Source: Nannocystis exedens (GTDB taxonomy: Bacteria > Myxococcota_A > Polyangia > Polyangiales > Polyangiaceae). Taken from it: DNA of 33,148 bases. The stretch spans positions 1-33,148 of the forward strand of contig CAMBEV010000005.1 of NCBI GenBank assembly GCA_945865595.1, in the 5' to 3' direction. This document shows positions 1 to 33,148 of this stretch, piece by piece (position 1 is the stretch's first letter; every line of letters starts with the position of its first letter). The translations under genes were made by a program, and so were the position numbers. The notes beneath the pieces were generated by a model. The model was not told the DNA's origin. It worked only from the letters and a program-made list of their open reading frames with translations, and did no database searches.

Positions 1-1
1 C

Positions 2-70
2 TTGCGCGCCTCGCCGCTCGGCGTTGTGCAGGCGTTCGAAGCCCTTCGTTCCCGCACGGCGACCGCGTGA
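2..70 (+). CDS. C-terminal fragment of an unidentified protein (cut by window edge)
   Basis: Reading frame 2 is open from the left edge to a TGA at 68-70 and encodes 22 residues ending in ...ALRSRTATA. Third codon positions are almost all G or C, as in the confirmed genes of this window, and the peptide has an ordinary protein composition. This suggests the true end of an upstream gene, but the fragment is too short to assign a function. The stop lies just before the palindromic repeat, which would place that repeat in the intergenic region. Confidence 0.4.
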   Translation: MRASPLGVVQAFEALRSRTATA

Positions 71-80
71 GACAAACCTG

Positions 81-206
81 TCATCCCGAACGAAGTGAGG
101 GATCTGCCTGTGTCTCGCACGGTCGCATCACAGAAGTGACCTACCGTACACCACTGCCGCATGTGCCCGTATTCTCGGGAGATCCTTCGGCTTCGCCTCA
201 GGATGA
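81..206. repeat. Inverted-repeat element, CATCCTGA/GAAGGATC family
   Basis: The left arm at about 81-105 begins TCATCCCGAACGAAG and ends GGGATCT. The right arm at about 180-206 reads AGATCCTTCGGCTTCG and ends CAGGATGA. The arms are imperfect reverse complements separated by about 74 bases. When translated, this kind of repeat gives the peptide HPERSEGS, which is familiar from spurious proteins in many bacterial genomes. A third, single-arm copy lies inside the GH13 gene at 5475-5500. The stretch 71-291 otherwise shows no gene. Confidence 0.75.
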
Positions 207-291
207 CAACGTAGGATGGTGCTCCGGCCGTGCCGGTCAATTCTTTAGGCAGTTCTCGACAACCACTGTGTGCTATGGTCGCGCGCCTCGC

Positions 292-365
292 CGGGGAGTA
301 GCTCAGTCTGGTAGAGCGCCAGGTTTGGGACCTGGATGTCGTCGGTTCGAATCCGGCCTCCCCGA
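292..365 (+). tRNA. tRNA-Pro (anticodon TGG)
   Basis: A full cloverleaf can be drawn. Acceptor arm CGGGGAG (292-298) pairs with CTCCCCG (358-364), with discriminator A365. The D-arm contains AGCTCAGTCTGGTAGAGC. The anticodon stem CCAGG/CCTGG flanks the loop TTTGGGA (324-330), with anticodon TGG at 326-328. The T-arm carries GGTTCGAATCC. The 3' CCA is not encoded. The proline identity fits the C1-G72 acceptor pair. No terminator is visible before the fhs start 30 bases downstream. A possible -10 (TATGGT, 274-279) lies upstream, but no good -35 is seen. Confidence 0.97.
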
Positions 366-395
366 CCGCGCTGAAGCACGTTAAGGTGTGGCGCC

Positions 396-2084
396 ATGCC
401 GCCCTATACGCCTCGCCCCATCGACGAAGTTGCACGTGAACTTGGGTTCTCACCCGCGCACGTAGAGCCGTACGGTCGCGGCAAGGCCAAAATAGATCTC
501 GCTGCGTTACGAAATCCGTCGCGCGGAGAAGGTCGCCTCATTTTGGTGTCGGCGATCAATCCGACGCCGGCGGGTGAGGGCAAGACAACCACGTCGATTT
601 CGCTCGCCATGGGCATGCGGCGGCTCGGCAAGAACGTTGTGCTCGCGCTGCGGGAGCCTTCACTAGGACCCGTCTTCGGCGTTAAGGGTGGTGGTACCGG
701 CGGCGGCAAGGCTTCGCTGGTGCCGACCGACGATATCAATTTGCACTTCACGGGCGACATTCACGCCATCACGACCGCGCACAACTTGCTGAGCACACTC
801 ATCGACAACGCCTGTTACTTCCGCGACCGCTTCTCTGGTAGCGACGGCGACAAGGGCGAGCTCGATCCGCGGCAGATCACGTGGGGGCGTGCGCTTGACA
901 TGAACGATCGCTTCTTGCGGCGCTGCACGATCGGCCTTGGGGGCAAGGCCAACGGCGTTCCTCGCGAAGAGCGATTCGACATCACCGCTGCAAGTGAGGT
1001 CATGGCGATTCTCTCGTTGGCGAAAGGTTACGAAGACCTTGAGGCGCGGCTTGGTCGTATTGTGATCGGCACTAGTTACGAAGGAAGGGCGATCACAGCA
1101 AGTGACATTGGTGCTGCGGGTGCGATGACCGCGCTGCTGCGTGATGCGCTCAAACCGAACCTCGTGCAAACTGCCGAGGGCGGCCCCGCGATTGTGCATG
1201 CGGGACCCTTCGGCAACATCGCGCACGGTTGCAACAGCGTGCTCGCGACGGAACTTGCCATGAACGTGGGCGACTACGCCGTGACCGAGGCGGGGTTCGG
1301 TTTCGACCTCGGGGGCGAGAAGTTCCTGAACATCAAGTGTCGTCAGGCGGGCATTTGGCCACGCGCGCTCGTACTCGTAGCCACGTTGCGCGCACTCAAG
1401 ATGCATGGCGGCGTGCCGGTGAAAGAGGCAGGGCTTCCCAACGCAGCAGCCCTCGAACTGGGTATCTCGCACCTCGAAAAGCACCTCGAAAACGCACGTT
1501 TCTACGGTTTTCCAGCGGTCGTCGCGATCAATGTGTTCCCGCAAGATACGGCCGACGAAATCGCTATCGTCGAGCGAGCGGCGGCCAAGTTCGGCGTGCC
1601 TGTCGCCAGGAGCGAAGGGTTTGCCAAGGGCGGAGAGGGCGCTCTCGATCTGGCTCGCATCGTGACCGGTGTCGTTGATGGGACGGATGCGGCGCCGCCG
1701 TTACCTCACTACGTCTACGACCTTGCGGATGCGCCCGAGGTCAAGATTCGTAACATTGCAAAGACGATTTACGGTGCGCGCGATGTGGCGTTTGGGGGAA
1801 CGGCTGCCAAAGACCTCAAGCGCATCGCCGACCTCGGCTACGCGTCGTTACCCATTTGCATGGCCAAGACGCAGCTCTCGCTTTCCGACGATCCGGCACG
1901 CTTCGGTCGGCCCACCGACTTCGTGGTGAACGTGCGCGAGGTGCGACTCTCGGCGGGCGCAGGGTTCATCGTGCCGCTGACGGGTGACATGATGACCATG
2001 CCGGGCTTGCCGAGGGTGCCTGCTGCACGCGCAGTCAGACTGCTCGAAGACGGCACCATTAAAGGTCTGATGCAGAACGACTGA
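396..2084 (+). CDS. fhs: Formate-tetrahydrofolate ligase (10-formyl-THF synthetase)
   Basis: This cytosolic enzyme makes 10-formyl-tetrahydrofolate from formate, THF and ATP, feeding one-carbon units to purine and other syntheses. At 562 residues it has the usual family length. The N-terminus carries the family pattern (LGFSPAHVEPYGRGKAKI). A P-loop PTPAGEGKTT lies at residues 56-65. It is followed by the family blocks REPSLGPVFGVKGGGTGGG and DINLHFTGD. The ATG has a plausible AAGG about ten bases upstream. The gene starts only 30 bases after tRNA-Pro, so read-through from the tRNA promoter is possible. Its last 26 bases overlap the end of the convergent membrane glycosyltransferase. The neighbours include no other folate genes. 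Confidence 0.97.
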   Translation: MPPYTPRPIDEVARELGFSPAHVEPYGRGKAKIDLAALRNPSRGEGRLILVSAINPTPAGEGKTTTSISLAMGMRRLGKNVVLALREPSLGPVFGVKGGGTGGGKASLVPTDDINLHFTGDIHAITTAHNLLSTLIDNACYFRDRFSGSDGDKGELDPRQITWGRALDMNDRFLRRCTIGLGGKANGVPREERFDITAASEVMAILSLAKGYEDLEARLGRIVIGTSYEGRAITASDIGAAGAMTALLRDALKPNLVQTAEGGPAIVHAGPFGNIAHGCNSVLATELAMNVGDYAVTEAGFGFDLGGEKFLNIKCRQAGIWPRALVLVATLRALKMHGGVPVKEAGLPNAAALELGISHLEKHLENARFYGFPAVVAINVFPQDTADEIAIVERAAAKFGVPVARSEGFAKGGEGALDLARIVTGVVDGTDAAPPLPHYVYDLADAPEVKIRNIAKTIYGARDVAFGGTAAKDLKRIADLGYASLPICMAKTQLSLSDDPARFGRPTDFVVNVREVRLSAGAGFIVPLTGDMMTMPGLPRVPAARAVRLLEDGTIKGLMQND

Positions 2085-3573
2085 CGCCTTCGATCCGCAG
2101 GACACCGAGGCCGCTCGTTTCTGTCGCTGCGGGGGTTTGGTAAATGAGCTTGCCCATTGGGCGGAGCCTTTTCAGCCGGGTCATCCAGCTTGCGACATAG
2201 ACGGTGTCCCGTGTTTCCTGGGCCCTGCGGATGGCGCTAAGTGTCTTGGGATCGTCGAGCTGATGGCGTTCGAATGCGGTTCGATCGAGGTGCGACAGCA
2301 GTTCGACGGTTGACTCGTCACAGAAGATGAGCGGCACGGGCGTGTCCTTGAACTTGCTGTCGAGGAACCCCGCGGCGGCATTTGGGATGGGGTGGCCGTA
2401 TTCGACGGCGCCGCCCCATTCGTGCATCCAGTCTTCCGCGATGGGTGCTTGGACGCTCGCGCAGGCGATCGCGAAAGCTGCGAATACGACGCCGCCCAGC
2501 TCTCGCACCGGGCGCTCTCTCGTCAGCTTCTGCACGAGAAGGTTCACCCAGTGGACCACCGCTTCGATGCCCTGCGCGACGAGCGTTGCGTAAAAGGGCA
2601 CAACCACGAAAAAGTGCCGGTCGAGGCCGAGTGAGCTGCGGGTGATCCAGCTCAGCGCAATGAACCCGAGGCATCCGAGCGACGCGGCGAAGAACCACGC
2701 ACCATGCGCTCGCCAAGTCCGCACCAGCCCAAAGGGGGCCAGGAGCACGAGTGGCCCCATGAGTCTCCACGGTACGTCGAGCGTATAGTGTCCAACGTCG
2801 GTGACGAATTGGGCTGCGCTTACGGTAAAAGATCTTGACGTTCCGGCCGCGTCATTCGCAAAAGCCCGCGTTTGATTGAGAAACGCGAACCAGCGGCCGT
2901 CGCTCGGCCACCGGAGAATGGCCCAGAACACGATGGCGGACACGGCCATGAGCACGACAAACCACGGCCTCGTCGACCGCGCTGCGCGCGCCCTCGGCGC
3001 AGGCTTCAACCATTCGACCGCAAGCCAGCTCGCTGTCATCACGATCACTGCCCAAGCCTCGTAGCGAACGAGTGACGCGGCGCCCAACGCAAGGCCGGCA
3101 AGAGCGTAACGACCTCTGTCCATGGACCATACGAAGCCGAGGATGAGCAGTGCAAAGAGTGGCTCCGGCTGCCCGGTTGTGCCCATCTGCTGCACGATTG
3201 GGCTGGCTGCGGTGAGCCCGCAAGCGACGACAAGCGCACGCACGGGAACTGCCTTTTCGCGACCGAGCACGGCGAACAAGACGAGCGGCAATGCGGCGGT
3301 TGCCGCGACATTCGCGTACCGCATCGTGTCGAGCGTTGCGCCAAAGGTGATCGCTGCGGCCTGCAAATAGTGAAACAGCGGCAGCCATACCCAATGAATC
3401 GAGAACAGGGCGGGGGTCGCGGCCAACTGCCGCGAGATCGCATGATGGCCGTACGAGTCGGTATCCGGGTCGGGACCCATCTGCACGTACTCAAGCCGCA
3501 AGACGGCAAGCAACGCAACGAGTCCGAAGAGCAGCCAAAGGGCGACTCGTTTATCGCGCTCGTCGTGCCGCAT
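2059..3573 (-). CDS. Polytopic membrane glycosyltransferase-like protein (GT39/ArnT-like)
   Basis: A 504-residue inner-membrane protein with about ten or more hydrophobic segments, beginning with LLFGLVALLAVLRLEY. The first periplasmic loop holds the acidic motif DPDTDSYGHHA and then HWVWLPLFHY, the pattern expected near the active site of GT-C enzymes. These transfer sugars from a polyprenyl-phosphate donor outside the cytoplasm. A soluble C-terminal part of about 130 residues follows the last helix. The 3' end overlaps fhs by 26 bases in the convergent orientation. The gene is divergent from the nuclease-like gene at 3619. Donor and acceptor cannot be read from the sequence, and a general GT-C fold is more certain than the ArnT comparison. 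Confidence 0.75.
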   Translation of the reverse strand: MRHDERDKRVALWLLFGLVALLAVLRLEYVQMGPDPDTDSYGHHAISRQLAATPALFSIHWVWLPLFHYLQAAAITFGATLDTMRYANVAATAALPLVLFAVLGREKAVPVRALVVACGLTAASPIVQQMGTTGQPEPLFALLILGFVWSMDRGRYALAGLALGAASLVRYEAWAVIVMTASWLAVEWLKPAPRARAARSTRPWFVVLMAVSAIVFWAILRWPSDGRWFAFLNQTRAFANDAAGTSRSFTVSAAQFVTDVGHYTLDVPWRLMGPLVLLAPFGLVRTWRAHGAWFFAASLGCLGFIALSWITRSSLGLDRHFFVVVPFYATLVAQGIEAVVHWVNLLVQKLTRERPVRELGGVVFAAFAIACASVQAPIAEDWMHEWGGAVEYGHPIPNAAAGFLDSKFKDTPVPLIFCDESTVELLSHLDRTAFERHQLDDPKTLSAIRRAQETRDTVYVASWMTRLKRLRPMGKLIYQTPAATETSGLGVLRIEGVSRSASDL

Positions 3574-3618
3574 CGACGCACTCTATACTCGGCCTCTGAT
3601 GAACGCGAAACTGCTCTG

Positions 3619-4197
3619 GTGCTGCGGTTGAGCCTGTTCGCGTTTGGCACGGACCGGCCGCACGTGATTCTTGCGGGCGTGTTGGGCTTTCTGGCTGCTG
3701 CATTTGTCGCACTTCTCACGCTTTGGGTGCGACGCCGCTACGTTCGATCGCGTCTGCTCCGGCGCTTTCGTCGAGCGCGCGTGGCGGAGGACAAAGCCGT
3801 TCAGTTTCTTGACGAGAGCGGTTATCGCGTTATCGCGCAGCAGGTGCCCATCCGGTATTCGTTGTGGGTAGACGGTCGCGAAACCGAGGTCGATCTGAAA
3901 CTTGACTATGTGGTTGAACGCAACGGTCAGCGGTACGTTGCCGAAGTGAAGAGCGGCGAGGTGGCGCCGTCGCTCGCGCATGCGCCCACACGTCGTCAGC
4001 TGATCGAGTACGGCCTAGCGACGCAAACGACGGACGTGCTGTTGGTCGATCCGGATCGGCGATCAATCGCCGTGGTCAGTATCCCAAGGGGCGCGCGACC
4101 ATCGACCGTGGGAGGGCATGTTGCTATCGCGATCGTTTATTTCCTTCTCGGCGCGCTGTGCTCTGCGTCGGTGGCGATTTGGCGGTACTACGGATGA
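3619..4197 (+). CDS. Membrane-anchored PD-(D/E)XK nuclease-like protein
   Basis: The protein has 192 residues from the GTG at 3619; TTG 3628 is an alternative. The frame is open further upstream, but that part is antisense to the divergent gene. A hydrophobic helix spans about residues 15-37 and is followed by a very basic stretch. The middle part matches the PD-(D/E)XK nuclease core: AEDKAVQFLDESGY (about 56-69), Asp96 in DLKLDYVV, and Glu109-x-Lys111 in YVAEVKSGE, then RRQLIEYG. A second membrane helix closes the C-terminus. The core resembles the YraN/Holliday-resolvase-like branch, which is normally soluble. With helices at both ends the catalytic domain should be membrane-tethered, most simply facing the cytoplasm. 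The DNA substrate is unknown. The next gene starts 12 bases downstream, so the two probably form an operon. Confidence 0.65.
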   Translation: MLRLSLFAFGTDRPHVILAGVLGFLAAAFVALLTLWVRRRYVRSRLLRRFRRARVAEDKAVQFLDESGYRVIAQQVPIRYSLWVDGRETEVDLKLDYVVERNGQRYVAEVKSGEVAPSLAHAPTRRQLIEYGLATQTTDVLLVDPDRRSIAVVSIPRGARPSTVGGHVAIAIVYFLLGALCSASVAIWRYYG

Positions 4198-4209
4198 AGG
4201 GTGCAGCAC

Positions 4210-4557
4210 ATGGCGCTTGACGCTGACGCGCTTCAGTCGATCGTCGATGCGATTGCGAAAAAGGGACACACGGTCTCACTTGACGACATCGGCGACGCTC
4301 TCGGTGACGGCCCGATTCTTGTGACAGACGTTGAGCGACTGCTTTTCGCGCTCGACCTGCGCGGCATACAAGTCAATGACGTTGACGAACAGCGATCCGT
4401 GCCCGAATGTCTCGCCGCGGTGTTAGCGACTGCCCGGCAGCTTCGCGGTGCGAACGCGCGCGTGCCCACCGTGCACGAGATTGCCGAGCATGGTGGACTG
4501 CCCGAGCGTGCGGTTCGGATGGCGCTCTTGTTCGCGAAGGTGATGAGTCGGTCGTAG
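4210..4557 (+). CDS. Small protein resembling sigma-70 region 1.1 and region 3
   Basis: A 115-residue protein from the ATG at 4210, chosen because GAAGGG at 4196-4201 lies eight bases upstream; an in-frame GTG at 4201 is the alternative. Residues about 8-58 follow the pattern of sigma-70 region 1.1: a helix, VSLDDIGDALGD, then a helix ending in LDLRGIQVNDVDE. Residues about 67-111 follow the helix-turn-helix of region 3 (TARQLRGANARVPTVHEIAE, then LPERAVRMAL). No region 2 or region 4 is present, so it cannot be a working sigma factor. It could be a regulator that copies a sigma factor surface, or just a small winged-helix protein. It is 12 bases downstream of the nuclease-like gene. The family call is by eye and uncertain. 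Confidence 0.6.
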   Translation: MALDADALQSIVDAIAKKGHTVSLDDIGDALGDGPILVTDVERLLFALDLRGIQVNDVDEQRSVPECLAAVLATARQLRGANARVPTVHEIAEHGGLPERAVRMALLFAKVMSRS

Positions 4558-4565
4558 CGCGGCGG

Positions 4566-4934
4566 CTACCAAGGTCGTCCGTACGCGGCGACCGCTGCGG
4601 CGTGGGGGTCACGTACGAGCATGTCGCCCGTCCACGAGAAAGACAGTTTCCACGACGGCGAAACCTGCACCTCCGGCTTGAAGTCGAATAGATTTTCGCT
4701 CTTTCGCCTCGGCGCGACGCGCACCGTAAACAGGCGAGCCAAGCCTTGCGTGTTCTTGTGCGGAAGCGCCGCCTCGTGAAGCGACAAGGCGAACCACGAT
4801 GCATCGCTGATCGGATGCGCGCTCAGGCGCTCGCTCGACGCGGCCGCAGGCGGTACGGTCTCTGACGCGTCTGCACGGCCGAGCCACGCAGTGCCGCACA
4901 AGACCACAGCTGCTATCAATGGGATTCGTTTCAT
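4566..4934 (-). CDS. Small secreted protein of unknown function
   Basis: 122 residues from the ATG at 4934, which has a GAGG about seven bases upstream; an in-frame ATG four codons earlier is possible. A signal peptide is clear: MKRIPLIAAVVLCGTAWLG followed by RADASET, with cleavage likely after ADA. The mature part has no cysteines and no family motif I recognise. It contains PHKNTQGLARLFTVRVAPRR and ends in AAYGRPW. It is expected to be periplasmic. It ends 8 bases from the convergent sigma-like gene and starts divergently from the GH13 gene. Confidence 0.6.
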   Translation of the reverse strand: MKRIPLIAAVVLCGTAWLGRADASETVPPAAASSERLSAHPISDASWFALSLHEAALPHKNTQGLARLFTVRVAPRRKSENLFDFKPEVQVSPSWKLSFSWTGDMLVRDPHAAAVAAYGRPW

Positions 4935-5022
4935 GGAGCGCCTCATCCGTTCGGTCCCCGCGTGCGAATAAAAGGGGGCAGCATGGTGAACGGCACGGTT
5001 GGGCGTGCTTGAGAAAAAAACC

Positions 5023-5055
5023 GCAACCGAGACGTAACGCGGTACGTACGGTTGC
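5023..5055. promoter_or_regulatory. Inverted repeat upstream of the GH13 gene
   Basis: GCAACCG (5023-5029) is the exact reverse complement of CGGTTGC (5049-5055). The 19-base spacer contains the palindrome GTACGTAC (5042-5049). The element sits 23 bases before the GH13 start and could be an operator or an mRNA hairpin. No clear -35/-10 pair accompanies it, so its role is inferred only from symmetry and position. Confidence 0.3.
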
Positions 5056-5077
5056 CGGCGCCAAGGTAGAGGCAAGC

Positions 5078-7582
5078 ATGCACTTTGAGCGAACGACCCT
5101 AGAACAACTCAAGCGTGCCGGCGCGCCCGTCGATGCATGGGGGGAGCTCGTCATTGGGAGCCGCGCGGATGCTGAGGTCGCGGCGATCGCGCTATCGGCT
5201 ATCGGTGGAACGACCATTGGCGCTGCTGAGCTGGGTGCGCTTGCGGCGTTGCATCAAATTCAGCATTGGTTGTTACGAAATGCAGCGGACGGCCTCTCGC
5301 TCCCGCAGGACGTTGCCCCCGAAGTCCGCGGGCTCGTCTGCGGCTCGCATGAAGAAAGTGACGACCGCCGAGTCGCTGAGGAGGCGTTGCTCCTCGTGGC
5401 GCTCGCCGAGAATCCGCAGGCGTCGGCGCTCGCAAACGTGTTGCCAGACGTGTCGTCCCTTCGTCAGCTCATTGGTCATCCTGAATGTAGCGAAGGATCC
5501 CCGGGGTCCGATCCGTTGCCGTCGTTGCGGTTGCCAGAGGACGTTCTGCGGATCGCGTTCGTCCACCGTGAGGCAGGGCCATCGCTCGAAGGTCAAATTG
5601 ATCATTTGCTGCAACAATTCGCCAGCACCCTGGCGCTCTCGCCCGATTACAAGACGTGGCTCGACCTGCGCTTTCGTTTGAGCGAAGAGAGCCGGTGGCA
5701 CGCCCGCCATGACGCGCACGGGCCTGGGGCATCTGCCGCACTGCGCTTCGAAGGAGACGCAGCCCACCCGGTGGCCGCTCAAGACGAACGTCGCTTTTCG
5801 GCCGACCGGTCGTGGATGCCGCGCGTCGTCCTGCTCGCGAAGTCCGTTTACGTTTGGCTCGCGCAACTGAGCGCAGAGTGCGGCCGCACGCTCACGACGC
5901 TCTCGGACATTCCCGACGAAGTGCTCGATAGCATAACGTCAAGAGGGTTTACGGCCCTTTGGTTGATTGGCATCTGGCGAAGGTCGCCGGCGTCGGCCAC
6001 CATTAAAAAGAGGCAAGGCACCTCGGACGCGATCGCGTCGGCGTACTCGATCGATAGCTACGAAATAGACGACAGGCTCGGTGGACAGGCTGCCTACGAA
6101 AATCTGCGGGAGCGCTTGCATGCGCGTGGCATCAGGCTCGCGGCCGATCTGGTGCCCAACCACATGGGCGTCGACAGCGAGTGGGTACGAAAGCACCCTG
6201 ACTACTTCGTGCAGACCGCGACGTGTCCCTACGAAGCGTATCGATTCTCGGTGGACGTTTCGAGTGACCCTGACGTCGGCACCTTCCTCGAAGACGGGTA
6301 CTGGAATCGCTCGGACGCGGCTGTGGTGTTCAAGCGCGTTGACCGTCACAGTGGTCAAGAAAGTTTCATTTACCATGGCAACGACGGCACGAGCATGCCG
6401 TGGAACGACACGGCCCAGCTCGATTACACAAACCCATCAGTTCGCGCGGCGATGCTCGATCTCATCGTGCACGTGGCCAAGATGTTTCCGATCTTGCGCT
6501 TCGATGCGGCAATGACGCTCGCCAAGCAGCACTACCAGCGCCTGTGGTTTCCACAGCACGGAGGCGGCGAGGCGATCGCCTCGCGCGGACGGTTCGCGAT
6601 GTCGCAAGCGGAGTTCGATCGCGCGATGCCTCGAGAGTTTTGGAGCGAGGTCGTGGAGGCGGTCGCAACCAGAGCCCCTGACACGCTTCTACTTGCTGAA
6701 GCCTTCTGGATGATGGAGGGCTACTTCGTCCGGTCGCTTGGGATGCACCGCGTTTACAACTCGGCGTTCATGAACATGTTCAAGGCCGAAGAGAACGCCA
6801 AGTACCACGAGCTCATTCGTAACGTCGTCGAGTACGATCCGGAAATCCTCGGCAGGTTCGTCAACTTTATGAACAACCCAGACGAAGAGCCCGCGGCGGT
6901 TCAGTTTGGGACAACCGACAAGTACTTTGCGGTCTGCACGCTGCTGGCCACGCTGCCGGGTACGCCGATGTTTGGCCACGGTCAGTTCGAGGGCCTGCGC
7001 GAGAAGTACGGCATGGAGTTCTACCGGCCCATGCAGGACGAAACGGTAGACCGGCCGCTGCTCGCGGCGCACGAGGCGAAGATCGTGCCTCTGCTGCGAC
7101 GTCGATTCGTGTTTGCGCAAGCGCGCTCGTTTCGGCTGTTTCCGCTACAGACCGACCACGGGCAGAATCCCAACGTGTTTGCTTATTGTAACGCACATGG
7201 TGACGAAGTGGCGCTCGTGCTGGTGCATAACCGTTACGAAGCGGCACGTGGGCGGTTGAGCCAGTCAGTTCCGTTCCGCGGTGACGACGGATCGCTCGTC
7301 GAAGAGTCGCTCGTCGACGTGCTCTTTCGGGGGAGCGAACGCGTGACCTTGGTGCACGCCACAACGGGGCATGAATGGCCACTTGAACGCGAAACTGTGC
7401 AGCGCGAAGGGCTATTTGTGGAGCTTGGCCCTTACGCCCACGATGTGTGGTGGGTGATGCGGGTCTCTGCTCAGCCGGGCGCAGGCGATCAGCGCGCCGA
7501 TGCGGATGCCACGATCGCATCGAATCGCGAGAGTGCCTTTTCGAGCGTCGCCATTGAGGGGCCGAACGAGAAGCGTACGTAG
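5078..7582 (+). CDS. GH13 alpha-amylase-family glycoside hydrolase or transglycosidase
   Basis: 834 residues from the ATG at 5078, which has GAGG six bases upstream. The first 240 or so residues are a helical N-terminal part of unknown role. The catalytic barrel follows, with GH13 region I DLVPNH (357-362), region II RFD with nucleophile Asp476, region III AEAFW with acid/base Glu541, and region IV NNPDE with Asp602 as transition-state stabiliser. Region IV has Pro rather than the usual His just before the Asp. No signal peptide is seen, so a cytosolic role in glycogen, maltodextrin or trehalose metabolism is likely; the exact reaction cannot be read. Residues 133-141 (GHPECSEGS) are encoded by a copy of the genomic CATCCTGA repeat. 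The last 94 bases overlap the convergent aminotransferase. Confidence 0.85.
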   Translation: MHFERTTLEQLKRAGAPVDAWGELVIGSRADAEVAAIALSAIGGTTIGAAELGALAALHQIQHWLLRNAADGLSLPQDVAPEVRGLVCGSHEESDDRRVAEEALLLVALAENPQASALANVLPDVSSLRQLIGHPECSEGSPGSDPLPSLRLPEDVLRIAFVHREAGPSLEGQIDHLLQQFASTLALSPDYKTWLDLRFRLSEESRWHARHDAHGPGASAALRFEGDAAHPVAAQDERRFSADRSWMPRVVLLAKSVYVWLAQLSAECGRTLTTLSDIPDEVLDSITSRGFTALWLIGIWRRSPASATIKKRQGTSDAIASAYSIDSYEIDDRLGGQAAYENLRERLHARGIRLAADLVPNHMGVDSEWVRKHPDYFVQTATCPYEAYRFSVDVSSDPDVGTFLEDGYWNRSDAAVVFKRVDRHSGQESFIYHGNDGTSMPWNDTAQLDYTNPSVRAAMLDLIVHVAKMFPILRFDAAMTLAKQHYQRLWFPQHGGGEAIASRGRFAMSQAEFDRAMPREFWSEVVEAVATRAPDTLLLAEAFWMMEGYFVRSLGMHRVYNSAFMNMFKAEENAKYHELIRNVVEYDPEILGRFVNFMNNPDEEPAAVQFGTTDKYFAVCTLLATLPGTPMFGHGQFEGLREKYGMEFYRPMQDETVDRPLLAAHEAKIVPLLRRRFVFAQARSFRLFPLQTDHGQNPNVFAYCNAHGDEVALVLVHNRYEAARGRLSQSVPFRGDDGSLVEESLVDVLFRGSERVTLVHATTGHEWPLERETVQREGLFVELGPYAHDVWWVMRVSAQPGAGDQRADADATIASNRESAFSSVAIEGPNEKRT
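5475..5500. repeat. Copy of the CATCCTGA...GAAGGATC repeat inside a coding sequence
   Basis: The bases GTCATCCTGAATGTAGCG followed by AAGGATCC match the arms of the repeat at 81-206. Only one arm is obvious here. It is read in frame as GHPECSEGS at residues 133-141 of the GH13 protein, between helical segments of the N-terminal domain, and it leaves the frame intact. Confidence 0.75.
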
Positions 7583-8757
7583 TCTTTGAAGCGCGATGGG
7601 CGGCCTTGGCGGCGCTTGCCGGGGTTCACGTCGAAGAACTCGCCGGGCACAACGATGACTTTCTCTTCGAGTGCGCCGCGGAAGAAGCTCATGCCGTCAT
7701 TGATGCCGGGCGGCAACGCGCCGACGTCGCCCCAAATGTAGAAGGTGCCTTCGGGCGCCCGGTCGACACGTACGCCGATGCGTTCAAGTTCCGACAACAG
7801 GTAGTCGCGCTTCTGACGAAACACCGTTTGGATCGCGCGTGTTTCGGCGATCACATGCTCGTCCGAGAGTAGCGGTATGGCGGCGCGCTGCAGCGGCTTG
7901 GAGCCGCCACCGTCAAGGAACGAGCCCGCGCTCCCAAGAGCCTCCATGATTTTCTTGGGGCCCACGGTCCACGTGACGCGCCAGCCCGGGTAGCGCCAGT
8001 TTTTGGTGAAGCCGTCGAAGATGAGAACAGGATCGCGCTCGACGTCCTCGACGTAGCGAGCCGCGGTCGCAATGGGTACGGCGCCAGGGCGCGATCGATA
8101 GATGTAGTGTGAATAGAACTCGTCAAGGAGCAACGTGCAGTCGAGGTCGCGTGCGATTTGCACCCACCGCGCCATCTCGTCACCGTCAACTAACTTGCCT
8201 GTCGGATTGCAAGGATTGCTCAGCAACAGAGCGCCCAGCCCGCGACCAAGGATTTCTTTGCGCAGGTCGTCGGCGGTGAACGAGTATCCGCGCTCAGGCT
8301 CGAGCAAGATGGGAATCGAAGTGAACGCCTTGAAGATGTCGAGCAGCTCTTCGTAGGCGGTGTAGTCGGGCAGAAAGTGGCCCAGGTTCACCTGGCCGAG
8401 GCTTGCCGCAGCGCGGGTGAGGGCCGCACGACCGCCGCCGGATACGCAGACGTTCTCGGCCGAGTATTGAGAGGGCATGCCGCGCCGAAACTGGCGGTTG
8501 TAGTGAGACGCGATGGCTTCACGAAGTTCGCGAATGCCGGCGACCGGGGCGTACTCTTGATCGTCGGGATGCACTGCGACGGTGTGCACCCGGGGTGGTG
8601 CACCCGGTAGCTCGCCGGTCTCGGGCTGCCCTTGGCCCAGGTTGCACCAGTGGGGGTCCGTTGGAGAGAAACCACGATTCGTAGCTTCGCTGGTTACATA
8701 AATGACGCCGGTCTTGGGGACCACGCGAAACGTGCTAGTCGAGAGCTCGTCGGCCAT
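7489..8757 (-). CDS. PLP-dependent class I/II aminotransferase
   Basis: 422 residues, a typical fold-type I length. The motifs are in order: NLGQGQPETG near 39-48, the ring-stacking region DYTAYEE, NPCNPTG (181-187), the cofactor Asp212 in LLLDEFYSHY, the Schiff-base Lys252 in GFTKNWRYPGWR, and RFSFGPS at the carboxylate-binding arginine. It should move an amino group between an amino acid and a 2-oxo acid in the cytosol; the substrate is not evident. The ATG at 8757 has no purine-rich site in front, because the 17 bases before it hold the ribosome site of divergent lhgO on the other strand. Leaderless translation or a slightly internal start is possible. The 3' end overlaps the GH13 gene by 94 bases. 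Confidence 0.9.
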   Translation of the reverse strand: MADELSTSTFRVVPKTGVIYVTSEATNRGFSPTDPHWCNLGQGQPETGELPGAPPRVHTVAVHPDDQEYAPVAGIRELREAIASHYNRQFRRGMPSQYSAENVCVSGGGRAALTRAAASLGQVNLGHFLPDYTAYEELLDIFKAFTSIPILLEPERGYSFTADDLRKEILGRGLGALLLSNPCNPTGKLVDGDEMARWVQIARDLDCTLLLDEFYSHYIYRSRPGAVPIATAARYVEDVERDPVLIFDGFTKNWRYPGWRVTWTVGPKKIMEALGSAGSFLDGGGSKPLQRAAIPLLSDEHVIAETRAIQTVFRQKRDYLLSELERIGVRVDRAPEGTFYIWGDVGALPPGINDGMSFFRGALEEKVIVVPGEFFDVNPGKRRQGRPSRFKDYVRFSFGPSMATLEKALSRFDAIVASASAR

Positions 8758-8774
8758 CGCATGGAAGGAGTATC

Positions 8775-9995
8775 ATGAAGGCGTCAGAAACAGTCGACGT
8801 GCTCGTCGTCGGCGCCGGAATCGTGGGCCTCGCCGCCGCACGCGCGTTGTCGCAAAAAGCGCCGCACCTCAAGATCGCCCTTTACGAAAAGGAGGCCGAG
8901 GTTGCCACGCACCAGACGGGCCACAACAGTGGCGTGATCCACGCGGGCCTCTATTACAAGCCAGAGTCGTTCAAGGCGCAGCTTTGCGCGAGGGGCCGGG
9001 CGCTCTTGGTGGCCTACTGCGAGGAGCAAGCGATCCCGTTTGAGATCTGCGGCAAGCTCGTGCTCGCTATCGACGCGAGCGAGCTCGGCAGGCTCGACGC
9101 ACTCTACGAACGCGGCGTTGCCAACGGCCTCACGGGCATGCTGCGTCTCCCGGCCGATGCGATCGCCGACTACGAGCCGCAAGCCAAGGGCGTCGCCGCG
9201 CTGCACGTTCCCGAGACGGGCATCGTCGACTACGGCGTCGTGGCGCGGCACTACGCGCGCGATCTCGCCTCGAGCGGCGTGACCATCGCTCGAGGCGAGC
9301 GAGTCATCGCGATCGGCGCCAAGAAAAACGGTCGTCGCCGGGTCGAAGCGACCACCCGTGTCGCCGAAGCAAAGTACGTCGTGACTTGTGGAGGCCTCGA
9401 GAGCGATCGCATCGCAAAGCTCGCCGGCATTCAGACTAACGTGACGATCGTTCCTTTTCGAGGCGAGTACTACGAGCTCATCGAGGCGCGCAGGGGATTG
9501 GTCAAGAACCTGATTTATCCAGTTCCTGATCCATCGTTCCCGTTTCTCGGTGTGCACTTTACGCGCATGATCTCGGGTGGCATCGAGGCAGGCCCGAACG
9601 CGGTCCTCGCCCTCGCGCGTGAGGGGTATCGATGGCGCGACGTGTCCCTTCCTGACTCCTTGGAGACCCTTGCTTTTCCTGGGTTCTGGCGACTCGCAGC
9701 CAAGTACTTCAAGACAGGTGCCTACGAGGTGTGGCGCTCGCTCTCGAAGACCGCTTTTACGCGGTCGCTGCAGCGCCTTGTGCCAAATGTAACATATGAC
9801 GATCTTATTCGAGCTGGTTCGGGCGTCCGCGCGCAAGCGATGCTTCCCGATGGTTCGTTGGTCGATGACTTCGCGTTCGAAGAAGCCGACGGTGTGCTCG
9901 CGGTGCTCAACGCGCCATCACCGGCCGCAACCGCCTCGCTCGCGATCGGCGAGGTGATTGCCGAGAGGGTGCTCGACTCGATCAAAACAACTTAA
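8775..9995 (+). CDS. lhgO: L-2-hydroxyglutarate oxidase / dehydrogenase (FAD)
   Basis: This flavoprotein oxidises L-2-hydroxyglutarate to 2-oxoglutarate and passes electrons to the quinone pool or to oxygen. The 406-residue protein opens with the FAD dinucleotide-binding motif VVGAGIVGLAAA (11-22). It carries the family signature HNSGVIHAGLYY at 50-61, then FRGEYYEL and the C-terminal motif SGVRAQA. These separate it from generic DAO-family oxidases. The ATG has a strong AAGGAG (8764-8769). It is divergent from the aminotransferase with a 17-base gap. That pairing hints at shared work on 2-oxoglutarate or glutamate, but this is inference. Its end overlaps the convergent monooxygenase-like gene by 14 bases. 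Confidence 0.92.
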   Translation: MKASETVDVLVVGAGIVGLAAARALSQKAPHLKIALYEKEAEVATHQTGHNSGVIHAGLYYKPESFKAQLCARGRALLVAYCEEQAIPFEICGKLVLAIDASELGRLDALYERGVANGLTGMLRLPADAIADYEPQAKGVAALHVPETGIVDYGVVARHYARDLASSGVTIARGERVIAIGAKKNGRRRVEATTRVAEAKYVVTCGGLESDRIAKLAGIQTNVTIVPFRGEYYELIEARRGLVKNLIYPVPDPSFPFLGVHFTRMISGGIEAGPNAVLALAREGYRWRDVSLPDSLETLAFPGFWRLAAKYFKTGAYEVWRSLSKTAFTRSLQRLVPNVTYDDLIRAGSGVRAQAMLPDGSLVDDFAFEEADGVLAVLNAPSPAATASLAIGEVIAERVLDSIKTT

Positions 9996-11394
9996 ACAGC
10001 ACCTGAAACGCGCCGAGGCACATCTCGTCGAGCGTCGTTTCGCCGAGCTTCACGGTTTGCGGAGCGGTGAGCCCCTGTTGCTTGAGCGCGTCGACCACAA
10101 ATCTGTTGGCGACCGAGTTGTCGTACGTGCAGCGCAGCTTGACCTTGTCGCCGGCGTTGAGCGTTGGGAGCTTGTCGATGTCGCCGTCGTAGGTGTAGCC
10201 GCGCTGCCAGTTGAAGTTCCAGGCTGGCTCTTGAAGCAGGCACTGGCTTGTGCCGTCTTTGCGCTCGATCCAAATCTTCTCGTCGACGCCCACGTAGTGC
10301 ATGTGCGCGCCAATCGTTGCGAGATGGAGCGTCGGCATCGCGACGCCACGGAGTTGCTCAGGAACGGTAAAGACCATTGTCTCAGTGTGCTTTGTCGAGC
10401 CCGCAGGGATCTCGAACGAAACGCCCGTCGCCGGGTCATCGGGACCTGACAGCAGGCCGGTGCCGTCGGTAACTTCCTTGACGAAGTTCCCCTGAAGGAA
10501 GGCGTATCCGAAGTACGTCGGCAGGCCGCCGCCCGCCATGTACCGCAGCTGCACCCTGGTCGTATCGGGCGCCATCACGCCCTCGTGCGGGTGATAGTGA
10601 ACTTGCATGACGAAGAGCGTGTTCGGCTCGATAGGTGTTCCCGCATTTGCAGGGAACTCCTGCGGGCGAGCGCCCGGGGCCCACGCGCCAAGAAGCGCGT
10701 TCGTGTTGATGCCGGGGCCGCCGAAGCAATCGTAGGACTCGCCCACCTTCGCCTTCTTGAGGCTCTCGCGCTTCGGGTCTGTGAAAAGTAACGCGTGGTG
10801 AACGATTTTCGGATTGCCCGGGACAAAGTAACTGCCGTTGAGAAATTGCCGCTCGGTGATCTGCGGGTCGAGCACGAAGCAGCGAAACTGGTCTTTCGTC
10901 CCGATCGGTGTGTAGCTCGACGTCGGCACGAGCTCGATGCTGGGAGTTGCGAGTTCAATCTTGGTCGGCACCTTGGGGGGAGGAAGGTCGGCTGGGTTGC
11001 CTTCGATCATGCCGCCATCGACCCACGCTTTGATCGTGGCGATCTGCGCGTCGCTGAGGCGTTCGTCGTCCTTCCACGGTAGGGGAGGCGTGCACTCAGC
11101 GGTTTCGCGTGCACCCCACGGGGGCATGCGTTTGGCGCCGGTCTCTTCGACGATGGCGCCTGCCATGTTGCGCGCATGCGCAAACGTGCTGAGCGCGAAC
11201 GGCGCGATGCCGCCTTCGGTGTGGCACGTCTGGCAGCGCGTCTGGATGATCGGCGCGACATCCTTGTTGTAGGTAACGGCAAGGGCGGCGTCTGCGACCA
11301 CGGCCGCATCGCTACCGGCGTCGGGCGTCGCCACCTGTGCTGCCGAGCAACCCCATAATGCAACTATAGATGCTACGAATAAACGTATGCGCAT
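9982..11394 (-). CDS. Lipoprotein with cytochrome c site and copper type II monooxygenase-like domains
   Basis: 470 residues from the ATG at 11394, chosen for its GGTGGAG site and because it exposes a lipoprotein signal (MRIRLFVASIVALWGC, acylated Cys16). A heme c site CQTCH lies at 54-58. The rest resembles the copper type II ascorbate-dependent monooxygenase fold (PHM/DBM family): paired histidines in KIVHHALLF, VHYHPH in the middle, and AHMHYVG in the second half are candidate copper ligands. It should sit in the periplasm or on the outer membrane. Family members in eukaryotes hydroxylate peptides or dopamine; the substrate here is unknown. It lies 80 bases downstream of the phosphoesterase gene on the same strand and may share its transcript. 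Confidence 0.8.
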   Translation of the reverse strand: MRIRLFVASIVALWGCSAAQVATPDAGSDAAVVADAALAVTYNKDVAPIIQTRCQTCHTEGGIAPFALSTFAHARNMAGAIVEETGAKRMPPWGARETAECTPPLPWKDDERLSDAQIATIKAWVDGGMIEGNPADLPPPKVPTKIELATPSIELVPTSSYTPIGTKDQFRCFVLDPQITERQFLNGSYFVPGNPKIVHHALLFTDPKRESLKKAKVGESYDCFGGPGINTNALLGAWAPGARPQEFPANAGTPIEPNTLFVMQVHYHPHEGVMAPDTTRVQLRYMAGGGLPTYFGYAFLQGNFVKEVTDGTGLLSGPDDPATGVSFEIPAGSTKHTETMVFTVPEQLRGVAMPTLHLATIGAHMHYVGVDEKIWIERKDGTSQCLLQEPAWNFNWQRGYTYDGDIDKLPTLNAGDKVKLRCTYDNSVANRFVVDALKQQGLTAPQTVKLGETTLDEMCLGAFQVLFKLF

Positions 11395-11474
11395 GCCACG
11401 CTCCACCTGTCCTCGAGTGTATCGAGTGACGGCCCGTCGGCACGCAAAGCTGCGTCTCAAATGCGAGTAGGTGC

Positions 11475-12953
11475 TTAGAACAGCCTTATCGCGCCCAACT
11501 TTTCGCCCTGGCTGAGCCACGTGCGGATGCGTTCTTCGTGACTGCGCGAATCAACGAGGGCCTTCGGAATCGTGCCGTCGGCGACCATGCGTTCGAGTTC
11601 GGGCTGGCTCGACTCGCCCACGCGCTCGACGAGGGCCTGCTTGAGGCTCATCGTGATCACGGGCATGCCCGCCGGCGCCGCTTGGCCCTTGTCAACGAGC
11701 AGCGGATCGATGCAACTCGACAAATCATTGCTTTCGTCCATGCGCTTGCTGAGGCTGGCAATCTTGAAACGGGTCCCCAACGTTGCGGCTACCGACGAAT
11801 GCTCGAGCACCGTGGACACGACCGCGCCACGCTTCACCCGCCCGCCGATCACGATCGCCGGCACGCGGATTCCACGCTGTTGAAACTCGACGTATTCGTC
11901 TTTTGCGGTGGGCGGCGCCACGTGATCAAAGAACCCACCGTGCTCATCGTAGGTAATCACAAATAGCAAACGATCCCACTGAGGGCTTTTCGCCAGTGCC
12001 TCGTAAATCGTGGCGACGAACGCCTGGCCGGTGCGAATGTCGTGACTCGGATGATCGTCGTTCGACAGGAAATCGGGGTCGATGATCGAGAAGTTCGGCA
12101 ACTTGCCGGCCTTCGCGTCGGCGAAGAATTCGCTGATTTGCGCGCCCGGATTCATCGTGGAAAGCTTGCCGACGTAGCCGCCGAAGTACCAAGAGATCGC
12201 GCCAGCGTAGTAGTTCTTGTACGTCTTCTTGGCCGCCTTCATGCGGTCCCACACCGAATCGGGAAGGGCGCTCACGATCGGCGTATTGGTCTTCTTTCCG
12301 TACGAAGTCGCCGAGTGCAGGTAATAGCGATTGGGCCAGGTCGGGCCGAGGACCGATGAATACCAATTGTCGCAAATCGTATAATTGTCCGCGAGCCAGT
12401 AATAAAACGGAATCTGAGAACGGTCGTGGTAGCCCATCACGTCGCGCTCATCTGCGCCCGCGTGAGCCTTCACGAAACCGTTGTTTTTTCCTTCGTTCCA
12501 CTGCGCGTGCACTTCGTCCCAGCTGTGCGGCGGATCGGCCACGGTAAAGTCGCCAAGGCGGAAGACGGCCACATCTTTGCCATTCTTATCGGGATTTGAC
12601 TCTTTGCCGCCTAATCCGCTTATCGTCGTGCGATTGGCATATTTGGTATCAAGCTGAAGGGCGCCAAAGAAGTGATCGAACGACCGGTTCTCCATCATGA
12701 GCACTACGATGGTGTCGATGGGCGCGAGGAGCTCCGCGGCCGTAAGCACGGGCGGAGGGGCGACGTCCGGCGTCGACGCGTCACCGGGCTGGTACGGCTG
12801 TTCGGTGTCCCGTGGTGGAGCTGGAGGCGCGGTGCCGGGCGTCTCGGGGATCGCATCGCTGCTGCACCCGGCGATGGCTGCCGCTCCGAGCCCGAGTTGC
12901 GTTACGACCGTGCGGCGGGAGACCAGATTTTCGTCCTTGTCGGTTTTGCTCAT
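11475..12953 (-). CDS. Tat-exported phosphoesterase (phospholipase C / acid phosphatase AcpA family)
   Basis: 492 residues. The N-terminus has a twin-arginine signal (VSRRTVVTQLGLGAAAIAGC) whose Cys30 is also a lipobox, so the folded protein is probably exported and lipid-anchored. The family start VLMMENRSFDHFFG lies at 85-97. It contains the metal-binding residues and the usual nucleophile position. Later motifs are YDEHGGFFDHV and LEHSSV. Members hydrolyse phosphate esters such as phosphatidylcholine or sugar phosphates. The ATG has GAGG five bases upstream. A possible -10 (TAGAAT on the minus strand, 12981-12986) lies upstream without a matching -35. A phosphate-scavenging role is likely but inferred. 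Confidence 0.9.
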   Translation of the reverse strand: MSKTDKDENLVSRRTVVTQLGLGAAAIAGCSSDAIPETPGTAPPAPPRDTEQPYQPGDASTPDVAPPPVLTAAELLAPIDTIVVLMMENRSFDHFFGALQLDTKYANRTTISGLGGKESNPDKNGKDVAVFRLGDFTVADPPHSWDEVHAQWNEGKNNGFVKAHAGADERDVMGYHDRSQIPFYYWLADNYTICDNWYSSVLGPTWPNRYYLHSATSYGKKTNTPIVSALPDSVWDRMKAAKKTYKNYYAGAISWYFGGYVGKLSTMNPGAQISEFFADAKAGKLPNFSIIDPDFLSNDDHPSHDIRTGQAFVATIYEALAKSPQWDRLLFVITYDEHGGFFDHVAPPTAKDEYVEFQQRGIRVPAIVIGGRVKRGAVVSTVLEHSSVAATLGTRFKIASLSKRMDESNDLSSCIDPLLVDKGQAAPAGMPVITMSLKQALVERVGESSQPELERMVADGTIPKALVDSRSHEERIRTWLSQGEKLGAIRLF

Positions 12954-13076
12954 CGTGTCCTCGATCCTTCCGGTGCGCGCATTCTAGCCCGATCTCGGTG
13001 CCTAGCGAGTCTCCTTCGGGCGCAGGGAAGTTTTCCTTTACGCGCCGGGGGCTGACAATTACCGGTCGGACATCGA

Positions 13077-15590
13077 ATGGCATTTGCGACCTCTCAAAAT
13101 CCGCTCGACAAGCCGGTACCCCGTTGGATGGTGGGCCTGGCCGGGTTGCAGGTGCGGCGCCCCTGGAGGATCGTTGCCATCGTGCTTTTTTTCGCGGCGA
13201 TTGGGGCCGCGCTCGCCACCCGGCTCGAGCTGAAGACGCGTTTCGACCAATTGCTTCCGGACCATCAGCCATCGGTGGTCGAACTGCGGCGCGTACTCAA
13301 CCGCGTTCGCGCAGCGTCGAAGATCTACGTCGTCGTCGAGGGCGCCGAGAGCAAGGACTTGCGGGCGTTCGGCGACAAGCTCGCGCCCGAACTCAAGACG
13401 ATAGGACTGCCCTACGTGGAGAGCGCCGAGGACGGCCTCTTCGCCCCGCGCGCCTACCTCGAGCCGCGGGCTGGGCTTTTCTTATCGCTGCCCGAATTGA
13501 CCAAGCTCCGCGACGACATCGACGCGCGGTGGGACTGGGAGGTCGCCAAGCAAGGCGACGAGCTCGAACCCGGCGAGGAAGAGCCCCCCGAAATCAGTGC
13601 CGCCGAGCTGAAAAAGCGATTCTCCTCGCACAAGCCGAAAGATTCCGACTCGTTTCCGGATGGTTACTACCAATCCAAAGACCGCAAGGCGCTCGTCGTT
13701 CTTGTGCACACGCGCATTCACAGTGGTGAGCTTGCCACCTCGCGCGAAGCCTTAGACAAGGTCAAGGCGAAGGTTGGCGACCTCCAAAAGCGCTTTGGTC
13801 ATCCCGGCATCAAGGTCACGTACGCGGGCGATCTCGTGACCGGCCTGGCCGAATACGGAGCGATGCTCGATGACCTCGTCGACGTGGGCCTCGTGGGCGT
13901 GTCGATGGTTCTATTGGTCGTCTTTCTTTACTTCATGCGCTTTCGCGCGCTCATCGCGATGGGCGTCACGATCGGTGTCGGCATCGCGTGGACGTTCGGC
14001 TTCACCAAGCTGACGGTGGGGCACCTCAACATCGCGACCGGCTTTCTCTTCAGCATCATTGCCGGCAATGGCCTCAACTTCGGCGTCATCTACATGGCGC
14101 GCTACTTCGAAGAGCGCCGCAACAACCACGGAATCGAAACGTCGATTCTGAACGCGCACCGCACGACCATCGGCGCGACGGTCGCAGCCACGATCAGCAA
14201 CTGCGCGGCCTATGGATCACTCGCAGTTACAGATTTTCGCGGCTTCCGGCATTTTGGGCTGATCGGCGCCGCCGGAATGGTCTTCTGTTGGCTTGCGACC
14301 TACACCGTGACCCCGGCCGTCCTGGTCATCATCGAGCGGATACGGCCCTTCCGAGGCAACGACGCGACTTGGTTTGGCCGCGCAAGGCTCTACGGCCTTC
14401 CGTATGCGGGATGGATTGGTCCGCTCGTCAGGCTGACGACGAGGCCACTTGCGATTCTGTCGGTCGCTGCCACGGTCGTCGGCGTTGGCTTTGCGGTCCA
14501 CTACGTCAAGACCGACCCGTTGGAATACAACATGCGCAAGTTGCAAAACGACTTGAGCGCGAGTGGCGACATGTACCGGGCCTCGGAGCTTGCCAGCCAG
14601 ATCGTAGGCGCGCGCATTGACGGCTCGATGGTGCTGCTCGCCGATCGGGCCGACCAGGTGCCCGATCTGAAGAAGGTGCTCGAAGCGAGACGCGACGCGG
14701 CACCTCCGAGTGAGAAGCCGTTCGAAGCGGTCTACTCGCTTGTCGATTTCGTCGCCGCCGACCAAGACAAAAAGATCCCCCTCTTGCTCGCGGTCGCCAA
14801 AAAAACAAGGCGCGCGAAAGAGAAGGGCTTCATCAAGGACGCCGACTGGGCCGACATCGAGCGCATGTTGCCACCCGCGAATCTCAAGCCCTACGGCATC
14901 GAAGACCTGCCCGACGATCTCGCGAGACCCTTCACGGAGCGCGATGGGACACGGGGTCGGCTCGTTCTCGTCGAGCAAACCGCAGGCAAGAACGACGACG
15001 ACCTTCGCTACTTGCTTCGCTGGGCCGATGCGTTAAGGGAAACTAAGTTGACGAATGGTGAGATCGTGCGCGGCTCAGGACGCCCCGTCATCTTTGCCGA
15101 CATGCTCAAGTCGATCATCGGCGACATGCCCAAGGCGATCGGACTCGCGTTTGGCCTGACCTTGGCTGCCGTCTTGATCGTCTTTCGACGCAAGAACGCC
15201 GAGCTCGTGATTTTCGCGCTCGCGATGGGCATCGCATGGCTTGCGATCTTCATTGATCTGTTCGGCTTGAAGCTCAACTTCTTCAACTTCCTGGCGTTGC
15301 CGATCACGTTCGGCATCGGCGTCGACTACGCCGTGAACCTGATGCAACGTTATGTGACCGACGGTGAGGAGAGCATCCTCGCCTCGGTGCGCACCACAGG
15401 CGGCGCGATCGTGCTCTGTAGCCTTACGACGATCGTGGGGTATCTCGCGCTGATCCGATCGGTGAACCAGGCCATTCGTAGCCTTGGCATCCTCGCCGTT
15501 TCGGGCGAGGTGACATGCCTGGCGGCCGCGATGATCGGCTTGCCTGCGATTCTGCTGTGGAGAGAGCGACGACGACGCGCGCCGTCATGA
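13077..15590 (+). CDS. MMPL/RND-superfamily transporter
   Basis: 837 residues in two similar halves. Each half has one N-terminal helix, a large periplasmic loop, and a block of about five helices. The first block runs from LVDVGLVGVSMVLLVVFLYF to VTPAVLVIIERI. The second runs from IGLAFGLTLAAVLIVF to MIGLPAILLW. The second block holds GIGVDYAVNLMQRY, the charged motif typical of the proton-driven MMPL/SSD family. The first has the shorter form GNGLNFGVIYMARY, without the Asp. It probably exports a lipid or other hydrophobic substrate using the proton gradient. No membrane-fusion or outer-membrane partner is adjacent. The start codon lacks a clear ribosome site. The stop is 2 bases from the convergent EVE gene. 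Confidence 0.88.
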   Translation: MAFATSQNPLDKPVPRWMVGLAGLQVRRPWRIVAIVLFFAAIGAALATRLELKTRFDQLLPDHQPSVVELRRVLNRVRAASKIYVVVEGAESKDLRAFGDKLAPELKTIGLPYVESAEDGLFAPRAYLEPRAGLFLSLPELTKLRDDIDARWDWEVAKQGDELEPGEEEPPEISAAELKKRFSSHKPKDSDSFPDGYYQSKDRKALVVLVHTRIHSGELATSREALDKVKAKVGDLQKRFGHPGIKVTYAGDLVTGLAEYGAMLDDLVDVGLVGVSMVLLVVFLYFMRFRALIAMGVTIGVGIAWTFGFTKLTVGHLNIATGFLFSIIAGNGLNFGVIYMARYFEERRNNHGIETSILNAHRTTIGATVAATISNCAAYGSLAVTDFRGFRHFGLIGAAGMVFCWLATYTVTPAVLVIIERIRPFRGNDATWFGRARLYGLPYAGWIGPLVRLTTRPLAILSVAATVVGVGFAVHYVKTDPLEYNMRKLQNDLSASGDMYRASELASQIVGARIDGSMVLLADRADQVPDLKKVLEARRDAAPPSEKPFEAVYSLVDFVAADQDKKIPLLLAVAKKTRRAKEKGFIKDADWADIERMLPPANLKPYGIEDLPDDLARPFTERDGTRGRLVLVEQTAGKNDDDLRYLLRWADALRETKLTNGEIVRGSGRPVIFADMLKSIIGDMPKAIGLAFGLTLAAVLIVFRRKNAELVIFALAMGIAWLAIFIDLFGLKLNFFNFLALPITFGIGVDYAVNLMQRYVTDGEESILASVRTTGGAIVLCSLTTIVGYLALIRSVNQAIRSLGILAVSGEVTCLAAAMIGLPAILLWRERRRRAPS

Positions 15591-15592
15591 GC

Positions 15593-16006
15593 TCATGCGA
15601 GCTTCGTCTTACCCATCGCGAGCACTTCGCGAAATTCATCGGGAAGCACGCCCACCACAGAGAGGCGGCTGCGCTTGAGGAGCGCCATCGCCGCAAGCTT
15701 GGGGTTCGCCTTGATTGCAGCGAGCGAGACAGGAACGTTGACCCTTTGGAGAGGCGCAATGTCGACGACGCTCCAGTCCTCGTCGGAGGTGGGATCAGGC
15801 CGGTGCTCGCCCACAACCTTGGCGATGCCCACGACTTCTTTGCCTTCGCTCGAATGATAAAATAGCAGCCAATCGCCGGCCTTCATGCCCCGTAGGTTGT
15901 TGCGCGCTTCGAAGTTGCGCACGCCGTCCCATTGCGCACGCTTGTCTTTTTCAAGCTGCTGAAACGAGTACTTGGTCGGTTCACTTTTGATCAGCCAATG
16001 CGCCAT
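15593..16006 (-). CDS. EVE-domain protein
   Basis: 137 residues from the ATG at 16006. The start MAHWLIKSEPTKYSF and then WDGVRNFEARNNLRGMKAGD and FYHSSEGKEVVGIA are the hallmark blocks of the EVE domain (thymocyte nuclear protein 1 type, PUA-like fold). EVE domains bind modified bases in DNA or RNA, and stand-alone bacterial copies of this length are common. An in-frame ATG 11 codons upstream gives an unlikely extension. It is convergent with the transporter, and no restriction or modification genes lie nearby, so its partner is unknown. Confidence 0.93.
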   Translation of the reverse strand: MAHWLIKSEPTKYSFQQLEKDKRAQWDGVRNFEARNNLRGMKAGDWLLFYHSSEGKEVVGIAKVVGEHRPDPTSDEDWSVVDIAPLQRVNVPVSLAAIKANPKLAAMALLKRSRLSVVGVLPDEFREVLAMGKTKLA

Positions 16007-16085
16007 GGCCTGCAGGATAGCCCCTTCTTGCCGTGCCACCCTGTTCCACGAAGCTTCCCCGAAAAGATCGGTTCAGGTAGACCTA

Positions 16086-17180
16086 TTGACCGTGAGGGTG
16101 GGTCGCTTCTTAGCCATGGTCGCTGTGCCGGTCGTTTACGCGTGTGCGGGCGCCAACACGCAGCCGCCACTTGTGCCGCCGCCTCCGGTTGTTGGCGAGC
16201 TCGACGATGCCGCGGTCGACGCCGCTGAAGCGGAGCGTATTGACGCGGGTGCGCCTGAGGCGAGTGCGCCTGCCCCGGACGTCAAGCCGGACGTCACGCC
16301 GCCCGCCGTCGAAGAGTTGCAATATGCATGCGGTCTGTTGCTCTCGTGTGGCTCGCTCGCGCTGCCGCCGAACGTCGTGCCGGCGGATTTTGGCGAGTGC
16401 GTGCGCAAGCTCGGCAACGACCTGTCGTCCGCCACCGCGATCAGCTATTCGCTGTCGATTCGCGAGTGTGCGCTTGCGGCCTCGTCGTGCAGCAAGCTCA
16501 GCGCGTGTCTGCTCCACGGCGTTAAACCCACGGTTTGCAAGGGGCGCGCTACCGGCGCTACAGGCGATGACAAGGTGGCCGGACTCTGTGACGTTTCTGG
16601 CAAGGCCGTCACTTGCTACCGCGAACGCGTGCTTCTCGTGCGCGACTGTCCTCGTGGCGGCGAAGAGTGTGCGGTGCGACAGGGCGACGCTTCATGCACT
16701 TTCGGGGCGTGCACCAACGAAGCCGCGACCCCCCACTGCACACCGTCGCAAACGCGCGTCGTCCGATGCGACCAGGGCAAGCTGGTCGGTCGCGACTGCT
16801 CGCTCTTTGGACTCACCTGCGCAGAAACACCGAAGGGCGCGGCTTGCACCACGAGCGCGACCTGCGAAGGCACTAGCCGTCGCTGCGAGAATGGCGTTGC
16901 GGTGGTCTGCCACGATGGCCATGAAGTGCGCGTCGACTGCGAGGCGGCCGGCCTCGATTGCGAGGCGAAGCCCACAAGGGCGCTGATATCAAGCGTCGAA
17001 AAAGTCGGCGAGTGCTTCTCGCGGCAGGTGAACGATCCGTGCGACGGCGCAACCAAGACCTCGTGCGACGGCAGCACGATCACCTCATGTGTCCGCGGAA
17101 AAAAGACCACCTTCGCGTGCAAGGCGATCAACTTGTCTCGCTGCGAACACTCAGCAACAGGCGTTCGCTGCGCGCAGTAG
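16086..17180 (+). CDS. Cys-rich repeat lipoprotein of unknown function
   Basis: 364 residues if started at TTG 16086, which has AGG eight bases upstream and gives a good lipoprotein signal (MTVRVGRFLAMVAVPVVYAC, Cys20). GTG 16092 or 16098 would also work. After a Pro/Ala-rich linker the protein becomes rich in cysteine. A loose unit of about 40 residues, with the pattern C-x-x-G-x-x-V-x-x-D-C followed by a Cys three to six residues later, recurs about four times. Examples are CDQGKLVGRDC, CHDGHEVRVDC and CVRGKKTTFAC. Disulfide-linked extracellular repeats are likely. I know no function for it. It is followed 39 bases later by the PQQ dehydrogenase gene. Confidence 0.75.
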   Translation: MTVRVGRFLAMVAVPVVYACAGANTQPPLVPPPPVVGELDDAAVDAAEAERIDAGAPEASAPAPDVKPDVTPPAVEELQYACGLLLSCGSLALPPNVVPADFGECVRKLGNDLSSATAISYSLSIRECALAASSCSKLSACLLHGVKPTVCKGRATGATGDDKVAGLCDVSGKAVTCYRERVLLVRDCPRGGEECAVRQGDASCTFGACTNEAATPHCTPSQTRVVRCDQGKLVGRDCSLFGLTCAETPKGAACTTSATCEGTSRRCENGVAVVCHDGHEVRVDCEAAGLDCEAKPTRALISSVEKVGECFSRQVNDPCDGATKTSCDGSTITSCVRGKKTTFACKAINLSRCEHSATGVRCAQ

Positions 17181-17219
17181 ACCGAAGGGACCGGGCTTGC
17201 CCCGGCGAAGGAGGCGTTG

Positions 17220-18770
17220 ATGCTCAAAGTTGTTTCAAGCGCGATGCTGCTCATCGCGGCAATGTCGTCGGCGTCCGTTGCCCGAGCCGACACGCTTGAC
17301 CCCGCGCTAGCCGGAAGCTTCAAGCTGGAGACTTGGTTAACTGGCTTGACGGATATCACCGGCGTCCGGTTTCTTCCGGATGGGCGCGTGTTCGTCCTCG
17401 AAAAAGGCGGCGCGCTGCGGCTCGTGAAGTCCGACGGCACGACGGTCCTCGCGCACAAATTCTCAGTCGACTCCGCGAGCGAGAAAGGCCTTCTGGGCGT
17501 CGCCGTGCAACCCGACTTCGAATCGAGCCATCGCGTCGTCGTGTACTGGTCGCGTTCAGACAGCAGCGGCGGAACCCACCAAAAACGCCACCGCGTCGCG
17601 AGCTTCGTGCTGAACGGCGACTACCTCGATGTTACCACCGAGCGCATCTTGATCGACGACCTCGAGGGCCCGGCGAACCACGACGGCGGTGCTCTTTTTT
17701 TCGGTCCCGACGGCTATCTGTATATCGGCACCGGCGACTGCGGCTGCAACCAGACGATCCCAACACTGCCAACCCTTCACCAGAACTTGCGCGCAACGGC
17801 CTTCAACAGCCTGAACGGCAAGGTCCTTCGCATCGCCGTTGACGGGACCGTTCCCGAAGGCAACCCATATCGTAACACTGCAGGTCCAGTTTCTGGCATC
17901 GCGAAGCCGTACTCTTGCGCGCCGTCCGAGGCGGTCTCTCTGGTCAACTCTCCCGTGGGTCCAGAGATTTATGCGCTCGGGTTCCGCAATGCGTTTCGGT
18001 TGTGGGTCGATCCGAAGACGAACAACGTTTGGGTCGGCGACGTCGGTGAGGTCGAGTTCGAAGAGATCAACGTGATCACTCCCGCGATGAAAGGCGGTCA
18101 CTATGGCTGGCCTTTTATTGAAGGCCCGGTCAAGAGCGACGGCCCAACAACGAGCATTTGCAACACGCTTCAGCCGAAGCCCGGCGACTGCGTGAAGCCC
18201 ACATACGCCTGCGTGCACGGCGCCGCGCGAACCGTCAACGGGGTGTCCTATGACGGAAACTGCCAGTCGATCACGGGCGGACTCATCGTCGACTCCTGCC
18301 AGTTCCCTGATTCGTACCGTGGCAAGTACTATTTTGCCGACAACGTGAAGGGCACCATTTACTCGCTCGACGTCAACGCTGATCGCTCGGGCGTCGATGC
18401 CACGAGCCGCAAGGTGGTTGCTCAGCTCGACAGCGGAAGCTACCCCGTCGAGTTTACGGTCGGGCCCGACGGTTCGCTCTACGTCGCGGTCTACGGCTAC
18501 GGCGCGCCGTCGCGCGTAGTCAGGATCGTGCCCACTACGCCGAACACCTGCCCCGCGGACGCTGGCGTCCCCGACGGCGCGATCGCCCCCGCTGTCGACG
18601 CGGGATTTCCTGACGCAGGTGGCGCCCCAGCCGCTCCCGCTGACCCGGGTTGCGGCTGCAGCACCGCAGATACCACCCGCCGCAGCTCCGGCGCTCTTGC
18701 TGTTGGGCTCGCGCTGGTCGGAACGCTCTTCGCCAGGAAGCGGAAGACCTGGTTTCGCGTTCGAGGGTGA
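17220..18770 (+). CDS. PQQ-dependent sugar dehydrogenase-like protein with MYXO-CTERM anchor
   Basis: 516 residues from the ATG at 17220, behind a strong AAGGAGG. A signal peptide (residues 1-23, ending VARA) leads to a six-bladed propeller of the glucose/sorbosone dehydrogenase family. Typical blocks are GVRFLPDGRVFVLEKGG, LLGVAVQPDF, NHDGGALFFGPDGYLYIGTG, ALGFRNAFRLW, WVGDVGEVEFEEIN and GHYGWPFIEG. Such enzymes oxidise sugars with PQQ and calcium outside the cytoplasm. The end has a Pro/Ala linker, then GCGCSTADTTRRS, a hydrophobic helix and KRK. This is the MYXO-CTERM layout, which directs proteins to cell-surface anchoring in myxobacteria. The next gene's ATG overlaps the stop by one base, so the pair is co-translated. 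Confidence 0.9.
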   Translation: MLKVVSSAMLLIAAMSSASVARADTLDPALAGSFKLETWLTGLTDITGVRFLPDGRVFVLEKGGALRLVKSDGTTVLAHKFSVDSASEKGLLGVAVQPDFESSHRVVVYWSRSDSSGGTHQKRHRVASFVLNGDYLDVTTERILIDDLEGPANHDGGALFFGPDGYLYIGTGDCGCNQTIPTLPTLHQNLRATAFNSLNGKVLRIAVDGTVPEGNPYRNTAGPVSGIAKPYSCAPSEAVSLVNSPVGPEIYALGFRNAFRLWVDPKTNNVWVGDVGEVEFEEINVITPAMKGGHYGWPFIEGPVKSDGPTTSICNTLQPKPGDCVKPTYACVHGAARTVNGVSYDGNCQSITGGLIVDSCQFPDSYRGKYYFADNVKGTIYSLDVNADRSGVDATSRKVVAQLDSGSYPVEFTVGPDGSLYVAVYGYGAPSRVVRIVPTTPNTCPADAGVPDGAIAPAVDAGFPDAGGAPAAPADPGCGCSTADTTRRSSGALAVGLALVGTLFARKRKTWFRVRG

Positions 18771-19663
18771 TGCATCCTCGCCTCGTGGATTCCCTCGCTC
18801 GCACGTTGGCTACCCTCCTTCTGTTTGCTGCGTCGGCGTGCGCGCCTGATCGGCAACCGCCTCCGCGCCCGCCGGCCGCGCCCTTGCCAAGCGCGCAGCC
18901 CAGTGCACCGATGGACGACGTCGCTCCGCCGCAGGGTCGCCCTGCGAACGACGCTGCAAGTGAGGCCGAGGTAGGCGATGCGGCTGCCGGCACGGATGCG
19001 ACTGCCGAGGCTCCGACAGCAACAACGCCGAGCGCACCTCAAGCAACCTCTGCGTGCAACGCGCAGGTGCCTCAAGAATTCTTGATTCGTGGCAATTGGT
19101 TCTTCAATCCGAAATTGGCAAAAAACGACCAGAAGAAGCGCGCGGATCTTCACGGCGAGGCTGTGCGTTATCGCACTGAGCACTACGGCTACTTCCGAGG
19201 CTTCGGCAGGCCCGAATGGAATGCGCATTCGCCCTCGTTCTACGCCGTCGACACCAAGTTTTTTGGGGTCACGGTGAAGATGCACAAGTCGGTTGTGCCC
19301 GCGCTTTCGTGCGTCGAGGAAGAGATTCGCTCTCAATGCTCGGCGACGCCATACACCCCAAAAGCGCTCGGGGGTATTCGGTTTAAGAATACCTATCATA
19401 CCGGTGAGATTACCAATCACGCTTATGGCATTGCGATCGACATCGACCCTGTGCTCAATCCCTGTTGCGGCTGCGTGCCGCCGTGGAACAACGCGCCACA
19501 ATGCCGTCGTCCCTCCAAGACGCCGTATGACCGCATGTCGCTACCCGAGTGCTGGGTGCACGCGTTCACCAAGTACGGCTTCTACTGGCTTGGGTACGAC
19601 CCGATGAAGGACACGATGCACTTCGAGTTCTTGGGCGACCCCGCGAAGGTTGTGCGGCCGTAG
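18770..19663 (+). CDS. M15-family peptidase lipoprotein (D,D-carboxypeptidase / endopeptidase-like)
   Basis: 297 residues from the ATG at 18770, which shares its A with the upstream stop (TGATG). The lipoprotein signal ends LLLFAASAC, with acylated Cys24, followed by an Ala/Pro-rich linker to about residue 100. The C-terminal domain has the zinc-ligand motifs of peptidase family M15: NHAYGIAIDID (His and Asp) and DTMHFEFLGDP (His), the latter preceded by WLGYDPMKD. GGIRFKNTYHTGEITNH is also typical. Family members cut peptide cross-links or stem peptides of peptidoglycan. Several cysteines (CCGC, CRR, CW) near the active site suggest disulfides in the periplasm. Confidence 0.85.
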   Translation: MHPRLVDSLARTLATLLLFAASACAPDRQPPPRPPAAPLPSAQPSAPMDDVAPPQGRPANDAASEAEVGDAAAGTDATAEAPTATTPSAPQATSACNAQVPQEFLIRGNWFFNPKLAKNDQKKRADLHGEAVRYRTEHYGYFRGFGRPEWNAHSPSFYAVDTKFFGVTVKMHKSVVPALSCVEEEIRSQCSATPYTPKALGGIRFKNTYHTGEITNHAYGIAIDIDPVLNPCCGCVPPWNNAPQCRRPSKTPYDRMSLPECWVHAFTKYGFYWLGYDPMKDTMHFEFLGDPAKVVRP

Positions 19664-19666
19664 GCG

Positions 19667-20476
19667 CTAGCTCATCCTAAACAGCAGCAGCTTGTAGTCG
19701 CTCAGCGCGGCCAAAAATGGCGCACGATCGAGTACATTTTCTCCAGCCCTGAAAATAGGGCTTACGAGGCCCTGCGGTACGTCACGCACCGAACATACGA
19801 GGCGCACCGGGACGAAGCCCATGCGGTCGGCTTTGACGAGTTCGAGTCCTGCGCGGTTCGCGAGCGCGATCCACTCTTCGATGCCGAGGTCGAGCACGCG
19901 CCGCAGAAGAGGCGACCGGTGGATGGGCTCGAGCACAAGGACGCGGCCACCGGAAGAAACTGCCCGTGCAATGTTACGAAATGCAAGTTGAAGATCGTCC
20001 GCCGTCTGGCATGCGACCGACAGGCAGCCGAGCACCAGCACGTCGTCGAATTTGGCGTCCAGATGCGAGAAGCCCTTGAGCACGTCCGCTGTGTTGAAAC
20101 GCGCTTGCTTGGTCCATGATTCGGTGAGCCCGAGCGTCTCCTCTCGAGCCGCGCTGACGGTCGTTTCGGAAAAGTCGACGCCGGTGACCTCCCTCGCGCC
20201 ACTACTTGCGAGAAAACGCGTCATGCGGCCGGTGCCGCAGCCGACGTCGAGCATGCGCCGACCCGACCAGTCACCGAGCGTGCGCGTGATGAGGTCGCGC
20301 TGCCTTTCGTCCCACAATGCGTTGTACGTGTTGGACGGCCAGAGCGAGCGCGAGAGACCGGTGCGAGCGTTTGCGCGCGCGTCCCAGTAATCCTTGGCGT
20401 GGTAGATGGCGTCGCGTGTGCGGCGCTCGCGGATCAGCTGCAAAAAGCCTGTTGAGCCCGAACTGCGTGTGCTCAT
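19667..20476 (-). CDS. SAM-dependent methyltransferase (last gene of the sugar operon)
   Basis: 269 residues. The SAM-binding motif I is MLDVGCGTGRMTRFL (about 75-89), followed by GVDFSETTVSAA with the acidic ribose-binding residue and by DVLVLGCLSVACQT as motif IV. A helical N-terminal stretch of about 60 residues precedes the Rossmann fold and probably shapes the substrate site. The ATG overlaps the stop of the ATP-grasp gene by four bases (ATGA), so translation is coupled. In this operon it plausibly methylates the sugar or the residue attached to it. The acceptor atom cannot be read from the sequence. Confidence 0.87.
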   Translation of the reverse strand: MSTRSSGSTGFLQLIRERRTRDAIYHAKDYWDARANARTGLSRSLWPSNTYNALWDERQRDLITRTLGDWSGRRMLDVGCGTGRMTRFLASSGAREVTGVDFSETTVSAAREETLGLTESWTKQARFNTADVLKGFSHLDAKFDDVLVLGCLSVACQTADDLQLAFRNIARAVSSGGRVLVLEPIHRSPLLRRVLDLGIEEWIALANRAGLELVKADRMGFVPVRLVCSVRDVPQGLVSPIFRAGENVLDRAPFLAALSDYKLLLFRMS

Positions 20477-21693
20477 GATGCGCCTTCCACGTCGAGTTTC
20501 AGTGTCGCAAGGGCGCGATCCGCGCTCGCGATCGCATCGGCCGAGGATGTGCCTGTCGCAAGCACGTAGCCGGCGCGCTTCGCGCTGTCAGTGAGAGGAT
20601 GAATGATGCCGCCATTAGTTACAAATAACTGCGCGTCGTGCACGTGTGGCAATGCTCGCGCGTCATCGAGCCCGGTGGACGACAGGAGCTTACCGGGCTT
20701 TGCGATGAGGAACTTTGCGACAGCGGCAGCGTAACGCGTGCCGGTTTTGCCTTCGCACTCAAGCCCGCGATCGCCCAATGCGATGCCGATCGTGCGGTGA
20801 TACAAATCAACGCCGCTCGCGAGGAACGTCACGTCCGCGTCGAAGCCACCGCCCATGCGCGCGGCGGTTTCAAAAAGCATCGCGCCTTGCGTACCGAGAG
20901 CGACTTGCGAGTAGCAGGGACCGCGGGTGTGGCCGAGCGCCTTTGCGCCGCGCCTTGCCACGTCGATCACTTGAGCCTCATCGCTCGCAGACAGGCCCGA
21001 GGGATAGAGCTCGGCCACCATGACGCCAAGAGGACGGTTGCCCGGGACCGTGATGCGTTCGGTGACCGCGTAGGGAACGAGCTCGCCCGATTCGAGCCAG
21101 CCGTTGACGGAGTACTCGCGGCCTGTAATCCAAGCCTCAACGACGACGGCGGGAAGCCCAGCCGCGGTGGCATGGAAAAGAGCGTCGTTGAAGGCGCTTT
21201 CGACTTCGTCAAGCGAGTTAACCCTGCTCACGCCGCGCTGTCCCCAGCCGCGCGCGGGCTTCATCACCACTGGGTAGCCAACTTCGTTGACGAAAGTGCG
21301 CGCAGAAGCCACGTCGAAGCAGCTCTTGAACTCGGGGACGTCGAGCCCAGCGCTCTGGTAGCCGGCCCGCATGGGATCCTTCTCCTGGCAGCGGCGAATG
21401 ATCTCGGGCGACGCGTAGAAGGGCAGGTCGAGCTGGGCCGCGACGCCTGCAACCGTTCGTACAGAAACTTCACTCCCTGTGCTGGTGATCGCGCGGTGTC
21501 CGCTCTTCTTCATGAACGCGGCGATCGCAGGCTCGTCGCTCGTTGAAATACGCTCAAACGAGCTACAATAAGGGACACCGACGGCCGCGGGGTTCATGTC
21601 GATGCCGACGACCTCCACGCCAAGCGCACGCGCGCGCCGAATCAGCGACAGTTGTGGAAACCCGCAACCGACAATGACAAGCGTACGGCTCAT
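20473..21693 (-). CDS. ATP-grasp ligase
   Basis: 406 residues from the ATG at 21693, which overlaps the GT2 stop by four bases. The N-terminal pre-ATP-grasp domain starts TLVIVGCGFPQLSLIRRARALG. The ATP-grasp core has YPVVMKPARGWGQRGVSRV (nucleotide-binding Lys and Gly-rich loop), VVVEAWITGREYSVNGW, and LFETAARMGGGFDADV near the metal-binding residues. Stand-alone enzymes of this type join a carboxylate, activated as an acyl phosphate, to an amine. Placed after an amino-sugar aminotransferase, it is a candidate for acylating that amine with an amino acid. This is inference; carboxylation or peptide ligation are alternatives. Confidence 0.87.
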   Translation of the reverse strand: MSRTLVIVGCGFPQLSLIRRARALGVEVVGIDMNPAAVGVPYCSSFERISTSDEPAIAAFMKKSGHRAITSTGSEVSVRTVAGVAAQLDLPFYASPEIIRRCQEKDPMRAGYQSAGLDVPEFKSCFDVASARTFVNEVGYPVVMKPARGWGQRGVSRVNSLDEVESAFNDALFHATAAGLPAVVVEAWITGREYSVNGWLESGELVPYAVTERITVPGNRPLGVMVAELYPSGLSASDEAQVIDVARRGAKALGHTRGPCYSQVALGTQGAMLFETAARMGGGFDADVTFLASGVDLYHRTIGIALGDRGLECEGKTGTRYAAAVAKFLIAKPGKLLSSTGLDDARALPHVHDAQLFVTNGGIIHPLTDSAKRAGYVLATGTSSADAIASADRALATLKLDVEGAS

Positions 21694-22709
21694 GTGCCCG
21701 TGGCCGTCCACGGCTCGTCGGGAGCGCCCGGTGCGAGCGACGCGCGGAAGAGCTCATCCTGAGGCTGTCTTGCCTCACGCTCGAAGTTCAGACGCGCGGC
21801 GATGTTGTAGAGCGGGCGCGCTTGGGTCTGCACGTAGATGCGCGCGATGTACTCGCCGATCACGCTGAGCGCGACGAGCTGCATGCCCGACAGGACGGCA
21901 ACGGTTGCGAAGAGCGAGGGCCAGCCCATGAAGCCGTAGTTGAACAGCACCTTGCGGGCGATTGCCCAAAGGCCGAAGAGGAAGCCGCCCGCTGCGAAGA
22001 TCACGCCGAGCGTTCCAATGTAGCGAAGGGGTTTGGACGAGAAGCCGACCACGAGATCGAACGTGTGATTGAGAAGCTTGGTAAAGTTGTACTTGGTGTT
22101 TCCGGAAGCGCGCGGTGCGTGTGCCACACGGACGACCCCGATGCGTGCGCCGCTCCACACGATGAGCGCGCTGAAGAACTTGCGCCGCTCGGGCAGTGCC
22201 GCAACGAGCCGCGCGATAGGTGCCGACATCAAACGAAACGTCGAGACGTCTTCGGGCAGCTCGATCTCCATCATTGTGCGCATGCTCCACTGCATGGTCC
22301 GTGAAGCCGCAACGCGAAACCAGGCGTCCTGTCGATTCTCACGAACGCCGTACACGACGTCGTAGCCCTCGTTCTTTTTGTCAATAAGATTGACGATGTC
22401 TTCGGGCGAGTGCTGGAGGTCCCCGTCCATCTGAATGAGCCAGGAGCCCCGTGCGTTGAGGTAGAGCGCCTCGACGGCGGCTTCCTGCCCGTAGTTCCGC
22501 GTAAATCGCACGACCTTGACGCGTCGATCGCGTTCGGCGAGCTGCTCGAGCAGTTGTGGGGTCCGATCGCGTGAGCCATCGTCCACATAAAGGAGCTCGA
22601 ACGGCTCGCCCACACCCTCCATGGCGGCGAGAACGCGCGCGGTGAGTCGCTCGATGTTTCCCTCTTCGTTGAGGACCGGAATGACGACGCTGTAAACGAT
22701 GTCGCTCAT
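21690..22709 (-). CDS. GT2 polyprenyl-phosphate glycosyltransferase, ArnC/DPM1-like
   Basis: 339 residues. The GT-A domain has YSVVIPVLNEEGNIERL, the nucleotide-binding YVDDGSRDRT, the metal-binding QMDGDLQHSPEDI, and RFTRNYGQEAAV. These match the DPM1/ArnC/GtrB branch. Two helices follow near residues 230-300 (YIGTLGVIFAAGGFLFGLWA and SLFATVAVLSGMQLVALSVI), then the SVIGEYIARIYVQ tail. It should move a sugar from a nucleotide donor to undecaprenyl phosphate on the inner face of the membrane. Its ATG overlaps the DegT stop by four bases, suggesting that the sugar made upstream is its donor. Confidence 0.92.
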   Translation of the reverse strand: MSDIVYSVVIPVLNEEGNIERLTARVLAAMEGVGEPFELLYVDDGSRDRTPQLLEQLAERDRRVKVVRFTRNYGQEAAVEALYLNARGSWLIQMDGDLQHSPEDIVNLIDKKNEGYDVVYGVRENRQDAWFRVAASRTMQWSMRTMMEIELPEDVSTFRLMSAPIARLVAALPERRKFFSALIVWSGARIGVVRVAHAPRASGNTKYNFTKLLNHTFDLVVGFSSKPLRYIGTLGVIFAAGGFLFGLWAIARKVLFNYGFMGWPSLFATVAVLSGMQLVALSVIGEYIARIYVQTQARPLYNIAARLNFEREARQPQDELFRASLAPGAPDEPWTATGT

Positions 22710-23881
22710 GACGCGGTGAATCCTTGGGCGACGGCCTCGATGACTTCGTCCTGAGCGCTCTCGCTCAATGTAGGAAACATTGGGATGGAGATCGTGCGGT
22801 CGCCGATTTCCTCTGCAATGGGGAAGGTGCCGCGCGGGAGGTGAAGGCGGTCTTGCAGGTACGTGAGCAAGTGAATCGCGCGGTAGTTGACGGCTGTTCC
22901 GATGCCTCGTTTCCCGAGGTGGGTGAGTAGCGCGTCGCGCTTTGCGGGCGGCGCATGAATGGTGAACAGGTGGTGGCTGCCTCGGCCCCGCCGCTCGATC
23001 AGCCCAGGGACACCTTGCGGTGAAGCCTCGCGAAGCGCGGGAACACGACGCAGAAGTTCTAATTCGTAACGTTTAACGATCGATTCGCGAGCAGCCCGCT
23101 TTTCCTCGGCTTTTGGCAGCTGCACGCGCAACAGCGAAGCGTCGAGGTCAGTGAGGTTCGCTTTGTAACCGAGCTCGATCAGATCCCAGTGTTGGTATGT
23201 GCCACCGTGGCGGTCTGACGCTGATTTGGATACGCCATGGTTACGAAGTCTGCGAAGCCGGTCGGCCACGTCGCTGTTCTTGGTTACGACCGCGCCGCCG
23301 TCGCCGCATGTCATGTTCTTCGTCGCGTAGAAGCTGAAGACAGCTGCATCGCTGAGCTCGCCCGGTCGCACCCCGTCGCGTTCGATTTCGATGCCGTGGG
23401 CGGAGTCTTCGATGATGCGAAGGTTGTGGCGGCGCGCAATGTCGACGAGCGCTCGCATGTCGGCGAGCTGCCCATAAAGGTGCACTGGCATGATCGCTTT
23501 GGTTCGCTTGGTGGCGGCGGCTTCCACGCGCGCCGGGTCAATGAGTCCGGTCGCCGGCTCCACATCAACCAGGACGGGCGTCGCGCCTGCCAGCAAGATC
23601 GCGTTCGTCGTCGAGGCAAACGTCATCGGCGTCGTGATCACTTCGTCGCCTTCGCCCACATCAAGAGCACGCAGCGCCAAAAGTAACCCCATCGAGCACG
23701 AATTGGTGCCAACGACGTGTGGCGCCGCCTGGCTCTCGCGTCCGCGAACAAGGTATTCGCCAAGCGCACGCTCAAACGCCGCAACTTGCGGTCCCAACGT
23801 GAGAAACGCGCCTTCGAGAACCTTGCGCCACTCGACGGCTTCGGCCTCGCCCAACTGATGACGATAGAACTCGACGCTCAT
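22706..23881 (-). CDS. DegT/DnrJ/EryC1/StrS sugar aminotransferase
   Basis: 391 residues from the ATG at 23881, chosen because GGAG lies seven bases upstream; an in-frame GTG four codons earlier is possible. Family motifs are VVGTNSCSMGLLLALRAL, ITTPMTFASTTNAIL, the cofactor-contacting EDSAHG (Asp159, His162) and the PLP lysine Lys188 in FSFYATKNMTCGDGGAVVT. Also present are YKANLTDLDASLLRVQL and the C-terminal SIPMFPTLS. It transfers an amino group, usually from glutamate, to a keto-sugar nucleotide. The family is the same as ArnB and PglE, and the exact sugar is unknown. It lies 30 bases downstream of the epimerase gene. Confidence 0.94.
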   Translation of the reverse strand: MSVEFYRHQLGEAEAVEWRKVLEGAFLTLGPQVAAFERALGEYLVRGRESQAAPHVVGTNSCSMGLLLALRALDVGEGDEVITTPMTFASTTNAILLAGATPVLVDVEPATGLIDPARVEAAATKRTKAIMPVHLYGQLADMRALVDIARRHNLRIIEDSAHGIEIERDGVRPGELSDAAVFSFYATKNMTCGDGGAVVTKNSDVADRLRRLRNHGVSKSASDRHGGTYQHWDLIELGYKANLTDLDASLLRVQLPKAEEKRAARESIVKRYELELLRRVPALREASPQGVPGLIERRGRGSHHLFTIHAPPAKRDALLTHLGKRGIGTAVNYRAIHLLTYLQDRLHLPRGTFPIAEEIGDRTISIPMFPTLSESAQDEVIEAVAQGFTAS

Positions 23882-23890
23882 GCTTTTCTC

Positions 23891-23920
23891 CACGAAAGGC
23901 TCACGAGAGGCTCACGAAAG
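23891..23920. repeat. Short 11-bp tandem repeat between operon genes
   Basis: CACGAAAGGCT (23891-23901) and CACGAGAGGCT (23902-23912) are followed by a third partial unit, CACGAAAG. The repeat covers the 30-base gap between the epimerase and DegT genes and includes the epimerase stop codon. Slippage here would change gene spacing or the last residues of the epimerase. Confidence 0.65.
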
Positions 23921-24964
23921 CGGGCTGCTGAGCAAGCGACCATCGACCGCGAGTTCGCTGAGTGCCCGCTCGGCTTCGCGCAGAAACAGGTACTGCCTCA
24001 GCGTGTACCAGCGGCGCTCGTCGGGATCGAGGCGACCGTCGTGTAGTGCTGCGAGCACCTCGCGGATGCCGTCGTCGATCGTGACCGTTGTCTCGTAACC
24101 GAGGACGCGACGAATCTTCTCGAAGTTCACGTTGTAGTCGCGCAGGTCGGGGTCGGTCAGCGCGTGCACGACTTCGGTGCCAGGGATTGCATCCCGGACT
24201 CGGAAGGCGAGGTTCAAGATTTGCACGTTGCTCCCGTCAGAACCCACATTGAACACTTCGCCGGTTACCTTTTCGCTCGGTGCGGTGATCGCCGCGATGA
24301 AGGCGCGCGCGACATCTTGGACGTGCACAAATGGGCGCCACTGGCGACCGCCGCCGTCGACCATGATGCGGCGACCGACATAGGCGTTCTTCGTCATGAC
24401 GTTGATTGCGAGGTCGAAGCGCATGCGCGGCGAGAGGCCGAATACGGTGGCGAGGCGAACCGCGCACGATTCAAATTCGCCGCGCGAGTCGATGGCAAGC
24501 TTCTTGACGAAGTCTTCCACCTCGACCTTGGCGCGTGCGTAGAGCGAAACTGGGTGGCGGTTCGAGGTCTCGACGAGCCCGAGGCCCTCGCCGTGGCCGT
24601 AGACGGAGCACGACGACGAGTAGACATACCGCCGAACGCCGGCTTCGCGTGCGAGCACCGCAAGTCGCTTGCCGCCATCGATGTTGACGCTCTTGGTGAG
24701 GTCGGCTTCGAGGTCGCAAGCGGGGTCGTTCGAGATGCCCGACACATCGATGACCGCTTCGACTCCGGAAAGCACGCTCGGCGAGAACGAACGAATGTAG
24801 CCTTTGACGAGCCGGAGCTTGGTCCCGTATTCGCGCTCCGCAACGGAGAGTGTCGGACCGAAGTAAAAGCGATCAAGTACAGTTACACTATGCCCCTCTT
24901 TTAGGAGCATGGGCGTCAAAACCGAACCGATATAACCTGCTCCGCCAGCGACCAGAACGTGCAT
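23912..24964 (-). CDS. NAD-dependent sugar epimerase/dehydratase (extended SDR)
   Basis: 350 residues from the ATG at 24964, with AGG seven bases upstream. The Rossmann motif VLVAGGAGYIGS lies at 3-14. SSSCSVYGHG and the catalytic YARAK (Tyr142, Lys146) follow. Then come RLATVFGLSPRMRFDLAIN and the nucleotide-sugar contacting GRQWRPFVHVQDVARA. This is the usual length and layout of UDP-glucose epimerase-like enzymes. It is the first gene of the five-gene operon and likely epimerises, oxidises or dehydrates the nucleotide sugar that the next gene aminates. The upstream region is shared with the divergent higBA locus. Confidence 0.93.
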   Translation of the reverse strand: MHVLVAGGAGYIGSVLTPMLLKEGHSVTVLDRFYFGPTLSVAEREYGTKLRLVKGYIRSFSPSVLSGVEAVIDVSGISNDPACDLEADLTKSVNIDGGKRLAVLAREAGVRRYVYSSSCSVYGHGEGLGLVETSNRHPVSLYARAKVEVEDFVKKLAIDSRGEFESCAVRLATVFGLSPRMRFDLAINVMTKNAYVGRRIMVDGGGRQWRPFVHVQDVARAFIAAITAPSEKVTGEVFNVGSDGSNVQILNLAFRVRDAIPGTEVVHALTDPDLRDYNVNFEKIRRVLGYETTVTIDDGIREVLAALHDGRLDPDERRWYTLRQYLFLREAERALSELAVDGRLLSSPLS

Positions 24965-24982
24965 CCTGCAGCCTTTCGTCGA

Positions 24983-25001
24983 CAACCGTTAGAAACGGGT
25001 G
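24983..25001. promoter_or_regulatory. Candidate operator between the sugar operon and higBA
   Basis: CAACCGTT (24983-24990) and AACGGGTG (24994-25001) flank AGA and form an inverted repeat with 7 of 8 positions paired. It lies in the short space between the divergent epimerase start (24964) and the toxin remnant. HigA antitoxins usually bind a palindrome at their own promoter, so this is a reasonable target. Binding is inferred from symmetry and position only. Confidence 0.35.
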
Positions 25002-25011
25002 CCCGCGTACC

Positions 25012-25292
25012 ATGAAACCGCGGTGCGATCGACTTCTCGGCGACGCAAAGACTGCGCGTGTATTCAGTTCTGCGACCTTGCTCCCATTTTGGGAACAATC
25101 TGGAACGGTCCCGAGGACATCAAAAAGCGGTACCCATCGGCCAGTTTCCTCGCGGGCAACCGCGTCGTCTTCAACATCAAGGGTAACGAATACCGGATCG
25201 TCGTTGCCATCAAGTTCGAGTTTTTCGCGGTCTACATCCGCTTCGTCGGAACGCACGCCGAGTACGACAAGATCGACGTGGCCGCCATCTAG
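25012..25292 (+). pseudogene. higB: HigB-family mRNA-interferase toxin, apparently frameshifted and internally deleted
   Basis: HigB toxins cut mRNA on the ribosome. The C-terminal two thirds is clear in one frame: WNGPEDIKKRYPSASF, NRVVFNIKGNEYRIVV, VYIRFVGTHAEYDKID, ending at 25292. The matching N-terminus, RVFSSATLLPFWEQ (25057-25098), is in a different frame. The roughly 18 residues normally between FWEQ and W (family pattern HPDAE...AWY) are missing. A deletion whose length is not a multiple of three near 25098 explains this. A GTG at 24999 opens the distal frame, giving 97 residues with an unrelated N-terminus, so a product is possible but probably inactive. No start codon lies directly before RVFS; ATG 25012 would add 15 residues. 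Confidence 0.7.
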
Positions 25293-25301
25293 GGAAGCCT
25301 C

Positions 25302-25703
25302 ATGAGCATCAAGCCGATCAGAACCCCCGAAGACCACGCCGCGGCGCTCAAGGAAATTGAGCGTCTCTGGGACAGGGCCGAGCCCGGCACCCGAGAGGGT
25401 GACACGTTCGAGGTGCTCACCGCTCTCGCAGATGCCTATGAGCGTGAACACTATAAAATTCCTACGCCTGACCCTATTGCGGCAATCCGCTTCCGCATCG
25501 ATCAGGAGGGGCTCACCAATACGGACTTGCTCTCCATCTTCAAGACGCGCGCTCGCGTCTCTGAAATAATGGGCAAGCGGCGGCGTTTGAACCTGCCGAT
25601 GATTCGCAAGCTTCACGAAGAGCTCGACATTCCTATCGAGTGTCTCGTGCAGGACTACAAGTTGAAGAAACCGACGGGCGGAGGCAGGGCGCGGCACCGC
25701 TGA
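25302..25703 (+). CDS. higA: HigA-family antitoxin (XRE-like helix-turn-helix)
   Basis: 133 residues starting MSIKPIRTPEDHAAALKEIE, the standard HigA opening. It continues with EGDTFEVLTALADAYEREHY and PDPIAAIRFRID. The helix-turn-helix spans about residues 65-115 (GLTNTDLLSIF, RARVSEIMGKRRRLNLPMIR, KLHEELDIP). It normally neutralises HigB and represses the operon. It is intact, 9 bases after the toxin remnant, with GGAAG ahead of its ATG. Because the toxin frame looks broken, HigA may persist only as a repressor, possibly of the divergent sugar operon. Confidence 0.93.
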   Translation: MSIKPIRTPEDHAAALKEIERLWDRAEPGTREGDTFEVLTALADAYEREHYKIPTPDPIAAIRFRIDQEGLTNTDLLSIFKTRARVSEIMGKRRRLNLPMIRKLHEELDIPIECLVQDYKLKKPTGGGRARHR

Positions 25704-25709
25704 TCATGT

Positions 25710-26054
25710 TCAGCGTGGGCCGTACACCACCACAGGGTTGCCGTTGAGCAGGACGCGGTGTTCCTGGGTGCGCGATCCCGCGCTGGTCTCGACTTCGACC
25801 TCGACGAGATAGGTGCCGGGCGCAACGTTGGGGCGCATGCGCATCGTCGCGTCAGGCCCCTGCGGATGGAACGTTGCGGTGGAGTGCCACTCGCGAGCAA
25901 CCGTGCCTACGCGAACCGTCACTTGTTCGGCGCTCGCTGCGCGATCGAGCTTGATCGTGACCTCGGTCTCGACGGGTGCCTTGCCGCGCAGCATGTACGC
26001 CGCACCTAACCCACCAGCGAGCAACGCCGCGCGCGCGAGCCACGTGCGGTTCAT
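25710..26054 (-). CDS. Small anchored periplasmic protein, unknown function
   Basis: 114 residues from the ATG at 26054, which overlaps the cytochrome gene's stop by four bases. The N-terminus WLARAALLAGGLGAAYML is a signal anchor with no clear cleavage site. The remainder is mostly beta-like (VETEVTIKLDRAASAEQVTV, GTYLVEVEVET) and resembles a single immunoglobulin-like or fibronectin-like domain. No catalytic residues are evident. As last gene of the UbiB-cytochrome operon, it may help assemble or hold its neighbours at the membrane, which is a guess. Confidence 0.7.
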   Translation of the reverse strand: MNRTWLARAALLAGGLGAAYMLRGKAPVETEVTIKLDRAASAEQVTVRVGTVAREWHSTATFHPQGPDATMRMRPNVAPGTYLVEVEVETSAGSRTQEHRVLLNGNPVVVYGPR

Positions 26055-26479
26055 CGCGGTGGGTCTTGACCTAGCGTGCGAATGTGAATGACAAGCGCCT
26101 TGACGACGGCTTCGGGCACGTCGAACTTCGGCATCTTGCCCTTGCCCGTCGTGATCGTTTTGGCAATTTGAGCATCGCTGGTCGCTTGTTGCCACGCGGC
26201 GCTTGCGAGGCTTGGCGGCCTTGTAGCGACCGCGGAAGGGCCATCGCCGAGGCCTGTCTGCCCATGACAAGTTGCACACTGTTGCTTCCACAAAAGCGCG
26301 GCGAGCGTTGCGGTCTCGGAAACGTCCGCACCGTGCGGGCTCGGCTGCACGGCTGGTTGCGCTTGCTCCGATTGGTCGTGGTCAGCAGGTGACCACTCTT
26401 TCATTCCGTTCGTTGACGGCGCGCGATCGCATGCAGCCACAGCGCAGAACGCAAACAAGGAAAGAACGTTGACATTCAT
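26051..26479 (-). CDS. Cytochrome c lipoprotein
   Basis: 142 residues from the ATG at 26479, overlapping the UbiB stop by four bases. The lipoprotein signal is VNVLSLFAFCAVAAC, with Cys17 as acylation site. After an acidic, Gln/Pro-rich linker, the class I cytochrome c domain has the heme site CATCH (68-72), GDGPSAVATRPPSL, and KMPKFD with Met116 as likely axial ligand. It should carry electrons on the periplasmic side of a membrane. Its translational coupling to a UbiB-type kinase suggests a link to quinone supply, but no oxidase or reductase genes lie beside it. Confidence 0.9.
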   Translation of the reverse strand: MNVNVLSLFAFCAVAACDRAPSTNGMKEWSPADHDQSEQAQPAVQPSPHGADVSETATLAALLWKQQCATCHGQTGLGDGPSAVATRPPSLASAAWQQATSDAQIAKTITTGKGKMPKFDVPEAVVKALVIHIRTLGQDPPR

Positions 26480-27837
26480 CCGTTTGCGGCCTCGGCCATC
26501 TTCTTCTGCATGAGCACCGGTAAGACGTACGGCATGCCGACGCTCATGGTGTCGAGCTTTGGGTCGAGCTGGGCGCACAACCAGAACATCATCACACTCG
26601 CCCGTTCGACGTAGAACCACCCCTCTGGATAAACAAATGACTTCATGAGCTCACGCAGTTCTTCGCGCTCAACCTCAGGCTTCGCGAGGCGTTCAAGATC
26701 TTCCTGCTTCGCGTCCATCAGCGCTTGCGGCGTACGATCGCGAATCTTGAGCAAGCGACTGAAGTAGGTGACGACGGTTCGCTCGAGGAGCTCTTTGTTG
26801 CCTTCGGGAGACACAAACCCCATCTGGTGAAAGCCCTTGAGCACGAGCTTCGCGTCTTCGGTCATGAGGCCTTGCAAGATGTCGAGTGCGCCGTCGATGA
26901 CTGAGCTTGCCGCCTCGCTGATCGCGCCGAAGTCGAGCACGACGATCTTCGGGCCGGGCTGCACGAGAAAATTACCGGGGTGTGGATCGGCGTGAAAGAA
27001 GTGGTCGACGAAGAGCTGCTTGTAGAAGCTCTGCACAAGACGCGTGGCGACCTGCGTGCGGTCGACGCCGATTTTCTCTAGGTCTTCGAAGCGAGTAATC
27101 TTGACGCCCTCCATGAAGGTCATCGTCAGCACGTCGCGCGTTGTGCGGTCAGCGATTACCTCGGGGAAGATGATGTCGTCTTCGAGCGCGAAGTTGTCGG
27201 CCATGCGCTTCATGCACGCGGCTTCGTGCAAGTAGTCGGTCTCGCGGCGCAAGAGGTCGACGAGCGAGCGATGCACGCTCATGAGATTGTTGACCGGAAC
27301 GAACCACGAGTACACGCGGATGACGATGCTGAGCACCTGCATGTCGACGGCGATGACGTCACGGATGCGAGGGTAAAGAATCTTGACGGCTAGCTTGTTG
27401 CCGGCGTCGTCGTAAGCGAGGTGCACCTGGCCGAGCGACGCGGCCGCGAGCGGGATTGGGTCGATGCTCTTCCACAGTTCAAGCGGGCGCTTGCCGAACT
27501 CGCGCGTGATGGTGCGCTCAATCTCGGTAAAGGGATGCGGTGGCACCTGGTCCTGAAGAGACTCGAGCTCCTTGCTGAACGCGCGCGGCAAGAAGCCGCC
27601 CATGACCGAAAGCACTTGCCCGAGCTTGATGTACACCCCGCGAAGTCGAAGCATGGCCGCGAGCAATCGCTTGGCGTTGCGGGTATCGAGTCGTGCCCGT
27701 CGGTTTTTGAGCCAAGTTGGCACTTCATCGTCGCCGCTGCTGAGGCGTTTTCGCAACAGGCGGGAGAGAAGCCACTGGCTGAAATACCCGATGAAAATCA
27801 TCAGGAAAAGCCACATTGCGCGAAGAAATCGAACCAT
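26476..27837 (-). CDS. ABC1/UbiB-family atypical kinase
   Basis: 453 residues with an N-terminal membrane helix (about 5-26). The family motifs are complete: KLGQ (71-74), the Ala-rich loop AAAS (131-134) that replaces a glycine-rich loop, the ATP-binding Lys152 in LAVKILYP, HADPHPGN (282-289) and DFGAIS (302-307). Members support ubiquinone and other isoprenoid-lipid metabolism through ATPase activity. The symbol is withheld because ABC1 paralogues have different roles. It is first of a three-gene operon with a cytochrome c. The ATG has no purine-rich ribosome site; instead an 11-bp tandem repeat starts three bases upstream. Confidence 0.92.
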   Translation of the reverse strand: MVRFLRAMWLFLMIFIGYFSQWLLSRLLRKRLSSGDDEVPTWLKNRRARLDTRNAKRLLAAMLRLRGVYIKLGQVLSVMGGFLPRAFSKELESLQDQVPPHPFTEIERTITREFGKRPLELWKSIDPIPLAAASLGQVHLAYDDAGNKLAVKILYPRIRDVIAVDMQVLSIVIRVYSWFVPVNNLMSVHRSLVDLLRRETDYLHEAACMKRMADNFALEDDIIFPEVIADRTTRDVLTMTFMEGVKITRFEDLEKIGVDRTQVATRLVQSFYKQLFVDHFFHADPHPGNFLVQPGPKIVVLDFGAISEAASSVIDGALDILQGLMTEDAKLVLKGFHQMGFVSPEGNKELLERTVVTYFSRLLKIRDRTPQALMDAKQEDLERLAKPEVEREELRELMKSFVYPEGWFYVERASVMMFWLCAQLDPKLDTMSVGMPYVLPVLMQKKMAEAANG

Positions 27838-27839
27838 TG

Positions 27840-27872
27840 GCGGGTGAGTCGCGGGTGAGTCGGGGGTGAGTC
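27840..27872. repeat. 11-bp tandem repeat at the UbiB leader
   Basis: GCGGGTGAGTC occurs at 27840-27850 and 27851-27861, and GGGGGTGAGTC at 27862-27872. On the minus strand this puts a GACTCACCCGC array directly before the UbiB start codon, where a ribosome site would be expected. Copy-number change could alter expression. Confidence 0.8.
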
Positions 27873-27950
27873 GGGGAGGGAAGGCGAACGAAAGGAAGGT
27901 TGGTGTGGTTTGTGCTCATTCAACCACGGGTCAGGCGGCGAATGCGGCTC

Positions 27951-27970
27951 AGGTCACGCGCATCTGACCG
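27951..27970. promoter_or_regulatory. Palindrome upstream of the beta-barrel gene
   Basis: AGGTCA and TGACCG flank CGCGCATC, so GGTCA (27952-27956) pairs with TGACC (27965-27969). It lies about 25 bases before the ATG at 27995 and just before TGTGAATAAT, which could serve as a -10. It could be an operator; nothing beyond symmetry and position supports this. Confidence 0.3.
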
Positions 27971-27994
27971 TTTGTGAATAATCGGAGGTTGCGT

Positions 27995-28894
27995 ATGTCC
28001 AGCAGCTCTCGACGTAGGTCGATTTTCGGTAGTTTTGCTCTTTTTGGTTCCCTGTTCGCCTCCTCGCCTGCGTGGGCCGAGGAAAGTGCAGCGCCCGCAC
28101 CGGTTCCACCGCCACCCGGTGTGGTCGAGGTTGAGCCGGCTGCCCCGGCACCGGCCCCCCCTGCGGCTGAGCCAGAAGAGCCGCTCAGTGCGCCCGCGCC
28201 GCGACTTGCGCCGGCCCGCGTCACTTCGGTTCCCGCCGAAGCCTCTCCGTTGGCCGAGCCGATGGTCGCTCCGGGCAAAACAGAACCCGTAAAGTTACAA
28301 TTTGTGCCGGGACCGACGCCGGGACCGACGAAAGATACGCCTCTGGAGCAGCCCAAGAAGGGCGGCGAGAACGGACTGCTAGGGCCCGTACGGATCGGCC
28401 CGATGCTCGGCGCAGGTTTTCCGGGCTTCATGACCGTTGGGGCGAACGCGCGAATCGCGAAATTGATCGGCCTCGGTGTCAATTACGGCTACTCGCCCGA
28501 AGTGACCGTGAGCTCGATGTCGGTTTCGGCTTGGAACATGGAAGGCTACGCGCGCCTCTACCCATTCAAGAGCCCGTTCTTTATCGGCGCGGGTGTCGGA
28601 ACGCAAAAGCTCAGCGGCAAGACGAGCCAGAGCGGAGGCACTGCAGCGGGCAGCGTCACCACGACCTATGTCGCCCCGACACTCGGCTTCATGTGGACCT
28701 GGGACTTTGGCCTCGCGGTCGGCTTTGACGTTGGGGTGCAAATTCCAGTGTCCAACACGCGCCAGTACGACGCGACGTTTGCGGGCATCGCGGTGCCTGA
28801 CAGCGAGCTGAAAGATCTCGACGACACACTCAAGAAGATCGGCACGACTCCGATTCCAGTCGTGAACGCGCTTCGTGTCGGGTTCTTGTTTTAG
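27995..28894 (+). CDS. Outer-membrane beta-barrel protein with Pro/Ala-rich linker
   Basis: 299 residues from the ATG at 27995, chosen for the GGAGG six bases upstream; GTG 27974 is less likely. A signal peptide ends SPAWA|EES. Residues about 30-110 are a Pro/Ala/Glu-rich linker that ends in a short PGPTPGPT repeat. The C-terminal 180 residues alternate polar and hydrophobic positions with many Gly and aromatics (GFPGFMTVGANARI, GLGVNYGYSPEV, FFIGAGVGTQKL, VGFDVGVQIPVS). They end VGFLF with a terminal Phe, as expected for BAM-inserted eight-strand barrels. The linker may cross the periplasm or bind peptidoglycan. No specific function is known. Confidence 0.82.
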   Translation: MSSSSRRRSIFGSFALFGSLFASSPAWAEESAAPAPVPPPPGVVEVEPAAPAPAPPAAEPEEPLSAPAPRLAPARVTSVPAEASPLAEPMVAPGKTEPVKLQFVPGPTPGPTKDTPLEQPKKGGENGLLGPVRIGPMLGAGFPGFMTVGANARIAKLIGLGVNYGYSPEVTVSSMSVSAWNMEGYARLYPFKSPFFIGAGVGTQKLSGKTSQSGGTAAGSVTTTYVAPTLGFMWTWDFGLAVGFDVGVQIPVSNTRQYDATFAGIAVPDSELKDLDDTLKKIGTTPIPVVNALRVGFLF

Positions 28895-28903
28895 CGACGC
28901 CCA

Positions 28904-30538
28904 TCAGAGAGTTCCGTCGTCGGGTAGACCCGTTGTGTCGAACGACCAGAACTGTCCGTGGTGCGAGATCACGCGCACCGCCTCCGCGTCTTGGCCGAAT
29001 AGCCTCGCACGCACCTCGCGCTCGGTGGGCGCAAAGGCAGGTGCCTTGACTATCAAGAGGGGGAACCTTCGCGCATACTTGCAGCGCGGGTTGTAATTTT
29101 CGGGCGAAAACTCCCAGCCGGTTGCGGGCCAGGCGGGCTCAACGCCTTTGCGAAATCGTACGGGCACCGAAAGGTAACGGGCGAACGAGTACGACCAATC
29201 CCCGTGTTTGCGCGCTGCATAGTACGCTTGGAGGTGCGTGAGGGTGCTTGCCCGGAACCCGCGCGTTTCGAAGTCATACACGACGGCGGCGACCGCGCGT
29301 CGTTCTGGCATGTCGTCGATAACGAGCGAGGCGTCGCGGGTGTCGATTGCAAATAGCGTCGAATGCCAAGTGAGGCTCAGCCCACAGGTGAGCGCGATGC
29401 CGAGCGAGAGGCGCGAGAAGAACGTCTCTGCCTTGCCGACCAACGGAGGCAGCAGCAGGACGAAGCCAAGCATCGCCGTTTGCGCGAGCCGCTGGAAGAT
29501 GAGGTGTGTTCCTTGAAGGACGACGGGCGTTGCCAGGTACGCACCAAGGCCCATCACAAACGGAAGTAGTAAAGAATGCGGACCCTGTGGGTTCTTTGAC
29601 GGGAGACGCCGCGCAACCGCTAAGGCGATGATTGCGACGCCTACGACGAGTGCGCCCCAAAGCAAAATTTGGTCGGCGTAGTCGTCGTGCAGGCCGGTCG
29701 CATAGGAACCGAAGAGCTCGAGCTTTTCCGCAAGGGGAGGCGCCGTGCCCTCGAGCGACGGGTCCTTGTACATCGTTGGGTTCCACCCATACTGGAGGCG
29801 GTAAACCTGAACGCAGAACGCGCACCCTACGAGGAGTGGGCCGAGGGAGGCCACCATGCGGCCGAGAGCAAAGAGCGCGCGCTGCTTCGTCGTTCGCCCT
29901 TCTTGCCTTGATGCCCACCACGCCACCTCGGGCACGATCGCTGCGGCCATGGCGCAAAGGACGAGCATCGCGAGCACGTGTGCGTAGGCGCAGAGGACTC
30001 CCATTGCCGCGATACCGATGGCTGTAGTGACGCGTGGTCGCAGTGTCGCGCGCGCGATCAAGACAAGAGTGCTCACCGCGATGGCAGTGGCCACCGCGTA
30101 GTTGACGAAGCCCCACTTCACCGAGAACGAGAAGATCACCGGGACGAAGAGGCCAGCATACGAAGGCGGCTTGCCAAGGGTGCGCAAGAGCGCGAGCACC
30201 GATGCCCCCAGCCCCACGAGCGATGTTGCCACGACCAGTCGGCCTGCGAGCTCGATCGGCATGATGCGGCTCATGTTCGCGACGGCCACATGAAAGAGCC
30301 CGTTGTAAGTAAAGTAACTTAACTGATGGGTCTGGTGCTCAATCGCGCTCGGATCGCGGAGACGCGCGGCGACATCTGCGAGTGCGAGATGCTGGGGGTA
30401 GTCAACGCACGGAAGCAGTCTGGGGATGAGTACCGACGCGGCAACCAGCGCGAGCGCAGTCCAAAAGACGACTGTGCGAGAGCGGGTTTCGAGCGTCAGC
30501 AGATCGCGAAGCCTGAGAGGCGGAACGCCGATCCTCAT
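28904..30538 (-). CDS. Polytopic membrane protein, possible GT-C glycosyltransferase
   Basis: 544 residues from the ATG at 30538, overlapping the stop of the upstream lipoprotein gene by four bases. About ten hydrophobic helices are visible, starting TVVFWTALALVAASVLIPRLL. An early loop, CVDYPQHLALADVAARL, holds an Asp-Tyr and His as in GT-C proteins. A soluble C-terminal region of about 120 residues follows the last helix. I do not recognise a named family, and a lipid-linked-sugar transferase is the most plausible role. Translational coupling to the lipoprotein suggests they act together in the envelope. Confidence 0.72.
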   Translation of the reverse strand: MRIGVPPLRLRDLLTLETRSRTVVFWTALALVAASVLIPRLLPCVDYPQHLALADVAARLRDPSAIEHQTHQLSYFTYNGLFHVAVANMSRIMPIELAGRLVVATSLVGLGASVLALLRTLGKPPSYAGLFVPVIFSFSVKWGFVNYAVATAIAVSTLVLIARATLRPRVTTAIGIAAMGVLCAYAHVLAMLVLCAMAAAIVPEVAWWASRQEGRTTKQRALFALGRMVASLGPLLVGCAFCVQVYRLQYGWNPTMYKDPSLEGTAPPLAEKLELFGSYATGLHDDYADQILLWGALVVGVAIIALAVARRLPSKNPQGPHSLLLPFVMGLGAYLATPVVLQGTHLIFQRLAQTAMLGFVLLLPPLVGKAETFFSRLSLGIALTCGLSLTWHSTLFAIDTRDASLVIDDMPERRAVAAVVYDFETRGFRASTLTHLQAYYAARKHGDWSYSFARYLSVPVRFRKGVEPAWPATGWEFSPENYNPRCKYARRFPLLIVKAPAFAPTEREVRARLFGQDAEAVRVISHHGQFWSFDTTGLPDDGTL

Positions 30539-32289
30539 CGATGGATCACTTTGCGAAATACCCCCATCGTATACTTGGCAGCCCATTTGAAGAGTTCGCG
30601 CATAGAACCGGTCATTTGCTCGGGTGGTAAATCAATTTGAAGCGTGTGCGTTTTTTTGGCTGTGCTCGCCGTCGTCACGAAAGTGAACGGAGGCGCGCCT
30701 GGTTCAAGCCGTGCGAACCCACCGCTTCCGGAGCGCGCGTTTACAAGCGCGGACATTCCGCCCACGTTCGCGATCTTGGCGCCACCCGAACGGAGACGCT
30801 CGAGCGCGCTCAGGGCTTGTTCGTCGGTGTCGTTGAGAATGAACGTGACGTGGCCACGAGTCGGTACGTCTGGAACAACGTAGAGGTGCGCCAGGTCCTT
30901 GAGATTGACCTTTGGCGTCGCCTTGGCACCCGGGATGACGTCATCGTCGGGTTGGGGGCCCAGCACCGACCAGCGGTTCTGGTCCTCCGACAACACGACG
31001 TGAACGGAACCTTTTGGTGCGCCGGGTCCTAGTTTCTCAAGGCGCACGAGCGGAAGTGTTTTCTTATCGGTGCCTGATCGGAACAGAATGGGCCTAGCGT
31101 TGGCCATCAGGTTGAGCCCCGACACGGCACCCTTCCACGCAGAGACGACTTTCTTGGCGTCGCCCTCGACGACCACCGCGAGCGCACCGAGAGCATTGCT
31201 GCTTTGCAACAAACCCACCGTCGTCGACTTACCCCCAAAGGTTGCGTTGAGCAGCTGCGTGACCGCGTGGAGGTCGTGCGCCGAAAGCGCGAAGTTGGCC
31301 TTGCGGTCAGCTGCCCCAAAGAGCGCGACGAGCTCAGTCGCGACATTGACACGTGTGTAGCCCGCCATCTTTGTATCGCTCGGCAAGTCCGCGAATGCCT
31401 GTGGCGGCACACCGAGTGCACTCTCGTCGAGTGCTGTTTGCGTGAGCGTTGAACTTGCGTTGCGGTAGTGCGTTGTGACCACGATCCGCGGTTGCGTCCA
31501 GGTTTCGATCGTGGCCTCAGCGTGGTCAATGTCGTTGACGAATTGCTCATATGATGCGAAATCACGGCCTTCGGTGATGCCCTCGAGCAGGGCGCGCGCC
31601 GCCCATCCAGTGCCTCTCACTGGATCGGGGCGGAAGACGACCTTCACGGCGGCGGATGTGGCGGTAGTCGGCATGGTCCGCGCGAGGTAGGGGCCAAGGG
31701 CCTCGACGCTGGCTTCGCGATCGCTGCAGACGAGGGACCACGAATTTCCGACCGCGGGCTGCAGTTCACACGCGCTGCCACTCGATGCGATGTGCCCCAC
31801 CGCGTCCGATGCTGGTTCAGCGGCCATCGCCAATTGCCTTGGTTGGATGGAGTACGAGCCGTCAGCCTTCTTGACCAATTCGTATACGCGCTCGAGACGC
31901 TCCTTCGCCACCTCGAAGGCGACGAGGGGAAGCGAGAGCGCAAAGCTCACGCGGAAGTCCGCCGCGATCGTCGCTGCGGCGAAGGCAGGCCGCTCCGTGT
32001 CGATGATGGGGCCAACCTCGGCACCGAGGAGCCCGCGGGTTATCGTTTCCGAATCGAGAGCCGGAAGGCCAAGCGCCTTGGCCACCATCGCGTGCCCGAG
32101 CGTGGCCGGCTTGAGCGTGACTTCAAGCACAACATTGGCCGGTGCCGCGACGGGCGATCGGTCGGGCGGAACAACCGGCGGTGGCGGCGTAATGACCGCG
32201 ACAGGCTCGATCGCCTGAGGGCACACTTCGCGTGGTCCGCACGACGCGATGGCTGTGACTAGGAGCCATCCGGCCCAGTTGTGATTCAT
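30535..32289 (-). CDS. Large lipoprotein of unknown function
   Basis: 584 residues from the ATG at 32289; a GTG directly before it is in frame. The lipoprotein signal is NWAGWLLVTAIASC, followed by a Pro/Val-rich linker. The mature part alternates helical and strand-like segments and has long regions such as ATIAADFRVSFALSLPLVAF and AGYTRVNVATELVALFGAAD. These recall the roughly repeated layout of DUF3352-like bacterial proteins, but no signature settles this. It is probably anchored to a membrane facing the periplasm. It is divergent from the ABC-like gene with a 40-base gap and coupled to the polytopic protein downstream. Confidence 0.75.
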   Translation of the reverse strand: MNHNWAGWLLVTAIASCGPREVCPQAIEPVAVITPPPPVVPPDRSPVAAPANVVLEVTLKPATLGHAMVAKALGLPALDSETITRGLLGAEVGPIIDTERPAFAAATIAADFRVSFALSLPLVAFEVAKERLERVYELVKKADGSYSIQPRQLAMAAEPASDAVGHIASSGSACELQPAVGNSWSLVCSDREASVEALGPYLARTMPTTATSAAVKVVFRPDPVRGTGWAARALLEGITEGRDFASYEQFVNDIDHAEATIETWTQPRIVVTTHYRNASSTLTQTALDESALGVPPQAFADLPSDTKMAGYTRVNVATELVALFGAADRKANFALSAHDLHAVTQLLNATFGGKSTTVGLLQSSNALGALAVVVEGDAKKVVSAWKGAVSGLNLMANARPILFRSGTDKKTLPLVRLEKLGPGAPKGSVHVVLSEDQNRWSVLGPQPDDDVIPGAKATPKVNLKDLAHLYVVPDVPTRGHVTFILNDTDEQALSALERLRSGGAKIANVGGMSALVNARSGSGGFARLEPGAPPFTFVTTASTAKKTHTLQIDLPPEQMTGSMRELFKWAAKYTMGVFRKVIHR

Positions 32290-32329
32290 CACTCGCCCAG
32301 CCTATCGCAGACGCGTACGATGACCCAGC

Positions 32330-33148
32330 ATGGTCGACCCGCTCCTTGAGTGCAGGCATGCCGCGGTTGCGGAAGGGAGTTGCTGTACCGAGGCGCTCGA
32401 GTTCTCGATAGACGGCCCGAGCGCGGTTGTCGTCGGCGGGCCTGCGGTATTGGCAAAGGCAGCCATGGGGATCGTGCCGGTTCGAAGTGGCGCCTTGCGG
32501 GTGCGCGGCTGGTCGCCCGCAGAAAGCGTCCAACGGGGAGCCATGGCTGGCGTGCTTCGTGATTGGATCGTTCCGCGCAACTGGACGCTTCGGCATGCGT
32601 TGGTCGAGAGCGCACGGCTTGCGGGACTTTCCACCAGCGAGGCGCAAGCGCGCGTCAGTCAGGTTGCCGAAGCCGTTCTCTTAGTTCCGGTACTTGACCG
32701 TCCATTCGCGTCGGCGCCCCTTGTAGTGCGTCGCGCGGCGTCGCTCGCGAGTGCGCTCGCCACGCACGCCCAAGCGCTTGTCCTCGAAGACCTGTTTGAG
32801 GGCCTTTCGCTTGTCGAGGCGGTGAACTTTGGCGAAGTGGCGATGGCCGCAATCGGGGACCGCGCGTGGATCTGCTTTTGTTCGAGCTTCGATGAGGGGC
32901 ACCCCATGGCCAAAAAGGCCAACGAAATTGTCGTGCTCGAGCCCGGCAAACCGACGCGGACGCAGTCGTTCGCGGACTTGTGCGGGCCGCCCGCCCACTA
33001 TCGGACGCATCGATTCCGCGTGCTTGAAAATGTAGACAAGGTCATTGACGAATTATCAGCGCTCGGCGTCGTACTGGTTTCACGTCAAGGCGATCGACTC
33101 GTGGTTCAGCTTGGCGAACATTCGACCGCCGACCTGTTCGCGGTGGCG
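32330..33148 (+). CDS. Degenerate ABC-transporter ATPase-like protein (cut by window edge)
   Basis: The frame from ATG 32330 stays open to the end: 273 residues, incomplete. It follows the order of an ABC-2 type ATPase. An A-loop/Walker A position reads VVVGGPAVLAKAAMG then GALRVRG, a signature-helix region reads VVRRAASLASALATH, a Walker B position reads ALVLEDLFEGLS, and ICFCSSFDEG and ANEIVVLEPGK match the H-loop strand and the following strand. A C-terminal module (VIDELSALGVVLVSRQGD) resembles the accessory domain of drug/polysaccharide exporters. The Walker A glycines, the SGG signature and the Walker B DE order are all altered, so ATP hydrolysis is doubtful. A partner permease could lie beyond the window. 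Confidence 0.65.
   Translation, partial: MVDPLLECRHAAVAEGSCCTEALEFSIDGPSAVVVGGPAVLAKAAMGIVPVRSGALRVRGWSPAESVQRGAMAGVLRDWIVPRNWTLRHALVESARLAGLSTSEAQARVSQVAEAVLLVPVLDRPFASAPLVVRRAASLASALATHAQALVLEDLFEGLSLVEAVNFGEVAMAAIGDRAWICFCSSFDEGHPMAKKANEIVVLEPGKPTRTQSFADLCGPPAHYRTHRFRVLENVDKVIDELSALGVVLVSRQGDRLVVQLGEHSTADLFAVA

Follow-up and report, generated by a model that had tools for sequence, protein, structure and literature searches.

All sigma factors of the sigma70 family contain the sigma2 and sigma4 domains (PMC4598750). The sigma1.1 region is restricted to the group 1 factors, in which it is acidic and occupies the channel of the polymerase by mimicking DNA, and both sigma1.1 and sigma3 are missing from the ECF sigmas (PMC4598750). 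The N-terminal domain of the RNA polymerase delta subunit resembles sigma1.1 and acts on RNA polymerase in trans (PMC7749165). Known sigma fragments and mimics consist of sigma2 and sigma4 parts, except for delta, whose resemblance is to sigma1.1 only. Here we describe a family of small proteins, represented by P2 in a 33,148-nucleotide stretch of DNA (hereafter the window; source genome of 3.5 Mb, 90% complete), whose sequence profiles instead point to a combination of sigma1.1 with sigma3; searches of 5.4 million open-access papers turned up no account of such a protein. P2 is encoded next to P1, a predicted membrane-anchored nuclease-like protein, and the features of the two genes are as follows:

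3619..4197, + strand: gene 1 (P1), predicted membrane-anchored PD-(D/E)XK (RecB/Cas4/UPF0102-like) protein; GTG start, 192 aa
3664..3720, + strand: first predicted transmembrane helix of P1, residues 16-34; hydropathy 2.59, Arg-rich stretch after it
3787..4011, + strand: predicted catalytic core of P1, E57, D96, E109-x-K111, T124-R-R-Q127, E130-Y131; from 28 homologues
4123..4179, + strand: second predicted transmembrane helix of P1, residues 169-187; found in 17 of 30 homologues
4210..4557, + strand: gene 2 (P2), sigma1.1-sigma3 miniprotein by sequence profile; ATG start, 115 aa
4210..4389, + strand: P2 N-domain, sigma region 1.1-like; three helices and short strands, net charge -6
4390..4554, + strand: P2 C-domain, sigma region 3 (3.0-3.1)-like; three helices

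The stop codon of P1 occupies 4195-4197, and P2 could be read either from the ATG at 4210 or from an in-frame GTG at 4201. Given that the sole in-frame start in a sibling species aligns with the ATG, the latter is the likely start, which leaves the 12-base gap between the genes that the initial annotation had given. Within the genus, purifying selection acts on P1 and P2 alike (pN/pS 0.28-0.32 and 0.37-0.48), and both are real genes, correctly read; the same selection, together with conservation of the family, excludes P2 as a pseudogene or a relic of rpoD. A search of 3500-4700, a range that includes the 45-base divergent gap, revealed no promoter consensus of the sigma70 type; in the window's genus P1 and P2 are probably co-transcribed, with P1 just upstream. 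Also near this region, the window codes for a formate-THF ligase (396-2084) and a multi-pass membrane protein with weak Leg1/GT87 similarity only (2059-3573). In two siblings (G002 and G003) the formate-THF ligase lies on contigs other than that of the P1/P2 region, which suggests a synteny break between the ligase gene and that of the multi-pass membrane protein. On the other side, an exact CATCCTGAATGTAGCGAAGGAT repeat-like element (5477-5498; chance expectation 0) is present in frame inside an alpha-amylase-family ORF (4919-7582).

A set of 28 P2 homologues can be aligned from end to end, with the consensus LDxxGEAIGxxxVxxxEIExLxxxLExxGRxV in the first half and VLxAARxLRxxLGRxPTxxEIAxxxGLxxxxVRxALxxAxVxxR in the second. 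The Pfam model Sigma70_r3 matches 27 of the 28 members and Sigma70_r1_1 matches 10 at E<=0.1 (best 7e-5), while no other Pfam family is common to more than 8; scattered helix-turn-helix (HTH) families match single members. Taken alone, the window's P2 reaches 25.9 bits against Sigma70_r3 (cut-off 25.3) and matches Sigma70_r1_1 weakly (E 0.24), the gathering score of which is passed by one relative, G035, from its single sequence (23.5 vs 22.5). When the P2 profile was compared by hhalign with that of 30 Polyangiales RpoD proteins, residues 65-110 aligned with region 3 (P 7e-8) and residues 12-60 with region 1.1 (P 2.7e-5), in an order colinear with RpoD, and no significant match was obtained to regions 1.2, 2 or 4. 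The scores of the N-half against region 1.1 (33.2, z 8) and of the C-half against region 3 (55.8, z 22) were reached by none of 200 column shuffles each. RpoD/SigA also lead a profile search of PDB sequences, in which both segments are matched and the isolated SigA 1.1 domain (5mww) is included. Every one of the 28 members has an acidic N-domain (mean charge -5.9, against -9.5 for RpoD region 1.1), the C-domain has a mean charge of +3, and the P2 residue aligned with the Glu by which RpoD reads the extended -10 element is not conserved in the family. As for the remaining sigma domains, sigma2 (regions 1.2-2.4) gives no Pfam match to region 1.2 or 2 and P2, at 115 aa, is too short to hold it; region-4 models match 2 of the 28 members, weakly, as against 27 for region 3. 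With sigma2 and sigma4 absent, P2 is not itself a sigma factor. Single-sequence matches had raised the sigma54 core-binding domain as a source of the N-half; this was dropped, since the profile score against 19 RpoN proteins lies within the shuffles (10 of 200 reach it) while RpoD region 1.1 beats all of them. The C-half against RpoN is marginal (1 of 200 shuffles).

The AlphaFold model of P2 (8 sequences; pLDDT 81) shows two three-helix domains, of which the N-domain is confidently modeled. Sigma factors dominate its Foldseek list, in which every E-value is above 0.1; the closest solved match is region 3 of sigmaF in complex with the anti-sigma SpoIIAB (1l0o), which superposes on the C-domain with an rmsd of 1.5 A over 44 residues (prob 1.00). 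Many sigma3 domains match the C-domain in VIA with Z values of 6.6-8.1, a range also reached by common helical arrangements; such values being insufficient as proof alone, the kinship of P2 with sigma factors rests on the sequence profiles. The N-domain (model residues 4-59) has its best structural match in a mycobacterial DUF3349 protein (3ol3, the Rv0543c orthologue; Z 7.8, rmsd 2.0 over 56) and matches the solved sigma1.1 domain 5mww more loosely (rmsd 4.8). The 3ol3 match raises the question of whether DUF3349 and sigma1.1 are related. The earlier reading of P2 as a region 1.1-like half joined to a region 3-like half, with regions 2 and 4 missing, is borne out by hhalign against RpoD and by Pfam and, for the region 3-like half, by the AlphaFold model; as judged from its profiles, P2 is a true miniprotein of sigma1.1 and sigma3, probably descended from the primary sigma RpoD by loss of sigma2 and sigma4.

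Of 97 related genomes, about 30 yielded P2 homologues in a single-sequence search, a count that leaves out the weakest, region-3-only matches. A profile search of 379 genomes sampled across the phylum found full-length minis (E below 1e-24) in 20, which belong to three families of the window's order plus G127 and G152, two genomes from one family of another class whose minis, when read, proved full length. Nearly all the other profile matches listed cover only region 3 and belong to normal sigma factors, with ORFs that are mostly 400-800 aa long. Conservation of P2 as a full-length gene is seen within Polyangiales and in a single family of another class of myxobacteria; the window's genome has one copy. 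A scan of public genome contigs with a region-3 motif returned seven relatives with both halves, from Polyangium (including P. fumosum) and myxobacteria or from MAGs labelled delta- or Proteobacteria, and eight other matches with region 3 only. A distinct subfamily (RVDLNDIAEIIG ...), in which a longer and different C-terminal tail replaces LARVMxR, is seen in large-genome relatives (loci L016, L017, L024, L026, L028, L030 and Polyangium L115-L119). A plasmid or phage origin was rejected, there being no plasmid match and, in the PHROGs set of phage families, only marginal and unnamed matches, as was the idea that P2 compensates for a weak sigma1.1 in the host RpoD (no difference, Mann-Whitney p 0.38).

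In P1, the residues of the PD-(D/E)XK core that had been noted earlier (D96 and E109-x-K111, between two membrane helices) are as described. None of 28 homologues departs from E57, D96, K111, G113, T124-R-R-Q127, E130 or Y131, and all have E or D at position 109, which indicates that the motif is not a chance occurrence. The order E...D...ExK...QxxxY is that of PD-(D/E)XK motifs, and the QxxxY element is characteristic of RecB/Cas4-type enzymes. Pfam matches among the members are to PDDEXK_1 (22/28, best E 2.3e-7), UPF0102 (9/28) and Cas_Cas4 (4/28), and the top profile match in the PDB is the UPF0102 protein RPA0323 (E 0.0015); the single-sequence AlphaFold model (pLDDT 54) is too low for use. 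The first transmembrane helix is kept in 26 of 30 homologues. It is preceded by 2 K/R residues and followed by 7 within 15 residues, and by the positive-inside rule a K/R-rich flank marks the cytoplasmic side; the domain between the helices is therefore predicted to face the cytoplasm. No cysteine is conserved in the 30 homologues (the window's protein has one), and an identity as Cas4 was rejected because the conserved cysteines of its iron-sulfur cluster are absent. Sequence features thus describe P1 as an inner-membrane-anchored, cytoplasm-facing, predicted PD-(D/E)XK protein with putative nuclease activity. The family is widespread: in a sample of 151 genomes from across the phylum, 39 have a member.

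The initial annotation had also suggested that these genes could be a nuclease for DNA uptake or defence, coupled to a transcription-linked regulator. Nothing was found to support either role: the nuclease domain is predicted to be cytoplasmic, PADLOC returned just a weak Cas4 similarity for P1, no defence genes recur beside P1 or P2 in the neighborhoods of their homologues, and a defence system was accordingly rejected. The supposed pairing fared differently in its two aspects, with conserved adjacency failing and co-occurrence holding. That P1 and P2 form a functional pair is suggested by their shared strand and short spacing and by their distribution in the family (21 genomes with both, 5 with P2 only, 9 with P1 only, 25 with neither; OR 11.7, p 6e-5), which exceeds that of control pairs with the patchy genes FTHFS and Cas1 (OR 0.5-3.4), so that a functional link is still conceivable. 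The correlation exceeds what independent evolution produces in simulations on a 60-genome tree of an rpoB domain (p 0.003 and 0.007) and persists within genome-size strata (p 2e-4); these figures derive from a single-gene tree, incomplete MAGs, single-sequence P2 detection and two control genes. Against a pair, P1 and P2 are neighbors solely in the window's genus, and even there they are separated by a hemerythrin gene in two of the three species, both siblings of the window's. In other genera, as seen in genomes that are complete or nearly so, they lie megabases apart (3.49 vs 8.11 Mb in G042, 1.74 vs 10.45 Mb in G023, 2.40 vs 10.24 Mb in G058), being unlinked in all other genera examined, and neither family has a recurrent neighbor beyond close relatives. 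The two genes thus do not constitute a conserved operon. Furthermore, the range of P1 is far wider than that of P2 and takes in many families from which P2 is absent, five genomes of the family have P2 but no P1, and shared patterns of loss could yield the correlation. On balance we regard a functional pair as decidedly improbable, and the main interest of the locus is the P2 family rather than a nuclease-regulator system. The intervening gene codes for a 147-aa HHE hemerythrin-like protein (L033:2208-2651 in G003 and L034:5340-5783 in G002) and is missing at 4197-4210 in the window. A further congener, G001 (86% complete), has neither P1 nor P2, which may reflect co-loss or assembly gaps.

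For P2 itself, we tentatively propose, with slightly less than even confidence, that it is a non-catalytic, trans-acting, RpoD-derived sigma mimic that modulates transcription initiation, P1 being a separate membrane nuclease-like protein. P2, in which sigma1.1 and sigma3 have been kept, may work like part of a sigma factor, and delta provides a precedent for action on polymerase by a separate sigma1.1-like protein. The acidic N-domain would dock on RNA polymerase, in the DNA channel or at its entrance, much as sigma1.1 itself docks there and the sigma1.1-like delta subunit close by; the sigma3-like domain could contact promoter DNA or the sigma3 site; and these contacts together might bias promoter opening or the choice of sigma, as either activation or inhibition. 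Several points count against this proposal: the closer match of the N-domain to DUF3349 than to sigma1.1, the Foldseek E-values above 0.1 and the range of the VIA Z values, the lack of conservation at the position of the extended -10-reading Glu, and homologue neighborhoods in which no conserved context points to a regulon for P2. The DUF3349 match would also suit a stand-alone DNA-binding regulator, in which two RpoD-derived HTH-like domains, no longer in contact with RNA polymerase, repress or activate a small number of sites. Both domains are of the HTH type, the C-domain is positively charged and single members do match various HTH families; however, a DNA-binding wing would not be expected to be acidic throughout the family as the N-domain is, no families but the sigma regions are common to at least one third of the members, and the domain order is that of RpoD, making such a regulator rather unlikely. 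It is quite improbable that P2 instead binds a sigma partner, mimicking sigma1.1 and sigma3 so as to titrate an anti-sigma factor or hold free RpoD by partner switching of the PhyR kind: sigma mimicry has a precedent in PhyR (PMC4598750, PMC8103513), free sigma is reported to have its sigma1.1 folded back onto it (PMC4598750) and the closest solved match of P2 is itself bound to an anti-sigma, but PhyR mimics sigma2 and sigma4 rather than 1.1 and 3, and neither anti-sigma nor response-regulator genes are recurrent beside P2. Finally, as ECF sigmas lack exactly the two domains that P2 has, P2 could supplement them in trans, providing their holoenzymes with a channel gate (1.1) and an extended -10/spacer contact (sigma3). 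Minimal ECF sigmas are expected to be numerous in myxobacteria. We consider such a supplement very improbable; if real, it would amount to a modular sigma built from two proteins. For the sigma mimic that we favor, a conserved sigma1.1-sigma3 protein would mean that a primary sigma has accessory domains that are detachable and usable in trans. P2 may add a layer to the control of transcription in myxobacteria and, as a small purifiable protein, could serve to probe how sigma1.1 and sigma3 act in trans.

Among described systems, the primary sigma RpoD (group 1) has sigma1.1 and sigma3 domains homologous to the two halves of P2 and in the same order; P2 differs in lacking 1.2, sigma2, 3.2 and sigma4, on which binding to core and promoter mainly depends, and has 115 aa as against about 600. 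The delta subunit (Bacillus RpoE) can be likened to P2 in being small and trans-acting with a sigma1.1-like N-domain (PMC7749165), but has a disordered, very acidic tail where P2 has its sigma3-like domain. The split sigma SigO-RsoA and the mimic PhyR also have partial sets of sigma domains (PMC8103513, PMC4598750); theirs include sigma2 and/or sigma4, whereas P2 carries exactly the other two. In the same vein, the sigma2 and sigma4 of ECF (group 4) factors are complementary to the sigma1.1 and sigma3 of P2 (PMC4598750). DUF3349 (the Rv0543c family), which matches the P2 N-domain in structure, is an actinobacterial all-helical protein of unknown function without a sigma3 domain. P1, for its part, shares its motif order with PD-(D/E)XK proteins of the RecB/Cas4 and UPF0102/YraN types, from which it is set apart by its predicted membrane anchor, the lack of conserved cysteines and the lack of recurrent defence or uptake neighbors.
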